This document shows positions 1 through 64,000 of a DNA stretch of 64,000 nt, one piece after another (within the stretch, counting starts at the first letter, position 1; the number at the start of each line of letters is the position of its first letter). The translations under genes and the position numbers were made by a program. The stretch is from Sandaracinus amylolyticus (GTDB lineage Bacteria > Myxococcota_A > Polyangia > Polyangiales > Sandaracinaceae): assembly GCF_021631985.1 (NCBI RefSeq), contig NZ_CP070225.1, forward strand, positions 7,316,001-7,380,000, written 5' to 3'. The notes under the pieces were generated by a model that saw only the letters and a list, made by a program, of their open reading frames with translations, was not told the origin of the DNA and made no database searches.

Positions 1-664
1 CGTCGACCCGCTCGCCGCGGATCTGCTCGGGCGACATGTACTTCGGCGAGCCCATGAAGAGGCCCGTCTGCGTGAGGTCCTCGCCCTTGTCCTCGAGGTT
101 CTTCACGAGGCCGAAGTCGAGCACCTTCACGAAGTCGCTCTCGTCGCCGTGCTTGACGAGGTAGACGTTCGCCGGCTTGAGGTCGCGGTGGATGACGCCG
201 AGCCCGTGCGCTTCGCGCAGCGAGCGGCACACCTGACGCGCGATGTGGAGCGCGCGGCCCGCGTCCATCGGGCCGGCTTCGCGCAGCGCGCGATGGAGCG
301 TCTTCCCCTCGAGGAGCTCCATCGCGATGTAATAGATGTCGTCGTCGGTGCGGCCGTAGTCGAAGATCGACACCGTGTTCGGGTGCGTGAGCTTCGCGGT
401 CGTCGACGCCTCGAGGAAGAAGCGCTTGTGGAACTCGGGGTCGCTGTCGCCCGAGTAGTTCGGGTTCAGGACCTTGAGCGCGACCTCGCGCCCGAGCGGC
501 GCCTGCTCGGCGCGATAGACCTTGCCCATCCCGCCGCGCGCGATGAGCGACACGATGCGGAAGCGATCGTTGATCACACGTCCGATCAGCGGATCGGGCC
601 CCGACTGGGACGACGCCGATCGACCGCCGGCTGCCGGCGCGCTGCCCGAAGCGTCAGCCGCCAC
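1..664 (-). CDS. Ser/Thr protein kinase, N-terminal part (runs off the left edge)
   Basis: Eukaryote-type (Hanks) serine/threonine kinase that transfers phosphate from ATP to protein Ser/Thr residues. Reading the minus strand, a short Ala/Ser/Gly-rich leader is followed by the glycine loop GGMGKVY, then the catalytic loop HRDLKPAN, the DFG motif in DFGLVKN, and the activation-segment motif GSPKYMSPEQ just before the window edge. The catalytic signature is intact, so the kinase is probably active. The C-terminal lobe and any sensor or membrane region lie outside the window. I chose GTG at 664 because a GGGAGG Shine-Dalgarno sits about 5 nt upstream. It is divergent from the GIDE-domain gene. 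Substrates cannot be told from the sequence. Confidence 0.93.
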   Translation of the reverse strand, partial: MAADASGSAPAAGGRSASSQSGPDPLIGRVINDRFRIVSLIARGGMGKVYRAEQAPLGREVALKVLNPNYSGDSDPEFHKRFFLEASTTAKLTHPNTVSIFDYGRTDDDIYYIAMELLEGKTLHRALREAGPMDAGRALHIARQVCRSLREAHGLGVIHRDLKPANVYLVKHGDESDFVKVLDFGLVKNLEDKGEDLTQTGLFMGSPKYMSPEQIRGERVD

Positions 665-900
665 ACGCCCTCCCGGGCGTGCGCCGACTCGAGCTCCGCT
701 TCGAGACGGATCGCACGATTGCACCCTCTGCGATCATTGATCCCTGGCTCTCCGATCCGTGTCAATGCCGGACTTCGAGCGACCGGTTCAGAGGGTACCC
801 GAGATACGCGAGCGACGTCGAGGGTGTGTTTTCCAGCGCCCTGGAGGTCTTGCTAGGAGGGCGCGGGCACTGCAGTCTCGATCGACGGAGGTGGCGAGAA

Positions 901-1593
901 GTGTTGCCCCTTTACGTCGTGCTCGCGGGGACGATCGCGGGTGTCTCGATGGTGATCTGGTCGATCCAGCGCGCGCGTCAGCCGATGCTGCGCGAGGCGG
1001 CCACACGCACCTCGATCGCCGAGCTCACGCCAGGGCGCTTCCGGGTGATCGGGCGGGTGATCGCGATCCGCACGACCCCCAGCGAGATCGACGGCGCGGC
1101 GTGCGTCTACGTGGAGCGCGCGCGCTACGCCTCGGTGGGCGGGGGCCTCGTACCGCTGATGCGCGAGGTGGATCACGGCTGGTCCGCGCATCGTTTCTTC
1201 CTCGACGACGGCTCGGCGCGGCTGCTCGTCGATCCCGCGGAGGTGCTGATCGACTGCTCGACGGCGACCGGTGACGGCGGGCTCGTCGCGGAGCGCAGGC
1301 TGCGCGCGGGGGAGGAGATCGAGCTCGTCGCGCGCTTCCGCGCGGCGGATCGTGCGAGCACGCCGGACCTCGACGAGGGCCCGTATCGCGCGCCTGCTTC
1401 GGCGTGGGAAGCGGTCGCCGACGACGTGGGCCCGCCGCGCATCTCGTACCGCACCGAAGAAGGCATGGAGCGGGCGAGCCTCGACGAGATCAGCACGTTC
1501 CTGCGCGGCGCAGGGGCCCTCATGATCGCGACCAGCTTGCTGTTCGGCGGCGTGATGCTCTGGCTTCACTGGTGGCTCGCGATCCCCGTTTGA
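901..1593 (+). CDS. GIDE-domain-like membrane protein
   Basis: A 230-residue protein with a hydrophobic segment at residues 2-22, a soluble middle, and a second hydrophobic segment near 205-228, so the middle is held between two membrane anchors. The middle has the pattern of the GIDE domain of MULAN-type proteins: GRFRVIGRV, then ACVYVER, then the beta-rich FFLDDGSARLLVDP. In eukaryotes this domain goes with a RING ubiquitin-ligase domain. No RING cysteines are present here, so ligase activity is not expected. GTG at 901 is preceded by GGAGG. Frames open further upstream exist, but they have no Shine-Dalgarno and would put the first membrane segment far from the N-terminus. The stop overlaps the TTG start of the next gene, so the two are probably translationally coupled. 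Function unknown. Confidence 0.75.
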   Translation: MLPLYVVLAGTIAGVSMVIWSIQRARQPMLREAATRTSIAELTPGRFRVIGRVIAIRTTPSEIDGAACVYVERARYASVGGGLVPLMREVDHGWSAHRFFLDDGSARLLVDPAEVLIDCSTATGDGGLVAERRLRAGEEIELVARFRAADRASTPDLDEGPYRAPASAWEAVADDVGPPRISYRTEEGMERASLDEISTFLRGAGALMIATSLLFGGVMLWLHWWLAIPV

Positions 1594-3482
1594 TCGCGAT
1601 CGTCGCGCTCGCGATCTCGTGCGTCGCGGCGAGCGCGCGCGGGTGGATCGAGCGGCTGCCGATCGAGCGCGACGTGCGCGCGCTGGTGTCGAGCGATCGC
1701 GCGGCGCGCAGAGGAGCCGCGCGTCGGCTCGGTCGGGAGGGCGCGCAGGGGATCGCGGTGGACGCGCTGCTCGGCGCGCTCGAGCGCGAGACCGATCCCG
1801 AGGTGCGCGCGGAGATCGTGGACGCGCTCGCGCGGCGCCGTGACCCCCGGGCGATCGAGGCGCTGAGCGACAACGTGCTGCGGCTGCGAGACGAGGAGCG
1901 CGAAGCGCGGGTGCGCGCGCTCGCGGCGATCGATCTGCCGCTCGCGCGTCGTGCCCTCGCGGCGGCGCTCGGTGGGCCCGCGGCGGAGCTCGCGTCGGCG
2001 CGGCTGATCGAGCTCGGAGGTGTGGTGGTCGACGAGGTCGCGCCCTTGCTCGACGTGCCGGCGATCGCGCCGCGCGCCGCGATGGTGCTCGGGCGGATCG
2101 GGGATCGACGCGGTGTCGAGGCGCTGATCGCGCACGTCGGGACGGAGGACGTGGACTCGCGCGTCGCGGTGATCGACGCGCTCGGGGTGGCCGGCGACGA
2201 GCGCGCGAGCCCGGTCGTGCTCGCGGCGATCACGGACGGAGACGCGCGGGTCGCGATCGCGGCGCTGCACGCGATCGCGCGGATCGGCGGGCGCGACGCG
2301 AGCGATGCGATCGCGGCTCAGATCGCGCGTGAAGAGGTGTCGATCGCGGCGATCGAAGCGCTCGCGGTGATCGATCCCGCGCGCGCCGCGCCGATGCTCG
2401 ACGAGGCGCTCGCCGGGCCTGCGCGCGAGGCCGCGTGGAGCGTGATCGTCGGGATGCCCGACGTCGCGTTCGTGGCGCTGCTGGCGCGCGCTGCGGACGA
2501 TGCGCGCACGCGTGGCGCGGCGTGCGATGCGCTCGCGCGGATCGACGAAGGCGCGGGCGTCGAGGCGCTGCGCGCGGTCGCGAGCCGACACGAGGACGCG
2601 CACGCCGCGCTCGCGATCGCAGTGCGGCGATGGCGCGATCTCGAGGGATCGACGCGCGACGGCGCGCTGCGGGTGATCGCCGGGGGAGGCGACGTGGATC
2701 GCGCGCTGCTGCTGCGCGCGGTGGCGCGCGACGAGCGCGCGAGAGACGCGATCCGAGCGCGCCTGACGAGTGACGACGCGAGCGTGCGCGCCACCGCGGC
2801 GCGCGCATTGGCGATGCTGGGTGCACCCGACGACGCGCTCGCGGCGGCGATCGCGCGCGAAGACGACGTGGTCGCGCTCGAGATCGAGATCGCGGCGGCG
2901 AGCGCGCTCGGGATGCAGCTCCCCGCGCCCTCGCTCGCATGGCTCGACGATCGCGAGCGCGCGGCGATCGCGCTGCGAGCGCTCGCGATCGCGCGCGACG
3001 CCGAGCTCCCGCGGGAGGCGCGCGATCGACGGCGCGCGATGCTCGCCGCGCTGCGCTCCGAGGTGCCGCGGGTGCGGGCTCTCGCCGCGACGTCGCTCGC
3101 GCACCGGCGCGACGATCGCGCGCGGATCGCGATCGCCGCGTTGCTCGAGGACGGCACGCCCGAGGTGCGCCTCGCCGCCGCGAGCACGCTCGCACGGCTC
3201 GAGGGGGGGCGCGACACCCACGTGATGCCCGCGATCGCATCGCGGCTCGCGATCGAGCCCGAGCCCCGGGTCCGGCGCGCGCTGCTCGATGCCCTGCGGG
3301 GGGTCGCGGTGGGCGCCGAGGGCGAGACCTGCCTCCACGCCCGGCTCGATCGCGCGGCCGCGATCGACGTCGACATCGTGCTCGCCGACGGCACCTGGCT
3401 GCGCGAGCGCACCCTCTCGACCGGCGAGCTCGTCGTGTGCGACCTCGCCCACGCCGAGGCCGACGTGCGGCTCGCTCCCTGA
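1590..3482 (+). CDS. Secreted HEAT-repeat protein
   Basis: A 630-residue protein that starts at a TTG overlapping the stop of the upstream GIDE-domain gene (TTGA). The first 19 or so residues form a signal peptide ending near SARG, which suggests export. Almost the whole rest is an Ala/Arg/Asp-rich alpha-helical solenoid of HEAT-type repeats, with units of the kind DPRVRxxAAxALAxLG spaced roughly 30 residues apart. This looks like a protein-binding scaffold with no catalytic motif. About 75 C-terminal residues are less repetitive and contain two cysteines, possibly a disulfide-bonded cap. Coupling to the GIDE-domain protein suggests they act together at the envelope. The partner is unknown. 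A long open frame on the opposite strand is a by-product of GC-rich codon use. Confidence 0.85.
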   Translation: MIAIVALAISCVAASARGWIERLPIERDVRALVSSDRAARRGAARRLGREGAQGIAVDALLGALERETDPEVRAEIVDALARRRDPRAIEALSDNVLRLRDEEREARVRALAAIDLPLARRALAAALGGPAAELASARLIELGGVVVDEVAPLLDVPAIAPRAAMVLGRIGDRRGVEALIAHVGTEDVDSRVAVIDALGVAGDERASPVVLAAITDGDARVAIAALHAIARIGGRDASDAIAAQIAREEVSIAAIEALAVIDPARAAPMLDEALAGPAREAAWSVIVGMPDVAFVALLARAADDARTRGAACDALARIDEGAGVEALRAVASRHEDAHAALAIAVRRWRDLEGSTRDGALRVIAGGGDVDRALLLRAVARDERARDAIRARLTSDDASVRATAARALAMLGAPDDALAAAIAREDDVVALEIEIAAASALGMQLPAPSLAWLDDRERAAIALRALAIARDAELPREARDRRRAMLAALRSEVPRVRALAATSLAHRRDDRARIAIAALLEDGTPEVRLAAASTLARLEGGRDTHVMPAIASRLAIEPEPRVRRALLDALRGVAVGAEGETCLHARLDRAAAIDVDIVLADGTWLRERTLSTGELVVCDLAHAEADVRLAP

Positions 3483-3537
3483 GGACGAGTGAATCGTCGT
3501 TGACCCCGGGGCCGCGGCTCGTGCATCGTCGTTCGCC

Positions 3538-3825
3538 GTGACCGAGCCGGCGGAGCCCGCGTTCGAAGCGATCCTCGCGCGCCTCTCCGAGGTGGTCGGG
3601 GAGCTCGAGCGTGGCGATCTGCCGCTCGAGCGCTCGCTCGCGCTCTTCGAAGAGGGCGTGCGCCTCGCGCGCCTCGGTGGGACGCGCCTCGACGACGCGG
3701 AAGCGCGCGTCGAGGAGCTGCTCGCCGCGGGCGAAGGCGGCGTGCGCACGCGCCCGATCGATCCCCGGACGACGACGGCCGACGCGCCCAACGCGTCGCG
3801 CCCGCAGCAGAGAGAGCCCCGATGA
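3538..3825 (+). CDS. xseB: Exodeoxyribonuclease VII small subunit
   Basis: XseB is the small subunit of exonuclease VII, which together with XseA degrades single-stranded DNA to oligonucleotides. The first 65 residues match the family well: FEAILARLSEVVGELERG, then LPLERSLALFEEGVRLA and a final helix ending EELLA, giving the expected two-helix hairpin. The protein is 95 residues long, with a Pro/Thr-rich tail of about 25 residues that the core family lacks. The start is a GTG. No xseA is visible within the window. The stop overlaps the ATG of the PilZ-like gene (ATGA), so the two are co-translated. There is no obvious functional link between them. Confidence 0.93.
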   Translation: MTEPAEPAFEAILARLSEVVGELERGDLPLERSLALFEEGVRLARLGGTRLDDAEARVEELLAAGEGGVRTRPIDPRTTTADAPNASRPQQREPR

Positions 3826-4865
3826 CCCAGGTCCTCCAGATCCCCACGCCGTTCGCCGATCTCAGCGAGCTCACCGAGAACTTCGCGCAGCGCGTCGACG
3901 AGGAGCGGCTGATGCTGCCCCACGTCGAGCCGATGCCCGAGGGCGAGTGGGTGCAGTTCACGGTGCTGCTGGGCGACGGCAACGTCGCGATCGCCGGCGT
4001 CGGGCGGGTGCAGGGCTCGTTCGACAACGGCGAGGAGCATCCGCCGGAGTACCGCTTCGACGTCGTGCTCGACTCGCTGCAGTTCGAGGGCATGCACGAG
4101 GTCATGTTCGAGCGCCTCCTGATGGCGCGCGCGTCGCTCGCGGGCGGCGAGCCGGTGACCGGCGAGGTGTCGGTCGAGGAGCTCGAGCGCGCCGCGGCGG
4201 TGCAGCCCGCGGCCGAGGCGAGCGAGCCCGAGGCCGCGTGGCAGGACGACGCGCAGGACTGGCCGGCGCAGGCCGCTGCCGAGGAGCCGGTCGAGCCGGA
4301 GCCGCCGCAGGACTCGGGCACCGGTGAGGTCGACGTCGGCGAGCTCGCGGAGGTCGCGTCGTACGGCGATCACGCGGCCGAGCCCACGCCGCCGCCCGCG
4401 CGGGCTGCGGCGCCCTCGCAGCGCCCCGCGCCGCCCTCGCAGCGTCCCGCCGCGATCAAGCGCCCGCCGGCCCAGCCCTACCCGACCCGCGCGCGCGAGC
4501 CCGGCAAGCTGCCCTCGCCCCACTCGTTCGAAGGGCGCGCGCTCACGCGTCCCTCGCTCGATGCGGTGTGGACGCCCACGCCCGCCGAGCGCCCCGATGC
4601 CGCGCAGTCGAGCGGCTATTTCGATTACCAGGGTGGCGTGCCGCGCCCCGCGCATCCGCCGCGCCCCGAGCTCGACGCGTCGCTGCGCGTGATCCCCGCG
4701 CCCCGTCCGGGCGCGCCGTGGCCGCGCGCGCAGGCAGCGGTCGCGGCGGCGGCAGCGGCGGTCGCGATGTCGGTGGGCGAGCCCGCCGACTCCGGCTTCG
4801 AAGAAGAAGAAGTCTCGGCGCAGGTCGAGCTGCCCGACGGCGACGGCGAGCGCGAAGAGTGGTGA
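3822..4865 (+). CDS. PilZ-like domain protein with long Pro/Ala-rich tail
   Basis: A 347-residue cytoplasmic protein. Residues 1-110 resemble the PilZ-like domain common in myxobacteria: GEWVQFTVLLGDG followed by IAGVGRV and a run of beta strands. Many PilZ domains bind cyclic di-GMP through an RxxxR...DxSxxG signature. I do not see that signature clearly here, so this may be a non-binding variant. From about residue 125 to the end the sequence is low-complexity and rich in Pro, Ala and Glu, so it is probably unstructured. It overlaps xseB by 4 nt. Myxobacterial relatives are often tied to motility or polarity, but nothing here fixes the role. Confidence 0.65.
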   Translation: MTQVLQIPTPFADLSELTENFAQRVDEERLMLPHVEPMPEGEWVQFTVLLGDGNVAIAGVGRVQGSFDNGEEHPPEYRFDVVLDSLQFEGMHEVMFERLLMARASLAGGEPVTGEVSVEELERAAAVQPAAEASEPEAAWQDDAQDWPAQAAAEEPVEPEPPQDSGTGEVDVGELAEVASYGDHAAEPTPPPARAAAPSQRPAPPSQRPAAIKRPPAQPYPTRAREPGKLPSPHSFEGRALTRPSLDAVWTPTPAERPDAAQSSGYFDYQGGVPRPAHPPRPELDASLRVIPAPRPGAPWPRAQAAVAAAAAAVAMSVGEPADSGFEEEEVSAQVELPDGDGEREEW

Positions 4866-4894
4866 TGCCGGGGCGCGCGCGCTATCTCTCCAAG

Positions 4895-5209
4895 ATGCGC
4901 GCGCGCCTCTTCGCGCTCCTCGCGTCGATGACGATCCTCGGTGTCGCCGCGACGGCGCTCGCCGAGCCGGTCGTGGTCGTCCATGTGCGCCGGTCCGGCA
5001 ACGAGGTGGCCGACGCGGAGGTCGTGCTGCGCGACGCCGACGGCGTGATCGGCAGCTGTCGCACCACCGCGGGCACCTGCGAGATCCACGGCGTGCGCCC
5101 GGGACGCGCCACCGTCAGCGCGCGCGACGATCAGGGCAACGAGACGCCCGGGCGGCCGGTGATGATCCCGCCCGACGGCAAGGTCTCGCTCTTCGTCGCG
5201 GTTCCCTGA
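4895..5209 (+). CDS. Small secreted carboxypeptidase-regulatory-like (beta-sandwich) protein
   Basis: A 104-residue protein with a clear signal peptide (RARLFALLASMTILGVAATA, cleavage near ALAEP). The mature part is one beta-sandwich of the carboxypeptidase-regulatory-like type: VVVVHVRRSGNEVADAEVVL, then a hairpin with two cysteines (SCRTTAGTC) and GVRPGRATVSARD. Such domains are structural or ligand-binding and have no catalytic residues. I chose ATG 4895 rather than the in-frame ATG 4865 because it puts the signal peptide at the N-terminus. It has no Shine-Dalgarno, but TATCTC lies 6 nt upstream, fitting a leaderless transcript. The next gene carries similar folds, so both may work at the outer envelope. 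Confidence 0.75.
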   Translation: MRARLFALLASMTILGVAATALAEPVVVVHVRRSGNEVADAEVVLRDADGVIGSCRTTAGTCEIHGVRPGRATVSARDDQGNETPGRPVMIPPDGKVSLFVAVP

Positions 5210-5262
5210 GAGCCGTCGGGGCGCGCTGGGGCGTCCGTCGTTCGTGCGTTCGCGCAGCGGTC

Positions 5263-5276
5263 TGAACGATCGTTCA
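5263..5276. promoter_or_regulatory. Perfect 14-bp palindrome, candidate operator
   Basis: The gap 5210-5399 (190 bp) has no gene. It contains TGAACGATCGTTCA, a perfect palindrome about 125 bp before the ATG of the large OmpA-type protein. The GAACG-n2-CGTTC layout is the kind of site bound by TetR-family dimers. That is inference, and no such regulator is adjacent. A related CGTTCGTGCGTTCG stretch lies just upstream. I could not find a convincing -35/-10 pair for the downstream gene. Confidence 0.35.
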
Positions 5277-5399
5277 ACGCGCGCGTCGGAACGATGGATT
5301 TCTGCGCGCTTGGCCACGACCGCGACGGCGGGCCGAAACCGTGATCTGCCCTTGTCAGCTGTGGTAGAACGCGGTCGCGCTCAGTCACAGGAGCACCGG

Positions 5400-7694
5400 A
5401 TGCGACTTTCGACTTCACTCGCTCTTTTCTCCCTGCTCCTCCTCGCTCCAGCTTCGTCCATCACACCCTCGGTCGCGCTCGCGCAGGAGTTCGACGAGTT
5501 CGACGAGGAGTTCGAGGAAGAGGAACGCGAGGAGCAGCGCCGCCAGGCCGAGCCTCCCGCCGAGGAGGAGACGGAGCTCGAGGAAGACGATCTCGAGTCC
5601 GACGAGTTCGGCGAGGAAGAGACGGAGACCCCGCCGTCCGCCGAGCAGCCGGCGGCCGACACCGGATATCGCGGCCGCGGTGGCGACCTCATCCGCGATC
5701 GGCCGAGCGATGCGTGGCGTGATCGCCGCATCGTCCTGCACAACACGTGGGGCGGCTCGGTCGGCGGCATCCACGTCGTCGACGCCGGCTCGGGTCCGAG
5801 CGAGACGTTCCGCGTCCAGCTCCTCACCGACTTCTTCTTCGCCGACGGCTTCCTCAACAGCGGCACGAACCACAGCCACATCGGCGGGTCGCTGTCGATC
5901 AGCTGGACGCCCTTCGACTTCATCGAGCTCTACGGCTCGCTCGCGAGCTACGCGAACTCGACCGACAACCCCGCGGAGAGCCCGCAGCTCTTCCAGGTGC
6001 TCGGCGACTCGATCCTCGGCGTGAAGGGCTACTACGAGATCCTTCCGTTCCTCGTCGTCGGCGGCGACGTCTCGGTCCACCTGCTCAACACCGTCGGCGA
6101 CATCGGTCTCGTCGGCGACAGCACGAGCGTCGGTCTCCGCGCGAACCTCACCGCGGATCTCCGCGGCCTCGAGTCGCCGATCCCGCTGATCGCGCGCCTC
6201 AACCTCCAGTACTACTTCGACAACTCGGAGGCGCTGATCGGCGGCGCGGAGCAGGCGCGTTACAACGGCCTCCCGACGACCGGCCCCGACGCGCGCCTGC
6301 CCTTCGAGGACGAGACGCGCCAGCTGCTGACGCGCTTCGAGCGCTACTCGCTCGGCATCAACCGCACCGACTTCTTCGACGTCGGGATCGGCCTCGAGGC
6401 GCCGTTCACGGTGATGCAGGACTTCACCATCAGCCCGATCCTCGAGTGGATGCTGCGCGTCCCGGTGAACCGTCAGGGCTACAACTGCCTCTACGTGCCC
6501 GACCCGATCACCGGCGAGCCGATCGCGGGTGACGACGGCTGCCTCGAGCGCCAGGGCTTCGAGGCGTTCCCGAGCACGCTCACGATCGGCGTGCGCGTGA
6601 TGCCGCCCTTCCGTGGTCTCTCGATCACCGCGGCGGTCGACATCGGCACGACGGGCATGTCGACGTTCGTGCGCGAGCTCGCGGGCAACGCGCCCTACGA
6701 CGTGATCCTCGGGCTCGGCTATGCGTTCGACGCGATGCCGCGCATCCAGACGGTGGAGCGCGAGGTCGAGCGCCGCATCGAGATCACCACGCCGCCGCCG
6801 CCGCGCGGTCGCGTGATCGGCAGCGTCGTCGAGGCGGGCACCACCACGCCGATCGCGAACGCGACGGTGACGTACGTCGGCCGCGAGCTCACGCCGCAGT
6901 CGACCGCCGCGGACGGGCGCTTCGTGAGCTACGAGCTCGAGCCCGGCGAGGTCGTCGTCGACCTCACGCACCCCGAGTACAACGCGGGTCGCTGCAGCGC
7001 GACGATCGTCGCCGAGGGCGGTGACGTCGAGGTCCGCTGCGAGCTGCAGCCGCTGCCGCGCCTCGGCGACGTGCGCGGCACGCTGCGCAGCGACACCGGC
7101 ACGCCGGTCGTCGGCGCGAACGTGCAGGTCACCGGACCGCAGGCGTTCAGCGTGTCGAGCGACGCGGGCGGTGGCTTCGCGCGCCAGGGCCTGCCGCCCG
7201 GCACGTACACCGCGCGCATCGACGCCGAGGGCTACCTCATCACGCAGGAGACCTTCGAGGTCCGCCCGCGCGAGACGGCGACGCCCGAGATCACCGTGAT
7301 CGCCCGCCCGCGCCGCGCGCTCGTCGACGTGCGCGCGCGTGAGATCATCATCCGCCGCCAGGTGAACTTCGCGACCGACAGCGCGGAGATCCTGCCCGAC
7401 AGCGCGCCGCTGCTCAGCGAGATCGCGGACGCGCTGCTGCGCAACCCGCAGATCCGCCGCGTGGAGATCCAGGGCCACACCGACAACCAGGGCGAGGACG
7501 CGCACAACATGGACCTCTCGCAGCGTCGCGCGGAGGCGGTGCGCACCTGGCTCATCGGGCTCGGCGTCGAGGCGGATCGCCTGACCGCGCAGGGCTACGG
7601 CGAGACGCGCCCGCTCGTTCCGAACATCACGGCGCCGAACCGCGCGCGCAACCGCCGCGTGCAGTTCATCATCTCGGATCGCGCCACCGAGTGA
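5400..7694 (+). CDS. Large OmpA-family outer-membrane protein with carboxypeptidase-regulatory-like repeats
   Basis: A 764-residue envelope protein. It has a signal peptide ending near VALAQ, then a very acidic stretch (Glu/Asp-rich, residues 30-85). A region of about 370 residues follows with alternating beta strands ending in aromatic residues, which looks like an outer-membrane beta-barrel. Two carboxypeptidase-regulatory-like domains follow (GRVIGSVVEAGTTTP and GDVRGTLRSDTGTP, near 475-635), and then a C-terminal OmpA domain with VNFATDSAEI, GHTDNQG, LSQRRAEAVR and NRRVQF, which normally binds peptidoglycan. The ATG is preceded by CAGGAG. So the protein probably links outer membrane and cell wall. 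A strong terminator follows. The assignment of the OmpA part is firm; the barrel is inferred. Confidence 0.88.
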   Translation: MRLSTSLALFSLLLLAPASSITPSVALAQEFDEFDEEFEEEEREEQRRQAEPPAEEETELEEDDLESDEFGEEETETPPSAEQPAADTGYRGRGGDLIRDRPSDAWRDRRIVLHNTWGGSVGGIHVVDAGSGPSETFRVQLLTDFFFADGFLNSGTNHSHIGGSLSISWTPFDFIELYGSLASYANSTDNPAESPQLFQVLGDSILGVKGYYEILPFLVVGGDVSVHLLNTVGDIGLVGDSTSVGLRANLTADLRGLESPIPLIARLNLQYYFDNSEALIGGAEQARYNGLPTTGPDARLPFEDETRQLLTRFERYSLGINRTDFFDVGIGLEAPFTVMQDFTISPILEWMLRVPVNRQGYNCLYVPDPITGEPIAGDDGCLERQGFEAFPSTLTIGVRVMPPFRGLSITAAVDIGTTGMSTFVRELAGNAPYDVILGLGYAFDAMPRIQTVEREVERRIEITTPPPPRGRVIGSVVEAGTTTPIANATVTYVGRELTPQSTAADGRFVSYELEPGEVVVDLTHPEYNAGRCSATIVAEGGDVEVRCELQPLPRLGDVRGTLRSDTGTPVVGANVQVTGPQAFSVSSDAGGGFARQGLPPGTYTARIDAEGYLITQETFEVRPRETATPEITVIARPRRALVDVRAREIIIRRQVNFATDSAEILPDSAPLLSEIADALLRNPQIRRVEIQGHTDNQGEDAHNMDLSQRRAEAVRTWLIGLGVEADRLTAQGYGETRPLVPNITAPNRARNRRVQFIISDRATE

Positions 7695-7740
7695 TCCGGG
7701 CCGCCGGGTGACCTGAGCGCGAGACGCGACACACCGAGAG

Positions 7741-7776
7741 AGGCCGGTCCCGAAAGGGGCCGGCCTTTCGCGTTTT
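7741..7776 (+). terminator. Rho-independent terminator after the OmpA-family gene
   Basis: Ten-base-pair GC stem (GGCCGGTCCC with GGGGCCGGCC, one G-T pair), a GAAA tetraloop, then TTTCGCGTTTT. It lies 47 bp after the stop codon, which fits an intrinsic terminator. Confidence 0.85.
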
Positions 7777-7819
7777 CACGCGTGCGTCGATCGACGCGTC
7801 GAGTACGATGGCCGCGCCG

Positions 7820-8881
7820 ATGACATTGCTCGTCGAACGGTGGCCTCGCCTCTCCGCGATCCCCCACGTCGACCTCGGCAGGTCGCCCACACCGCTCGAG
7901 CGGCTCCCGAAGCTCTCGTCGATCGCGGGCGCCGAGGTCTGGTGCAAGCGCGACGACCTCACCGGCACGCTCTACGGCGGCAACAAGGTGCGCAAGCTCG
8001 AGTTCCTGCTCGCGCAGGCCGAGGCCGAGGGCGCCGACACGATCCTCACGACCGGCGCGGCGGGCTCGCACCACGTGCTCGCGACCACGCTCTACGGCCG
8101 GCGTCGCGGCTTCGAGGTGCACGCGGTGGTGATGCCGCAGGTGCGCAACCCGCACGTCGAGGAGAACCTGCGCGCCGATCTGAAGGGCGGCGCGATCCTC
8201 CACCCGTTCTCGGGCTACGCGATGTTCCCCGCGGCGATGGCGGGCGTCGCCGCGAAGCTCAAGGTGCAGAAGAAGCGCGTGTTCGTGATCGGCCCCGGCG
8301 GGAGCGACGCGACGGGCGTGCTGGGCTACGTCGAAGCGGGGCTCGAGATCGCGCGGCAGCTCCTCGATCTGCCGGGGCGCGAGCCCGACGCGATCTACGT
8401 CCCGCTCGGCAGCGGCGGCACCGCGGCCGGGCTCGCGGTCGGGCTCGCGGCAGCGGGCGTGATGGCGGAGATCGTCGCGGTGCGCGTGACGCCGCGGCAC
8501 CTGCTCAACAAGGCCGTGCTCTCGACGCTCACCCGCGGCCTCGTGCAGCGGCTGCGCGAGCACACCGATCGTTTCCCGGGCGTCGGCGAGATCGCGATGC
8601 GGAACCTGACGATCGAGGAGGGCTTCCTCGGCGAGGGCTACGGATATGCGACCGGCGCCGGACGCGAGGCGGGACGCGTCGCGGCGGAGACCGAGGGCCT
8701 CACGCTCGACGCGGCGTACACCAGCAAGACCCTCGCGGCGCTGCTCGCGCACGCGCGCGGTCCGCGCAGGGGCCAGCGGCTCATGTACGTCCACACGCTC
8801 TCGAGCGCGCCGATGACGCCGCTGCTCGAGGGCGCACCGCCCCTGCCCCGCGCGCTCGCGAAGCTGATGACCGAGCCCTGA
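7820..8881 (+). CDS. D-cysteine desulfhydrase / ACC deaminase-family PLP enzyme
   Basis: A fold-type II PLP enzyme. The N-terminus has LERLPKLSS, WCKRDDLTG and the lysine motif GGNKVRKLEF, whose first lysine should carry the PLP aldimine. The phosphate-binding loop is PLGSGGTAAG. The family includes D-cysteine desulfhydrase (D-cysteine to pyruvate, H2S and ammonia), ACC deaminase and L-cysteate lyase. I cannot separate these with confidence; desulfhydrase is the commonest bacterial role. One oddity is TTGAAGSHH where the family usually has an A.QSNH motif, so the residue stacking on substrate may differ. The ATG at 7808 is an alternative start, but TACGAT (7804-7809) overlaps it and could be a -10 element, which favours 7820. 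The gene stands alone after a terminator. Confidence 0.85.
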   Translation: MTLLVERWPRLSAIPHVDLGRSPTPLERLPKLSSIAGAEVWCKRDDLTGTLYGGNKVRKLEFLLAQAEAEGADTILTTGAAGSHHVLATTLYGRRRGFEVHAVVMPQVRNPHVEENLRADLKGGAILHPFSGYAMFPAAMAGVAAKLKVQKKRVFVIGPGGSDATGVLGYVEAGLEIARQLLDLPGREPDAIYVPLGSGGTAAGLAVGLAAAGVMAEIVAVRVTPRHLLNKAVLSTLTRGLVQRLREHTDRFPGVGEIAMRNLTIEEGFLGEGYGYATGAGREAGRVAAETEGLTLDAAYTSKTLAALLAHARGPRRGQRLMYVHTLSSAPMTPLLEGAPPLPRALAKLMTEP

Positions 8882-8884
8882 TCG

Positions 8885-10030
8885 TCACGGGCTCGCGAGC
8901 GCGTCGAGCGTGGCGCTGTACACGTCGCTCGACGACGCCTGGCCGAGCCCCTCCGCGCGGCGCCCACCGACGCTGTAGACGCGACCGCCGAACGCCGGCG
9001 TCTGGTGCACGTGGGCGCGCGGGTACGGCAGCGGCGCGAGCTCCTCGATCGCCCCCACGTGGCCGGTCGCGTCGAACGGCAGACGCACGATCCGATCGGT
9101 CGGACCTCCGCCGATCCCGCCGCCGACCATCATCACTGCGTCCTCGCGCTCGATCGCCGACGCCGTCCACGCCGGCTCCGCGAGCGCACCGACGTCCTCC
9201 CACGCGCCGAGCACGCCGCCTTCTCCGATCGCCGCGCGCACCACGCTCGTCGCCGGCGCCGGCGGGCCCGCGAACCCCGCCGCGACGTAGAGGTGACCGT
9301 CGTGCGCCACGAGCACGTGATGGCTGCGCTCCGCGGGCAGCGCGGTCTCGTCGCGCGCGTCGTCGATCACGCCGCCCGCGACCCGCAGCGAGCGCACCGC
9401 GGTGTGCGATGACGCCGCGCCCGCGCCTCCGCCGACCAGATACAGGCGCTCGCCCACGATCGCCGCCGCGCCGTGCAGCGTGGCCGTCGCGATCGCCTCG
9501 AGGCCCTGCCACGGCCCGACGTGGCCCTCGTCGTCGACGCTCGACCACATCACGAACGGGATCCACCCGAGCGAGCCGTCGTCGCGCGTGCTGACACCTC
9601 CGGCGAGCACGATCGTGCTCTCGGTCGTCGCGATCACGTGGAACGCGAGCGGCGCCGGGAGCGCGCGCTCGAGCTCCCACGCGCCGAGCGCTCCGTCGTC
9701 GCCGATCCGCGCGCGGTGGATCGTGTCGTGGATTGCCAGCGGCCGTCCGCTCGAGTCCGCGGTCATGCCGCCGAGCACGTAGAGGTACGCGCCCGCCGCG
9801 CTCTCGACGATCGCGGTCGCGTGGTGATCGACGCCCGTCGGGAACGAGGGCTCGCGACGCCACGGCGCGCGCAGCGCGGGCAGCGGCGGGCCTCCGTCGT
9901 CGGGCTGCGATGCGTCGGGCTGCGATGCGTCGGGCTCGACGTGGGAGCTCGCGTCGGACGACGCGTCGATCGGCGTGGACGGCGTGCTGCACGCGACCAG
10001 CAAGAGCACGGCGAGCGATGAAGTGCGCAT
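8885..10030 (-). CDS. Kelch-repeat-type lipoprotein
   Basis: A 381-residue lipoprotein: the N-terminus MRTSSLAVLLLVAC carries a lipobox, followed by a Ser/Asp/Pro-rich linker with a short DASQP tandem. From about residue 50 there are roughly six blade-like units with the Kelch signature of paired glycines (YVLGGM, VLAGGV, YLVGGG, YVAAGF, MMVGGG, YSVGGR). These should form a beta-propeller outside the cytoplasm. Units also share GxLGAWE or GHVGPW, as seen in related myxobacterial propellers. No catalytic residues of galactose oxidase were identified. Its stop faces the desulfhydrase stop across 3 bp. It probably shares a promoter region with nothing else; the AraC-type gene ends 36 bp upstream. 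Function unknown. Confidence 0.82.
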   Translation of the reverse strand: MRTSSLAVLLLVACSTPSTPIDASSDASSHVEPDASQPDASQPDDGGPPLPALRAPWRREPSFPTGVDHHATAIVESAAGAYLYVLGGMTADSSGRPLAIHDTIHRARIGDDGALGAWELERALPAPLAFHVIATTESTIVLAGGVSTRDDGSLGWIPFVMWSSVDDEGHVGPWQGLEAIATATLHGAAAIVGERLYLVGGGAGAASSHTAVRSLRVAGGVIDDARDETALPAERSHHVLVAHDGHLYVAAGFAGPPAPATSVVRAAIGEGGVLGAWEDVGALAEPAWTASAIEREDAVMMVGGGIGGGPTDRIVRLPFDATGHVGAIEELAPLPYPRAHVHQTPAFGGRVYSVGGRRAEGLGQASSSDVYSATLDALASP

Positions 10031-10066
10031 GACGCGAAGCCGTGACGCTCCGCGCTGCGCGTCGCA

Positions 10067-10813
10067 TCACGGCGATTGCTGCGCTCGTTCCGCGCGTTGC
10101 TCTTCTCGCCACGCGGCCGGGCTCTGCGCGAAGCACGCGCGGAACGCCTCGCTGAGCCGCCCCGCGGAGCTGAACCCGCACGCGAACGCGATCTCGACGA
10201 TCGAGCGATCGGTCGCGCGCAGCAGGATCGCAGCGCGCTCGGCGCGGAGCCGGCGCAGGTACGCCATCGGCGCGAGGCCCACGTCGCGCCGGAACGAGCG
10301 CGCGAAGTGGTGGCGGCTCATGCGGGCGCGGCGCGCGAGCTCGCTCAGCGTGACCGGCGCGGCAGGATCGCGGTCGAGCGAGCGCACGACCCGGAGCACG
10401 CGCGGATCGATCGAGGTGCCGAGCGGCGCCGCGAGGGCGCGGGTCGCGTCGACGAGCGCGCGCGCCGCGCTCTCGAGCTCGCCGCGCGGCGCGGTCGGCG
10501 GCGGGAACGATCGCAGCACGCGCGCCACGTCGCCTTCGCACGGATGAACCCCGCTGGCGAGACTGACCTGCGGTGACGCGAAGAGGTGCAGCACGTGGCT
10601 CGTGACCTCGTCGTCGAGCGTCCAGCTCGAGTGCGGTGTACCCGGCGCGATCACCGAGAAGTGATCGGCGTCGAGGCAGTGGGGCGCGCCGTCGACCGTC
10701 GCGGCGATGCGGCCGCTCGTCACCCACACGATCTCGATCGTCGGGTGCGCCGCGTCCTGCGGCCCTCGCTGGAACGGCGCGATGGTGCGTGCGCTGTAGC
10801 TCGAGACCAGCAT
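10067..10813 (-). CDS. AraC-family transcriptional regulator
   Basis: A 248-residue regulator. Residues 1-100 form a cupin-like sensing domain (EIVWVTSGRI, then PHCLDADHFSVIAPGTPHS). Residues 150-240 hold the two helix-turn-helix motifs of AraC/XylS proteins (LSELARRARMSRHHFARSF, then IVEIAFACGFSSAGRLSEAF). The ATG at 10813 was chosen as the first start that gives a normal-length sensing domain. The open frame extends upstream through the 21-bp repeats, but that part is repetitive and not protein-like. The gene reads away from the repeat array, so the array and the rest of 10814-11358 make up its upstream region. Target genes are unknown; the Kelch lipoprotein downstream on the same strand is one candidate. 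Confidence 0.88.
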   Translation of the reverse strand: MLVSSYSARTIAPFQRGPQDAAHPTIEIVWVTSGRIAATVDGAPHCLDADHFSVIAPGTPHSSWTLDDEVTSHVLHLFASPQVSLASGVHPCEGDVARVLRSFPPPTAPRGELESAARALVDATRALAAPLGTSIDPRVLRVVRSLDRDPAAPVTLSELARRARMSRHHFARSFRRDVGLAPMAYLRRLRAERAAILLRATDRSIVEIAFACGFSSAGRLSEAFRACFAQSPAAWREEQRAERAQQSP

Positions 10814-10954
10814 GCGACGGACGAGCGTATCAGCGTGTCCACCGACGGCGTCGGCGGAGCGGCGAAGGCGCGGAATCCCTGTCGGCGACGCGTGACCCGC
10901 TTCACGGGAAGCGTGGAATTCGCAGCACTGTCGTGTACTTCCGCGCGCGGAACC

Positions 10955-11268
10955 ACGAGCTTCACCTCGTACACGCGAAGCTTCACCTCGTACACGCGAA
11001 GCTTCACCTCGTACACGCGAAGCTTCACCTCGGACACGCGAAGCTTCACCTCGGACACACGAAGCTTCACGTCGTACGCGCGAAGCTCGAACCGTACGCG
11101 CGAAGCTCCACCTCGCACGCGCGAAGCTCCCACTCGGACACCCGAAGCTCCAGGTCGGAACGAACGAGCTCCACCTCGGACACACGAAGCTGGAGGTCGG
11201 AGCCGACGAGCTTCACCCCGTACACGCGGAGCTTCACCTCGGACACGCGACGCTCCGGGTCCCGCGCA
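10955..11268. repeat. Fifteen tandem copies of a 21-bp repeat
   Basis: Consensus CGAAGCTTCACCTCGTACAC plus G. Copies begin every 21 bp from 10955; one copy (11081-11100) is 20 bp. The first six are nearly identical and the later ones drift (GCTCCACCTCGGACAC types). The array fills most of the gene-free gap 10814-11358, between the AraC regulator and the PQQ/VIT/vWA gene. All frames stay open through it because 21 is a multiple of three, but translation gives only monotonous heptads and no start sites. A period of 21 bp is two helical turns, so all copies face the same side of the DNA. I see no other gene in the gap. Confidence 0.95.
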
Positions 11269-11358
11269 CGTCGCTGCCACTCCGAGTCTTTCGTCTCCAC
11301 CGCCCAAGGCGGTCACGTCGCGCTCGGTCGCACGCACTCGACAGGCGGAGGGGCCGTC

Positions 11359-14300
11359 ATGGACCGAGGAACGTCGGGCGTCGCGCGCGGGGCATATCGC
11401 GCGCGCGGAGGGATCTGTGTCGTCGCGATCGCGCTGATCGCGAGCGGATGTGGCGCCGGGCAGGACGCGCAGCCAGCGTCTCCGCCACGCGCGCCGAGGC
11501 CCGCGCCCGCGGCGCCGGTCGCGATCGCGCCGCCACCCGCGCCGCGTGATCTCGACGGCGCCGCCGCGCGCCCGCCCGAGCCGACGATCCCCGCCGACAC
11601 GACGCCGCTCGCCGCGCGCTTCACGCCGCGCCCGCTCGCGATGCCGCGGGTGCGCAGCGGTCGCAGCGCGCGCTTCACGTTCGACGGACAGCGACGCGGA
11701 TGGTTCGCGCGGCTGCCCGAGGCGACACGCGAGAACCCGCTCACGCCGGTCTACGCGCAGGGCCGCGTGATGCTCGGCGGAGGCTTCTCGAGCCACACGT
11801 TCTACGCGTTCGACGCGCGCACCGGCGAGCTCGACTGGCGCGCGTCCGCGCCCGACGGCGGGCCCACCGCCGCGATCGTCGAGGACGGCAAGGTGCTGTT
11901 CAACACCGAGAGCTGCACCCTCTTCGTCGTCGATGCGCGCACCGGGAGGCAGCGCTGGTCGCGGTGGCTCGGTGATCCGCTGATGAGCCAGCCCGCCGCC
12001 GCGAACGGTCGCGTCTTCAGCGGGCACGTGCGCGACGGAGGTGGCTACGGGTTCACCGCGATGGACCTCGACACCGGCCGCGTGCTGTGGACGCGCAACG
12101 TGCCCGCCGACGTGCTCAACGCGCCGGTGCTCGACGGCACCGACGTGTTCTTCACCACGATGGACGGCACGGTGTGGCGCCTCGATCAGCGCACCGGGCG
12201 CGTGGTGTGGCGAGAGCGGCTCGATGCGACGAGCGCGCCCTGGCTCCACGGCGAGACGGTGCACGTCGCGCGTCGGACGCGCCGCCAGAACGAGTCGGGC
12301 GGGCGCGAGACGATCGAGGTCGCGACGGTGCTCGCGAAGAGCGATGGCGCGACGATGCGCGAGCACGAGGGCGCGCCCGCGTCGTTCCTGCCTTCGCGAC
12401 CCGACAGCGGCGGCGTGCAGGCGGGATGGGCGTTCGAGGGCTCGCGCCCGACGATCGTCGACGGCCGCGCGTACCAGACGATCGGCAACGAGGTGCAGGC
12501 GCGCGACGCCGAGACCGGCGCGCTCCTGTGGCGTCGCCAGTACACCGACGCGGCGCGCACGCGGCCTGCGAGCTCACCGGCGATCGCGGGCGCGCAGATG
12601 GTGTTCGGCACGCGAGACGGAGTGATCTTCGGGCTCGACATCGACACCGGGATGACTGCGTGGGCGTACGACGTGGGCGAGCCGATCGCGGCGCAGCCGA
12701 CGGTCGCGCACGGCTGGGTGTACGCGAGCACGACGCGCGGCGGGCTCGTCGCGCTCGAGGTGGGCGACGACACGCTCGACGGCTGGCACATGTGGGGCGG
12801 AAACGCGCAGCACACCGGCCCGGTGATCGGCGACGTCGCGCCGAGCGAAGCGGAGGAGCGACCGAGCGAAGGCACGCTGCGCCTCGCGGGCAACGCGCGC
12901 GAGGGCGAGGTCGCGGGGTTCGTGCTGCAGTCGACGCGCGTGTCGGCGCGCGTCAGCGGGTTCGTCGCGCGGGTGAGCGTGGAGCAGGAGTTCGCGAACC
13001 CCTACTCGCGCGCGGTGGAGGCGGTGTACCTGTTCCCGCTGCCCGAGAGCGCCGCGGTCGACGCGATGGAGCTGCGCGCCGGAGATCGTGTGGTGCACGC
13101 CGACATCCGCCGTCGTCACGAGGCGCGCGAGGCGTACGACGACGCGCGACGTCGCGGTGTGCTCGCGAGCTTGCTCGAGCAGGAGCGACCGAACCTGTTC
13201 CGTCAGAGCGTCGCGAACGTGCAGCCCGGTCAGAGCGTCCGGGTGGTGCTCCAGTACACCCAGGCAATGCCCTACGAGGAGGGCTCGCATCGATTCGTCT
13301 ACCCGATGGTGGCGGGACCTCGTTATTCATCTGGTGAATCATCGACCCCGCGCCAGATCGTGCTCGCGCCGGGAGAAGCGCGCCCCGATCGCGTCGAGGT
13401 CGCGATCGATGCGGACCTCGGGGTCGCGGTGTCGGAGGTGGAGTCGCCCACCCACGCGATCGACGTGACGCGCTCGAACGATCGGCGGGTGCGGGTCTCG
13501 CTGCGCGAAGCGGCGCGCGCGGATCGTGATCTCGAGGTGCGGTTCCGGGTCGCCGGTGAGGCGCCCACCGTGTCGACGATGGCGAGCGCGCCGATCGAGG
13601 GCGACGCCGGGCATCTCGCGCTCTCGATCCATCCCCGGCTCGACGTGCCCGAGGGCGAGACCACGCCGCGCGAGCTCGTCTTCGTGGTCGACACCTCGAG
13701 CTCGATGAACGGACGCCCGATCGAGCTCGCGCGCGCCGCGACGATCACCGCGCTGCGTGGGCTGCGTGCGAGCGACACCTTCCGCGTGCTCGGCTTCTCG
13801 GATGCGGTGCGGGCGCTCGATGCGGGCGCGCTGGCCGCGACGCCCGAGAACGTCGCGCGCGCCGAGCGATTCGTCGGCGAGCTGCGCGCGCTCGGCGCGA
13901 CCGAGATGATCTCGGGGCTGCGCGCCGCGCTCGAGCCCGCGGGCGAAGCGGGACGCATGCGCGTCGTCGTGCTGCTGACCGACGGGTACATCGGGAACGA
14001 GACCGACGTCTTCCGCGTGGTGCACGACGAGCTCGGCGATGCGCGCGTGTTCGCGTTCGGCGTGGGCAGCGCGGTGAACCGCTACCTGCTGGCGCGCGTC
14101 GCGGAAGAAGGGCGCGGCGACGTGCAGGTGGTGCTGCCGAGCGAGTCGCCGGAGCGCGCGGCCGAGGCGTTCCACGCGCGCATCGCGCGGCCCTATCTGA
14201 CCGACGTCTCGATCGACTGGAACGGGCTCGCGGTGAGCGATGCCTACCCGCGTCGACTGCCCGATCTGTTCGCGGATCGCCCGCTGCGCGTGCACGCGCG

Positions 14301-14961
14301 GTATGCGCGCGGCGGTGAGGGCGAGATCGTGATCCGCGGTCGTGTCGCGGGACGTCCGTTCGAGCAGCGCGTGCAGGTGTCGCTCCCCGCGAGCGGCGGC
14401 GATGCGCGCGAGGAGCTGGGATCGATCTGGGCGCGCACGCGCGTCGGTGATCTGATGACCGCGCTCGAGCTCGCGCCGAACGCGACGCTGCAGGAAGAGG
14501 TCACGCAGCTCGGGCTGCGGCATCACCTGCTCACGCCGTGGACCGCGTTCGTCGCGATCGACGAGAGCCAGCGCGCCGAGGGCGAGGCCGTGCGCGTGGA
14601 GCAGCCGAGCGACCTGCCCTCGGGGATGGTCGCGAGCGAGCGCGCGATGCGCGGTCGTGCCGTGAGCATCGCGCCGCCGCCGCGCCCCGCGGCGAGCGGG
14701 GGAGCGAGCATGGGCGGGGGCGGCTACGGAAGGATGACGATGGGCGCGCTGGGAGCCGAGGAGCACGACGCGCCGGTCGCGGCGCCCGAGCCGAGCCCGC
14801 CGCCGGTCGCGCGGAGCGAAGCGCGCCGCAGGAGCTCGCGCAGCGACGGCCCGGGCATGTGCATGGAGCAGGCGCGCCGCGCCGATGGCACGATCGACGA
14901 GGACGTGCTGCGACGTTGTCTCGCCGCGCTCGCCGAGGTCGCACGGCCGCGCGAGGAGTGA
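11359..14961 (+). CDS. PQQ-like beta-propeller / VIT / vWA fusion lipoprotein
   Basis: A 1200-residue lipoprotein (lipobox LIASGC) with a Pro/Ala-rich linker. Residues 90-490 form a PQQ-type beta-propeller with repeated blade motifs such as FDARTGELDWRA, VDARTGRQRWSRW, MDLDTGRVLWTR and LDIDTGMTAWAY. A VIT domain follows (about 505-660, VEQEFANPYSRAVEAVYLFPLP), then a vWA domain near 770-945 with an intact metal site DTSSS and LLTDGYIGN. The VIT plus vWA pair is that of inter-alpha-trypsin-inhibitor heavy chains; the propeller in front of it is unusual. The C-terminus is low-complexity, with a last segment holding two cysteines. ATG 11359 has GGAGGGG upstream. The protein is probably a surface scaffold with metal-dependent ligand binding. 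The 21-bp array lies directly upstream and may control it. Confidence 0.88.
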   Translation: MDRGTSGVARGAYRARGGICVVAIALIASGCGAGQDAQPASPPRAPRPAPAAPVAIAPPPAPRDLDGAAARPPEPTIPADTTPLAARFTPRPLAMPRVRSGRSARFTFDGQRRGWFARLPEATRENPLTPVYAQGRVMLGGGFSSHTFYAFDARTGELDWRASAPDGGPTAAIVEDGKVLFNTESCTLFVVDARTGRQRWSRWLGDPLMSQPAAANGRVFSGHVRDGGGYGFTAMDLDTGRVLWTRNVPADVLNAPVLDGTDVFFTTMDGTVWRLDQRTGRVVWRERLDATSAPWLHGETVHVARRTRRQNESGGRETIEVATVLAKSDGATMREHEGAPASFLPSRPDSGGVQAGWAFEGSRPTIVDGRAYQTIGNEVQARDAETGALLWRRQYTDAARTRPASSPAIAGAQMVFGTRDGVIFGLDIDTGMTAWAYDVGEPIAAQPTVAHGWVYASTTRGGLVALEVGDDTLDGWHMWGGNAQHTGPVIGDVAPSEAEERPSEGTLRLAGNAREGEVAGFVLQSTRVSARVSGFVARVSVEQEFANPYSRAVEAVYLFPLPESAAVDAMELRAGDRVVHADIRRRHEAREAYDDARRRGVLASLLEQERPNLFRQSVANVQPGQSVRVVLQYTQAMPYEEGSHRFVYPMVAGPRYSSGESSTPRQIVLAPGEARPDRVEVAIDADLGVAVSEVESPTHAIDVTRSNDRRVRVSLREAARADRDLEVRFRVAGEAPTVSTMASAPIEGDAGHLALSIHPRLDVPEGETTPRELVFVVDTSSSMNGRPIELARAATITALRGLRASDTFRVLGFSDAVRALDAGALAATPENVARAERFVGELRALGATEMISGLRAALEPAGEAGRMRVVVLLTDGYIGNETDVFRVVHDELGDARVFAFGVGSAVNRYLLARVAEEGRGDVQVVLPSESPERAAEAFHARIARPYLTDVSIDWNGLAVSDAYPRRLPDLFADRPLRVHARYARGGEGEIVIRGRVAGRPFEQRVQVSLPASGGDAREELGSIWARTRVGDLMTALELAPNATLQEEVTQLGLRHHLLTPWTAFVAIDESQRAEGEAVRVEQPSDLPSGMVASERAMRGRAVSIAPPPRPAASGGASMGGGGYGRMTMGALGAEEHDAPVAAPEPSPPPVARSEARRRSSRSDGPGMCMEQARRADGTIDEDVLRRCLAALAEVARPREE

Positions 14962-14970
14962 GCGCGCGGC

Positions 14971-16104
14971 TCAGGGAGCGGCGGGCGCGGCCGGGGCCTC
15001 GGCGTACGCGACGAGCACGAGGCGCACGCGCTCTCCGTCGTCGGCCCGCGGCGCGCTCGCGCTCGGCTCGCGCCACACCACGCGCTCCTCGGGCACGCCT
15101 GCGGCGATCAGCGCACCGCGGGCCCACTCTCCGCGCTGTCGCGCGACGCGCGCCGCGGGGTCTCCGGTGCCGCTCACGTCGATCTCGATCGCGACCGGTC
15201 CGTGGGGCAGCGCGCGCAGCACCTCCGCCGCGCGCGCGATGCGTCCGCTCGCGCTCGCGCTCGGTGTCGCGGTGCCGGCGCGGAACACGTCGTCGAGCTC
15301 GATCGCGAGCCCGCGCTCGAGCTGCAGCGCGCGCAGCCGTGCGGCCTCGATCGCCTCGATTGCCGCGCCGATCTCCTCGCGCGCCGGGGCCGGACGCGAT
15401 CGACGCACCGCGCCCAGCAGCGCACGCGCCTGCTCGTGCGCTTGCTCCGCGAGCTCGAGCGACTCCATCGGCGCGCTCTCGTTCGCCGAGCGCCGTGCGA
15501 GCTCCTCGACGCGCGCCAGCGCGCTCATCTCGCCGCCCATCGCCGCCGCCGCCGATGCGAGCAGGCGCGCGCGCTCCCGGATCGCGAGCGCAGCGCGACG
15601 CACCTGCGCGTCGTCCCCGACCGAGACGCGACGGCGACGCGAGGGCTGCGCCTCGTCCTGCTGCGCGCGCTCCATCGCGCTCGCGAGCTCTTCGCGCGCC
15701 GCGCGCGACGCCGCGAGCCTCGCGCTCTCCATCTCCACCGTGCGGGCTGCCGCCTCGTCGCGCAGCGCCTGTTCCTCGAGCTCGATCGTGCGCTGCTCGA
15801 TCTCGAGCCGCGCCGCGTCCGCCTGCGCGCGCTCGCGCTCGGTGAGCGCCGCTTCTGCGAGCAGCCGCGCGCGCGTCGCGTGATCGGCCGCGGCCTCGAG
15901 CTCGCCCGCAGCCTCGGCACGCTCGACCTCTTCGAGCGCATCGCGCGCCGCCGCGACGAGATCGGGCGCGGTCTCGCGTGCATCCTCGAGCCCGCTCGCC
16001 TCGAGCTCGCGCCTCACATCGCTGGCCCGCCGCTGGCCGCCGCCACACCCGATCGCGAGCAGCACCACGACCACGATCGTGCGCGTGCTCGTCCACGCTC
16101 CCAT
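14971..16104 (-). CDS. Coiled-coil lipoprotein with degenerate OmpA-like C-terminus
   Basis: A 377-residue protein with an N-terminal hydrophobic segment and lipobox (VVVVLLAIGC), so probably an outer-membrane lipoprotein. Residues 40-240 are Ala/Glu/Arg-rich and helical, with long heptad stretches, so a coiled coil is likely. The last 100 residues read like a worn OmpA domain: GPVAIEIDVSGTGDPAARVARQRGEWARGA, then IAAGVPEERVVW. The usual GHTD and NRRV motifs are absent. The ATG lies in a GTGATGA overlap with the upstream gene, so the two are co-translated; a GTG one codon earlier is the alternative. Third gene of an operon whose first member is a TerB-like protein. The role may be a periplasmic spacer between outer membrane and cell wall. 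Confidence 0.7.
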   Translation of the reverse strand: MGAWTSTRTIVVVVLLAIGCGGGQRRASDVRRELEASGLEDARETAPDLVAAARDALEEVERAEAAGELEAAADHATRARLLAEAALTERERAQADAARLEIEQRTIELEEQALRDEAAARTVEMESARLAASRAAREELASAMERAQQDEAQPSRRRRVSVGDDAQVRRAALAIRERARLLASAAAAMGGEMSALARVEELARRSANESAPMESLELAEQAHEQARALLGAVRRSRPAPAREEIGAAIEAIEAARLRALQLERGLAIELDDVFRAGTATPSASASGRIARAAEVLRALPHGPVAIEIDVSGTGDPAARVARQRGEWARGALIAAGVPEERVVWREPSASAPRADDGERVRLVLVAYAEAPAAPAAP

Positions 16105-16595
16105 CACTCTTCCTCCGCCCCCGCCGCTTCGCTCGCCGCGGGCGGCGGCGCCTCGGCCGCGCGCTGCATCCGCGCCTGCTCCGCGCGCGCGCGCTCCAGC
16201 GCCTCGCGCGCCGCCGTCGCCCGCGCCTCGGCCTCGACCAGCCGCGTCCGCGCCGCGTCCCGATCGGCGCGCGCTCGCTGCGATTCGATCCTTCGCTCCA
16301 CCACGCGCAGCGCCGCGTCCGCGATCGCCTCGGCGCGCGCCGCCGCGATCGGATCCGCCGCCGCGCGCCGTCGATCCGCCTCGGTCAGCGCGCGCCGCGC
16401 CTGATCGAGCAGCTCGGTCGCGTTCGCGCGCTCGGCGCGCTCCTCGAGCGCGGCGATGCGCGAGCGCAGGCCGGCTGCCGAGCCCGGCACCTCCTCGCGC
16501 GCTTCCTCCTGCTCGCCCTCGACGATCACGTCCTGCGCCCGCGCCGTCGTCGCCGACAGCGCGAGCAGCAGCACCAGCACGAGACGCTCACGCAC
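16104..16595 (-). CDS. Secreted coiled-coil protein
   Basis: About 163 residues with a signal peptide (LVLVLLLALSATTARAQ) and a mature part that is almost entirely helical and rich in Ala, Glu and Arg, so probably a coiled coil. The closing segment is Ala/Glu/Pro-rich. GTG 16595 overlaps the preceding TerB-like gene by 8 nt. An ATG at 16622 would add nine residues but overlap by 35 nt, so I prefer the GTG. It resembles the coiled-coil part of the next gene in composition, and the two may form a hetero-oligomer. No catalytic motif and no named family recognised. Confidence 0.65.
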   Translation of the reverse strand: MRERLVLVLLLALSATTARAQDVIVEGEQEEAREEVPGSAAGLRSRIAALEERAERANATELLDQARRALTEADRRRAAADPIAAARAEAIADAALRVVERRIESQRARADRDAARTRLVEAEARATAAREALERARAEQARMQRAAEAPPPAASEAAGAEEE

Positions 16596-17061
16596 GCTTG
16601 GTCTCGAGCGCGCGCGCCGCATCGACGACGAGCCTGTCGAAGCTGCGCCACCACGTCGCCTTCGACGCGACCTGCGCCTGCCGCAGCTCCGACGCCCGCG
16701 CCATCAGCCAGCTCGCGCGCTCCGCGCTCACCCCGAGCCGCGCCCGCAGCCGCGCGAGCAGCTCCGTCTCCTCGGGATCCTCGACCGTGTCGGCCATCGC
16801 CATCCACGACGCGCACAGGTACACGAGCTCGCGATCGCGCTCGCGCAGCGGGCCCACCTCGAGCTCCTCGGGCGGCACCGGGCGCCGATCGGGCGACGTG
16901 AGATCGCCATCCCCGGGCAGCACCAATCCCATCGACATCGCCGCGGCTTGCGCCGCTTGACGCTCTTCCGGCGCGAGCTCTCGGTCGGCCCACGCCACCG
17001 ACATCATCACTTCGAGAAGCACTCGACGTGCTTCGATCCCGATCGCGTCGATCGCGCCCAT
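16588..17061 (-). CDS. TerB-like domain protein
   Basis: A 157-residue cytoplasmic, acidic helical protein. The first 40 residues carry the TerB pattern: a helix ending LLEVMMSVAWADRELAPEER, then AAQAAAMSMGL. The acidic AWADRELAPEE stretch matches the metal-binding helix pair of TerB/DjlA-type domains, which sense or bind metal ions near the membrane. It is the first gene of a three-gene operon with two envelope coiled-coil proteins. It is also divergent from the MoxR/vWA operon across 129 bp. TerB domains are often found beside vWA and MoxR proteins in Ter-type stress systems, so a functional link across this divergent promoter is plausible but unproven. TAGGAT upstream may be its -10 element, and GAGGAGAGG is its Shine-Dalgarno. 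Confidence 0.75.
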   Translation of the reverse strand: MGAIDAIGIEARRVLLEVMMSVAWADRELAPEERQAAQAAAMSMGLVLPGDGDLTSPDRRPVPPEELEVGPLRERDRELVYLCASWMAMADTVEDPEETELLARLRARLGVSAERASWLMARASELRQAQVASKATWWRSFDRLVVDAARALETKRA

Positions 17062-17190
17062 CCGCCTCTCCTCGTGGTCGCGATCCTACCTCACCGTGCA
17101 ATCGCGAGCGCTCCGATCGACGGGCTCTCGTTCCTCGCCCCGCGATGCTACGCTCCGACACCCCTTCGCGTCGGGCTCGAACCAACGAGA
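17062..17190. promoter_or_regulatory. Divergent promoter region between TerB operon and MoxR/vWA operon
   Basis: A 129-bp gene-free gap between two divergent operons. On the plus strand TACGCT (17149-17154) lies about 37 bp before the ATG of the MoxR-operon leader gene. On the minus strand TAGGAT lies about 25 bp before the TerB-like ATG, followed by GAGGAGAGG. Both fit the TAnnnT core of a -10 element. No good -35 hexamer is visible for either. Confidence 0.4.
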
Positions 17191-18717
17191 ATGTCTGCCT
17201 ACCTCGAGCGCGCCGCGCTCCACCAGACACGCTTCCGCACCCCCGGCGTCGCGCCCGACACGCGCGGCGTCGTGCTGGGTCAGAAGGGCGCCCTCCTCTT
17301 CCCCTCGCTCGATCGTGTCGTCGCGTTCTTCCGCGCGTACGGCGACGACGGCTCGATCGACGAGATCCTCCCGTCGCTCTCGATCCGTCGCGTGATCACG
17401 CCGCTCCGCACGCGCGAGCTGCTCGTGATGCTCGCCGCGGAGTCGTCGTACCGCATGGATCGCGTCGCCGCGATCGCGCGCCTCGCGGGCGGCATGGTGT
17501 TCACCGGCACCTCGCGTCACTTCGTGAAGTACCGCGATGCCGCGTCGCCTCTCGGCTACGACGTCGCCGAGCTCTTCGATCAGCCCGCCGACGCGATCGT
17601 CTACTCGGACAGCTTCCGCCAGGTCTACACGTTCGAGCGCGAGATCCCGTTCCGTGAGCTCGTGCTGAAGCTCGAGCCCCATCGCGCGCCGCCCGGCGAG
17701 GGAAAGAGCGCGCCCACGCGCCTGTGGTGCACCGCCGAGGTCGGCGTCGGGCACGCGCTGATCGGCTATCTGTTCCGGTGGCGCGTGCGGGCACGCGTCG
17801 CGCTCGCGGAGTGGCCGAGCCAGAGCGCGTTCGACGACGCGCCGGTGCGCATGCACGTGCTCGAGCTCGAAGAGACTCCGCACCGCGTGATCGCGCTCTT
17901 GCGCACGCTGCCCGGCGTGCACGTCTTCGAGCCGCTCGGCGCGACGTTCGGTGTGGAGCTCGGCTTCAAGCACCCGATCGCGCTCGAGAGCTGCCAGAGC
18001 CTCTTCGCGAACGCGGGGCTCACGCTCTTCCGCGGCGACGGCAAGGTCACGGTCGTCGATCCGACGCCGCCCTTCGTGCCGGTGCGCTCGCTCGTGCGCT
18101 CGACGCTCACGATGGAGAGCGCGCAGAACGTCGCGAGCGGCGCCGCGATCGATCAGGGCATGCGCCCGATGGCGCTCGATCTCCGGCTCGCGCCGACGAA
18201 CGCGCCGTGGCGCAACGTGGTCGCGACCGTCGTGCCCGCGTCGCAGCGCGAGTGGCTCGCGAAGCTGCTCTACGTGCTCCCGCAGCGCACGCTCGAGTCG
18301 CTGCGCATCGCGGTCACCGAGCGCGCCTACTACCTCCTCGATCCCGCAGGCATCGAGGGTGTCCCGCTGGGCCGCTTCTACGGCGAGGTCGCGACCCGCA
18401 TCTACGTGCCCGCGGGCATGACGCTCGTGCCCGCGATCGCCGCGTCGGTGCTCGAGGAGCTGGTGCGTGATCGCGGCGGCGGCCACGTCTTCTTCGAGCC
18501 CGACTCGCCCACGCCGCGCGTGATCGCGAACGAAGCGTTCGGCGCGGTCTCGCGCCGCGTGCTGCGCGAGCTCTCGGGCCAGGTCGTGCACGCCGAAGCG
18601 CCCGATCGTGTCGATCCCCCGCTCCCGACGCTGCAATACGGCCCCGAGACGCGCTTCCCGCTGTGGGGCGCGCCGGGGCGCGCCGAGACCGAGGCCGGCG
18701 AGAAGAAGAGCGAGTGA
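17191..18717 (+). CDS. Unrecognised first protein of the MoxR/vWA operon
   Basis: A 508-residue soluble protein with no signal peptide, no membrane segment and no motif I recognise. It mixes helices with beta-rich parts. Residues 10-60 include GVVLGQKGALLFPSLDRVVAFFRAYGDD. The middle (from about 145) has FEREIPFRELVLKLEP and RLWCTAEVGVGHALIGYLFRWRV. The end has FYGEVATRIYVPAGMTLVPAIA. In MoxR-vWA ternary systems the third component is often a variable, lineage-specific protein in this position, and this could be such a protein; I cannot assign its family. The stop overlaps the next start (GTGA), so the two are co-translated. ATG 17191 follows ACGAGA. Confidence 0.8.
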   Translation: MSAYLERAALHQTRFRTPGVAPDTRGVVLGQKGALLFPSLDRVVAFFRAYGDDGSIDEILPSLSIRRVITPLRTRELLVMLAAESSYRMDRVAAIARLAGGMVFTGTSRHFVKYRDAASPLGYDVAELFDQPADAIVYSDSFRQVYTFEREIPFRELVLKLEPHRAPPGEGKSAPTRLWCTAEVGVGHALIGYLFRWRVRARVALAEWPSQSAFDDAPVRMHVLELEETPHRVIALLRTLPGVHVFEPLGATFGVELGFKHPIALESCQSLFANAGLTLFRGDGKVTVVDPTPPFVPVRSLVRSTLTMESAQNVASGAAIDQGMRPMALDLRLAPTNAPWRNVVATVVPASQREWLAKLLYVLPQRTLESLRIAVTERAYYLLDPAGIEGVPLGRFYGEVATRIYVPAGMTLVPAIAASVLEELVRDRGGGHVFFEPDSPTPRVIANEAFGAVSRRVLRELSGQVVHAEAPDRVDPPLPTLQYGPETRFPLWGAPGRAETEAGEKKSE

Positions 18718-19892
18718 CCGACGTCGCCAAGCTCCAGGCCGCATACGACGCGCTCGTCGTGAAGTTCCTCGCGCCGCTGATGAGCGGCGACGTGGCGGAG
18801 CTCTCTCGCCCGGTCGCGCCCGGCGCGCTCGACTACTTCGCGCAGACGCGCTCCACCTCGGCCGAGGCCGAGTCGCGCATCTTCGATCAGCTCCATCGCC
18901 TCGGCTCCGAGATCGCACCGCTCGAGACCGTGCCCTGGCCCTCGCGCGACCTCGTCGGCCTCGCGATGGTGCTGCACGATCTCCTCTTCCTCACCGATCC
19001 CTCGCTCGATCGCCTCTTCGCGCGCGGCGCGCGCGGCATCGTGCTCGACTGGATCGATCGCCTGCTCGACCTGATCCAGCCGCCCGACACCCGCGGCGAG
19101 GCGCTCTCGCGGCACGCGATGCTCACCGCGTTCTTCGCGACCCAGCGGCGCGACACCGTCGTTCGCAACTGGGCCTACACCTATCGTTTCTTCGGGCGCC
19201 CGGTGCCCGGCAACGTCACCGCGCTCCCGCGCGTCCGCTTCGTGCGCGAGGAGCACACGATCATCGAGGTGCTCCCGCTCTTCGCGAAGCTCGACGAGAT
19301 CGCGGGGCTCGGGCTCTCGGCGCGCCTCCGCGACGCGGTCGCGCGCTCACCCGTCACCGAGCTCGCGATGCCCGCGCGCTTCGCCCCGCTGCGCTTCGGG
19401 GTCGCCGGCCTGCGCGTGCTCTCCGATCCCGCGCTGCGCGGCGGCATCGCGCGGTCGATCGCGGCGAGCGGCGAGTGGCAGAGCGCGAGCGCGCTCGGTG
19501 CCGCGCTCTTCGCGCCCGAGATGCTCTCCGCGCCGCCGCCCTTCCTCGCGCCGGCGCTCCAGCTCCTCTTCGAGATCCACGTCACGTCGACGCTCGACGC
19601 GCGCGTCGAGACCCGCATCCCGGGCTCGCTCGATCCCCACGCGCTGCGCTACGCCGCGGTGCTGCCCGCGTGGCTCGAGGACTCGCTCGCGCTCGACGAG
19701 ATCCGCGCGCTCGACGACGGGGATCGCGCCGTGCTGCAGCGCCGCGCCGAGCAGCTCCGACGCGCGATCCCGCGCGCCCAGATCGACGAGGTCGCCGCGC
19801 TCGTCACGCGCGCGCGCACCGTCCTCCACGCACCCCAGAGCGGAACGATGGCCGCCGCGCGCGCCGCGCGCGTGGCGTCCGGATCGAGGTGA
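18714..19892 (+). CDS. Unrecognised second protein of the MoxR/vWA operon
   Basis: A 392-residue soluble, largely alpha-helical protein with no signal peptide and no recognised motif. The start is a GTG in a GTGA overlap with the preceding stop, and the end lies 5 nt before the MoxR start. Notable stretches are LVGLAMVLHDLLFLTDPSLDRLF near residue 80, RNWAYTYRFFGRPVPG near 150 and ALPAWLEDSL-type helices towards the end. Tight packing between the first operon gene and the ATPase implies a fixed dose relative to both. It may be an adaptor or substrate-recognition subunit for the ATPase; this is inference from position only. Confidence 0.8.
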   Translation: MTDVAKLQAAYDALVVKFLAPLMSGDVAELSRPVAPGALDYFAQTRSTSAEAESRIFDQLHRLGSEIAPLETVPWPSRDLVGLAMVLHDLLFLTDPSLDRLFARGARGIVLDWIDRLLDLIQPPDTRGEALSRHAMLTAFFATQRRDTVVRNWAYTYRFFGRPVPGNVTALPRVRFVREEHTIIEVLPLFAKLDEIAGLGLSARLRDAVARSPVTELAMPARFAPLRFGVAGLRVLSDPALRGGIARSIAASGEWQSASALGAALFAPEMLSAPPPFLAPALQLLFEIHVTSTLDARVETRIPGSLDPHALRYAAVLPAWLEDSLALDEIRALDDGDRAVLQRRAEQLRRAIPRAQIDEVAALVTRARTVLHAPQSGTMAAARAARVASGSR

Positions 19893-19897
19893 TCGAC

Positions 19898-21076
19898 GTG
19901 AGCCTTCCCCAGAACCAGGTCGTCCAGCGCCTCTCGAACGTCGCGCGCTCGCTCGAGTCCACGTTCCTCGGCAAGAGCGAGACGGTGCGCCTGATGCTCG
20001 TCGCTGCGGTCGCGGGCGAGCACATGCTGCTCGTCGGCCCGCCCGGCACCGCGAAGAGCGCGATCGTGCGCATGTTCGCGAAGCTCGTCGACGCGCGGTA
20101 CTTCGAGTACCTGCTCACGCGCTTCACCGAGCCGAACGAGATCTTCGGCCCGATCGACATCCAGGCGTTCCGCTCGGGCAGCTACCAGCGGCGCATGGAG
20201 GGCATGCTGCCGACCGGCGAGATCGTCTTCCTCGACGAGGTCTTCAAGGCGAACAGCGCGATCCTCAACTCGCTGCTCAGCGTGCTCAACGAGCGCGTCT
20301 ACACGGTCGGCGGCAGCGTGGTGAAGGTCCCGCTCGTGAGCGCGTTCGGCGCGAGCAACGAGGTGCCCAACGACGACGACCTGATGGCGGTCTTCGATCG
20401 TTTCCTCATCCGCCTGAAGAGCGACAACCTCGACAGCTATCACTTCCAGGATCTCCTGGTGCGCGGCCTCGCCCACGAAGCGGCGAAGATCACCGGCGAG
20501 TACGATCGGCTGCAGCCTCAGCTCTCGGCGAACGACCTGCGCACGCTGCACCTCTCGTTCGGCGATCGCATGCGCCGCATCCCCGAGCAGTTCCTCGCCC
20601 AGTACAAGGGCCTGATCTTCCAGATCCGCGCCGAGGGCGTGAGCGTCAGCGATCGCCGCGCGGTGAAGATGCTCAAGCTCTTCTGCGCGAGCTCGCTGCT
20701 CGATGGTCGCGCGACGCCGGACCCGAGCGACTTCTTCCTGCTCAAGCACATCTGGAACAACCTCGATCAGAGCGAGATCCTCGACGGCATCGTCGGCCCG
20801 GTGCTCGAGCAGTGGTATCGCGAGCACCCCGAGGCGCGCCGCGTGAGCGCGACCGACGTCGGCGTCGACGCGCTGATCGCGGAGATCAATCGCATCCGCG
20901 ACCTGCTCACCGGCGATCGCCCGCTGAGCGACATCCAGCTCTTCTCGCAGCTCAAGGCGCTCCAGGAGATCAAGGCCGCGCTCCAGGCGATCGGCACCAA
21001 GCCCTCGCAAGACGCGCTCGCCCGGGTCGATCAGCTCCTCGGCCACGTCTACCAGTCCGGCAAGTTCAGCCAGTGA
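19898..21076 (+). CDS. MoxR-type AAA+ ATPase, RavA-like
   Basis: A 392-residue AAA+ ATPase. Walker A is GPPGTAKS (about 47-54), Walker B is IVFLDE (about 109-114), and a sensor-1 asparagine lies in GASNEVP. The flanks match the RavA branch of MoxR ATPases: YLLTRFTEPNEIFGP, LNSLLSVLNERVY and FDRFLIRL. The family forms hexamers and works with a vWA partner as a remodelling chaperone; in E. coli RavA pairs with ViaA. E. coli RavA is about 100 residues longer, so the C-terminal part differs here. GTG 19898 has GAGGTGA at the right distance. GTG 19889 is an alternative, overlapping the upstream stop. The vWA partner is the next gene, after a 154-bp structured gap. Confidence 0.93.
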   Translation: MSLPQNQVVQRLSNVARSLESTFLGKSETVRLMLVAAVAGEHMLLVGPPGTAKSAIVRMFAKLVDARYFEYLLTRFTEPNEIFGPIDIQAFRSGSYQRRMEGMLPTGEIVFLDEVFKANSAILNSLLSVLNERVYTVGGSVVKVPLVSAFGASNEVPNDDDLMAVFDRFLIRLKSDNLDSYHFQDLLVRGLAHEAAKITGEYDRLQPQLSANDLRTLHLSFGDRMRRIPEQFLAQYKGLIFQIRAEGVSVSDRRAVKMLKLFCASSLLDGRATPDPSDFFLLKHIWNNLDQSEILDGIVGPVLEQWYREHPEARRVSATDVGVDALIAEINRIRDLLTGDRPLSDIQLFSQLKALQEIKAALQAIGTKPSQDALARVDQLLGHVYQSGKFSQ

Positions 21077-21230
21077 TCCTCTGAGGAGGAGAGGAGAGAT
21101 TTCTTAGGAAGGCAGGAAGTTAGGAAGGCAGGAGATCTTGTTTTTCGAGCGAATCCCTCCTGCAACTCCTGCTCTCCTCAGCCGCAATCTCCTGCTCTCC
21201 TCCTCACTCGTGCTCTCCTGAGAAAATTCA
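21077..21230 (+). other. Structured purine/pyrimidine-asymmetric gap inside the MoxR/vWA operon
   Basis: A 154-bp gap that interrupts an otherwise overlapping operon. The first 55 bases are G/A-rich, with TAGGAAGGCAGGA repeated twice (around 21103 and 21121). The last 80 bases are C/T-rich with several CTCCTGCTCTCCTC copies. GAGGAGGAGAG near 21083 is exactly complementary to CTCTCCTCCTC near 21196, and GCAGGAG to CTCCTGC, so the RNA can fold into one long imperfect hairpin. TTGTTTTTCG in the middle is AT-rich. It could be a partial terminator, an RNA processing site or a translation control for the vWA gene, which starts with GTG and lacks a clear Shine-Dalgarno. Confidence 0.6.
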
Positions 21231-22787
21231 GTGACCATTCCTCTCTCCAGTGAGCAGTCGCGCGAGATCGGCGGTCTCCTCCTGTCCGCAGCACAGGTGG
21301 AGAATCCGATGCAGATCCTTCGCGCCGCCCACTGGAGGAACGCGCTCGCGAAGGTGGGCCTGCCCGTTCCGTTCTGGGTCGTGCACGACCTCGGCACGCT
21401 CCTCATCGGCGCGCCCGATGCCATCGGCGCGCGCGCCGGGCTCACTGCCATCCAGGTCCCGCCCTCGGTGCGACAGGCCCACGAGGCGTGGATCGAGACC
21501 CTCGAGGAGCTCGGCAACACCGAGGTCGCCGAGCGCTCGCGCGCCTGGCGCCTCGGCGACGATCTCGTCTCCGTGATCCTCCTGCGCGTGCTCGGCCCGA
21601 TCTACGAGCGACACCTCGGGCCCGGCCGTCGCCCCATCGGCGTCCCGCTCCCGCTCGATCCCGAGGTCTACACGAACCTCGGACCGCGCCTGAACGGCCT
21701 CTTCTCCAACGCCGATCGCAATCCCGACGTGCAGTTCCTCTCGCACCTCGCGCGCGAGCGACTGCGCCTCGTGACCTCGTTCGAGCAGATCGACCTCGAC
21801 ACCCTTCGTCTGCTCGGGATGATGGGCGCCGAGGCGAGCGCCGCGAGCGCGTTCGGCATGCTCGATCTCCTCGACGTGCTCGGCAGCCCCGAGGCCAACG
21901 ACGTCGTGAACTTCTCGCTCGATCTCCTCCCGAGCGTGCTCGAGACGAGGCGCGCCACCGGCGTGCAGACCTTCTCGGTCGACGGCTACGCCGGGCTCGA
22001 GCGCCGCGGCACCATCGACTCGCTGATGCTCAGCGAGCTCGCGTTCGACGAGGACCTCTTCGATCAGCGCTTCGTCGAGAACGAGGTCTTCTACTACGCA
22101 CGCGAGAAGCAGCGCGAAGAGGAGCGCCGCCTCCACTACATCGTGTGCGACGCCACCGCGTCGATGCGCGGTCAGCGCAGCGTGTTCGCGCGCGGCCTCG
22201 CGCTCACGCTCGTGAAGAAGCTCCTCCTCCGCGGCGAGGACGTCTACTTCCGCTTCTTCGACTCGCGCCTCTACGAGGTGCAGCACGCCCGTGCGAAGCG
22301 GCGCAACGAAGCAGGCGTCGACGTGCCCTACGTCCTCAGCTTCAAGGGCGAGCACGGCCGCAACTACGCGAAGGTCTTCGCGCTGCTCGCCAACGATCTC
22401 TCGCGCGTCGCCAAGCGCGAGAAGAAGACGCCGATCCTCTACCTCCTCACGCACGCCGAGTGTCACGTGCCGATCGAGACGATCGAGCGCCTGCGCGACG
22501 TCGCGATGCTCTACGGCATCTTCATGCTCCCCTCGACCGGCAAGCTCGACCTCGAGTACCTGCCGCGCCTGCACACCGTGCAGGTCGTCGACGAGGCCGC
22601 GCTCACCCAGCGCGAGGCGCGCGCCGATCGCGCGCTCGCGATCATCGACGACGCCGCGGGCGAGGCGCGCACCAGCATGCCGCCGGGCCGCAAGTCGCTC
22701 GTGCCCTCGGAGGCCAAGCAGGCGAAGGACGATCTCGCCAAGGCCGAGGCCGAGCTCGACGCGTACCTGCGCGGGGGAGGCGCCTGA
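21231..22787 (+). CDS. vWA-domain partner of the MoxR ATPase
   Basis: A 518-residue cytoplasmic protein. Residues 1-295 are helical and unlike any family I can name. Residues 300-470 form a vWA domain: LHYIVCDATASMRG carries a MIDAS of the form DxTxS (D307, T309, S311), a variant of the usual DxSxS. FFDSRLYEV and TPILYLLTHAECH follow in the positions of the later MIDAS loops. The overall plan, a long helical N-terminus then a C-terminal vWA, is that of ViaA-type partners of RavA ATPases. The GTG start at 21231 is the first in-frame start after the structured gap. It is followed after 3 nt by the TPR/HEAT gene. vWA binding is metal-dependent and would recruit clients to the ATPase. Confidence 0.9.
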   Translation: MTIPLSSEQSREIGGLLLSAAQVENPMQILRAAHWRNALAKVGLPVPFWVVHDLGTLLIGAPDAIGARAGLTAIQVPPSVRQAHEAWIETLEELGNTEVAERSRAWRLGDDLVSVILLRVLGPIYERHLGPGRRPIGVPLPLDPEVYTNLGPRLNGLFSNADRNPDVQFLSHLARERLRLVTSFEQIDLDTLRLLGMMGAEASAASAFGMLDLLDVLGSPEANDVVNFSLDLLPSVLETRRATGVQTFSVDGYAGLERRGTIDSLMLSELAFDEDLFDQRFVENEVFYYAREKQREEERRLHYIVCDATASMRGQRSVFARGLALTLVKKLLLRGEDVYFRFFDSRLYEVQHARAKRRNEAGVDVPYVLSFKGEHGRNYAKVFALLANDLSRVAKREKKTPILYLLTHAECHVPIETIERLRDVAMLYGIFMLPSTGKLDLEYLPRLHTVQVVDEAALTQREARADRALAIIDDAAGEARTSMPPGRKSLVPSEAKQAKDDLAKAEAELDAYLRGGGA

Positions 22788-22790
22788 TCG

Positions 22791-24593
22791 ATGGGCGTCG
22801 GCGGTATCGACAAGCGCCAGGTCGAGCGCGACGCGAACGAGCTCGTGCGCGCCGGTCGCTGGGAGGACGCGCTCGGCAAGCTCTGGCTCCTGGTCGATCG
22901 CTCGCACGTGATCGACGACGAGTTCCGCGCGTACCTCCGCACGATGGCGGGCTGCTACGAGCAGCTCGGCCGCAAGCGCGCCGCGGGCGCGGCGTGGCTC
23001 TTCCTCGGCGACCTCGCGCGCGCGAACGCGCTCGCCCAGAGCGTCCCGCTCGACCTCGCGCGATGCGCGGTCACCGCGCGCGATCACGCGCAGGCCGCGC
23101 GCTGGTTCGAGGCCGCGGGCTGGCTCGGCCACGCTGCGATCCAGCTCGAGCTCGCGAAGAACGATCGCGGCGCGCGCGTGCTCTGGGAGCGCCTCGCCGA
23201 CGACACGCGGCTGCGCGACGACCCGTACACCCAGGGCCTCGTGCGCTTCAACCTCGGTCGCGCCTGCGCGCGCCTCGGCGACGCCGAGCCGGCGCGCCGC
23301 CAGCAGGTCGCCGCGATGCACCTGCTCACCGCCGCCGCCGACGGCTTCGAGCAGAAAGGCCTCCGCGAGCGCGCGTTCGACTGCTACGGCGTGCTGCTCA
23401 CGATCGGCCGCGAGGGCAGCTTCGAGAACCTCGCCGAGGGCTACCTCAACTGCGTGCGCATCCTGCGCGAGGACGGCCTCAAGTACTACGTCCTGCAGTA
23501 CTACGAGGACTTCCAGTCGCTCGCGCTGCAGCGACGCGAGCTCCACGCCGCTGCGACCCTCTATCGCGAGGCCGCGGAGTTCGCGCGCCGCCAGAGCATG
23601 CCCTACGCGCGCTTCTATCGCGCCAAGGGCGGCGAGACCCACGTGATGGCGGCCGAGCGCGCGATCGAGAGCGGCGCCACCGCGGAGCTCGCGGAGAACA
23701 GCTACGCCGCGGCGATCGACGCGTACAACGAGCTCGGCCTCTACTCGCGCGTCCGCGAGATCTACTCGAAGCTCGCCGCGCTCCCGCTCTCCGACAAGCG
23801 CCGCGCGCGTTACTCGCGCCTCGCCCAGCGCCTCAAGGGCATGGCGGACGACGAGACGCCGATGCCCTCGTTCCCCGACTACCTGCGGATGGACACCGCG
23901 TACCCCGAGATCTGGCGGCTCGACGTGATCGAGTGGGAGCAGGCCGGGGATCCCGCCGAGACGATGGCGGAGGTGGTGCAGGACGACAAATGGCCCGACT
24001 TCACGCGGCGCCGCGCGCTGCTGTGTCGTCTCGCCCAGCTCGGATCGCCCGACGCGGGCGCGGCATCGCTGCGCCCCCAGACGCTCTCGGTGCTCGCGAG
24101 CCACCTCGGGCGCGTCGAGATCTACGCCGCGCTCGCGCCGCTCGAGCGGATGCTGGGCCACGAGGACGCGCGGGTGCGCGCCGCGGTGATGCGCGCGGTG
24201 CGTCAGCTCTTCTTCAAGCGCTCGTTCGTCTCGATCATCAAGGGCCTCGCCGACGACGACGCGAGCGTGCGGCGCGAAGCGCTCGCGGCGGTGCAGAGCC
24301 TGCACTTCGGCCACGCGTTCGATCCGCTCTCGCGCATCTACCGCGACGCCCAGGACGTGGAGACGAGGCGCGCCGCGCTCGCATCGATCGGCAAGATCCC
24401 GAGCATCGAGGCGGCGGAGCTGCTGATCGACGTGGTGCGCCACGGCGAGCGTCACGAGAAGGACATCGCGCGCGATCTGCTGGTGCGCGCGGATCATCCG
24501 GACGTCGGCGCGCTGCTGCGGAAGTCGCACGCGGCCGAGACCGGGCCGGCGCGTGCCGATCTCGAGCGCGTCCTCCGGGCTCGGGGCGGATAG
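22791..24593 (+). CDS. TPR and HEAT-repeat scaffold protein of the MoxR/vWA operon
   Basis: A 600-residue cytoplasmic all-helical protein. Residues 1-350 form TPR-like helix pairs (WEDALGKLWLLVDRSHV, AARWFEAAGWLGHAAIQLELAKN, RAFDCYGVLLTIG, LYREAAEFARRQ). Residues 420-590 form HEAT-like repeats (APLERMLGHEDARVRAAVMRAVR, GLADDDASVRREALAAVQSL, DVETRRAALASIGKI). No enzyme motif is present, so it is a scaffold that probably holds client or partner proteins. ATG 22791 follows GGGGGAGG. It is the last gene of the block; the OmpA lipoprotein behind it appears to have its own -10 element. Confidence 0.88.
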   Translation: MGVGGIDKRQVERDANELVRAGRWEDALGKLWLLVDRSHVIDDEFRAYLRTMAGCYEQLGRKRAAGAAWLFLGDLARANALAQSVPLDLARCAVTARDHAQAARWFEAAGWLGHAAIQLELAKNDRGARVLWERLADDTRLRDDPYTQGLVRFNLGRACARLGDAEPARRQQVAAMHLLTAAADGFEQKGLRERAFDCYGVLLTIGREGSFENLAEGYLNCVRILREDGLKYYVLQYYEDFQSLALQRRELHAAATLYREAAEFARRQSMPYARFYRAKGGETHVMAAERAIESGATAELAENSYAAAIDAYNELGLYSRVREIYSKLAALPLSDKRRARYSRLAQRLKGMADDETPMPSFPDYLRMDTAYPEIWRLDVIEWEQAGDPAETMAEVVQDDKWPDFTRRRALLCRLAQLGSPDAGAASLRPQTLSVLASHLGRVEIYAALAPLERMLGHEDARVRAAVMRAVRQLFFKRSFVSIIKGLADDDASVRREALAAVQSLHFGHAFDPLSRIYRDAQDVETRRAALASIGKIPSIEAAELLIDVVRHGERHEKDIARDLLVRADHPDVGALLRKSHAAETGPARADLERVLRARGG

Positions 24594-24630
24594 CTCTCCG
24601 CGCACTGCTCGCGTGGTAGCCTCGCGCGTC

Positions 24631-25479
24631 ATGGCGCTTCCTCGCGTGCAGCTCCCGCTCGTCGTGCTCCTCCTGATCGGCTGCGGCGGATCGGGCGGGT
24701 CGACGAGCACCGAATCGTCCTCGAGCAGCTCGGGATCCGAGCAACCCGCGAGCGACGAGTTCCAGCTCTCGAGCTCCGACGACGCGGGGCAGGCGCGCGG
24801 CGATCATCCCTCGCAGATCACCGCGACCGCCAGCGAGGCCGCGATGCGCCTCTTCGTGGTCGATCCCGATGCCGGACCGATCCCGGGGATCGTGATCAAG
24901 CTGACCGGCGCCGACGGGCGCGCGTTCTACACCGGCGAGACCGACTCGGCCGGGTACGCCGAGGTGCTCGTCCCGACCGGCCAGCGCTACGACATCGAGT
25001 ACCTCAGCCTCGGCCGCCGGACCACGAGCGCGCACGTCGAGGTGCCGAGCGGCCCGCGCCAGGACATCCGGCTGACCCTGCGCTACCGCAGGCACCGCCG
25101 CGCGGCCCCGGCCGCCGGTGCGACCGCGGCCCAGCCCGAGGAGGAGCGGCTGGTCCTCGAGGACGTGCTCTTCGAGAGCAACAGCGCGACGATCACCCCC
25201 GACTCGTTCGCGCGGCTCGATCGTGTCGTCGAGTACCTGGTGCACCGGCCGAGCGCGCGGCTGCGGATCTCGGGGCACACCGACAACCTCGGCGACCCGC
25301 GCCGCAACCTCCGGCTCTCCGAGCAGCGCGCCCAGGCGGTTCGCGACTATCTCGTGCAGCACGGCATCGACGCGTCGCGCGTCGAGGCCGTCGGCGTCGG
25401 CGACGCCCAGCCCGTCGCGCCGAACGACACCGAGGAAGGCCGCGCCCAGAACCGCCGCATCGAGGTCGTCGAGCTCTGA
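24631..25479 (+). CDS. OmpA-family lipoprotein
   Basis: A 282-residue lipoprotein: lipobox in VVLLLIGC, then a Ser-rich linker. Residues 75-155 form a beta-sandwich of the carboxypeptidase-regulatory-like type (GPIPGIVIKLTGADG, DSAGYAEVLV). Residues 170-282 form an OmpA domain with DVLFESNSATI, ISGHTDNLG, LSEQRAQAVRDYL and QNRRIEV, all key residues intact, so it should bind peptidoglycan. ATG 24631 has no Shine-Dalgarno; TAGCCT ends 8 nt upstream, which fits a leaderless transcript and separate expression from the MoxR operon. It may still be part of the same system at the envelope. Confidence 0.92.
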   Translation: MALPRVQLPLVVLLLIGCGGSGGSTSTESSSSSSGSEQPASDEFQLSSSDDAGQARGDHPSQITATASEAAMRLFVVDPDAGPIPGIVIKLTGADGRAFYTGETDSAGYAEVLVPTGQRYDIEYLSLGRRTTSAHVEVPSGPRQDIRLTLRYRRHRRAAPAAGATAAQPEEERLVLEDVLFESNSATITPDSFARLDRVVEYLVHRPSARLRISGHTDNLGDPRRNLRLSEQRAQAVRDYLVQHGIDASRVEAVGVGDAQPVAPNDTEEGRAQNRRIEVVEL

Positions 25480-25540
25480 TCGAGCGCGCGCCGGGCCATC
25501 GAGCGCGGCGGCGCGTGATGCGGAGCGCGGCGCCGCCCCC

Positions 25541-25559
25541 TCACGACGCCGCGTCGTGA
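25541..25559. terminator. Hairpin between convergent genes
   Basis: TCACGACG pairs perfectly with CGTCGTGA around a three-base loop, in the 116-bp gap between two convergent genes. There is no clear T-tract on either strand, so it is a possible bidirectional terminator only. Confidence 0.35.
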
Positions 25560-25595
25560 ATCGTCCACGTGCACGGCTGTTCCACCGCTCGCCGA

Positions 25596-27683
25596 TCACT
25601 CGCAGCTCCGCACGATCGCGCGATCCCACACCCATCCCGCGATCGGCGCAGTGGTCCGCGACCACCGCCCTCGCGTCTCCGCGATCGTCACCTCGCCATC
25701 GACCGCCACCGTACCCGTCACCGGCGCCTCTGCGCCCGGCGACGCGCGCACGTTGAGGGCGCTCTCGTCGTCGACGTAGCCGCGCAGACACGGCGGCCTC
25801 CGCGTCACCGTCGCCCCCGCCATCGCCGCGATCAGCCGCTCCCGCTCGGCGCGATCCTCGGTCGTGATCATCACCATGCACGCGCCCTCGCGGCACCCGA
25901 GGTCCGCGGTCCACACCGTGCCGTCTCTCCCCCGCCGCTCGATCAGCGCGAGCCGTTCCTCGCCGAGCTGCAACGTCGCGCGCCCGCGCAGTCTCCGCCC
26001 CACGTTCTCCACCGACGCGCCTTCCGACGCGCCCGAGTCCTCGAACGTCAGCTGCGCATACGGCGCGCGCACGTGCGTCGCGGTCACGCTCCAGCCGCCG
26101 TGGAACTGATCGTCCCATCGATCGAGCACGTAGCCCTCGGGCAGCTCGATCGCGATCACGCGCTCCGCCATCGACACCTCGAGCGTGCGCGCAGTCGCGA
26201 TCGGCGCACCGCGCTCGAAGCGCCGCGCGAGCTCGCGCAGCGCCGCGTCGTCCTCGGCGACGCAGCGCTCGTCGCGCATGCAGTAGAGATCGACCATCAG
26301 CGCCGTGCCCTCGCGCTCGGCGACCACGAGCACTGCAGCGACGAAGCGTGCTTCCTCGGCATCGCGAGGACGCCTGGGGAGCGCAGCGACGATCTCGAGC
26401 GAGGGGTCGCTCGCCGCGAGCGGGACGATGCGCTGCGCGTCTCCCTGACTCGTCGCTGCGAGCGCGGCGAGCACGTCGCTGCCCGGCCGCAACGAGTCGG
26501 CGACGTCGAGGTGCAGCAGCACGTCGTCGCCCTCCGCAGTACCGAAGCGCAGGTGGTGATCGTGGTAGTCGTCCGGCCCATCACCGGGCTCGTACTCGTG
26601 CAGCGCGTCGCGCCACGCGTCGTCGATCCGCCCGCTCGCGAGCCGCAGCACCAGCCGTCCCCCCGCGAGCGCGTGTCGCTCCTCGATCGCCGGCGCGGGC
26701 TCGGTGGTCGCCCGCGCGATCGTGTTGATCAGCGCGTCGCGCACCGACTCGTCGACGAAGCGCGCCGTGCACACGAAGGGCTCGCACGGCACGCGCGCGA
26801 CGCGCGGCTCGCCCTCCCCCACGTCGCGCGATCCGGGATCGAGCGTCCACTCCGCGTCCTCGCCCGCGTCGATGCGCATCGCGAGCTCGAGCACCAGCGC
26901 GCCGGTGTCGAGTGAGACCAGCGGCGTCACGATCTCCGGCTCGTACCGCACCGTGCGCGGCGGCAGCGCGACGATCGATCGCGGCAGCGTCACCCGCACC
27001 ACACGATCGGTGGTCGCACCATCGGGCAGCCGCAGCGTCCACGTGCTCTCGCGCGCCAGTCGCGGCCCCCGCCGCAGCGCGCTCGCGATCTCCTGCGCGA
27101 CCCGCGCGTGATCGTCGGCCGCGCACGCCGCGCTCTCTTCGCACACCAGCGCGACGTTCACCATCGTGCCCTCGCGCACCGCGACCACCAGCTGCGCCAT
27201 CACCTCGGCGCGGTGCTCGTCGTAGAGCGAGCGCTCCGGGCCCTCCGCTCGCTCGCGCATCCGCCGGCGATCGAGCACCGCCGCGATCGCGAGCTCGGGA
27301 TCGCCCGACACGATCGACCGCGCGCCTCGCAGCTCGCTCTCCACGCCGAGCGTCGAGGGACGCAGCGAGTCCCACGCGATCACGTGCAGCGAGTACGTGC
27401 CCGCATCGGTCGTGCGCGCGAGCACGTGATCGCTCGCCGCATCGGGCCCGCCCGGGCTCACCCCGAAGCGCCCCGCGAGCGTCCACTCGCCGGGCGCGAT
27501 GCCCTCGAGCACCAGCCCGAGCCGCCCTCCCGCGAGCTGCGCGCCCGGCGCGGCCGGCTCCTCGATCGTCGCCGCTGGCGCCTCGACCGCGACCGGCGGC
27601 GCCGACACCGCCGGCGTGCTCGCGCTCGGCACCGCCGCCCCGCCACAGCCCACCACGAGCACCCACGCGAGCGAGGCACGCAT
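25596..27683 (-). CDS. Lipoprotein with duplicated unknown domain and C-terminal SH3-type domain
   Basis: A 695-residue lipoprotein (MRASLAWVLVVGC). Two copies of one unknown domain follow. The first, from GGRLGLVLEGIAPGEWTLAG, and the second, from GGRLVLRLASGRIDDAW, share a DSLRPS or DSLRPG motif, a DPELAI or DPSLEI motif and a later ARxLExR-type helix. The last 65 residues are a bacterial SH3-type domain (ALNVRASPG, GRWSRTTAPIAGWV), which commonly binds cell-wall peptide or glycan. Cysteines occur in pairs, as expected for an exported protein. The N-terminus lies in a CATACT-6 nt-ATG arrangement, suggesting a leaderless transcript. It is divergent from the metzincin gene, 34 bp away. No enzyme motif was found. 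Confidence 0.8.
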   Translation of the reverse strand: MRASLAWVLVVGCGGAAVPSASTPAVSAPPVAVEAPAATIEEPAAPGAQLAGGRLGLVLEGIAPGEWTLAGRFGVSPGGPDAASDHVLARTTDAGTYSLHVIAWDSLRPSTLGVESELRGARSIVSGDPELAIAAVLDRRRMRERAEGPERSLYDEHRAEVMAQLVVAVREGTMVNVALVCEESAACAADDHARVAQEIASALRRGPRLARESTWTLRLPDGATTDRVVRVTLPRSIVALPPRTVRYEPEIVTPLVSLDTGALVLELAMRIDAGEDAEWTLDPGSRDVGEGEPRVARVPCEPFVCTARFVDESVRDALINTIARATTEPAPAIEERHALAGGRLVLRLASGRIDDAWRDALHEYEPGDGPDDYHDHHLRFGTAEGDDVLLHLDVADSLRPGSDVLAALAATSQGDAQRIVPLAASDPSLEIVAALPRRPRDAEEARFVAAVLVVAEREGTALMVDLYCMRDERCVAEDDAALRELARRFERGAPIATARTLEVSMAERVIAIELPEGYVLDRWDDQFHGGWSVTATHVRAPYAQLTFEDSGASEGASVENVGRRLRGRATLQLGEERLALIERRGRDGTVWTADLGCREGACMVMITTEDRAERERLIAAMAGATVTRRPPCLRGYVDDESALNVRASPGAEAPVTGTVAVDGEVTIAETRGRWSRTTAPIAGWVWDRAIVRSCE

Positions 27684-27717
27684 GCCGCGAGTATGCCGGC
27701 CGTGGCAGAGTGCGCCC

Positions 27718-28371
27718 GTGCTCGGCCGTACCGCGCTCGCTGCGAGCCTCGTCGCGCTCTCGCTCTCCGCGCTCGTCACCCACGCCCAGCCCGCGCTCCG
27801 CGTGTTCCCGCTGCGGGTGCAGATCGCGCGCGACGCCGACGGAAGCAGCGCGCCGATCACCGACGATGCGTGGCTCTCGGCGCAGGTCGCGAGCGCGAAC
27901 GAGATCTTCGCGCCCCACGGCGTCGGCTTCGTCGTCGACTCGCGCGCCCCGCTGCCCGACGCCCACGCGCGGCTCGAGACGCGCGCCGATCGTCATGCCC
28001 TCGGCGCGCGTCTCGATCCTTCGCGCATCGACTGGTTCGTGGTGCGCTCGCTGCGCGACGTCGACGACCCCTCGCAGATGCGCCGCGGCGTGCACTGGCG
28101 CCCGGCGGGACGCCCCGGCGCGCACTTCGTGATCGTCTCCGCGATCTGGGGGCCGACCGTGCTCGCGCACGAGCTCGGGCACTACTTCGGCAACCCGCAC
28201 TCGAGCACGCCCGGCAACATCATGAGCTACGAGCGCGGCGACGTTCCGCCCTTCTTCGACGCCCCGCAGTCGCGCCGCATCGCCCGCTTCGCCTCGCGCT
28301 TCGCGCGAGAGCGCGCGCCCGCGCCGATCGATCGCGACGCGAGCGACACGCTCCCGCCCGAGGCCCGGTGA
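27718..28371 (+). CDS. Secreted metzincin-type zinc metalloprotease
   Basis: A 217-residue protein with a signal peptide (TALAASLVALSLSALVTHAQ). The zinc site is HELGHYFGNPH (from about residue 151), the extended HExxHxxGxxH motif of metzincins, and the Met-turn NIMSYE follows about 17 residues later. The catalytic Glu and all three His ligands are present, so activity is likely. The protein is short for a full metzincin domain, close to the size of snapalysin-like or pappalysin-like bacterial enzymes. GTG 27718 was chosen because it opens the signal peptide; the ATG at 27682 would overlap the divergent gene start. Its stop abuts the convergent basic-protein gene. Substrate unknown. Confidence 0.87.
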   Translation: MLGRTALAASLVALSLSALVTHAQPALRVFPLRVQIARDADGSSAPITDDAWLSAQVASANEIFAPHGVGFVVDSRAPLPDAHARLETRADRHALGARLDPSRIDWFVVRSLRDVDDPSQMRRGVHWRPAGRPGAHFVIVSAIWGPTVLAHELGHYFGNPHSSTPGNIMSYERGDVPPFFDAPQSRRIARFASRFARERAPAPIDRDASDTLPPEAR

Positions 28372-28854
28372 TCACTCCTCCTTGCGCTCGTCGCCCGCCG
28401 ACTTCGCCGTCAGCGCGTCGGTGAGGAACGCGAAGCGCTCGGCGAGCGCCCCGTCGCGTCGCGCGAAGAGCTTCACCGCGGCGTTCACGTCGAGCACCGC
28501 GCGCCACGCGTCGTGCTCGGCACGCAGCCTCGCGTCGTACGACGCGCCGAGCTTGCGCTCGAGCGCCGCGCGCAGCTCGGCTTCCTTCTTCTTCGCGCGC
28601 TCGGCATCACGCAACAGCTTCGTCAGCTTCGCCGGCGAGAGCCCCGGGACCTTGAGCGCGGTGTCGTTCGACCATTTCCGCACGACCTCCTCGATGAGAT
28701 CGTCGTAGCCGTCGTGCGCCTTCACGAGCTTCCGTCGCTCGTCGGAGGTCATCAGCGGCGTCTCGGTGCGAGATCGCGTGCGCTTCACCGACTTCTTCGC
28801 CGACTTCGCGGTCTTCTTCGCCGACTTCTTCTTGGAGCTCTTCTTCGTGGCCAT
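28372..28854 (-). CDS. Lys/Ala-rich histone-H1-like basic protein
   Basis: A 160-residue cytoplasmic protein. The first 35 residues are a Lys/Ala/Ser-rich tail of the histone-H1 C-terminal type (KKSSKKKSAKKTAKSAKK), likely to bind DNA or RNA without sequence specificity. The rest (SDERRKLVKAHDGYDDLIEEVVRKW, then LLRDAERAKKKEAELRAAL) is helical and charged, perhaps a dimerising coiled coil. ATG 28854 follows GGGGAGG. Its promoter region holds nested palindromes (28942-28971). Comparable small basic proteins in myxobacteria are nucleoid-associated. The DNA-binding role is inferred from composition only. Confidence 0.75.
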   Translation of the reverse strand: MATKKSSKKKSAKKTAKSAKKSVKRTRSRTETPLMTSDERRKLVKAHDGYDDLIEEVVRKWSNDTALKVPGLSPAKLTKLLRDAERAKKKEAELRAALERKLGASYDARLRAEHDAWRAVLDVNAAVKLFARRDGALAERFAFLTDALTAKSAGDERKEE

Positions 28855-28941
28855 GATCGCCTCCCCAGATCGCGCGATTTCACGGCCAATTCGCGGCATC
28901 GCACAAGCCCTCACCATCGTGGGGCGTGGCGGTGGTCGACG

Positions 28942-28971
28942 GACCACCGCGCGGTGGTCTGCAGACCACCG
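28942..28971. promoter_or_regulatory. Two overlapping perfect palindromes
   Basis: In the 239-bp gap 28855-29093 the sequences GACCACCGCGCGGTGGTC (28942-28959) and CGGTGGTCTGCAGACCACCG (28952-28971) are both perfect palindromes and share eight bases. More half-sites of CGGTGGT or ACCACCG occur up to about 29047. The region is directly upstream of the basic-protein gene (minus strand), so it may be an operator array, or a hairpin formed after the upstream lipoprotein gene. Confidence 0.6.
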
Positions 28972-29093
28972 ACCCGCTCGTCGATCCACCACCGCACGGT
29001 GGTCGCGCGACGAGCGCGCGGTGGTCGCTCCATCGGCACGCGGTGGTGCTCGCTCGGGCGCGAGCACGTCGCGCCACCGGCGCGAGCCCTCGA

Positions 29094-29624
29094 TCAGTCC
29101 GCCTGGCGCCAGGCCTCGCGGGCCTCGCGCAGCGTCTCTTCTTCCGGCGGCGCGCTGATCGGCGCCGGCATGCGCTCCACGATCTCCACCCGCGTCGCGG
29201 TCCCCGACGCCGGCTCGATCGTCACGTCGAGCCGCACCTCGCCGCCCCGCACGTCGCGCGGCACCGCGTCGACGAAGGTGGCGCGCCCGCTCGGTCGGGT
29301 GTCGACCTGACCGGTGACGAGCCGCGGCCCGAAGTAGCGCTGCATCTTCACGAGCGGCACGTCGCTGCCGTACACGTGCCGTCGATCCTGCGAGAGGATC
29401 GGCCGGAGGCCGCGCGGCAGCCGCAGCCCCGCGACGACCTCGTCGGACTCGAGCAGCTCGCCATCGGCACCGTAGAGCGGGTCGGGCGTCGCGCGGGTCT
29501 CGGTGCGAGGCACCACCGGCGCGGGCGCGACCTCTTCCGAGACCACCGGCGCATCGGGCTCGTCACCACACCCGATCACCACGAGCCCGATCACGATCCC
29601 GATCGCCGCTCTCGTCACGTGCAC
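29094..29624 (-). CDS. Lipoprotein of unknown function
   Basis: About 176 residues with an N-terminal hydrophobic stretch and lipobox (GLVVIGC). The mature part has a Pro/Ala-rich linker followed by LYGADGELLESDEVVAGLRLPRGLRPILSQD-like sequence and a beta-rich C-terminal third (VRLDVTIEPASGTATRVEIVER). No family recognised. GTG 29624 was chosen because TATACT lies 7 nt before it and no Shine-Dalgarno exists, fitting a leaderless start. GTG 29618 and an ATG at 29675 are alternatives. It follows the pilus operon on the same strand, 93 bp after the PilY1 stop, so read-through is possible. Confidence 0.6.
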   Translation of the reverse strand: MHVTRAAIGIVIGLVVIGCGDEPDAPVVSEEVAPAPVVPRTETRATPDPLYGADGELLESDEVVAGLRLPRGLRPILSQDRRHVYGSDVPLVKMQRYFGPRLVTGQVDTRPSGRATFVDAVPRDVRGGEVRLDVTIEPASGTATRVEIVERMPAPISAPPEEETLREAREAWRQAD

Positions 29625-29717
29625 GACCGCGAGTATACGCAGCGGCACGCCGCGCTCGAGATCGCAGAGAGCCACGGAGATCGGATCGTGTTCTTCTCTG
29701 CGGCCCGCTTCAGCGGA

Positions 29718-32700
29718 TCACTGGTCGGCCTGCGCTGCCCACGAGTACACGCGGGTGTACGCGGCGGGCGCGGGCAGCCCCTGGCTGAAGGTGCGCACCG
29801 ACGACGCGCCCGCGGCGGGCGAGCCGCTGCCGCCGCTGATCTGCGCGGTCAGTCGGAACCCACCGCCGCCCGTGCTGTTCACGCGGTAGCGCGTGCCGAC
29901 GTAGGGATCGAACACGTCCTCGCCGGTCGAGCACGTGATCTGCTGCTGCACCTGCACGCCCATCACGATCTGGTTCAGGTACGGGCCGATGAAGTGCTCC
30001 AGCGTGCTGCTGCCCTCGGTCTCCGCGATGCGCTCGAGCGGGAAACGATCGGTCACCACCGCGGTGTAGCCGCTGGGCGGGGTGCCGCCGCCGCGCAGGT
30101 ACTCGACGCCCCAGATGCGGCTCTGTCCGTAGTTGCACGCATCGCTGCCCGAGGTCGACTCGAAGCTGCCGAAGTAGACGGTGCCGTCGTAGAGGTCGAG
30201 CGGGCCCGTCACCTGCTCGCCCTGGCGCAGCCGGATCTCCCAGTTGAGCGAGGTCGTCGTCGAGGCCGTCGTGTAGTCGATGTGCTCGGTGAGCGAGACG
30301 ACGCGGTTGAGCGCGCTCGTGTCGAGCTGATCGATGTCGCCGGTCGCCTGGATCACGACGACGTTGCCCTGGGCGTCGGTCGTGAGCACCGGCGGCTCGT
30401 ACGCGGGCTGACCGACGGTCGCCGCGCTGTCCCAGAAGATGTCGTGGAAGGGCGTGGCCCTCCACTCGCTGGTGCGACGGCTCGAGAAGTCGATCCGCCA
30501 CATCACGCCGTCGTCGTCGGTGAGGAACGCGCGGGTCGCGATGGTGCCGGTGTCGCCGGTGAAGAGCGAGATGCCGCCGGTGATCGGCGCGTTGAAGGTG
30601 CGGTAGTCGAACGAGAAGATCGTCTCGCCCGTCACGATGTCGACCCAGTGCAGGTTGCGTCCGATGCGGCCCCAGCAGCGCTGGCGCGAGCGCGCGTTGG
30701 TGGTGCCGCCGGTGACCGGCGGGGTGCCGATGCCCTGCGCGGGACAGCCGACCGGGCCGGTGGTGCGCACGCCCTCGAGATCGAGATCGCCGCGGCCTCC
30801 GGGCAGCAGCGCGACCGCGCGCTCCTGCAGCACGCCGCCGACCTCGATCAGCACCTGGCCGATCGCGGGGCGCGCGTAGGTGCCGCCCATGTACTGGTCG
30901 GTGAACTGCCAGAGGAACGTGGGCTCGAGCGGGTTCGTGACGTCGAGCGCGAAGTAGCTGTTGCCGCCGCCGCGCAGGCCCATGACGAGCACGGTGCGGT
31001 AGGCCGCGGGGCTCGAGGCGTCGTCGGTCGGGAGCTGACCCGGCGTGCGCATGTAGAACACGTCGCGGACCACCGCGGGGCCGTCGAGCAGCACCTGGTG
31101 CGACGCGGTCGCGGCCGAGAGGCGCGGCACCACGGCGGGCGGGACGAAGCCCCAGATCTCCTCGCCGGCCGCGATGGTGCGGGTGCTGCCGCCCGCGCCG
31201 GTGACGCGGATCTGCTCGGCGGCGAAGGCGTGGAGCACGCCGTCGTTGGTGCCGACGTAGACGACGGTCGGGCGGGCCGCGACGTCGGCGCGGCGGCGGA
31301 AGAGGTTGTACGACTCGTCGGCGAGATCGGAGCGCGGCGGTCCCACGACGACCGGCGTCGAGTGATAGATGTCGCCGAAGCGGTTGCCGTCGCGCGCGGT
31401 GCCGGCGCGGCCGTGCACCCAGTTGATGATCGCGTCGCGCTGCGCGGTGAGCGTCGAGGCGCTGCCGCCGCTCAGGCCGAAGTGCCCGGGCGTGAGCGCG
31501 GCGTTCGTGGTGTCGAAGCTCGTGAGCGCCTGACCGTCGATGAACGTCGGTCGCGGAGGCGCGCCGCCGCCGCCACCACCACCGCCGCCTCCACCACCTC
31601 CACCACCGCCGCCGCCTCCACCACCACCGCTGCCGAGCGGCGCGAGCGAGTCACCCTCGCCGAGGATGACGCCGTTCATCTGCGCGGCGGTCGGGGTCGC
31701 GACGGTGAGCAGGCGACGCGGTGAGGTCGTCAGGTTCCGCTCGTTGAGGATCGTGTGGAAGCTGTCCTGCGAGGGATCGAGCGTCTGCTGGCGCGGCACG
31801 TCGTCGTCGCCGCACACGATGCGCGTGCGATCGAGGACGCCGCTCCACGGCTGGCCCGCCTCGCTGGGCACGCGGAAGCCCGACGTGAACTGGAACTGCG
31901 CCTCCTGGCCGGTGCTGCCCGAGGTGGTGCCGCTCGCGCTGGTGCCGAACGACGGCGAGGTGCGGGTGGTGGTGCCCGGCGCCGCGAGATCGAGGGCCCT
32001 GCTGAGCGCGGCGCGCAGCCGCTGCTCGGCGGTCTCCTCGGTGGGCGAGCTCGGCGGGCGGATGATGAACGCCTCGCGGGTGCCGCCCCGGTCGGCCATG
32101 TCGTGGAGCTCCGCCTGCGCGGCGGCGTCGTCGACGTTGAACCCGATCACGAAGAGGCCGTCGAGGTCGCCGAGGCAGGTGGTGCCGTTCCACTGGCAGA
32201 GCTCGGCGGCGACGTCGCGCGCGAGCGGGTACGGGCACTCGTAGCTGCCCGAGTCGCAGCCCATCGCGCGATAGGGATCGCTCGGCCGTCCGTCGGTGAG
32301 CAGGATCGCGTAGCGGTCGCGGCACGCCGCGTAGGGATCGCCGCTCGTGCCGGCGATCGGCGCCGCGTCGGGGTGATGGTCGAGGTAGTACTGGAAGTCG
32401 GTGAGCAGCGCGGCGGTCGGCGTGCCGCCGTAGGGGCGGATCGACAGCAGCTGCGCCTGGATCGTCTGGTTGATCACCGACGCGCTGTCGGCGTCGCTGC
32501 CGACCGAGACGAGCGCGCCGTACGACGCGCTCGGGTTGCGCGCGCCGCCGTCGACCATGAAGCGATCGGTGCAGCCCGGGAACGTCAGGGGGCGCGCCTC
32601 GCCGTACGAGAAGTCACCCGGCACGCTCACGTTCTCGGCGATCCGCGCGTTGAAGATCGACTGACCGACCATCACCTCGTGCACGGTGGTGAGGCCGAAG

Positions 32701-33131
32701 TACGTGTCGAACGTCATCAGCCCGAACTTCGCGCGGTCGACGTACGCATCGAGCACGCCGTTCTGGATCTGCGTCGCGTAGCGAGGCTGGTGGAAGGGGA
32801 GCGCGTAGTACTGGTCCGGCGCGCCGGTGTAGCCGTTGCGCGGCTGGGTCGTGCAGTAGAAGCCCTGGAAGCTGCCGGTGAGCGCCTCGAGCACCGTCGT
32901 CCAGCGGCTGCGCTCGCTGGTGCCGGTCGCGGATCCCGAGCACACGGGGAGCGTGTCGGTGCGCGAGTACGTCTCGTACTCCATCGAGCCCGAGGTATCG
33001 ACGAGCAGCATCACCGTCGGACGGATGTTGCGGATGTCGGGCGCCGTTTGAGCCGATGCGCGCGAGGCTCCGAGCAGGCTCGCTGCGATCACGAGCGCGG
33101 TCGTCCATGCGGTGCGATTGACGTGCTGCAT
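29718..33131 (-). CDS. pilY1: PilY1-type pilus tip / adhesin protein
   Basis: A 1137-residue exported protein. A signal peptide ends near ASRASAQ. A vWA domain follows at once (VMLLVDTSGSM, with intact MIDAS Asp45, then YAILLTDGRPS). The second half is the PilY1-type beta-propeller with motifs such as PTVVYVGTNDGVLHAF, YFALDVTNPLEPTFLWQF and FLTDDDGVMWRIDFS. PilY1 primes type IV pilus assembly and acts as tip adhesin or surface sensor. Between the two halves lies a run of 22 glycines (31563-31628), which is not usual for the family. I do not see the typical calcium-binding loop of the propeller. ATG 33131 has GGAGGTGGG upstream. It is the last gene of the minor-pilin operon. Confidence 0.9.
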   Translation of the reverse strand: MQHVNRTAWTTALVIAASLLGASRASAQTAPDIRNIRPTVMLLVDTSGSMEYETYSRTDTLPVCSGSATGTSERSRWTTVLEALTGSFQGFYCTTQPRNGYTGAPDQYYALPFHQPRYATQIQNGVLDAYVDRAKFGLMTFDTYFGLTTVHEVMVGQSIFNARIAENVSVPGDFSYGEARPLTFPGCTDRFMVDGGARNPSASYGALVSVGSDADSASVINQTIQAQLLSIRPYGGTPTAALLTDFQYYLDHHPDAAPIAGTSGDPYAACRDRYAILLTDGRPSDPYRAMGCDSGSYECPYPLARDVAAELCQWNGTTCLGDLDGLFVIGFNVDDAAAQAELHDMADRGGTREAFIIRPPSSPTEETAEQRLRAALSRALDLAAPGTTTRTSPSFGTSASGTTSGSTGQEAQFQFTSGFRVPSEAGQPWSGVLDRTRIVCGDDDVPRQQTLDPSQDSFHTILNERNLTTSPRRLLTVATPTAAQMNGVILGEGDSLAPLGSGGGGGGGGGGGGGGGGGGGGGGAPPRPTFIDGQALTSFDTTNAALTPGHFGLSGGSASTLTAQRDAIINWVHGRAGTARDGNRFGDIYHSTPVVVGPPRSDLADESYNLFRRRADVAARPTVVYVGTNDGVLHAFAAEQIRVTGAGGSTRTIAAGEEIWGFVPPAVVPRLSAATASHQVLLDGPAVVRDVFYMRTPGQLPTDDASSPAAYRTVLVMGLRGGGNSYFALDVTNPLEPTFLWQFTDQYMGGTYARPAIGQVLIEVGGVLQERAVALLPGGRGDLDLEGVRTTGPVGCPAQGIGTPPVTGGTTNARSRQRCWGRIGRNLHWVDIVTGETIFSFDYRTFNAPITGGISLFTGDTGTIATRAFLTDDDGVMWRIDFSSRRTSEWRATPFHDIFWDSAATVGQPAYEPPVLTTDAQGNVVVIQATGDIDQLDTSALNRVVSLTEHIDYTTASTTTSLNWEIRLRQGEQVTGPLDLYDGTVYFGSFESTSGSDACNYGQSRIWGVEYLRGGGTPPSGYTAVVTDRFPLERIAETEGSSTLEHFIGPYLNQIVMGVQVQQQITCSTGEDVFDPYVGTRYRVNSTGGGGFRLTAQISGGSGSPAAGASSVRTFSQGLPAPAAYTRVYSWAAQADQ
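31563..31628. repeat. Trinucleotide microsatellite encoding 22 consecutive glycines
   Basis: Triplets GCC, ACC and TCC on the plus strand (GGC, GGT, GGA in the gene) in an uninterrupted block inside pilY1. Codon choice is mixed, so slippage is slower than in a pure repeat, but length change in steps of three would keep the frame. It forms a flexible linker between the vWA half and the propeller half. Confidence 0.9.
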
Positions 33132-33251
33132 GCCCACCTCCAGCGCGTTACTGCTTCCGGAACTCCGTTCCGGGTTTCGACTCGTACCGCCGCCCGGCTG
33201 TCCGCTCCGAGCTGAACATCGATCTCGGAGCGAACATCCGACCAGCGGCAC

Positions 33252-33962
33252 TCACCGGCGACGCGTCGGGCCGCTGATCCCGATCGCGCGCGAATTCATG
33301 GCCGACTCGTGATGACCGCGGACGGTCCAGTTCTCTTCGTCGGGCGCGCTCGTGCCGACGCCTGCGCCGGGCGAGTACGCGTCGACGCGCCCCGGGAGCT
33401 GGGTGCGGCCGCGCGCGGTGTACGTCGCGGCGACGTACTCGAGCGTGCCCATCCCGTCGGAGCGATGCCCCGCGATGATGCCGGTGAAGCGATAGCTGTC
33501 GTTCACGTCGACGACGAAGTTGGGCACGTAGCCGATGCCCTGACCGAGCGAGTCGCTCGTGAGCGGCGAGCCGACGACGCCCGCTGTGCCGGTGGCGAGA
33601 TCGCTCATCTCGATGCGATGGTTGCCGACCGTCGGATCCATGACCGGCTCCTCGGGCGCGAGGCGGCGCGTGCTGCCGGTGCGGCTCTGCGAGCGCTCGA
33701 GCGAGAGGCTGAGCGGCTCGGGGCCCGACTGCTCGATCATCGTCATCGCGCTGACGAGCGCGCCCTCGGCGACGTAGCGCGTCTGCATGCGCTGGCGCGC
33801 GTTGCCGGTGCCGCGGAGCTCGACGCTGGTCGAGTGGATCGCGAGCGTCGCGGTCGCGGTGACGATGAGCAGCAGCGCCATCACGACGAGCATGGCGGCC
33901 CCTTCGCGGCGCTTCGTCCGCGAAGCAGCAAACAGAGCGCGCTTTTTGTTCGGCGTGGTCAT
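33252..33962 (-). CDS. PilX-like minor pilin
   Basis: A 236-residue protein with a basic N-terminus and the PilX pattern KRREGAAMLVVMALLLIVTATATLAI, where the hydrophobic helix follows a short leader without the classical GFTL box. It has the EGA and EL residues of class-X minor pilins (REGAAML, STSVELR). The long soluble part includes EEPVMDPTVGNHRIEM and a tail rich in Ser/Arg. Together with the neighbours it completes a FimT-, PilV-, PilW-, PilX-, PilY1-type set, which primes pilus assembly at the inner membrane. The gene lies 3 nt from the PilW-like gene stop. Confidence 0.82.
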   Translation of the reverse strand: MTTPNKKRALFAASRTKRREGAAMLVVMALLLIVTATATLAIHSTSVELRGTGNARQRMQTRYVAEGALVSAMTMIEQSGPEPLSLSLERSQSRTGSTRRLAPEEPVMDPTVGNHRIEMSDLATGTAGVVGSPLTSDSLGQGIGYVPNFVVDVNDSYRFTGIIAGHRSDGMGTLEYVAATYTARGRTQLPGRVDAYSPGAGVGTSAPDEENWTVRGHHESAMNSRAIGISGPTRRR

Positions 33963-33965
33963 CGC

Positions 33966-35144
33966 TCAGAGCCCTCGCTGGATCAGGTTGGGCAAGCCGA
34001 TCTCCGCGGTCGCGGTGCGCACACGCGCGGCGCCGACGCGATCCGAGAACACGCGGAAGCGAACCGGCGGGATGCCCGCGGTCGGCGCGGCCCACGGGAA
34101 CTGCGGGTCCTGATCGCGCGAGCGAGCACCGATCGTGACGACGAGCGCGCGGGCGCGCGAGGCGCGCGAGCCCATCTCGGTCTCGGCGGCTTCGTCCTCG
34201 TAGAGCCGGGCGCGGCGCGCATCGGGCGCGGTCCCGACCGGCGTGTCGTCGAAGATCGCGTCGACGTCGAAGTACATCGCCCACTCGAGCACGGAGCGGG
34301 TCTCGATGACCGCACCGCCGACCATGTTCAGCTCGCGGCGCACCAGCGAGACGTTGGGCCCGGTGACCGCGTCACCGGCGCTGCTCGTCGGCGTGGGGAG
34401 ATCGAGGGCGTTCGCCTGGAGCGCGTACTGCACCTCGGAGAGCGGCGCGAGGAGCGCGCCCTCGCCGAGCCCGACCACGCAGGTGCCGCCCACGCCGAGC
34501 GCCGGCGTGAACGAGACGCTCGCGCTGTTGCCCGAGACCGTCGCGCTCTGCACGCGCACGAAGAAGTGGTTCCCCTGGACGGTCTGGATGTGGAGCATCC
34601 GGCCGGCGCGGAACACGTCCTGGAAGATCGTCGTGTCGATCGCGGTGCCGGTGGAGTCCGTCGAGAAGCTGCGGCGGAAGCCCTGCCAGCTCGTCTGCAG
34701 GAACGCGGTGCCGCCGCTCGAGTCGAAGCTGCGCACGAGGTACGCGTCGCTCGTCGCGAAGTTGCCGACGAGCTGCAGGAGATCGGCCTGAGTCGTGGTG
34801 TTGTCGGCGGCCGCGGCGTGGGCGTCGAGCGCGGCGCGCGAGCCGGTGTCCTCGTTCGTCACCTGCACCGCGAGCACGCGACGCGCCGGGGTCACGCAGG
34901 TGCGCTCGGACATCGAGTCGGGCGTGCCGTGCAGGCCCGCGCGCTCGACGTCGCGGCGCACCCGATCGAGCGCGAGGCGCGTCGACAGCTGGAGCTGGGT
35001 GACGCGCTGCTGCTCCTGGAAGTCGCGCGCCGCCGAGCCGCCGATCGTGTAGACGCTCGCGATCACGAGCGCACCGATGGTCATCGCGACCATCATCTCG
35101 ACGAGCGTGAAGCCCGCGCGGCGCGAAGAACGACGACGCTTCAT
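33966..35144 (-). CDS. PilW-like minor pilin
   Basis: A 392-residue prepilin. The N-terminus MKRRRSSRRAG is a leader, and cleavage by prepilin peptidase is expected at the G-F junction of GFTLVEMMVAMTIGALVI, with Glu5 of the mature protein present. The large C-terminal part is beta-rich, with one or two possible disulfides. PilW is the largest minor pilin and couples PilX/PilY1 to the growing fibre. The gene overlaps the PilV-like gene by 4 nt and is 3 nt from the PilX-like gene, so the operon is tightly packed. Confidence 0.87.
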   Translation of the reverse strand: MKRRRSSRRAGFTLVEMMVAMTIGALVIASVYTIGGSAARDFQEQQRVTQLQLSTRLALDRVRRDVERAGLHGTPDSMSERTCVTPARRVLAVQVTNEDTGSRAALDAHAAAADNTTTQADLLQLVGNFATSDAYLVRSFDSSGGTAFLQTSWQGFRRSFSTDSTGTAIDTTIFQDVFRAGRMLHIQTVQGNHFFVRVQSATVSGNSASVSFTPALGVGGTCVVGLGEGALLAPLSEVQYALQANALDLPTPTSSAGDAVTGPNVSLVRRELNMVGGAVIETRSVLEWAMYFDVDAIFDDTPVGTAPDARRARLYEDEAAETEMGSRASRARALVVTIGARSRDQDPQFPWAAPTAGIPPVRFRVFSDRVGAARVRTATAEIGLPNLIQRGL

Positions 35145-35773
35145 CGCGACGCTCCCGGGACCGGCGTCCAGCGGATGACGGTCGACGCGTGCACGAAGCC
35201 CACGTCGCGGGTGCGCGTGCCGAGCATCTCGAGGTTGCCGCCGTTGCAGCCCTGGAGCGCCGCGGTCTGCGCGGACGCGGTGCGGCGCGGCCACCAGACG
35301 CGCACGTCGGCGCGCATCGCCTGGCCGACGTAGACCCACTGCAGGCGCACGTTGGTGCAGAAGCGCATCTCGGCCGCGACGTCGGTCTCGCGCCCGAAGT
35401 GATCGAAGGTCGCGCGCTCGGTCACCGGGGTCTGCACCATCACCGGCACGAACCACTCCGGCGCGTCGGTCGCGTCGCCGACGTGGCTCAGGTAGCGCGT
35501 GTTCGCGAGATCGGTCGCGGGCGAGAACACGACGCTCGGCCCGCCGCGCGACCATCCGATCGCGTCGCGCTGGAGGCGCTCGACCCACGTGCTCGCGATG
35601 TGCGTCGCGGTCGCGATCTGACGCGCCTCGAGGTTGCCGCGCATCACCGCCTGCTGGAGCCCGAGCACGCCGACGGCGCCCGCGGCGAGCACGCCGAGCG
35701 CCATCATCACTTCGATCAGCGTGTAGCCCGCGCGGCGCGCGCGGCGCTTCGAGCGGTGCTGGATCGAGGCCAT
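35141..35773 (-). CDS. PilV-like minor pilin
   Basis: A 210-residue prepilin. A basic leader is followed by GYTLIEVMMALGVLAAGAVGVLGLQQ, the PilV-type signature with the prepilin Glu5. Two cysteines in the soluble part could form a disulfide. The start ATG overlaps the FimT-like gene stop by a single base, and the stop overlaps the PilW-like start. The family guides minor-pilin complex formation. A C-terminal stretch FVHASTVIRW is beta-rich. Confidence 0.85.
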   Translation of the reverse strand: MASIQHRSKRRARRAGYTLIEVMMALGVLAAGAVGVLGLQQAVMRGNLEARQIATATHIASTWVERLQRDAIGWSRGGPSVVFSPATDLANTRYLSHVGDATDAPEWFVPVMVQTPVTERATFDHFGRETDVAAEMRFCTNVRLQWVYVGQAMRADVRVWWPRRTASAQTAALQGCNGGNLEMLGTRTRDVGFVHASTVIRWTPVPGASR

Positions 35774-36381
35774 CAGAACACCCTCGGAGCGCCCGAGATC
35801 GGGACGAAGAGGCCGCGCTGCTCGAGCGCGGTCGAGCCTTCGAGACGGTTGATCGGGAAGCGCAGCGCCTGCGCTGGGCGCGAGAACGTGCCGCCGCCGG
35901 TCGAGACCCAGATCTCGTCGTCGGGCTCGAAGCACACGTGCGTCGTCGTGCCCGACGTCGTGATCTGCACGGTGTGTCCGGCGGTCGAGTAGTCGGAGAA
36001 GTCGACGGCGTCGACGCAGTCCACCGCGCGCGGGCTCGCGGTGCATCCGTTGGCCACGACGATCGTGCTCCAGTCGTTGCTGCGGCAGGTGTCGGTGAGG
36101 CCGCGCCAGAGCTCGAGGCGACCGCGCGAGCTGGTGCCCGCGGAGTGGATCATCAGATACGCGCGGCCGTAGGAGATGGAGTCGGAGCGTGCCTGTCGCG
36201 CGAGCCGGGCCGCGTCGTGGGTCGCGCGCTGGGCGCGATTGACCGCCATCGAGCGCATCAGTCCGGGCGCCGCGAGCGCCGCCGTGATCAGGATGAGGAC
36301 CACGATCACCATCAGCTCGAGCAGGGTGAACCCGGCGCGCGAGCGGGTGGGGGTCCTTCGGCGGGTCGTGGACGGACGCAC
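35773..36381 (-). CDS. FimT/GspH-type minor pilin
   Basis: A 202-residue prepilin with leader RRRTPTRSRAG and helix GFTLLELMVIVVLILITAAL, with mature Glu5 present. FimT/GspH proteins are the first minor pseudopilins; in some bacteria FimT binds DNA during uptake. A C-terminal basic DNA-binding tail is not obvious here. Two cysteine pairs (DTC/NGC, DCV/HVC) suggest disulfides. It is the first gene of the operon. The GTG start is not well supported by a Shine-Dalgarno. Confidence 0.85.
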   Translation of the reverse strand: MRPSTTRRRTPTRSRAGFTLLELMVIVVLILITAALAAPGLMRSMAVNRAQRATHDAARLARQARSDSISYGRAYLMIHSAGTSSRGRLELWRGLTDTCRSNDWSTIVVANGCTASPRAVDCVDAVDFSDYSTAGHTVQITTSGTTTHVCFEPDDEIWVSTGGGTFSRPAQALRFPINRLEGSTALEQRGLFVPISGAPRVF

Positions 36382-36475
36382 GGCGGCGGTCGCGGCTGCA
36401 AGCTGTGTTCCTCGCCTGATCCGCGGGCGAACGCGCGGAGATCACGGCAGAAAACGCGGCGCGAGGGCGACGGGG

Positions 36476-36496
36476 ACCCCGCATCGGATGCGGGGT
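36476..36496. promoter_or_regulatory. Perfect hairpin upstream of the pilus operon
   Basis: ACCCCGCAT pairs with ATGCGGGGT around a CGG loop. It lies about 95 bp before the start of the FimT-like gene on the minus strand and 33 bp before the tRNA promoter on the plus strand. It could be an operator or a leader hairpin. Nothing else was seen in 36382-36528. Confidence 0.4.
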
Positions 36497-36528
36497 ACGA
36501 AACGATTGCGGACCCCTGAGATGCGCGC

Positions 36529-36557
36529 TTGACAGCTGGGCGCCATTGCCGTACCCC
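36529..36557 (+). promoter_or_regulatory. Promoter of tRNA-Leu
   Basis: A perfect -35 hexamer TTGACA (36529-36534), then 17 bp, then TACCCC (36552-36557) in the -10 place, about 13 bp before the mature tRNA 5' end. The -10 is weak, but the position is right for a sigma-70-type stable-RNA promoter. Confidence 0.55.
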
Positions 36558-36569
36558 TCACGACCCCAC

Positions 36570-36653
36570 GCGGAAGTGGCGGAATTGGCAGACGCGCTGG
36601 ATTCAGGTTCCAGTACCCGCAAGGGTGTGTAGGTTCAAGTCCTATCTTCCGCA
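36570..36653 (+). tRNA. tRNA-Leu (anticodon CAG)
   Basis: An 84-nt class II tRNA. Acceptor stem GCGGAAG pairs with CTTCCGC, and the discriminator is A. The D-arm carries GGCGGAATTGGCAGA. The anticodon stem CTGGA/TCCAG encloses loop TTCAGGT with anticodon CAG at 36604-36606, decoding CUG. A long variable arm (ACCCGCAAGGGT) and TTCAAGT T-loop are present. The 3' CCA is not encoded and must be added. CUG is among the most used leucine codons in this GC-rich genome. Confidence 0.97.
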
Positions 36654-36662
36654 GACGGAATG

Positions 36663-36703
36663 AATCCCGGGTGACCGCAAGGTCACCCGGGATTCGGCTT
36701 TTC
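36663..36703 (+). terminator. Rho-independent terminator of tRNA-Leu
   Basis: A perfect 14-bp stem (AATCCCGGGTGACC with GGTCACCCGGGATT) around a GCAA tetraloop, followed by CGGCTTTTC. It starts 10 bp after the tRNA 3' end. Confidence 0.9.
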
Positions 36704-36789
36704 GGGGTCTCGAAAAAATATTCTGACTATTCGGTCCACCATATTGACGAGCCTGTCGGCGCAGGAGTACATCCGCGCCGAGGTGGTCG

Positions 36790-39453
36790 ATGGGGGACGT
36801 CGGCGCTCGGGTCTTCTCCTTCACGGTGGTCGCGACCGTGCTCGCGATCAGCTCGGTCGCGCATGCGGACGTGCGGACCGACGCGCGCGGGCACTTTCGT
36901 CGCGGCATGGCGCTGATCGCCGAAGGTCGCGTCGACGAAGGCGTCGCGGAGCTGCAGGAAGCCTACGAGATCCTCCCGCACCCGAACGTCCTCTACAACA
37001 TCGCGCGCGCGTACGCGGAGAGCAGCCGCTACGAGGAGGCGCGCGAGTACTTCGAGCGATATCTCGAGACCGATCCTCCCGATCGCATCGAGGTGCAGCA
37101 GTTCCTCGTCGCGATCGGAGATCGAGAAGCCGCGATCGCTGCGCGGCAGACCGTCGCGCCCACCGCCCCCACGACCTCGCCGTCCGAGTCGGAGGCTCCG
37201 ACCCGCGCGAGCCCAGCCGCGTCGGAGGAGGAGATCCAGGCGCTCGAGGAGTCGGCCGCGGACATCGCCGCGCTGGCCGAGGCGACGCAGAGCGAAGCGC
37301 TGCGGCATCGCGCCGAACAGCTGCGCGCGCTCGCGATCGATCTGCGCGGCGCACCGAGCACGAGCGTCGCGGAGCCCGCCGAGAGCGAGGAGAGCGACGA
37401 GGCGATCGCGAGCACGGACGCGGAGCCCGTGGCGATCGATCCGGCGCTCGCGATCCGCGAGGCCGAGGCCGACGTGTACGAGGAGTCGGTCGTGTCCGCC
37501 GCGCGCTTCGCGCAGTCACCGCTCGATGCGCCGGCCTCGACGACGATCATCTCGCGACAGGACATCCGCCTCAGTGGTCTGCTGAGCCTTCCCGAGCTGC
37601 TCCGCCGCGCGGCGGGCGTCGACATCATGACCACGACGCCGGTCGACTCGAACATCGGGATCCGTGGGTTCAACCAGCGTCTGTCGAATCGCGTGCTGGT
37701 GCTCGTCGACGGCCGGTCGACGTACATCGACACGCTCGGCGCGACGCAGTGGATGACGCTGCCGATCGGTCCCTCGGACATCGAGCGCATCGAGATCATC
37801 CGCGGTCCGGCATCGGCGCTCTACGGCGCGAACTCGTTCAGCGGGATCGTCAACATCCTCACTCGCCCGCCGGGAGAGCCCACGACCGAGGCGATGGTGG
37901 GTGGCGGCAACGGCAACACGCTGTGGGGCCACGCGCAGACCTCGGGACGCATCGAGCGGCTCGCCTATCGCGTGGCCGCGGGATATCTGAGCACCCAGCG
38001 ATTCACGCGAGAGATCGGCGCGGACCGCGTCGACTATTTCTCGCCCGACGACTACAGCGATCCGGCCTCCGCGACGCAGGGTGGATATGCGAGCGCGAGC
38101 CTTCGATATCGAATCATCCCCGAGCTGCAGGTCAGTCTGCAGGGCGGCATCCTCGATCGACAGCAGAACTTCCAGGGAACTGGCCCCTTCCGCGACTTCA
38201 TCTCTCGCGGTCCGGTCGGGCACGTGCTCGGCAGCATCGAGACGCCGTACGGCTCGATCCGCGCGTTCTACACGCACATCGATGCGCAGGCGCAGCTCGG
38301 CTCGGTGCCGCGAGGTGGCGATCCGGTGCGGGGCGACTTCGTCTCCGGCACCTTCGACGTCGAGGCCGAATTCGCCCAGGAGTTCGACCTGCTCGTGCAC
38401 CACAACCTGCATGTCGGCGGCAGCTATCGCCGCAAGACGGTGGCGTGGGACTACCTGGGCCAGCCCTACGAGCAGAACCACTACGCGCTCTTCATCCAGG
38501 ACGCGATGCGGATCACCGAGTGGCTGAGCCTCGTCGGGAGCTTCCGCACCGACTTCCACCCGCTCCTGCCCGAGCCGGTGTACTCGCCGCGCGGCGCGAT
38601 CCTCCTGCATCCGTCGCAGCGCTCGACGATCCGCGCATCGGTCGGCACTGCGTTCCGCACTCCGACGTTCCTCGAGTCGTATCTCGACCTGCTCAGCCCG
38701 ACGCCGATCCCCGGCGTGAACGTGATCGCGCAGGGCTCCGAGATCGGCCGAGGCAGCACGCTCCAGCCGGAGAGCATCCTCTCCGCCGAGCTGGGATATC
38801 GAAACGAAGATCTCGAGTTCCTCGATTTCGAGATCAACGTCTATTACAACCGTGTGAGCAATCTGATCTCGCTCGCACAGGTCCAGCCGTTCCGGCTCAG
38901 CGACTATTCGGGCGAGCAACGAGAGCGCTATTCGCGTGGGACCGGGAGCTATCCCGTCGGCACGATCACGTTCCAGAACGAGCCGCCGATCTTCGACGTG
39001 GTGGGCGGCGAGGCGATGACGCGCATCTATCCGGTCACCGGCCTCGACATCTACGCGAACTACGCGATCAACCAGACGTTCACGACCGTGCCTCCCTCCG
39101 CGACCGGCGTGTTCCGCAGCGACGAGGCGCGCACCAGCACGCACCACGTGAACGCCGGCATCCAGTATCGCTCGGAGTTCGGCCTCGACATCAGCGTCGA
39201 CTTCCACTTCGCGAGCGAGCAGCGCTGGCTCGAGCAGATCTTCACGACGGAGGATGGTGGTGGCGTCGCGTACGGTGAATTCGATCTCCCCGCGTACTAC
39301 ATGATCAACGCGCGGATCGGATATCGACTCTTCGACGACCATCTCGACATCGGCGTCGTCGGATACAACATCACCGACAACCGTCATCGACAGCATCCGT
39401 TCGGTCAGGAGCTGTCCGCGCGATTCATGCTCACCGTCGCCTATCGGATGTGA
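36790..39453 (+). CDS. TonB-dependent receptor with N-terminal TPR module
   Basis: An 887-residue outer-membrane receptor. A signal peptide ends near SVAHAD. Residues 30-115 are TPR-like (HFRRGMALIAEGRVDEGVAELQEAYEI, NVLYNIARAYAESSRYEEAREYFERYL). An Ala/Glu/Ser-rich linker runs to about 235. The TonB plug then starts (VVSAARF, then TIISRQDIRLSGLLSLPELLRRAAGV, GIRGFNQ, IERIEIIRGPASALYGANSFSGIVNI). The 22-strand-type barrel fills the rest and ends in an aromatic-rich strand LTVAYRM. The plug and barrel import a ligand, such as a siderophore, vitamin or glycan, using TonB energy. The TPR would lie in the periplasm and could bind a partner. ATG 36790 is preceded by GAGGTGG. A TTGACG upstream lacks a matching -10 element. 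Confidence 0.93.
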   Translation: MGDVGARVFSFTVVATVLAISSVAHADVRTDARGHFRRGMALIAEGRVDEGVAELQEAYEILPHPNVLYNIARAYAESSRYEEAREYFERYLETDPPDRIEVQQFLVAIGDREAAIAARQTVAPTAPTTSPSESEAPTRASPAASEEEIQALEESAADIAALAEATQSEALRHRAEQLRALAIDLRGAPSTSVAEPAESEESDEAIASTDAEPVAIDPALAIREAEADVYEESVVSAARFAQSPLDAPASTTIISRQDIRLSGLLSLPELLRRAAGVDIMTTTPVDSNIGIRGFNQRLSNRVLVLVDGRSTYIDTLGATQWMTLPIGPSDIERIEIIRGPASALYGANSFSGIVNILTRPPGEPTTEAMVGGGNGNTLWGHAQTSGRIERLAYRVAAGYLSTQRFTREIGADRVDYFSPDDYSDPASATQGGYASASLRYRIIPELQVSLQGGILDRQQNFQGTGPFRDFISRGPVGHVLGSIETPYGSIRAFYTHIDAQAQLGSVPRGGDPVRGDFVSGTFDVEAEFAQEFDLLVHHNLHVGGSYRRKTVAWDYLGQPYEQNHYALFIQDAMRITEWLSLVGSFRTDFHPLLPEPVYSPRGAILLHPSQRSTIRASVGTAFRTPTFLESYLDLLSPTPIPGVNVIAQGSEIGRGSTLQPESILSAELGYRNEDLEFLDFEINVYYNRVSNLISLAQVQPFRLSDYSGEQRERYSRGTGSYPVGTITFQNEPPIFDVVGGEAMTRIYPVTGLDIYANYAINQTFTTVPPSATGVFRSDEARTSTHHVNAGIQYRSEFGLDISVDFHFASEQRWLEQIFTTEDGGGVAYGEFDLPAYYMINARIGYRLFDDHLDIGVVGYNITDNRHRQHPFGQELSARFMLTVAYRM

Positions 39454-39952
39454 GTCGCTTGGTCATCACGACGCGCGGCCACGCGTCGAGATCGAGCTCG
39501 GCCTCGCGTCGTCGGATGGCCGCGAGGTCCGCCGGGAGCTCCGAGGCCGAGCGCAGCTCGAATCCGAGGCGCGCGTAGTACGGCGCATTCCACGGGACGT
39601 CGCGGAACGTCGTGAGCGAGAGCGCGCCGAATCCGTGCTCCATCGCCCATCGCTCGAGGTGCTCGACGAGCGAGGCGCCCAGCCGCTTCCGAGCGAAGGT
39701 CGGATGCACCGAGAGCTGCTGGATGTGCAGGCTCTCGCGCAACGACGACGCGACGAGATACGCACACGCGACGTCGCCCGCATCGGCGACGACCCAGACC
39801 AGCCCGGCGTCGATGCGCTCTTCGAGCGCTGCGGCATCGGGGGGATCGTCGTCGGCGATGCGATCCATGCCGAGCGCTCGGAACGGCTCGCCCGCCGCGA
39901 CCTCGATCGCCTGCAGCCGGCCGACGTCGCCGTGGCGTGCGAGTCGGATCAC
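39431..39952 (-). CDS. GNAT-family N-acetyltransferase
   Basis: A 173-residue GNAT protein. The core motifs are VVADAGDVACAYLV (beta4), then LHIQQLSVHPTFARKRLGASLVEHLERWA, with the acetyl-CoA pyrophosphate loop R-x-x-x-R-x-G-A written as ARKRLGA. GALSLTTFRDVPWNAPYYARLGFE then closes the fold. It transfers acetyl from acetyl-CoA to an amine; substrate unknown. Its stop overlaps the end of the convergent receptor gene by 23 bp. The ATG overlaps the DoxX-like stop (ATGA), so it is the last of a three-gene operon. Confidence 0.9.
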   Translation of the reverse strand: MIRLARHGDVGRLQAIEVAAGEPFRALGMDRIADDDPPDAAALEERIDAGLVWVVADAGDVACAYLVASSLRESLHIQQLSVHPTFARKRLGASLVEHLERWAMEHGFGALSLTTFRDVPWNAPYYARLGFELRSASELPADLAAIRRREAELDLDAWPRVVMTKRLTSDRRR

Positions 39953-40416
39953 GCGCGCCTCCTCGGGCCGAAGCCGGCCACGAGGACCGCCGCGAGATAC
40001 ACGAGCTGCTCTGCGGCACGCCCCAGGAACGACGCCAGCGGTGCGTGCTGCAGCGAGAGCTCGTGGACGTTGGCGGGGAACACCGCGACCAGCAGGACGA
40101 CGAGCCCCAGCGCCGCGAGCTTCCGTGTCGCGGGGACGAGGATCCCCACTGCGCCCGCGAGCTCGGCCACGCCGGTGAACGTGACCCAGAACCCCGCGTC
40201 ACCGAGCGCCGGCGGGACCATGCGGATCAGCTCTTCGCGCATGCCGACGAAGTGCCCTGCTCCCGTGAGCACGAACGTCGTCGCGACACCCGCGCACAGA
40301 GCGCCGGGCCACGTGCCGAAGTCGCCGCGGCTCCCGCGACGTGCGGCGATCGAGCGCACGATCAGCGGCACGACGAAGAGCACGATCAGCGGCATCATCG
40401 AGACGAGCGTGCTCAT
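39949..40416 (-). CDS. DoxX-like membrane protein
   Basis: A 155-residue protein with four hydrophobic segments: residues 3-22 (VSMMPLIVLFVVPLIV), about 38-56, about 75-100 (WVTFTGVAELAGAVGILVPA) and about 105-150. The pattern TGAGHFVGMREELIRMVPP then FTGVAELAGAVGIL is typical of the DoxX/DoxD-like family of small quinone- or thiosulfate-linked membrane proteins; biochemical role usually unknown. ATG 40416 follows GGGAG. It overlaps neighbours on both sides by 4 nt, so the operon is methyltransferase, DoxX-like, GNAT. Confidence 0.82.
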   Translation of the reverse strand: MSTLVSMMPLIVLFVVPLIVRSIAARRGSRGDFGTWPGALCAGVATTFVLTGAGHFVGMREELIRMVPPALGDAGFWVTFTGVAELAGAVGILVPATRKLAALGLVVLLVAVFPANVHELSLQHAPLASFLGRAAEQLVYLAAVLVAGFGPRRRA

Positions 40417-41273
40417 CGCGTGCTCCCTCCCCGCTCGGCGCGCGCGAGGCGCACCACGCCCGACCACTCGCGCCACCCCGACTGATCGGTCTGCGGTGCC
40501 CCGCCTCGGGCGAACGGACGCAGGAAGAACGGAAGCCGTCGGAGCCGCGCGGCCTCGTGGAGGAGCGACGACGACGCCTCCGCGCGGAACCCGAGCGGCT
40601 CGAAGAACCTCACGCCGTTCGCGGGCGCGAATCGGAAGCGAGCCTCGTCACCGAACGTGCGGCGCGTCTGTCGCTCGAGCATGCGCCTCACCTTCGGCGA
40701 CGCGACGTCGGTCACCCACCACGCGATCTGCGCCCGTGCGTGCAGGCTCTCCGCGAGCTCGCGCACCTGCTCGTCGGACAGATAGACGATGAAGCCCTCG
40801 GTGATGATCAGCGCGCGCTCGCTGCCGGCCAGCGCCTCGTCCAAGAACGCATCGCGCGCGCCCGGATCGCGGAGGTCGATCCCGCGTCGAACCACGCGGC
40901 ACTTCGCTTCGGCGCCCGCGACGAGCGCCTCCTTCGCCGCGACGAGATCGGGAAGGTCCGCTTCGAACCAGCCGAGCGAGCGCGGCAACGAGAGCCGATG
41001 CGGGCGCATGTCGAGCCCCGCGGCCAGGTTGATCACACGATCGGCGCCCTCGGCGATCGCCGCGCCGACGTAGTCGTCGATCAGCTTGGTTCGCGTGACC
41101 ATCGGCCACGACGCGATCCCCGCGTTGCGCCGCGCGAGCTCGTCGCCGCGCCCGCCTGCGAGTCGGCGCGCCCACGGATCGTGGAACAGGGCGTCGCTTC
41201 GCTCGGACTCGAGCGCGCGGAACATCGCGGTGAGGCGAGAGGTCTCGGCGATGGAAGCAGCAGGATCCCGCAT
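40413..41273 (-). CDS. SAM-dependent methyltransferase, leucine-carboxyl-methyltransferase-like
   Basis: A 286-residue methyltransferase of the LCM/TIGR00027 type. MFRALESERSDALFHDPWARRLAG near the N-terminus and the SAM-binding loop VINLAAGLDMRPHRL are diagnostic. ITEGFIVYLSDEQV is the family motif after beta4. The family methylates carboxyl groups or polyketide-like substrates, often in secondary metabolism. The start is ATG 41273; an upstream in-frame ATG would add a non-conserved leader. It is the first gene of a three-gene operon divergent from a LysR regulator across 94 bp, so that regulator is its likely controller. Confidence 0.88.
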   Translation of the reverse strand: MRDPAASIAETSRLTAMFRALESERSDALFHDPWARRLAGGRGDELARRNAGIASWPMVTRTKLIDDYVGAAIAEGADRVINLAAGLDMRPHRLSLPRSLGWFEADLPDLVAAKEALVAGAEAKCRVVRRGIDLRDPGARDAFLDEALAGSERALIITEGFIVYLSDEQVRELAESLHARAQIAWWVTDVASPKVRRMLERQTRRTFGDEARFRFAPANGVRFFEPLGFRAEASSSLLHEAARLRRLPFFLRPFARGGAPQTDQSGWREWSGVVRLARAERGGSTR

Positions 41274-41367
41274 GTCGTCTCGGCCTTCCGTTCGGAGCAC
41301 GCAGGAGAGGTAGCGGTACCCGAGCGTTGCTACCATCGCATCTGACGCGCGGTTATCTTTGCGTCTG

Positions 41368-42258
41368 GTGCAATCCTTGGATCTCAACCTCCTGGTCACG
41401 CTCGACCATCTGCTGCGCGAGGGAAGCGTCACCGGCGCGGCGCAGCGGATGGGCCTGAGCGCCTCCGCGGTGAGCCGTTCGCTCGGCCGGCTGCGCGAGG
41501 TGACGGGAGATCCGCTGCTGGTCCGCGCGGGTCGCCGGCTCGTGCTCACCGCGCGCGCCGAGGCGATGCGCGAGCGCGTGCAGGCGCTCGTCGAGCAAGC
41601 GGAGACCACGCTGCACGGGACGGAGCCGACCGCGACGTCGACGCTCGCGCGAACGTTCACGATCCGCTCGAGCGACGTGGTCGCGGCGCTGACCGTGCCC
41701 CTCACCGCGGCCGCGTACGCCGAGGCACCCCACGTCCGACTCCGCTTCGTGCCCGAGCGCGAGAACGACGTGGAGGCGCTGCGTGACGGACGGATTCATC
41801 TCGAGGTCGGCGACCTCGACCTCCGCGCGCCCGAGCTACGGCTGCAGCGCCTCTTTCGTGATCGGTTCGTCGGCGTGGTGCGCCGTGGTCACCCGCTCTC
41901 GCGCGGGAAGGTCACGATCGAGCGGTTCGCCCGCTATCCGCACGTCGACATCGATCAGGGCGCGAACGCGATCGATCGAGCGCTGCGAGCGCGCGGTGCT
42001 CGGCGTGACGTGCCGGTCGCCCTCTCGAGCCACCACGCTGCGCTCGCGATCGCCGCGCAGTCGGACTTCGTCGCGACGGTGCCCGAATATCTCGCCAAGC
42101 ACATGAAGGGCACGCTCGACGTCCGGGTGTTCACGCTGCCGTTCGACCTCCGGCCCGTGGTGATCGCACAGGCCTGGCACCCGCGATTCGATCTCGACCC
42201 CGCGCATCGATGGCTGAGGGAGTCGATGAAGGCGGTGTGTGCTTCGCTCGCGAAGTGA
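41368..42258 (+). CDS. LysR-family transcriptional regulator
   Basis: A 296-residue LysR regulator. The winged helix-turn-helix (LDLNLLVTLDHLLREGSVTGAAQRMGLSASAVSRSLGRLREV, written in part) occupies residues 3-60. The effector-binding domain follows (DVVAALTVPLTAAAYAEAPHVRLRFVPE, then FRDRFVGVVRRGHPL). GTG 41368 gives the usual short N-terminus (QSLDLNLL). A TTG at 41359 is an alternative. TTATCT (41353-41358) lies 9 nt before the GTG with no Shine-Dalgarno, fitting a leaderless start. It is divergent from the methyltransferase operon, the normal arrangement for LysR control of neighbours. Confidence 0.92.
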   Translation: MQSLDLNLLVTLDHLLREGSVTGAAQRMGLSASAVSRSLGRLREVTGDPLLVRAGRRLVLTARAEAMRERVQALVEQAETTLHGTEPTATSTLARTFTIRSSDVVAALTVPLTAAAYAEAPHVRLRFVPERENDVEALRDGRIHLEVGDLDLRAPELRLQRLFRDRFVGVVRRGHPLSRGKVTIERFARYPHVDIDQGANAIDRALRARGARRDVPVALSSHHAALAIAAQSDFVATVPEYLAKHMKGTLDVRVFTLPFDLRPVVIAQAWHPRFDLDPAHRWLRESMKAVCASLAK

Positions 42259-42264
42259 CGGGGC

Positions 42265-42586
42265 TCAGCGAGCGCCGGTGATCGCGGCGACCGCAGCGGC
42301 GACGTCGCGCTCGGAGAGCTTCTCGAGCACCACCGCGCGAGAGCGGAGCGCATCGTGGAAGTACGCGAAGAAGCTCGAGCCCCAGCTGAGATCACCGAGG
42401 ATCGGCGGGCCGAGGACGCCGACGTGGGTCGAGCGACCGGCACCGATGGGCACGCCAACCCGCGGCGGGATCTCCGATCAACGCGCCCTGCAGCAGCGTG
42501 AAGAGGTGGTAATTCGATCGCACGCCGTCCGCGCGCGCGAGATAGCGCGCGAGGGAGAGGACCGCGTCGACCTCGGGGATGGTCAT
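42265..42586 (-). pseudogene. Small gene broken by a one-base frameshift
   Basis: Two overlapping frames join into one coherent protein of about 106 residues. The first part starts at ATG 42586 (MTIPEVDAVLSLARYLARAD, then NYHLFTLLQGALIGDPAA). The second part continues as VGVPIGAGRSTHVGVLGPPILG and ends EKLSERDVAAAVAAITGAR. The span is 322 nt, one base more than a multiple of three. Dropping one G of the GGG in CCGCGGGTTGG (about 42460-42475) joins DPAA to VGVPIG smoothly. So this is either a recent frameshift or a sequencing error. A separate 62-residue gene from the internal ATG is the alternative. No family recognised. Confidence 0.6.
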
Positions 42587-42741
42587 GAGCGCGGAGCGTG
42601 CCGTTTCTTCGTCGGGTCCTTCGCGCGGCGTTCGCGTGAACCGCGTGGCCGCAGTGCCCGTCGCGCGTGAGCTGCAATCGTCACGGGTTGGACTCGCGCT
42701 CGATCGCCATCCTTCGCACGCGCGGCGTTCGATTCGGGGCC

Positions 42742-43896
42742 GTGGCGCACGTCGCATACGGAGTCGCAGGGGAAGGCCGAGGGCACGCGGCGCGTGCGCT
42801 CGCTCTGATCGAGGCCATTCGGTCTCGCCACCGCGTCGAAGTCTGGGCGTCGGGGCACGCGCTCGAGCTGCTCTCCGCGGCGCATCCGCCGGGAGCCGCG
42901 GTGCGGGTGCGGGCGCTGCCGCCGGTCGAGTTCCGCTACACCCGCGCGCGGCGCGTCGACTACGTGCGCACGTTCGTCGAGAACGTCCCGTACATGGCGC
43001 GCCTGGGCGAGTTGGTGCGACGCACGTCACGTGCGCTCGAGGCGAGCCGCGCCGATCTCGTGATCAGCGACTTCGAGCCGGTGCTCGCGCGCGCCGCGCG
43101 CGAGGCACGCATTCCCCTGGTGTCGCTCGATCACCAGCAGTTCCTCGTGCACTGCGATCTCTCGGCGCTGCCCCTCGCGCTGCGTGCGTACGCCGCGTTC
43201 ATGGCGCCCTTCGTGCGTGGGTTCTGCAGCGGTCAGCGCGAGTCGATCGTGTCGTCGTTCTTCGAAGCGGACCTCGCGCCCGGTGCGCGGGCGGTGACGC
43301 AGGTGGGCGTGCTGCTGCGTCGCGAGGTGCGCGACGCGCGTCCGTCACGTGGAGCGCATCTGGTCGCATATCTGCGACGCGACTCCGCATCTCGGGCGCT
43401 CGACGCGCTCGCTCGATGCGGAGCGCCGGTGCGCGTCTACGGGCTCGGCGCACAGCGCTCGCAGGGGCGGCTCTCGTTTCTTCCCGTGCATCCCACGCGC
43501 TTCGTCGACGACCTCGCGACGGCACGCGGCCTCGTCACCACCGCGGGCAACCAGCTCGTCGGAGAAGCGCTCTGGCTCACCAAGCCGGTGCTCGCGATCC
43601 CCGAGCCCGGCAACCACGAGCAGCGCATCAACGCGTGGTTCCTCGAGCGCACCGGCGCGGGTCGGAGGATCGAGATCGAGCAGCTCGATGCGTCGTGGGT
43701 GCGCCGCTTCCTCGACGACGAGGGCGAGCTCGCCGCGAGCATCGCGCCCCATCGCCGCGACGGAACCGCGCTGGCGGTCGCGCGCATCGAGCACCACCTC
43801 GAACATGCCGTGGAGGAACCGTGCGGAGAGCGCTCTCGATCGTTCGCGACGTCGCTCGTTGCCGCGCTGGCGAGCCCGTCCGACCACGCCTCCTGA
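42742..43896 (+). CDS. Glycosyltransferase of the MJ1255/VC2487 type
   Basis: A 384-residue GT-B glycosyltransferase. The N-terminus YGVAGEGRGHAARALALIEAI is the GxGxGH loop of the MurG/MJ1255 branch. EALWLTKPVLAIPEPGNHEQRINAWFLERTGAG is the C-terminal nucleotide-sugar-binding region. It probably moves a sugar onto a lipid, cell-wall or secondary-metabolite acceptor. GTG 42742 was chosen because it sits just before the first strand; the frame is open to 42667, but that leader is Arg-rich and not conserved-looking. The last 76 nt overlap the radical SAM gene, which starts in another frame, so the two are translationally linked. Confidence 0.83.
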   Translation: MAHVAYGVAGEGRGHAARALALIEAIRSRHRVEVWASGHALELLSAAHPPGAAVRVRALPPVEFRYTRARRVDYVRTFVENVPYMARLGELVRRTSRALEASRADLVISDFEPVLARAAREARIPLVSLDHQQFLVHCDLSALPLALRAYAAFMAPFVRGFCSGQRESIVSSFFEADLAPGARAVTQVGVLLRREVRDARPSRGAHLVAYLRRDSASRALDALARCGAPVRVYGLGAQRSQGRLSFLPVHPTRFVDDLATARGLVTTAGNQLVGEALWLTKPVLAIPEPGNHEQRINAWFLERTGAGRRIEIEQLDASWVRRFLDDEGELAASIAPHRRDGTALAVARIEHHLEHAVEEPCGERSRSFATSLVAALASPSDHAS

Positions 43897-44891
43897 CCTA
43901 CGTCGTCACGTTCGCGTGCAACGCGCGCTGCGTGATGTGCGACTCGTGGCGCAAGCCGCGCGATGCCTCCGAGCTCCAGCTCGGAGAGATCGATCGCATC
44001 CTCGCGCAGCTGGGCCCGCTCGACGCGGTGCGGCTGACCGGCGGCGAGCCCTTCGTGCGCGACGATCTCGGCCACATCGCGGAGCTCGTGCAGCGACGCA
44101 CGACGCCCGCGCTGCTGCACGTCACGACCAACGGCTTCGGCACACGCAGCATCGTGCGCTTCTGCGAGGAGCGCGCGAAGGACGTGCCGCTCGCGATGCT
44201 CGTCTCGGTCGACGGATGGGGCGAGGAGCACTCGCGCATCCGCGGCAAGGAGAGCGCCTGGTCGCGCGTGGTGGACACGATTCGCGCGCTCGCGCCGCGG
44301 CAGCGCGAGCTGCGCATGCGCCTCGCGGTGAACCAGACGATCGTCGATGCCGGCGGGCTCGACGGATATCGAAAGCTGCGCGCGATGCTCCGACCGCTGG
44401 GCGTGCGACACCAGGTCGTGATCGCGTACCAGGCGAGCGCGACGTACTCGCTGCTGCGCGAGGTCGATCTCGCGCCGCGCGAGCCCGGTGGATTCGACAC
44501 GTTCGGCGAGCTGCCGCGCGAGACGATCCGCGAGCTGCTCGACGAGGTCGAGCACGACCTCGCGCATCTCCCGCTGCCCGAGCGGATCGCGAAGCGCTAC
44601 TACCTCGCGGGCATTCGCAGCCGTCTGCTCGGCGAAGGCGAGAGCCCGCGCCCGCGATGCGTCGCGCTCTCCGCGCACCTGCGGCTCCTGCCCAACGGCG
44701 ACGTGCCGACCTGCCAGTTCAACACGAAGGTGGTGGGCAATCTGCGCGACACGCCGCTCGATCGAGTGTGGACGAGCGAGCGCGTGAGTGAGCAGCGCGC
44801 GTGGGTGGGCCAGTGCCCCGGCTGCTGGGCCGAGTGCGAAGTGCTGCCGAACGCGACGTACACCGGCGATCTCGTGCGAGCGGTGTTGTGA
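43821..44891 (+). CDS. Radical SAM protein with SPASM-like C-terminus
   Basis: A 356-residue radical SAM enzyme. The [4Fe-4S] motif is CNARCVMC (Cys33, Cys37, Cys40), followed by LTGGEPFVRDDL (SAM-binding GGEP) and a TIM-barrel core. The C-terminus holds CVALSAHLRLLPNGDVPTCQF and later CPGCWAEC, the cysteine pattern of a SPASM or twitch-type auxiliary cluster domain. Members modify peptides, sugars or cofactors. GTG 43821 has GGAGGAA upstream and lies inside the end of the glycosyltransferase gene, so the two are probably expressed together and act in one pathway. The substrate is unknown; no precursor peptide gene was seen nearby. Confidence 0.9.
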   Translation: MRRALSIVRDVARCRAGEPVRPRLLTYVVTFACNARCVMCDSWRKPRDASELQLGEIDRILAQLGPLDAVRLTGGEPFVRDDLGHIAELVQRRTTPALLHVTTNGFGTRSIVRFCEERAKDVPLAMLVSVDGWGEEHSRIRGKESAWSRVVDTIRALAPRQRELRMRLAVNQTIVDAGGLDGYRKLRAMLRPLGVRHQVVIAYQASATYSLLREVDLAPREPGGFDTFGELPRETIRELLDEVEHDLAHLPLPERIAKRYYLAGIRSRLLGEGESPRPRCVALSAHLRLLPNGDVPTCQFNTKVVGNLRDTPLDRVWTSERVSEQRAWVGQCPGCWAECEVLPNATYTGDLVRAVL

Positions 44892-44954
44892 AATCGACGA
44901 TCGGTCGATTGGCACTCTGATCGCGCCTCGGTCTCCCCGATCGGGGGCCCGAGG
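44892..44954 (+). promoter_or_regulatory. Two hairpins after the radical SAM gene
   Basis: AATCGAC/GTCGATT (44892-44910, five-base loop) directly after the stop, then CCTCGG...CCGAGG enclosing CCCCGATCGGGG (44926-44954). Neither is followed by a T-tract. They could end transcription or form the purU leader. Confidence 0.4.
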
Positions 44955-45012
44955 GACACAGGGCGCGATCGGCGTTCTCGTGCGGCGCGTCGCGCGGTAT
45001 ACGATTTGGACG

Positions 45013-45864
45013 ATGACCATCGCGACGCTCCTCGTGTCCGGCCCGGATCGTCCCGGGCTGGTGGCAGCTCTCGCGCAGGTGCTCTACGGGCACGGCGCGA
45101 ACATCCTCGATGCAGATCAGCACAGCGATCCCGAGGCGGGCTGGTTCTTCCAGCGCATCCGATTCGACCAGCGCGAGCTGCGCACCGACAGCACGAGCCT
45201 GCGTCACGCGATCGCCGAGGTGAGCGAGCGGCTCGGGATGACGTGGCGTCTGGAGTCGAGCACGCGTCGCAAGAAGGTCGCGATCTTCGTGTCGAAGTAC
45301 GACCACTGTCTCTTCGATCTGCTGTGGCGACATCGCGCGGGCGAGCTCGAGTGCGACGTCGCGCTCGTCGTCAGCAACCACTCGGATCTCGGGCCCGTCG
45401 CCGCCCAGTTCGGCATCCCGTTCCACGTCTTCCCGATCGCGAAGGAGACGAAGGCCGAAGAAGAGGAGAAGGAGCTCGCGATGCTCGCGGAGCACGGCGT
45501 CGAGCTCGTCGTCCTCGCGCGCTACATGCAGATCCTCAGCGCCGATCTGATCGCGAAGTTCCGCGGCTCGATCATCAACATCCACCACTCGTTCCTCCCG
45601 GCGTTCGTCGGACAGCGTCCCTATCACCGCGCGCGAGAGCGTGGCGTGAAGCTGATCGGCGCGACCGCGCACTACGTGACTGCAGATCTCGACGAGGGTC
45701 CGATCATCGAACAGGACGTCACGCGCTGCTCGCACCGCGACACCGTCGACGAGCTGGTGCGCAAAGGTCGCGATCTCGAGAAGCTCGTGCTCGCGCGCGC
45801 AGTGCGATTGCACCTGCAGGATCGGATTCTCGTCTATCAGAACAAGACCGTCGTGTTCGACTGA
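45013..45864 (+). CDS. purU: Formyltetrahydrofolate deformylase
   Basis: PurU hydrolyses 10-formyltetrahydrofolate to formate and tetrahydrofolate, balancing one-carbon pools and feeding formate to PurT. The 283-residue protein has an N-terminal ACT domain (TLLVSGPDRPGLVAALAQVLYGHGANILDADQH) and a C-terminal formyltransferase-like domain. That domain holds SNHSDLGPVAAQFGIPFHVFP, LARYMQILS, then INIHHSFLPAFVGQRPYHRA with the catalytic Asn-His pair, and a later Asp in DEGPIIEQD. Length and motif order are standard. ATG 45013 has no Shine-Dalgarno; TACGAT ends 7 nt upstream. It appears to be a single-gene unit. Confidence 0.96.
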   Translation: MTIATLLVSGPDRPGLVAALAQVLYGHGANILDADQHSDPEAGWFFQRIRFDQRELRTDSTSLRHAIAEVSERLGMTWRLESSTRRKKVAIFVSKYDHCLFDLLWRHRAGELECDVALVVSNHSDLGPVAAQFGIPFHVFPIAKETKAEEEEKELAMLAEHGVELVVLARYMQILSADLIAKFRGSIINIHHSFLPAFVGQRPYHRARERGVKLIGATAHYVTADLDEGPIIEQDVTRCSHRDTVDELVRKGRDLEKLVLARAVRLHLQDRILVYQNKTVVFD

Positions 45865-45884
45865 TCGCTGCGCGTGATTGCCAT

Positions 45885-46054
45885 GCTCCGGAGTCGACGA
45901 CTCTGGAGCTACTTCACTGCGCTCCGGTCGATAGACACGCTCGATCAGCGCCTCGCCTCCCGCGAGCGCGCTCGGTCGGGTCGCGCGACCCCATGCCCCA
46001 GTGACGAGATGGCGTCTGGAGTGACCATTTCATGGCGTCCGGAGTCGCCACTAC
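45885..46054. repeat. Repeated TCCGGAGT-type motifs in the gap before the metzincin cassette
   Basis: The gene-free gap 45865-46353 (489 bp) is clearly lower in GC than its surroundings. CTCCGGAGTCG (45885) and CTCTGGAG (45901) form a near-palindrome; GTCTGGAGTG (46014) and GTCCGGAGTCG (46037) belong to a 23-bp direct repeat (46009-46054) beginning ATGGCGTC. An open frame of 141 codons runs through 45874-46299, but it does not look like protein. Elsewhere in the gap I see only the promoter and leader hairpin listed separately. Confidence 0.5.
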
Positions 46055-46272
46055 CGCGTCGTCGCGCGTATTCCAATGCAGCGGAACTCGAAACGCAGAC
46101 GCAATGGCCGCGCTGCAAACGAAGTTCGCGCACGGTGGAGCGGGACGCCGAAATCGATCAACCGCTCCGCGCTTTTTCGATCACGCGAAGGACGTTTTCC
46201 GAGCGCGAGCTGCAGCTTTCGAGCGTCATTGCTCAGTGCAGAAAAACGAATGAGAGCGTGAGTTTTCCGGCC

Positions 46273-46301
46273 TTGTCGATCCCTCTGGGCGCGTGTTAGC
46301 C
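46273..46301 (+). promoter_or_regulatory. Candidate promoter of the metzincin cassette
   Basis: TTGTCG (46273-46278), a 17-bp spacer, then TTAGCC (46296-46301). The match is moderate. The predicted start near 46308 gives a 5' leader of about 46 nt that contains the hairpin and Shine-Dalgarno. Confidence 0.35.
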
Positions 46302-46320
46302 GACCCACTTGCCCATGAGT

Positions 46321-46340
46321 CCGTTCGCCTTCGCGAACGG
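46321..46340 (+). promoter_or_regulatory. Leader hairpin before the large lipoprotein gene
   Basis: CCGTTCGC pairs perfectly with GCGAACGG around CTTC. It ends 6 bp before the Shine-Dalgarno GAGGT of the downstream ATG at 46354, so it could affect translation or mRNA stability. Confidence 0.45.
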
Positions 46341-46353
46341 CGATCGAGGTCCC

Positions 46354-48696
46354 ATGCACAAGAGATCACTCGCGCTGATAATCACTGCGGGGCTCGCCGC
46401 AGCAGGCTGTGAAGACGGCCCGACTCAAATCTATCGCCCGCTCGACCGGGACCCTCCACTGCGGTCTGGTGAGGGATGGACCGAGGGTGGTAGTCGCGGA
46501 TTCGACGGATACACCGGTGGTGACAGTGCCGGTCGCGCGCGCTTCTGTGACGAAGCCGAAGCGACGAGCCTGATCGCCGATCTGGTGGACGAGCCGCTCA
46601 TCCCCGACGTCTCGGCGGGACGTATCCCCCTCTGGTCGCCCGAGGGTCAGCCGCTCCACGCCGACGCGCTGCTCGGACGTCCCGCGGACGGGCGATTCTG
46701 CGAGCCCACCGAGACGTACTCCGACGCGTTCGTCTGGGGCCCCACCCAGGAGCTCATCGTCTTCTTCAACGAGGAGACGCGGCTCATCGAAGGCGTGATG
46801 GCCTATCAGAGCTACCTCGGCTCGATGCGCGGCAGCGTGCGCATCGGCGACACGACCGAAGAGATCGTGGTGCGCCCGCGCGAGCGCGTGACGATCGGCG
46901 GCGTCGAGCTCGACGAGTACAGCTCGCGCGCCGAGGCGGCGAGCCGCCCGCGCTCGTGGCTCAACCGCGCGAACGTCACGCGGATCTACGGCATGGTCCG
47001 TCAGACCTTCTTCGGCGACGACCCGCTGCCCGCGGGATACGACTGCATCGCCGAGCAGCGCTGTGACGTGATCTACACCGCGACCGACGAGACGGTCCCG
47101 CAGGACACGTTCATCGATCTCTCGGACTCCGGCGTCCAGCTGCGCTTCACGCCGGACGGACACCTGATCTTCGTCTATCTGCAGCCGGTCCGGAAAGCGG
47201 ACTTCGAGCTCTTCGGCGAGCTCAGCTTCGGCGCGCAGGGCGGGGCGGTCGTCGCGCCGCACTTCGCGAGCGAGTCGGTCGACGGATGCAACGTCGATCT
47301 CGCGGGCTCGATGACGTGGGCCCAGTTCCGCGAGGGCTGTGTCACCGCAGAGCGCACTCTGCAGCGCGCCAATTACGACGTCGCGGGTCAGCGCGACTCG
47401 GTGTCGGTGCAGTTCGACGGAATCACGCTCGACTTCCTCCGTCCGAGCGCGGACGGCGTCTTCCACGACGGCGAGCGTCCGGCGGACACCGATCGTCTCC
47501 ACTCGTTCACGTTCACGCGCTCGCTGCCGGCGGTCGTGCCGCAGTTCGTGCCGCGCGCGCTGGGCGACGACTACCTCGTGCGACTGCGCGCGCACCTCGC
47601 GGCGAGCCTCTCGGAGGACGCGAGCGAGAGCCATCCGTTCGCGAACTTCGTCATCCCGCCGGAGCCGACGCTCTCGAACGATCCGCAGCGCATCGGCGAG
47701 CTGCTCTTCACGCCGACGGGCGCTCCGCCGGCGAGCTGGGTGCCGACGGTGCTCGCGCGCGTGCGTGCGGCGTACGCGGCGCTCTCCGAGGAGGAGCGCG
47801 CGCAGGTCGATCCCGACGCGCTCACCGACACCGCGCTGATCGAGCCCTTCGTCGCGACGGTCATGTCGTCGTTCAGCTTCGGTCAGACCGATGCGCCGAC
47901 GTCGTTCCGCGGATTCCGCACCACCGACGACGAGCGCTGGGTCATCGCGTTCGCGAGCTTCGTGCAGGCCGAGGAGCCCTATCGCCTCGTCGTGCAGTAC
48001 AGCCTCAACTTCGGCGCCGTCACCGCGATCACGATCGAGCACGGTGGCAGCGGCGTCGACGAGCTCTTCGGCACCGTGAACCAGGGCGTCTGGAGCGCGC
48101 TCGGCGCGCCGGCGCCGGCGTACTACGACGTTCGCGTCGCGGTCGAGCAGCTCGCGGAGGTCAATCCGTTCGCGCTCGGCGGCGCGGGCATCGAGGTCGG
48201 CAATCCCGATCGCACGCTCGACACGCTCGAGGTCGCGCTCGTGCTCGGCGAGGGCGAGGAGAACCGCATCCCGCTCGTCGTGCCCGGCACGTCGATCGAG
48301 GACCGCGCGGGCTTCCTTCGTCAGCTCCGCGGCGAGCGCTGGGAGTTCGTGCCTGCGCACGAGGTCTTCCTGCTCGGCAAGGAGACGCTGCAGGTGTTCC
48401 ACGTGCTCGCGGACGGGACGATCGGTCGCGTCGAGCAGCGCGTGTTCAAGGGCCGTCCGACGCTCTGCACCGATCCGACGCGGCGCGCGCCGCTGCGGAT
48501 CGCGTTCGGTGACGACGTGCGCCGCTCGATCGAGCGATGGCGACGCGTCGTGGGCGACGACACCTATCAGTCCTGCGAGCTCGTCTTCAACTACTCCGAC
48601 GACGGCAGTGTGCTGAACAGCGTCGCGTCGCTGACGAATCGCATCCAGTTCACCACGATCGCTGGGCGCGCGACCACCGTCGCCCTCTGGCGCTGA
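46354..48696 (+). CDS. Large lipoprotein of the metzincin cassette
   Basis: A 780-residue protein with lipobox (LIITAGLAAAGC) followed by a Gly/Asp-rich linker. The rest is beta-rich and acidic, without a motif I recognise; Cys occurs in scattered pairs. The pattern of FxxFxFxxxxxPTSFRGFR and DERWVIAFASFVQAEEPYRLVVQYSLNFG suggests a repeated beta-sandwich fold. The gene ends 11 bp before the metalloprotease gene and is preceded by a leader hairpin, so it is the first gene of a three-gene operon. It may be the anchor or chaperone of the secreted protease. Assignment rests on operon position only. Confidence 0.75.
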   Translation: MHKRSLALIITAGLAAAGCEDGPTQIYRPLDRDPPLRSGEGWTEGGSRGFDGYTGGDSAGRARFCDEAEATSLIADLVDEPLIPDVSAGRIPLWSPEGQPLHADALLGRPADGRFCEPTETYSDAFVWGPTQELIVFFNEETRLIEGVMAYQSYLGSMRGSVRIGDTTEEIVVRPRERVTIGGVELDEYSSRAEAASRPRSWLNRANVTRIYGMVRQTFFGDDPLPAGYDCIAEQRCDVIYTATDETVPQDTFIDLSDSGVQLRFTPDGHLIFVYLQPVRKADFELFGELSFGAQGGAVVAPHFASESVDGCNVDLAGSMTWAQFREGCVTAERTLQRANYDVAGQRDSVSVQFDGITLDFLRPSADGVFHDGERPADTDRLHSFTFTRSLPAVVPQFVPRALGDDYLVRLRAHLAASLSEDASESHPFANFVIPPEPTLSNDPQRIGELLFTPTGAPPASWVPTVLARVRAAYAALSEEERAQVDPDALTDTALIEPFVATVMSSFSFGQTDAPTSFRGFRTTDDERWVIAFASFVQAEEPYRLVVQYSLNFGAVTAITIEHGGSGVDELFGTVNQGVWSALGAPAPAYYDVRVAVEQLAEVNPFALGGAGIEVGNPDRTLDTLEVALVLGEGEENRIPLVVPGTSIEDRAGFLRQLRGERWEFVPAHEVFLLGKETLQVFHVLADGTIGRVEQRVFKGRPTLCTDPTRRAPLRIAFGDDVRRSIERWRRVVGDDTYQSCELVFNYSDDGSVLNSVASLTNRIQFTTIAGRATTVALWR

Positions 48697-48707
48697 AGAG
48701 GTCGGTC

Positions 48708-51700
48708 ATGAAGCGCTCTATCGGACTGATGATGTGCAGCCTGGTACTGGCTGCGTGTGTGTCGCACCGGCCGGTGCGCAACGGCCTCGACGACGAGGTC
48801 GTCTATCTGGACAAGCTCGATCTCGTCGAGGCGGTCGACGGCCGGGAGGACGACTGGCTCTTCCAGGTGACCGTGGTCGAGACGAGCTCGCCCAACGTGC
48901 TCGGCGACTACGTGTTCCCGGGCTTCCAGAGCGATCTGCGCCTCGTCGACTTCCGCTTCAGCGAGGACGCGCTGCAGCTGATCGACGCGCAGACGCTGCA
49001 GGCTGACGATCCGGCGAACCCGAACGACGACACGACGAGCCGCACCGATCGCGTGCTGCTCGAGTTCCCCGGCCAGCACGTCGACGTGCGCCTGCGCGAG
49101 ACGCTGAACGGCGAGCGCACGAACTTCCTCGAGGAGAACACGGAGCTCCCCTGGCAGCGCCGCCAGCAGTTCCGCGTCGACTTCGAGGACGCGACACTCG
49201 ATCCGGTCTCGCAGATCGCCTGGTTCTACGCGGACTTCATCGCGGAGTGCGCGAACCAGCAGAGCACGAACCTCGTGCCCGACTCGTTCGAGTGGGACGA
49301 GGACGAGCAGTACATGAGCTTCGTCGTCGAGGTGAACTACGCAGTTCGCGCCGACGGCGGGTGCTACGACATGGTCTCGCTCGCGACCGGCGTCGGCACG
49401 ACGACGGTTCGTTACCGCATGAGCTTCTGGCGTCGTCCGGAGTCGACGTACCAGGCCGAGACGATCGAGGAGAAGGCGGAGGTCAATCGCCGCTTCGGCA
49501 CCTTCCAGCACCTCTCGTTCCTGCGTGATCCGGAGAGCGGTCTGCTCGAGGCGACGAGCTATCTGCACCGCTGGGATCCGAACCGTCCGAGCGACGATCC
49601 GGTCACCTACTACTTCGTCCCCGGCTTCCCCGAGCGCTTCAAGCCGATGTACGAGGCGATCGCGGAGCACACGAACACGGTGCTCGAAGAGGCGGGCGCG
49701 ACGCTGCGGTTCCGCTTCGCCGAGTGGAACGAGGACGGCGTGGAGCGCCACTTCGGTGACCTCCGCTACAGCTTCGTCGCGTGGCACCAGGACATCGACA
49801 CGACGCGGGGCCTGCTCGGATACGGCCCCTCGGGCGCGCACCCGCGCACCGGTGAGCTGATCAACGGCTATCTGAATCTCTACAACGTCGGAATGGACTA
49901 CTACCGTTATCTCATCCAGGACTACCTGGAGGAGAACGGCGGTCGTCAGCTCGCCGAGGGCGCGACGTGGGAGACCACGGCGTGTACGGCCGGTGAGACC
50001 GTCGCGCCGATCGAGCGCGCGGGTCGCCTGCGCAGCGGTCTCTTCCAGGAGATGCGCCGCGTGATGGATCTGCCGGAGCCGGCGGAGGACGCGAACCCGA
50101 CGGATCAGCTGATCCCGAGCCCGGTGCGCCCGCGCGACGAGTTCATCACGGACTACCTCCGCACGATGGGCGAGCTCCGCTACGTGCGTCCGGAGTGGAA
50201 CAGCTACGTCTATCGCAACACCGAGATGCCGATCCAGCGCTACCGCGAGCGTCGCGCGGTGGATCGCGAGTTCCGCTCGGCGATGGACGACATCTCGATG
50301 AACGAGAGCCCGTTCGGTCCGACCGACATGACGGGCACCGAGGGCATCGAGGCGATGAACGACTTCGCGGATCAGTTCCGCGACTGGCGCCGCAACCACG
50401 ACGAGCTCCAGGCGGACGAAGAGCTCGCGCTGGCGCGCCACAACATCCACGTGTTCGAGGAGACCGACGCGATCGGCGCGATCTCGAACGGCGCGCGCCG
50501 TTGCACCGACGCGGGCGTGTTCGAGTCGAACGAGGAGTACCGCGAGCGGATCATCGAGGACGTGGTCTCGCACGTCGCGATCCACGAGTTCGGCCACACG
50601 CTGAGCCTCCGCCACAACTTCTACGGCAGCATCGACGCGCACCACTTCGACGAGGGTGATCTCTCGTCGTCGGTGATGGACTACGTCACGTCGCAGGAAG
50701 AGGCGGGCTCGCCGCGCGGATGGGGTCAGTACGACCGCGCCGCGCTCTCGTGGATCTACGGCAACGCCGAGGCGCGCGAGCGCGCGATGGCGGACGACTA
50801 TCTCTATTGCACCGACGAGCACCGCTATCGTTCGCCGCTCTGCCGCGCGCACGATCTCGGCGTCACGCCGAGCCAGATCACGCTCAACGCGATCGAGCGC
50901 TACGACTGGCTCTATTCGATCCGCAATCGCCGCGCGTACCGCCGCTTCTGGGACACGAGCGCGTACACGGGTCAGATCTTCGCGTCGATCTTCGATCTCC
51001 AGCGCATGTGGTACCTCGGCCAGTTCGACTGGTCGGGCGGCGGCGTGCAGGACGTGCTGAAGCGCCTCGACCAGCTCGACCCCGAGCGCGAGGTGCTGAG
51101 CGACCCCGAGTACGACGCCATCGCGCGTGACTTCTACTCGGACGTCCAGGCGTCGATCGACCTCGTGATGGCGTTCTACGACGCCGTCATCAACCAGCCG
51201 GCGTCGCTGCGGAACTACCAGACGGAGTTCGACCCGTACTACGGCGACATCCTCCGACTGGGCATCATCACGGACAAGCTGTTCGCGACGTTCGCGTTCA
51301 TGGATCTGCAGCTCGTCTACAACTACGACCCGAACGTCGAGACGTACGCCGCGATGTACGACGCGCCTCCGTTCGGCTCGCGCACGACGGCGCTCTCGCA
51401 GCGCGTGCTCGATGACATGCTCGGCGCGAACTACGACACGTTCCCGTGGTTCCGCTTCCTCGCGGTGAACCTCTTCGCGGGCGCGACGAACACCAACCTC
51501 ATCGGTGACGTCGGCCTGCGCGAGCGCATCGCGATCCGGCGCTACGAGAACATCGAGGAGCTCGAGCTCGAGATGGGCCCCGAGGCGCTCGTCGAGGCGA
51601 CTGCCGAGGGCAACCCCGCGCAGATCTTCGTGCACGACGGCGAGGAGCACATCTACACGTTCCTCGAGGACCAGGGCTGGCACCTCGTGACGAGCCGCTC

Positions 51701-51839
51701 GCGCAGCCCGGTCAGCTTCCAGGCGATGCGCGAGTACAACGAGGACTTGAACGCCGGACGTCGAGGCGATCTCGACAACTACGGCCTCAAGACGCTCCTC
51801 GCGTATTACGAGTATTACAACAACTTCGTGGGTTTCTGA
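48708..51839 (+). CDS. Large metzincin-type zinc metalloprotease lipoprotein
   Basis: A 1043-residue lipoprotein (lipobox SLVLAAC). The zinc site HEFGHTLSLRHNF (about residue 626) is HExxHxxxxxH with Ser where metzincins usually have Gly. The Met-turn SSVMDYV follows about 25 residues later. This HEFGH..LRHNF plus MDY combination and the upstream GYGPSGAHPRTGELINGYLNLY match the bacterial met-zincin family with DUF5117/DUF4953-type architecture. The catalytic Glu and His ligands are intact. The start ATG 48708 follows GAAGAGG. The long C-terminal half (from about 740) is helical and beyond the protease core. Likely an outer-membrane-anchored, surface-facing protease; substrate unknown. Confidence 0.88.
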   Translation: MKRSIGLMMCSLVLAACVSHRPVRNGLDDEVVYLDKLDLVEAVDGREDDWLFQVTVVETSSPNVLGDYVFPGFQSDLRLVDFRFSEDALQLIDAQTLQADDPANPNDDTTSRTDRVLLEFPGQHVDVRLRETLNGERTNFLEENTELPWQRRQQFRVDFEDATLDPVSQIAWFYADFIAECANQQSTNLVPDSFEWDEDEQYMSFVVEVNYAVRADGGCYDMVSLATGVGTTTVRYRMSFWRRPESTYQAETIEEKAEVNRRFGTFQHLSFLRDPESGLLEATSYLHRWDPNRPSDDPVTYYFVPGFPERFKPMYEAIAEHTNTVLEEAGATLRFRFAEWNEDGVERHFGDLRYSFVAWHQDIDTTRGLLGYGPSGAHPRTGELINGYLNLYNVGMDYYRYLIQDYLEENGGRQLAEGATWETTACTAGETVAPIERAGRLRSGLFQEMRRVMDLPEPAEDANPTDQLIPSPVRPRDEFITDYLRTMGELRYVRPEWNSYVYRNTEMPIQRYRERRAVDREFRSAMDDISMNESPFGPTDMTGTEGIEAMNDFADQFRDWRRNHDELQADEELALARHNIHVFEETDAIGAISNGARRCTDAGVFESNEEYRERIIEDVVSHVAIHEFGHTLSLRHNFYGSIDAHHFDEGDLSSSVMDYVTSQEEAGSPRGWGQYDRAALSWIYGNAEARERAMADDYLYCTDEHRYRSPLCRAHDLGVTPSQITLNAIERYDWLYSIRNRRAYRRFWDTSAYTGQIFASIFDLQRMWYLGQFDWSGGGVQDVLKRLDQLDPEREVLSDPEYDAIARDFYSDVQASIDLVMAFYDAVINQPASLRNYQTEFDPYYGDILRLGIITDKLFATFAFMDLQLVYNYDPNVETYAAMYDAPPFGSRTTALSQRVLDDMLGANYDTFPWFRFLAVNLFAGATNTNLIGDVGLRERIAIRRYENIEELELEMGPEALVEATAEGNPAQIFVHDGEEHIYTFLEDQGWHLVTSRSRSPVSFQAMREYNEDLNAGRRGDLDNYGLKTLLAYYEYYNNFVGF

Positions 51840-51840
51840 C

Positions 51841-53106
51841 GTGCGAGGTGTCCAATCGCGAGAGGGCCCCGGCCCTCTCCAGAGGACCCGATTCGCGCCG
51901 TGGGCGGCCGCGACGTTCGGCATCGTGATGATGTCGAGCATCGCAGTCGCGCCGCGCGCGGCGCACGCGCAGGCCGAAGCCGAGGCCGAGGCCGAGGGCA
52001 CGACCGAAGCCGAGGCTGTCGCCCCGGCCGAGGCCGAGGTCCCGGCCGAGGCCGAGACCGAGGTGGCGGTCGAGGCGGCGGCCGAGGAGCCCGAGGCGCA
52101 GCCGCCCACGACGACCGACGAGCCGGCGACGCCGGATACGACTGCGAGCGTGAGCGCGCAGCAGCCGGCGGATCAGGCCGCACAAGCCCCGGGTGAGCCG
52201 CAGGCGCCGGCTCGTGGGTGCACCGCGCAGGACGTGCTGCGCGGTCTCTGCACCGCAGAGCAGGCGGCGGCGAGCGCAGCGGAGAAGTTCTGGCGCGTGA
52301 TGGGACGAATCGACTACCAGCAGCCGATCGTCCTCGACCGCGATCCCGAGAACGACATCCTCATGTTCTACTATCTCGGGGTCGAATTCGACGTTCCGGT
52401 CCTGCAGGGGCTCTACGCCACGGCGTGGGGTGGTCTCTCGCAGCGATTCTGGACGGTCGATGGGGAGTCGGCCGTCGACTTCACCGATCCCTTCGTCGGC
52501 GTGGGTCTCCGGCACTCGCAGTCGCTGCGCGACATCGGGCTCCCGGATCACTCGCTCCACTTCGTGCACCGGCTCGCCGCGTATTTCCCGGTGTCCCGGG
52601 AGAGCCGCGCGAACCTGTACTACACGGCGCTCGATTGGATCACGGCGATGCGTCTGCCGGTGATCCATCGATTCATGGTGGGTGTCGATCTGCGCGCGCA
52701 GTATCGATTCCACGAGTACGCGGAGCAGAACGGCGCGGTGATCGTCGATGCGTGGGACACCTCGGGTGGTCTCAACACGCGTCTGCGGCTCGAGGCGGGT
52801 CTGCTGCTGCAGCAGGGGATCTTCGACGATCCCACGTTCGGATCGCTGATCGTGCAGGGCTCGGCCGGCATCCGCGGGCTGCTGCGGTACATGGCCGCCG
52901 ACGAGTCGACCACGGGCGCGCGCGATCCGTGGGAGGGCGACTGGTACTGGTCGCTGGGCGCGACGTACACGCCGATCGAGTACGTGTCGCTCACTCTCTC
53001 GCTCGAGCACGGATACAGCGACATCGTGCGCGGCGGCGTGCAGCAGATCATCGGCTTCGATCGTGACGAGACGCGCTTCGTCGTGAGCTTGTTCGGCCGT
53101 TACTGA
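51841..53106 (+). CDS. Outer-membrane beta-barrel protein of the metzincin cassette
   Basis: A 421-residue exported protein. An extended N-terminus holds a signal peptide (cleavage near AAHAQ), then an Ala/Glu-rich linker of about 75 residues (AEAEAEAEG type), then a two-cysteine segment. From about residue 150 alternating strands (ILMFYYLGVEFDVPVLQGLYATAWGG, then FVGVGLRHSQSL) and the final strand RFVVSLFGRY, ending in an aromatic residue, indicate a beta-barrel. The GTG start is 1 bp after the previous stop. Third and last gene of the cassette, followed by a strong terminator. It might be the export or display channel for the protease; this is inference. Confidence 0.78.
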   Translation: MRGVQSREGPGPLQRTRFAPWAAATFGIVMMSSIAVAPRAAHAQAEAEAEAEGTTEAEAVAPAEAEVPAEAETEVAVEAAAEEPEAQPPTTTDEPATPDTTASVSAQQPADQAAQAPGEPQAPARGCTAQDVLRGLCTAEQAAASAAEKFWRVMGRIDYQQPIVLDRDPENDILMFYYLGVEFDVPVLQGLYATAWGGLSQRFWTVDGESAVDFTDPFVGVGLRHSQSLRDIGLPDHSLHFVHRLAAYFPVSRESRANLYYTALDWITAMRLPVIHRFMVGVDLRAQYRFHEYAEQNGAVIVDAWDTSGGLNTRLRLEAGLLLQQGIFDDPTFGSLIVQGSAGIRGLLRYMAADESTTGARDPWEGDWYWSLGATYTPIEYVSLTLSLEHGYSDIVRGGVQQIIGFDRDETRFVVSLFGRY

Positions 53107-53130
53107 CGAACATCGCTCGTTCTCGGGAGG

Positions 53131-53164
53131 ACGCCGCAGCGGAGATTCGTCTCTGCTGCGGCGT
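53131..53164. terminator. Terminator between convergent genes
   Basis: ACGCCGCAGC-G-GAGA pairs with TCTC-T-GCTGCGGCGT around a TTCG loop (15-bp stem with one G-T pair), followed on the plus strand by TCTCGTCTCTT. It lies 24 bp after the beta-barrel gene stop and 10 bp before the stop of the convergent RCC1 gene, so it may serve both. Confidence 0.85.
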
Positions 53165-53174
53165 TCTCGTCTCT

Positions 53175-56100
53175 TCAGCGACCGACGTCGAGGGCCATGC
53201 GCGGCGTGAGCTGATCGCCGATGGGCTCGGCCGTCGCACCGTTGGCGAGCCAATATCCACCGGCGCCCCAACACACCGGCTGTCCACTGGCACGCACCGC
53301 ACAGCAGTGCTGACGACCACAGTCGATCGCGACGGCGTTGCGGAGCGTGGGAATCGCGACCGGCACCGCGCTGCTGGTGCTGCCGCCGGTGCCGAGGCGC
53401 CCGTTCGCGCCCGAGCCGAAGCAGTACGCGCGGCCGTCGCGGGTGCGCAGGCACGCATGATCGCCGCCGACCGCGATCTGCTCGGCCTCGCCGGTGAACC
53501 CCGTGATCGGCTCGGGCGAGGACGCGCCCGGCCAGGGTCCCAGGCTCTCGCCCCAGCAGACCGCGCGTCCGTCGACGAGCACCGCGCACGTCGTGTTCTC
53601 GTGCGCGTCGATGTCGATGGGACGTGCGTCGAGGCCGGTGACCCGCAGCGGCGCAGGTGCGCGCGCGACACGCGCGCTCCCCAGCTGACCATCGCTGCCG
53701 CGGCCCCAGCAGAACACCGCGTCCGAGGTGCGCGCGCACGCGTGGAACGCGCCCGACGCGATCTCGAGGACATCGTCGAGCCCGACCACCGAGAGCAGCG
53801 TGGTCGACACCGACTCCGCGTGATCCGCGCCGAGCTGGCCCGACGCGTTGCGCCCGAAGCACGACACCGTGCCGTCGCGCTCGAGCGCGCACGCGAAGTC
53901 GTCGCCCACCGTCGTGGAGATCGCGTCGATGTCATTGGTGCTGTCGGAGAAATAGCGCGAGTCGCACACGAGCTGACCGGCGCGCGTCACGCGACAGCCG
54001 TACCCGAACGTCACGTGCGCCGCGACGAGGTCGTCGCGCCCGTAGGACTGCTGGGGAACGCCGCGGTTCGAGAGGCCCGCAGGCCCGATCTCGCCCCACG
54101 TGTCGGTGCCCGCGCAGAGCACGCGTCCGTCGTGGCGCACGAAGCAGCTCTCGTCGTGTCCGGCCTCGACGTCGAGCGGCGCGACGATCGCCGACACGCG
54201 CACCGGGCGCGTGGTGCGCAGGTATCCGGGGAGCGGCGCGCTCGCGAGATGATCGGTGCGACCGTCGCCGAGCTGACGCGAGTCGCCGAGGCCCCAGCAG
54301 TACGTTCCGTCGCTGCGCGTGGCGCAGGTGTGCTCGGAGCCCACGGCGAAGGCGAGGATGCCGTCGAGCCCGACGACCGCCGCGGGCGCGAGCGCGTCGG
54401 CGCCGCTGGTCGTGCCGGGGCCGGCCCACGAGTCGTCGCCGATCTGTCCGCTCGCGTTGTCGCCCCAGCACACGAGGGTGCCAGTCGCGCGGAGCGCGCA
54501 CGCGTGTCGCCCGCCACCGGCCTCGATACGCACGGCGTCGGTGAGACCGGCGACGCGCACCGGCGCGGTGGCCGTCGTGCCGGGCGCAGGACAGCCCGCG
54601 GTGCCCTGGCACCCGAGGCGCCCATCGGCGCTCCCGCCCCAGCACGACACCGCGCCGCTCGCGTGGCGCGCGCACGCGAAGTCGAAGCCGACCGCGACCT
54701 CGACCGCGTCGGTGATGCCGGTGACCTCGACGATGCCCGGCGTCGTCGTGCCGCCACCGAGGTTGCCGCCGTAGTTCGGGCCCCAGCACGTCACTCGACC
54801 CGACGAACGCACCGCGCAGTTCATCACGTAGCCCGCGTCGACCTGCACCGCGTCGTCGATGCCCGTGATCTCCGTGGTCCGCTGCGACGTGCCGGGCGCG
54901 CAGTCGCTCGTCGTGCCGTCGACCACGCCCTGGCAGCTCGCGCCCCAGCACACGACGCGACCGCCGCGCACCGCGCACGCGTGTTGTCCGCCGAGCGAGA
55001 AGTCGCTCACCGCGCCGAGCGCCGAGAGGCGACCGAAGCCGCCCGCGACCGCAGGAAATCCGCCGAAGGTGCGAGGGCCGAGGAGGCCGTCCCAGCCCCA
55101 GCAGGTGAGCACGTCGTCGGCGCCGCGCGCGCACGTGGTGCCGATGCCGGCCTCGATCTCGCGCACGCCTTCGACCCCGGGGACGAGCACCGCTTCGTCG
55201 GCTGCAGCCGCGGTGTCGCCGAGCTCACCCGACGTGTTGCCGCCCCAGCACACGACGCGCGTGTCGGGGCGGATCGCGCAGGTGTGCGCGTTGCCGGCCG
55301 CGATCGCCTGCGGCACGCAGCCGGTGCCCGCGACGGTGCTGCCTTCGAGATCGTCGATCACTCCGTCGCAGTCGTCGTCGATCCCGTTGCAGGCCTCGAA
55401 CGCGCCGGGGTAGGTCGCAGCGCGGCTGTCGTCGCAGTCGTCCTTGGGGAGCGCGCCGGGCGCGTCGAGGCACGACGACGTGAGCGCGGCGTGACCATCG
55501 CCGTCGTCGTCCTCGCCGGGCTGCGCGCTGGGCACACGCATCCGGACGCCGTCGATGCGGCAGTCGTCGTCGCGTCCGTCGCAGATCTCCGGCGCGTCGA
55601 AGTACACGCGCGGATCGGTGTCGTCGCAGTCGCTCGCGAGCGTGCCGGCGCAGAGCACGTCGGCGTGTCCGTCGCCGTCGTTGTCCTCGGCGGGGTGATC
55701 GAGCAGACCGTTGCAGTCGTCGTCGACTCCGTTGCAGACCTCGATCGCGCCCGGCGAGATGCCGGCGCGGGTGTCGTCGCAGTCGCCGCCGCACACGAGC
55801 GCGCCGAGACCGCGATCCTGGCAGCACGCCGACGAGACCTCGCCGTCGTCGTCGAGATCCCCTTCGTCGCCGGCGAGGGTCGTCGGGTCGCAGTCCTCGT
55901 CGAGCCCTTCGGCGTCGCATCGCTCGGAATTGCCGGGAAAACGTTGATCATTCGCGTCGTCGCAGTCGTCACCGCCGCAGTCCGTCGATTCGCTTCCGTC
56001 TCCGTCGGCGTCGCTCGCGACGCTGCAGTCGCTGATGCAGCGCGCCTCTTCCTCGCTGCACGACTGGCTCGCGAGGCAGGGCATCGCGCCGGCGACGCAC

Positions 56101-56324
56101 CGCGATGCGACGCAGCGCTCGACGCCGTTGCAGAACGTGTCGTCGGCGCAGTCGCGATCGACGACGCAGTCGCTGGCCGTCGCGTCGGGCGAGGCGACCC
56201 CGCCGTCGTCGTCGGGCGGTGGGTCGTCGTCGCCGCACCCGGGGAGCAGCGCGAGGGCGGCGACGAGAGCGAAGAAGAGCGTGTGCAGTCGAAGAACGAG
56301 AGAAGCCTGGGTGCTGCCGATCAC
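53175..56324 (-). CDS. MopE-type metal-binding and RCC1-repeat lipoprotein
   Basis: A 1049-residue lipoprotein (lipobox LLPGC, then Asp-rich linker). Residues 45-290 hold several copies of the putative metal-binding motif of MopE-type proteins (DCDDTRAGISPGAIEVCNG, DDDCNGLLD, DGDGHADVLC). These Asp clusters suggest calcium or copper binding. Residues 300-1049 are RCC1/ATS1-type repeats of about 50 residues, each with a Cys-Ala/Trp-Gly core (HACAVRGGRVVCWGA, TCATRSDGTYCWGLG), giving one or two seven-bladed propellers. GTG 56324 opens the signal peptide. The family is abundant in myxobacteria as surface proteins of unknown role. Confidence 0.88.
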   Translation of the reverse strand: MIGSTQASLVLRLHTLFFALVAALALLPGCGDDDPPPDDDGGVASPDATASDCVVDRDCADDTFCNGVERCVASRCVAGAMPCLASQSCSEEEARCISDCSVASDADGDGSESTDCGGDDCDDANDQRFPGNSERCDAEGLDEDCDPTTLAGDEGDLDDDGEVSSACCQDRGLGALVCGGDCDDTRAGISPGAIEVCNGVDDDCNGLLDHPAEDNDGDGHADVLCAGTLASDCDDTDPRVYFDAPEICDGRDDDCRIDGVRMRVPSAQPGEDDDGDGHAALTSSCLDAPGALPKDDCDDSRAATYPGAFEACNGIDDDCDGVIDDLEGSTVAGTGCVPQAIAAGNAHTCAIRPDTRVVCWGGNTSGELGDTAAAADEAVLVPGVEGVREIEAGIGTTCARGADDVLTCWGWDGLLGPRTFGGFPAVAGGFGRLSALGAVSDFSLGGQHACAVRGGRVVCWGASCQGVVDGTTSDCAPGTSQRTTEITGIDDAVQVDAGYVMNCAVRSSGRVTCWGPNYGGNLGGGTTTPGIVEVTGITDAVEVAVGFDFACARHASGAVSCWGGSADGRLGCQGTAGCPAPGTTATAPVRVAGLTDAVRIEAGGGRHACALRATGTLVCWGDNASGQIGDDSWAGPGTTSGADALAPAAVVGLDGILAFAVGSEHTCATRSDGTYCWGLGDSRQLGDGRTDHLASAPLPGYLRTTRPVRVSAIVAPLDVEAGHDESCFVRHDGRVLCAGTDTWGEIGPAGLSNRGVPQQSYGRDDLVAAHVTFGYGCRVTRAGQLVCDSRYFSDSTNDIDAISTTVGDDFACALERDGTVSCFGRNASGQLGADHAESVSTTLLSVVGLDDVLEIASGAFHACARTSDAVFCWGRGSDGQLGSARVARAPAPLRVTGLDARPIDIDAHENTTCAVLVDGRAVCWGESLGPWPGASSPEPITGFTGEAEQIAVGGDHACLRTRDGRAYCFGSGANGRLGTGGSTSSAVPVAIPTLRNAVAIDCGRQHCCAVRASGQPVCWGAGGYWLANGATAEPIGDQLTPRMALDVGR

Positions 56325-56344
56325 GCGCGGGATTCTACGTGCGT

Positions 56345-58693
56345 TCAGCGCGTGTCGTCGCGGCCGCCGACCGGCACGTAGCGCTTCACGTCGGGATCCC
56401 ACTCCAGCACGTCGGCAGTGTCCATGTCGTAATACCAGGCCTGGATCCGCAGCTCGCCCGTCGCGAGCGCCTGCGCGACGACGGGATACGAGCGCAGGTG
56501 CTCGAGCTGACGCACCGAGCACGCCTGCGTCGCATCCGTGAGCGTCGGCGCTGCGGCGAGATCTCCCGCGATCACCGACGCGCCCTTCGCCCAGTGCGCG
56601 AGCGCCGGCAGATCACCGAGCTTGCCTCCACCCTCGCGCAGCGCGGTCATCGCGCCGCACTTGCTGTGCCCGCACACGACGACGTTGCGCACACCGAGCA
56701 CGCGCACCGCGTACTCGAGCGCCGCGCCCTCGTCGTTCAGCGTCTCGCTCCCCGCGGGCGGCAGCAGCGCGCCGATGTTGCGCACGACGAAGAGCTCGCC
56801 GGGCTGCGATCCCGTGATGAGCGACGGATTCACCCGCGAGTCGGCGCAGGTGAGGAACAACGTGTGCGGCGCCTGTCCGACCGCGAGGCGATCGAGCAGC
56901 GGCGAGAGCTGTCCGCGCACCTGATCGCGGAAGCGCTCGACGCCGCGCGTGAGCCGCTGGTGCGCGTTCTCGGGCGAGCGGCTGCGCCGGCCGATCACCT
57001 TGTCGAGCTCCTCTTCGACGTAGGCGATCGACTCGCGCACGCCGCCGTCCTCGCCGATCGCGAGCAATCGACGCTCGACCTCGGCGTTCGGTCCGAGCAG
57101 CGCGACGCGGCCACCGCGCGCGCGCCACGCGGTCGCGAGCTCGATCACCGAGCTCGCCGCGCTGGCGTCGATCGAGTCGACGTGACGGAGGTCGAGCACG
57201 AGGCCGTGCTGCGCGTCGAGGCCGGCGAGCTCACCGCGCAGCTCGTCGATGCGCGTCGTCGTGAGGAACGTGAGCGGGCCCGAGAAACCCATGTGGTGCG
57301 GCGTTCCGTCGTGCGCCGGGTGCAGCTCGCCGCGCACGCGGCTCAGGCGCAGCACCGCGACCACGAGCGCCGCGATCAGGCCGGCCTGCACGCCGACGAG
57401 CAGATCGAACGCGACCATCGTGAAGACGGTCACGAGGAAGACCACCGCCTCGACCCGCGCCGCGTGCCACAGCTCGCGAAGGTACTTCGTGTCGAGCATG
57501 CGGATGCCGGTCGCGAGGAGCACGCCCGCGAGCGCCGCGATCGGCATGCTCGCGACGAGGTCGGGCACGAGGTACACGCACGCGATCAGCGCGAGCGCGT
57601 GGATGATCGCGGCGCGTCGGGTGCGCGCGCCCGACTGCACGTTGAGCGCGGAGCGCGCGATCACGCTCGTCACCGGGATGCCGCCGAAGAGCGAGACCGC
57701 GACGTTGCCGATGCCCTGTCCGACCAGCTCCTGATCCGCGTCGTGCGAGGGCGCGCCGGGGCCGCGCAGCTTGTCGACCGCGCTCGCCGAGAGCAGCGAC
57801 TCGAGCGACGCGAGCGCGTACACGACGAACACGTCGCCCACCAGCGCGAGCACGCCGTGGCGCGGCCAGTCGGGCAGCGAGGGCGCGGGCAGGCCGCGCG
57901 GGATCTCGCCGAGCAGCGGCACGTCGGCGCCGGTCGCGGTGACGATCGCGGTGGGGATCGCGACGGCGATCAGCGCGGTCGGGATCTTCGGCCATCGCCG
58001 GGGCACGAGCACCATTCCGAGCACCACCGAGCCCGAGATCGCGACCGCGATCGGGTTCGCGTGCGTGAGGTACTCGGCGATGTGCGAGACGACGTCGAGC
58101 ACGTGCGACTCGTCGGGCGAGGGCAGGCCCAGCGCGCGCGGGAGCTGACCCACGAGGATCAGCACGCCGATGCCCGCGGTGAAGCCGTGCACGACGCTGA
58201 GCGGGACGAGCCGCATCACCCGGCCGATGCCGAGCGTACCGGTGGCGATCTGCAAGAGACCGCAGCCGAGCCCGACGAAGAGCAGACCGCCGAGGCCGTG
58301 GGTGTCGACGATCTGCCCGAGCAGCACCGCCATCGCAGCGGCCGGGCCGCTCACGCCGAGCTGCTGGCCGCCGAAGAGCGCGACCGCGATGCCCGCGATG
58401 ATCGCGGTGGTGAGGCCCACCGCGGGCGGCACGTCGGACGCGAGCGCGATCGCGAGCGAGAGCGGCAGCGCGATGCAGGCGACGGTGAGGCCGGCGATCA
58501 GATCTTCGCGCAGGCCGTGGCGCGAGAGCATCGCGCGCCACTCGGGCAGGAGCGAGCGCACGCCGAGATCGGAGCGCACGCCGCGCAGCGTGCGCATCGC
58601 GTTGCGCTTCATGACCGGCGCGGGCGGGAGGATCGAGATGGTGGGGGACGGACTGGTGGAGCTGCTGTCGATCGGACGCGGACTCTCGGGCAT
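56345..58693 (-). CDS. SulP-type anion transporter fused to STAS and beta-carbonic anhydrase
   Basis: A 782-residue inner-membrane protein. Residues 60-440 are a SulP permease (LREDLIAGLTVACIALPLSLAIALASD, then AVALFGGQQLGVSGPAAAMAVLL). Residues 470-565 are a STAS domain (LVLDLRHVDSIDASAASSVIELA). Residues 585-775 are a beta-carbonic anhydrase with zinc ligands in CADSRVNPS (near 614) and CGHSKCGAM (near 675), catalytic Asp in CADSR intact. Such fusions are thought to move bicarbonate and interconvert it with CO2 at the membrane. ATG 58693 has GAGG upstream; ATG 58612 is an alternative that drops a Pro/Ser-rich leader. No other carbonic anhydrase gene was seen in the window. Confidence 0.95.
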   Translation of the reverse strand: MPESPRPIDSSSTSPSPTISILPPAPVMKRNAMRTLRGVRSDLGVRSLLPEWRAMLSRHGLREDLIAGLTVACIALPLSLAIALASDVPPAVGLTTAIIAGIAVALFGGQQLGVSGPAAAMAVLLGQIVDTHGLGGLLFVGLGCGLLQIATGTLGIGRVMRLVPLSVVHGFTAGIGVLILVGQLPRALGLPSPDESHVLDVVSHIAEYLTHANPIAVAISGSVVLGMVLVPRRWPKIPTALIAVAIPTAIVTATGADVPLLGEIPRGLPAPSLPDWPRHGVLALVGDVFVVYALASLESLLSASAVDKLRGPGAPSHDADQELVGQGIGNVAVSLFGGIPVTSVIARSALNVQSGARTRRAAIIHALALIACVYLVPDLVASMPIAALAGVLLATGIRMLDTKYLRELWHAARVEAVVFLVTVFTMVAFDLLVGVQAGLIAALVVAVLRLSRVRGELHPAHDGTPHHMGFSGPLTFLTTTRIDELRGELAGLDAQHGLVLDLRHVDSIDASAASSVIELATAWRARGGRVALLGPNAEVERRLLAIGEDGGVRESIAYVEEELDKVIGRRSRSPENAHQRLTRGVERFRDQVRGQLSPLLDRLAVGQAPHTLFLTCADSRVNPSLITGSQPGELFVVRNIGALLPPAGSETLNDEGAALEYAVRVLGVRNVVVCGHSKCGAMTALREGGGKLGDLPALAHWAKGASVIAGDLAAAPTLTDATQACSVRQLEHLRSYPVVAQALATGELRIQAWYYDMDTADVLEWDPDVKRYVPVGGRDDTR

Positions 58694-58769
58694 CGTGTTC
58701 CTCGAGCGAAAACGGGCACGGATGGGCGCAGCGCGAGGGATCGCGCGGCGCGGCTCGGACCGGGCTCGT

Positions 58770-59123
58770 TCAGGCTCGCGGAGGGCGTGTGCCGCGGAGC
58801 GGGACGCGGCCGCGTCGATCGTGGAGCGTCGCGGCGGGCGACCACACGATGCGGTGCCCGGGCGGGCACACCAGCGGCTGATCGTGCAGGAGGTCGTCGT
58901 CGAGCGAAGGACTGTGGGTCTCTTCGTCGATCTCGTCGGAGTCGGCCGCCTCGGCGAGCGCGAGGGTCGGATCCGCCTCGCTCGCGGGCTCGCTCATGTC
59001 GAGATGCGCGTGCTCGCCCGCCGTGAACGCCTCGATCGCGATGCCACCGAGGGGCAGCAGCGCGATGAAGAGCGCGATCGCGGCGAGCATGGCGACGAGG
59101 GCGCGCACGAGTGGCGTTCGCAT
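58770..59123 (-). CDS. Small membrane-anchored or secreted protein
   Basis: A 117-residue protein with an N-terminal hydrophobic segment (LVAMLAAIALFIALLPLGGIAI, preceded by Arg) that could be a signal or an anchor. The rest is acidic, with HAHLDMSEPASEADPTLALAEAADSDEIDEE and a PGHRIVW stretch near the end. No family recognised. It lies between the transporter fusion and the sensor kinase on the same strand, with 35 bp to the kinase stop and 76 bp to the transporter start. It may belong to the kinase transcript. Confidence 0.6.
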   Translation of the reverse strand: MRTPLVRALVAMLAAIALFIALLPLGGIAIEAFTAGEHAHLDMSEPASEADPTLALAEAADSDEIDEETHSPSLDDDLLHDQPLVCPPGHRIVWSPAATLHDRRGRVPLRGTRPPRA

Positions 59124-59158
59124 AGGGCGAAGGACGGCGACGGTCAAGAAGACGTGCG

Positions 59159-61429
59159 TCAGCGACGCTGGGCGCGCGGTGCGGCGGATGTGCGGAGCGA
59201 GCGCTCGATCGCGCGCAGCTCGGCACCGATCGCGGCGGCGCTGGGACGCGACGACGGCTCGAGCGAGAGGCACGCGTCGACGAGCGCGAGCAACCTCGGA
59301 TCGAGCGAAGGCACGCGCGCCGCGAGCGCGATGTGCGGCAGCGGCTCGACCCCACGCGCGACCAGCGAAGCCGGCGGCTCGGTCCACGGCCCCGCGCCCG
59401 ACAACAGCTCGTACGCCATCACGCCGAAGCCGAACACGTCGGAGCGCGTGCCGAACGAGCTCGCATCGCGTCCCAGCTCGGGCGCCATGTAGCGCGGGGT
59501 GCCCGCGACCGCGCCGAGCTCGGTCAGCGCGTCGGGCGCGCTCGGCTCGTCGAGCGTCTCCTCGAGCCGGGCCTCCGAGGCGACGCGCTCCTTCAGCTCG
59601 ACGATGTCGCTCGCACGCGGCGGCAGCGGCGACGATCGAATGCGCTCGGAGTGGCTCTGGGTGCGGCGCAGCGCAGGGCGCGAGATGCCGAAGTCCGTGA
59701 GCTTCGCGATCGGGCTCTCGCCGTGCCGGAAGAAGAGCACGTTCGCGGGCTTCAGATCGCGATGGATGATCCCGAGGCGGTGCAGCTCGGCGAGCCCCTC
59801 GGCGATCTGCGCGAGCACCACGATCGCGAGCGCCGGCGTGCGATATCGCTCGCGGTGCTGCTTGAGCGTCCCTTCGCGCGCGAGCTCGAGCACGAGGAAG
59901 AGCTGCCCCGCGCGCGTCACGTCGACGTCGACGATCTCGACGACGTTCGGATGCCGCACGCGCGACGCGAGGTGCGCCTCGCGCGCGAGCCGCGCCACCG
60001 CGGTGCCGTTCGCCTCGAGGGCGATCTTGATCGCGAACTGCGATCCATCGGAGACGCGCGTGGCCTCGTACACCACGCCCATGCCGCCCTCGTCGAGGAT
60101 GCGCTCGAGCCGGTAGCGATCGCTGAGCACGTCGCCGGCCGCCGGCTCGACCACGGCGGGTCGCACCTTCGCGACGACCGAGAGCGCCGAGAAGAGCTGC
60201 TCGGAGCGCGACGCGACCTGATGACGGAGCTCGGCGTTGAGCGCCTCGACTTCCTTCTGCCGCGCCTCGAGCAGCGCGAGCCGATCGGCGAGCTCGGCGT
60301 TGAGGCGATCGGCGTCGCCGAGCGCGAGCACGTGGTTGCGCGAGAGCAGCAGCGAGAGGAAGAGCGCGAAGAACGCGAGCCCGACGACGCCGGGACGTGC
60401 ACCGCCGAGCGGCTCGCCGAGCGCGTACCACGTCCAGAGATCGCTCCAGGTCGTGGTCGCGAGCGCCATCCACGCGAGGAAGAGCAGGAGCGCGCTGCCG
60501 CGATCACGGGAGCACACGAGGAGGCCGATCCCGCGCGCGAGCTGGTAGATCGTGACCGTCGCGACCAGCGCGACGACGAAGGGCACCGCGACCTGCGTGG
60601 CGACGTAGGGGCCCGAGAAGAGCACGACGACGATCGCGCTCACGGCGACGCCGACCCCGAACGCGCGCGGCGGTCGCCCCAGCGAGAACGCGGCGTGCGT
60701 GAAGTGCACCGAGGCCCACACCGCGGCGAGCAGCCCGAGCTCCATCACGACGACGTCGATCGGGCCGAGCCACTGCAGCGCACCGAGCACGAACGCGGGA
60801 TACGTCGACGCCGAGAACGCCTGGATGCCGAACCACAGATAGGGCCTGCGCCGTCGATCGTGGAAGTAGACGAGCAGGCACGTGAGCCCGACCTGCAGCG
60901 TCGCAGCCGCGCCGCACGCCGCGCCGGCGCGGTTCGTCGCGTCGACGATCGACGCCGGCCAGTCGGTGCCGCTCATCGTGCGCAGTCGCGGCACGACGTC
61001 GATCCACGAGGCCTGGGTCCAGCGTCGCGTGACGTGCAGCGCGAGGTGCAGCGACCCGTCGCGCACGAGCGCGCGCGGGATGCGCCATCGCTGCGGCGCG
61101 ATCGCGCGATACGACGCCGCGTGCTCGCCGCGCCCGAACGAGACGTCGTCGGCGCGCAGCGTGACCAGCGCAGCGAGGCTCGGGACGACGAGCTCGAGAT
61201 CGTGCTCGCGCATCTCGGGCGGGATCACGACGTCGGTCTCGAGCACGTGGGTGCCGTCGCGCGCGAACGCGTCACCGACGAGGTGCGCCGGCAGCGTGAC
61301 CGGCACCGCGGGATCGTCGCCCTCGCGCACGGTCCACTCGCGCAACGCGATGCCGCCTTCGCCCGCGGCGCACCCCACCGCGAGCCACACGAGCGTCGAC
61401 GCGAGCGCGCATCGGGCGTGCGGCGGCAT
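59159..61429 (-). CDS. Sensor-type Ser/Thr kinase with 7TM-DISM-like module
   Basis: A 756-residue membrane kinase. The N-terminus has a signal/lipobox-like segment (LVWLAVGC), then a beta-rich extracellular domain (residues 30-165) like the DISM extracellular domain. About seven hydrophobic segments follow between 175 and 385 (TLQVGLTCLLVYF, FVLGALQWLG, VVVMELGLLAAVW, IVVVLFSGPYV, VVALVATVTIY, LLLFLAWMALATTTW, VVGLAFFALFLSLLL). A coiled coil (390-430) leads to a Hanks kinase (435-730) with GGMGVVYEA, IHRDLKPANVLF, DFGISR and GTPRYMAPEL, all catalytic residues intact. 7TM-DISM modules normally sit on histidine kinases or cyclases, so a Ser/Thr kinase output is unusual. ATG 61429 was preferred to GTG 61477, which lacks a Shine-Dalgarno. 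Confidence 0.9.
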   Translation of the reverse strand: MPPHARCALASTLVWLAVGCAAGEGGIALREWTVREGDDPAVPVTLPAHLVGDAFARDGTHVLETDVVIPPEMREHDLELVVPSLAALVTLRADDVSFGRGEHAASYRAIAPQRWRIPRALVRDGSLHLALHVTRRWTQASWIDVVPRLRTMSGTDWPASIVDATNRAGAACGAAATLQVGLTCLLVYFHDRRRRPYLWFGIQAFSASTYPAFVLGALQWLGPIDVVVMELGLLAAVWASVHFTHAAFSLGRPPRAFGVGVAVSAIVVVLFSGPYVATQVAVPFVVALVATVTIYQLARGIGLLVCSRDRGSALLLFLAWMALATTTWSDLWTWYALGEPLGGARPGVVGLAFFALFLSLLLSRNHVLALGDADRLNAELADRLALLEARQKEVEALNAELRHQVASRSEQLFSALSVVAKVRPAVVEPAAGDVLSDRYRLERILDEGGMGVVYEATRVSDGSQFAIKIALEANGTAVARLAREAHLASRVRHPNVVEIVDVDVTRAGQLFLVLELAREGTLKQHRERYRTPALAIVVLAQIAEGLAELHRLGIIHRDLKPANVLFFRHGESPIAKLTDFGISRPALRRTQSHSERIRSSPLPPRASDIVELKERVASEARLEETLDEPSAPDALTELGAVAGTPRYMAPELGRDASSFGTRSDVFGFGVMAYELLSGAGPWTEPPASLVARGVEPLPHIALAARVPSLDPRLLALVDACLSLEPSSRPSAAAIGAELRAIERSLRTSAAPRAQRR

Positions 61430-61748
61430 GGCGCGCGCAGCGTGCGATGTGGAAGTGGGGTGCGTCCAGATCGCCACCTCGGGACCGCATGCAGAAAAAC
61501 GATTGCGAACGCATGCGCTTCACGACGAGTGACTTGTGTTCGCGTGGTTGCGCGTGAGCGTCGGAATTGCGACCGGACGATTCCAGTCGATCGGCAGTCG
61601 TGATCGTCAGTCGGGACACCAGTGAAGATGCCAATCGAGCGTTCGAGTCGGATCGAATCGCCGGCGAAACGACGTCGTGACCGAGATGGACCATCTGGGG
61701 TCTCGTCATGAGGCCAATCGCCGAATCACGAAACGCGCGTGTCCGCGC

Positions 61749-61776
61749 TTGACGTCCGTGAGCTTTCACATAGGTT
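61749..61776 (+). promoter_or_regulatory. Candidate promoter of the HPP-family gene
   Basis: TTGACG (61749-61754), a 16-bp spacer and TAGGTT (61771-61776), about 70 bp before the TTG start at 61849. It lies in the 419-bp gap 61430-61848, which is lower in GC than its surroundings. I see no gene in the gap. Confidence 0.4.
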
Positions 61777-61848
61777 TCGCCGCCGTTTCCGACGCGGGGC
61801 CGCGGTGTTGCGAGCCTGGCGATCGGAAGGATTTTCGAGGCCTTCGCC

Positions 61849-62448
61849 TTGGCTCGACGTCTTCGCTCGCTCGGCCTTGCTTCGATTCGACCGCCCGCGC
61901 CCGAGCGCCTGCGTCTCCGCGCGCTGCTCGAGCGCTTCCCGGAGCGACCGGTGTGGGCGGCATTCGTGTTCGTGGCGGGCTTCGCAGCGATCGCATCGCT
62001 CGCCGTGGTCGCGCGCGCGACGGGCTCTCCGTTCCTCTTCCCGTCGCTCGGGGCGTCGGCGTTCCTGCACTTCACGACGCCGCTCGCGCCGAGCGCGAGC
62101 CCGCGCAACACGCTGGTCGGTCACGCGATCGGCATCGCGTGCGGCTTCGGCGCGCTGTGGATCGTCGGGCTCCACGACGCGCCCTCGGCGATCGCGGCCG
62201 GCGTGAGCGACGCGCGTGTGATCGCGGTCGCGGCATCGCTCGCCGCGACCGGCGCGCTGATGGTGCTGCTCCGCGCGTCGCACCCGCCCGCGGGCGCGAC
62301 CGCGCTGATCGTCTCGCTCGGGCTGGTCAGCGGCCCGCTGAACCTCGTCGTGATCGAGCTCGCGGTCGCCGCGCTCACGCTGCAGGCGATCGTGATCAAT
62401 CGCCTCGCCGGGCTCGACTATCCGGTGTGGGCCGCGCGCGAGACGTGA
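61849..62448 (+). CDS. HPP-family membrane protein
   Basis: A 199-residue integral membrane protein with four hydrophobic segments (WAAFVFVAGFAAIASLAVVA, GHAIGIACGFGALWIVGL, VIAVAASLAATGALMVLL, and VSLGLVSGPLNLVVIELAVAAL). The signature HPPAGATAL gives the family its name, and LFPSLGASAFLHFTTPLAPSASPRN is the conserved first loop. Some HPP proteins are nitrite transporters in cyanobacteria and plastids; substrate here unknown. The start TTG 61849 has no strong Shine-Dalgarno, so the first residues are uncertain. It ends 4 bp before the convergent YbhB-like gene stop. Confidence 0.87.
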   Translation: MARRLRSLGLASIRPPAPERLRLRALLERFPERPVWAAFVFVAGFAAIASLAVVARATGSPFLFPSLGASAFLHFTTPLAPSASPRNTLVGHAIGIACGFGALWIVGLHDAPSAIAAGVSDARVIAVAASLAATGALMVLLRASHPPAGATALIVSLGLVSGPLNLVVIELAVAALTLQAIVINRLAGLDYPVWAARET

Positions 62449-62452
62449 TCGG

Positions 62453-62926
62453 TCACGCGCTCCCGCCGCGCGCGTAGGTCGCGACCAGCTTCGCGTGCGC
62501 CAGCACGTGCCCGCGCATCGCGTGCTCGAGTCGATCGCGCGACACACCGGGCGGGAGCCCCAGCACCGAGTCGAGCGCGTAGAGATCGAACACGTACCGG
62601 TGCGCCGCGCCGCGCGGAGGGCACGGCCCGCCCCACCCCACGCGCCCGAAGTCGTTCGTGCCCTGGCGAGATCCGTCGCGCAGCACCGGCGTGGACGGCA
62701 GGCCCTCGGGCAACATCGACGTCTCGGCGGGGACGTCGAAGAGCAGCCAGTGCACCCAGTCGCCGCGCGGCGCGTCGGGATCGTGCACGACGAGGGCGAA
62801 CGAGCGCGTGCGCGGCGGCGCGCCCGACCACGCGAGCGCCGGCGGGCGGTCCGCGCCGTCGCACGTGTGCTCGACGGGGATCGGCGCGTTCGTCTGGATG
62901 GTCGGTCCGTGGATCTCGAGCGACAT
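62453..62926 (-). CDS. YbhB/YbcL-type PEBP-family protein
   Basis: A 157-residue phosphatidylethanolamine-binding-protein-like protein. The motif order is diagnostic: HTCDGADRPPALAWSGAP, then VVHDPDAPRGDWVHWLLFDVP, then GWGGPCPPRGAAHRYVFDLYAL. The DPDAP and GxxxPCPP-H ligand-binding residues are present. The role in bacteria is not settled; relatives bind anionic ligands and may affect kinases. ATG 62926 follows GAGAAGGAGAG; an in-frame ATG at 62968 would add a 14-residue leader. It lies 60 bp from the AraC-type gene upstream on the same strand. Confidence 0.93.
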   Translation of the reverse strand: MSLEIHGPTIQTNAPIPVEHTCDGADRPPALAWSGAPPRTRSFALVVHDPDAPRGDWVHWLLFDVPAETSMLPEGLPSTPVLRDGSRQGTNDFGRVGWGGPCPPRGAAHRYVFDLYALDSVLGLPPGVSRDRLEHAMRGHVLAHAKLVATYARGGSA

Positions 62927-62986
62927 CGTTCTCTCCTTCTCGAGGCTCGCTCGCAGCGTCATGGGCACCGTGCGAGCTGGACGAGA

Positions 62987-63775
62987 TCACGCGCCGCGCG
63001 CGAGCGCGAGAGGACGAGGACGCGCGTAGTCCGTCGGCGAGACGCCCACGATGCGGCGGAACTCGCGAGAGAGCGCGGCCGCGTCGGGGAAGCCGAGCGC
63101 GTGCGCCGCCTCGGTCTCGCGGCGACCCGACGCGAGCATCGTGCGCGCGATCGCGAGGCGCAGGCAGAGCACGAACGTGTGCGGCACCACGCCGTGGTGC
63201 GCGTGGAAGCTGCGCACGAGCTGCAGCTTCGTCGTGCGCGCGACGCCCGCGAGCTCGTCGAGGGTCGGTGGAGAGCGATGCCACGTCTCGAGCAGGTGCC
63301 GCGCGCGGCGCACCGGCGCGGGCTCGAGCTCGTCGTGATCGTCGTCGTGATCGACGTGGCGCACGAGGTCGACGAGCGAGTCGACGTCGCGATCGAGCAC
63401 CGGGGGGCCGTCCGGCCAGCGCTCGCGGATGCGTGCGAGCGCGCTCTCGGTCGCGTCTGTCAGCTGCTCGTGGGGCACCGTGCGCGCGCCGCGGAGGAAG
63501 CTGCGGGGGAGCGAGATCAGCGTGAGCCGCGCGCCTCCGGGCTCGGCGCGGATCACCTCGAGCTCGAAGCCGCCGATGCGGCGCACCGCGCCTCGGGAGA
63601 GGACTCCGCGCGTGCCACGCCGATGGACCTGCACGCGTCCTTCGCTCACCCACGCGAGCGTCGTGACGCTCGGCATGTGGAGCCACACGCTCTCTCCCTC
63701 CATCCGCACGATCGCGTGCTCCACGCCGCGCCGATCGCGCGCGTGCTCGAACCGCACCGCCCCTCTCGGATGCAT
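62987..63775 (-). CDS. AraC-family transcriptional regulator
   Basis: A 262-residue regulator. The N-terminal half is a cupin-like sensing domain (HMPSVTTLAWVSEGRVQVHRR). The C-terminal half holds the two AraC helix-turn-helix motifs (LDELAGVARTTKLQLVRSFHAHHG and EAAHALGFPDAAALSREFRRIVG), with a PHTFVLCLRLAIAR linker typical of the family. ATG 63775 was taken as the start. The YbhB-like gene follows at 60 bp and may be its target or operon partner. Effector unknown. Beyond it, 63776-64000 holds no gene I can support, only two copies of TGCGACGTG-type sequence. Confidence 0.88.
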   Translation of the reverse strand: MHPRGAVRFEHARDRRGVEHAIVRMEGESVWLHMPSVTTLAWVSEGRVQVHRRGTRGVLSRGAVRRIGGFELEVIRAEPGGARLTLISLPRSFLRGARTVPHEQLTDATESALARIRERWPDGPPVLDRDVDSLVDLVRHVDHDDDHDELEPAPVRRARHLLETWHRSPPTLDELAGVARTTKLQLVRSFHAHHGVVPHTFVLCLRLAIARTMLASGRRETEAAHALGFPDAAALSREFRRIVGVSPTDYARPRPLALARGA

Positions 63776-64000
63776 CGTCGTCCCCCCTCGCGAGAGCGCG
63801 CGTGACCAGCGCGCCTCGAACGAGATGTGCGCGCGGTGCGTCGGACCACGAGACCGTGTGCTCGGGCGTGACGGCGGCGTACGCGCATCGCGCGACGTGA
63901 GAGACGCGACGATGCGACGTGGACGTTGGTGGGATGAGGGCAGCGTCTAGCTCACCCGTCGACGTGCTCGATGCGACGTGCACGAGCGCGCTCGCATGGG
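63776..64000. other. Gene-free right end of the window
   Basis: No coding region, RNA or convincing promoter is visible. GATGCGACGTGGACG (about 63909) and GATGCGACGTGCACG (about 63969) are near copies 60 bp apart and could be binding sites for the AraC regulator whose gene starts at 63775. Confidence 0.3.

Follow-up and report, generated by a model that had tools for sequence, protein, structure and literature searches.

A 21-bp intergenic repeat array of Sandaracinus amylolyticus, probably one locus of a REP/BIME-like mosaic repeat family

Between two divergent genes of Sandaracinus amylolyticus lies an array of about 14 head-to-tail 21-bp units, each made of a palindromic 8-bp core and a spacer. 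On balance we favour placing it, as a single locus, in a family of non-coding mosaic repeats that lie between genes of the Sandaracinaceae and work like the REP/BIME elements. This proposal starts from direct observations: at the array itself, its build, its non-coding pattern of variation, and a place that is conserved in a sister species while the units have changed; in the relative SSF7, dispersal over many loci, a bias toward 3′ gene ends, and spacers that occur flipped. Other readings of the array, as an operator, a replication site, a coding repeat or a plain minisatellite, are weighed below, as is a wider pattern in the unit lengths of Sandaracinus arrays.

The array, its neighbours and its counterparts in Sandaracinus

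The window is the whole stretch of DNA that was analysed, 64,000 nucleotides long, and positions below are window positions. The features around the array are as follows.

8885..10009, minus strand: Kelch-repeat protein, downstream of the AraC gene (domain search)
10067..10813, minus strand: AraC-family regulator, 248 aa (Pfam HTH_18, 6.8e-23; codon-model gene call)
10814..10957, minus strand: gap from the array to the AraC start codon; identity to the sister species 76% (87/114 aligned, with gaps)
10958..11254, minus strand: the whole array, about 14 head-to-tail 21-bp units (TRF and unit alignment)
10958..11082, minus strand: homogeneous AraC-side end of near-identical units, holding five perfect GAAGCTTC palindromes
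11083..11102, minus strand: single 20-bp unit, at which the 21-bp phase is lost and any reading frame interrupted
11103..11254, minus strand: decayed vWA-side end, including variant units with TCCGACCT
11255..11358, plus strand: leader from the array to the vWA start codon; identity to the sister species 92% (94/102 aligned)
11359..14961, plus strand: 1200-aa protein with PQQ_2, VIT and VWA domains (domain search; codon-model gene call)

The AraC and PQQ/VIT/vWA genes form a divergent pair with the array between them. TRF reports the array at 10958-11254 with a period of 21, 14.2 copies and a score of 301. Its self-match at lag 21 is 0.70, while the best lag of 15-30 reached at most 0.398 in 2000 dinucleotide shuffles. 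With the gene calls, these results bear out the tandem array between divergent genes that had been described in a sequence-only reading of the stretch. Some particulars of that description change: its fifteen repeats are about 14 units plus ends, its period of exactly 21 bp holds for all units but the one of 20 bp (11083-11102), and its ‘giant’ vWA lipoprotein, whose N-terminus looks lipobox-like by eye, measures 1200 aa. Unit comparison upheld the near-identity of copies at the AraC-side end and their decay toward the vWA side, and this gradient of unit identity supports the recent amplification at one end that had been suggested.

Read on the minus strand, a unit consists of the 8-bp core GAAGCTTC, or a close variant of it, and a 13-bp spacer, most commonly GCGTGTACGAGGT. 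The core is perfect in five of the 16 cores parsed in the window, all of them on the AraC side, and 14 of the 16 retain AGCT at their centre. All spacers of the window array have a single orientation. No inverted repeat longer than the 8-bp core was found in the window unit, whose palindrome taken alone is not unusual (p 0.38). No Rfam covariance model matched in 10600-11500 at E ≤ 0.1, and a promoter and terminator scan, the promoter part covering the sigma-70 consensus only, found neither.

In a sister species of the same genus (G001) an array stands between the orthologous AraC and vWA genes, with no indels by TRF. The AraC proteins of the two species are 87% identical and the vWA proteins 94.6% (1132/1197). 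There are about 14 units in each array, and both the sequence and the order of the units differ from those of the window in this one other species compared. Variant units with TCCGACCT are common to both species, again in orders that do not correspond. In the G001 array homogeneity is seen in the units on the AraC side and also in several on the vWA side, so that a polarity of growth is not established.

The genome from which the window comes (G000) holds a second array at C1:10232336-10232549, the sole other match at E ≤ 0.001 with 40 of 98 candidates scored. This array, unlinked to the window locus, comes after a Uma2 gene between two convergent genes, and over 21/21 bp its final units match units of the window array exactly. 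The orthologous Uma2 gap of G001, found by synteny (the Uma2 genes align at 92.7%), contains a 21-bp array too. Its unit is not recognisably homologous, with scores of 11 and 23 against a spacer-shuffled mean of 24.3, and for this reason an inversion of the array between the species was dropped as a candidate. Both places thus carry a 21-bp array in either species, with unit sequences that have changed. A pattern that was loose around AGCT proved unspecific in G000 (16 matches against 12 in the control), and weak matches in G000, G009, G011 and G016 resembled unrelated GC-rich repeats.

Dispersed arrays in SSF7 and the comparison with REP and BIME elements

Among 183 genomes of the order, searched with no more than 4 candidates scored in each, matches at E ≤ 1e-7 came from G000, G001 and SSF7 (G008, Sandaracinaceae) only; repetition inflates the BLAST E-values of one array against another. 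SSF7, queried with one of its own arrays, yielded at least 41 matches (E ≤ 0.01; 31/130 candidates scored). We parsed 30 SSF7 arrays, one per locus (L026, L028 and 28 further stretches), the loci having been chosen by similarity to one SSF7 array and the arrays located with the unit that carries spacer A, defined below; an array within a kinase gene (L027) was left out.

The SSF7 cores are joined by two kinds of spacer, A (TCGTGGCC(G)AGCCC) and B (TCGCGTGTCGACC). All but one of the 107 spacers (106/107) are A, A′, B or B′ within an edit distance of 4, a limit that 4.5% of random 13-mers reach. Both kinds occur together in 15 of the 30 arrays. Both orientations occur in 7/30, one of which (L234) rests on a weak distance-4 B′ call; at L240 an exact A′ adjoins an exact A. 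Agreement among SSF7 units is 0.93 in the core and 0.85 in the rest (104 units). When each locus contributes one majority unit the values are 0.93 and 0.90, with a perfect core at 16 of 30 loci; on the strength of this per-locus comparison we do not claim selection on the palindrome, and special keeping of it is doubtful. A function as an RNA hairpin was also rejected: nine of ten folded strands gave z ≤ -1.5 and one +1.3, but good folding is expected of tandem palindromes by their build, and the keeping of the palindrome is doubtful as just said. Nor are hairpins general, 4/25 array units having p < 0.05.

Thirty SSF7 arrays were placed relative to called genes, in a set that differs slightly from the parsed one (L258 is below the threshold and L243 is counted with two arrays). 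Nine are convergent, 12 tandem and four divergent, three lie inside a called gene and two are half-open. The divergent setting, which is that of the window array, is thus the rarer one, with 4/25 of the fully flanked arrays. Of the flanking 3′ gene ends 19/31, and of the flanking 5′ ends 2/21, come within 30 bp of an array, small overlaps included (Fisher p 1.8e-4). The named gene neighbour of array L026 is OsmC.

Some other stretches are set down here as side observations. At L027 9480-9667 SSF7 has a 21-bp array, CTCGCGAAGCTCCCACGGCGG, inside a protein-kinase gene (Pfam Pkinase), where it is read as an AREAPTA linker; this may be a coding cousin of the repeat family or a coincidence. The congener G004 yielded no array match at E ≤ 1e-7. 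One non-coding stretch in it, L263 1573-1644 (G004:C27), has about 2.6-3 21-bp units like the SSF7 unit (score 55, E 8.5e-5) and may be a decayed relative. A pattern scan of contigs returned at least 116 stretches, and among the matches listed only L177 (SSF7) is in an array.

The kinship of the window and SSF7 arrays was examined by shuffling. Scored against three SSF7 units, none of 400 whole-unit shuffles reached the observed score. When spacers alone were shuffled, the score was reached 3/400 times for the major window unit, 0/400 for the variant unit and 0/400 for the G001 unit. The free edit distance of window spacers to SSF7 A and B was no better than that of shuffles (p 0.17 and 0.40). 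From these sequence comparisons it is likely, if not proven, that the window and SSF7 arrays are one family.

In such a family, palindromic GAAGCTTC cores and 13-14 bp spacers would make up units of 21-22 bp, which would multiply by slippage or unequal exchange. At a core, which reads alike on both strands, copying might at times switch to the opposite strand and thereby flip a spacer. Short arrays would reach new gaps by copying or gene conversion, chiefly at 3′ ends, which would tolerate them. Any effect on the AraC and vWA neighbours would likely be incidental, that of a spacer or insulator, with no private control role. By analogy with REPs, a role at the RNA level at 3′ ends is possible.

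The setting described for REPs is near the 3′ ends of genes, mainly with convergent or unidirectional neighbours (PMC3733652), and the SSF7 arrays resemble them in being intergenic, palindromic, near 3′ ends and in convergent gaps. REPs of the GTAG and CGTC super-families carry such a tag at one end; inspection by eye found neither GTAG nor CGTC on either strand of the major window unit or of SSF7 A and B. A REP module is an imperfect palindrome of 20-40 bp, whereas the stem here is 8 bp, too short for one. The present family occurs as arrays, of which only two were found in G000 (40/98 candidates scored) and 30 loci were parsed in SSF7 (31/130 scored), both counts being lower bounds beside the more than 100 copies per genome of REPs.

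With BIMEs (PMC2817692) the family has in common palindromic modules, few short spacer kinds, regular spacing, intergenic position and uneven occurrence across related genomes; the mixed orientation of some SSF7 arrays is a likeness in part. The contrasts with BIMEs are that the 8-bp palindrome is not a REP, that the arrays are mostly head-to-tail rather than alternating, that the unit equals two turns, and that an association with RAYT was not found. Y1_Tnp (RAYT-type) genes number 0 in G000 and 0 in G001. SSF7 has six, one of them scoring below the cut-off, and none lies on a contig from which an array stretch was taken; G004 has 11; no mobilising enzyme was identified in these searches. A further likeness is to the palindromic tandem loci of Stenotrophomonas MLVA, which PMC2613905 describes as short palindromic repeats of variable number at particular loci; they come from another organism and another method, and are likened here by description, not by sequence. 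A search of the literature, without most subscription journals, gave no account of this repeat family or of the 20-23/40-44 bp clustering treated below.

Alternative readings of the array

The sequence-only reading had proposed a cooperative binding array for a regulator, or a variable-number site that changes the expression of either neighbour, and had looked to a genome search for the same repeat as a check, with presence at many random loci counting against the idea. The 30 parsed loci in SSF7, often beside 3′ gene ends, come close to the many random loci envisaged, and a binding array for the neighbours is not supported when the family occurs also there and in an unlinked convergent gap. 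Read as an operator, the array would be bound at its 21-bp repeats by the divergent AraC protein, which would control both its own amount and that of the vWA lipoprotein. A two-turn spacing of direct repeats suits AraC-type half-sites, the array lies between the divergent AraC and vWA genes in both species, and the vWA-side leader is well conserved between them (92%). However, the unit sequence differs between the species though the AraC protein is 87% identical, and no AraC match is near the array at the Uma2 locus, the nearest among the matches listed being about 83 kb away. A G003 homologue of the AraC protein (41%), the only homologue examined and a distant one, has no array in the stretches examined and has a TPR gene 14 bp upstream; it adjoins a Kelch homologue (147/363 aligned columns identical). 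We regard an AraC operator as unlikely, and as less likely than a REP/BIME-like repeat. Direct repeats of 21-22 bp at two-turn spacing are also typical of iterons, and the array has this form, but none of the three adjoining genes examined (AraC, Kelch, PQQ/VIT/VWA) is Rep or Par and the 30 parsed SSF7 loci are often at gene ends; an iteron-like replication or partition site is scarcely credible.

It is very improbable that the array is coding, with the minus-strand frame RVYEVKL belonging to a coiled-coil protein or to a relic of a Uma2 tail. Frames are open on several strands, the array at the Uma2 locus continues in the Uma2 frame past the stop codon, and the gene caller gives a 77-aa ORF at 11067-11300 a weak score of 18.7, though we do not believe in this ORF. 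Against these points, pairwise variation at the three codon positions is 0.286, 0.301 and 0.313 (35 units from three arrays, the 20-bp unit excluded). No codon position is protected, so the array is not coding; the same even variation answers the possibility, raised in the sequence-only reading, that the repeat is translated as part of a protein, and a coding repeat was rejected on it. The 20-bp unit moreover breaks the frame, and the SSF7 units, with spacers of 12-14 bp, keep none. A C-terminal coiled-coil relic of Uma2 was rejected since such a tail follows none of the other eight Uma2 matches of G000 (0/8). A plain minisatellite, in which the array is a local slippage product without function and resembles SSF7 by chance, is a doubtful reading with more in its favour. 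Bacterial minisatellites and VNTRs show tandem amplification with a homogenised end, and the window array is like them in its head-to-tail tandem copies, its homogenised end and the gradient of unit identity along it. There are other non-coding arrays with unrelated units in G000 and G001, and the free spacer distances are not significant. The reading has to contend with the units identical over 21/21 bp at the second locus of the same genome, with the register-aware unit test against SSF7, and with the restriction of matches at E ≤ 1e-7 to three of the 183 genomes searched in the order (at most 4 candidates scored per genome). The array family also differs from a minisatellite in that it is dispersed in one relative, SSF7, where its spacers are flipped.

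Unit lengths of Sandaracinus arrays and what the family may mean

The REP/BIME-like mosaic family that we prefer has units of a length that recurs in other arrays of the genus. We scanned 1.664 Mb of Sandaracinus, comprising three 400-kb pieces of G000, one piece of G001 and the window. There are 46 non-coding TRF arrays, and their units measure 20-23 bp in 13 and 40-44 bp in 11. Periods between 25 and 60 bp fall in 40-44 in 11 of 14 cases (binomial p 9e-8) and those between 12 and 32 bp fall in 20-23 in 13 of 26 (p 4e-4), the bins of both tests having been set after most of the data were seen. Autocorrelation over the first 1.264 Mb gave 52 significant gaps, 10 at 21-22 bp and 11 at 41-43 bp. 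In the piece of G000 added last (9.0-9.4 Mb) the 41-42 bp class came up again three times; it had no 20-23 bp TRF array, and one gap with lag 20 by autocorrelation.

Taking coding and non-coding arrays together, 40-44 bp units make up 11/123 in Sandaracinus, 0/39 in G007 (400 kb) and 0/25 at 115 loci of other genomes (835 kb, not matched for G+C). Two-turn arrays do occur in these controls, as four non-coding 21-bp arrays in G007 (two side-by-side pairs) and two of 22 bp at the 115 loci. Both length classes favour convergent gaps (8/24 against 67/534, p 0.009) and avoid divergent gaps (2/24 against 182/534, p 0.007); of the two arrays in divergent gaps, that of the window is one. From one array to the next the unit sequences are for the most part unrelated. 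A few of the 21-bp arrays, one or two, may in fact be coding, such as G001:7855913, for which a different test gave that call.

Four arrays with tandem units of 83-91 bp and, by eye, a GC-rich inverted repeat form one family common to both species (G000:C1:1028215, 9004326 and 9022351; G001:C1:7799473). Arrays of 42 bp that look low in G+C by eye lie at G000:C1:1005828-1005963 and G001:C1:7778422-7778634, and the unit of the latter holds the inverted repeat CTGGATTTCAAATCCAG. The window itself contains about 4.5 copies of a 22-bp unit, GCGGTGGTCGACGGACCACCGC, at 28929-29084, with a 9-bp stem and a 4-base loop (p 0.01 against shuffles), between minus-strand genes; a cruder test put this array in an ORF. 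At 51971-52087 there is a degenerate 6-bp repeat, AGGCCG, in about 19.5 copies.

Two explanations of the lengths were tried and rejected. DNA curvature was set aside, as the units show no helical phasing of A/T (median p 0.70 for 20-23 bp and 0.71 for 40-44 bp), and 42 bp is not in general a dimer of 21, a clear lag-21 match being present in 1/11 arrays (G000c:9051355, 0.61) and slightly raised values in two (0.43 and 0.45). Among A/T phasing, a general palindrome and a general half period, no sequence feature was found that explains the lengths.

A tentative reading is that non-coding arrays of Sandaracinus, that of the window included, are quantised at about two and four DNA turns (20-23 and 40-44 bp) through a sensing of helical geometry. 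On this reading, lengths that cluster while the units are mostly unrelated would point to something that senses that geometry and makes or keeps the arrays, be it a protein that wraps or bridges DNA or a process of staggered duplication. The GAAGCTTC family would fit the length rule, with 8+13 or 8+14 bp and the palindrome as a hinge for spacer flips.

What is known of REP/BIME elements comes mainly through their transposase and tags. A family that combines an 8-bp palindrome and two swappable spacers with a two-turn unit, and has no recognised link to a transposase, would mean that mosaic intergenic repeats can both arise and spread by a route other than that of REPs. If the clustering of unit lengths holds genome-wide, it would provide a testable link between the helical geometry of DNA and the formation of bacterial minisatellites.
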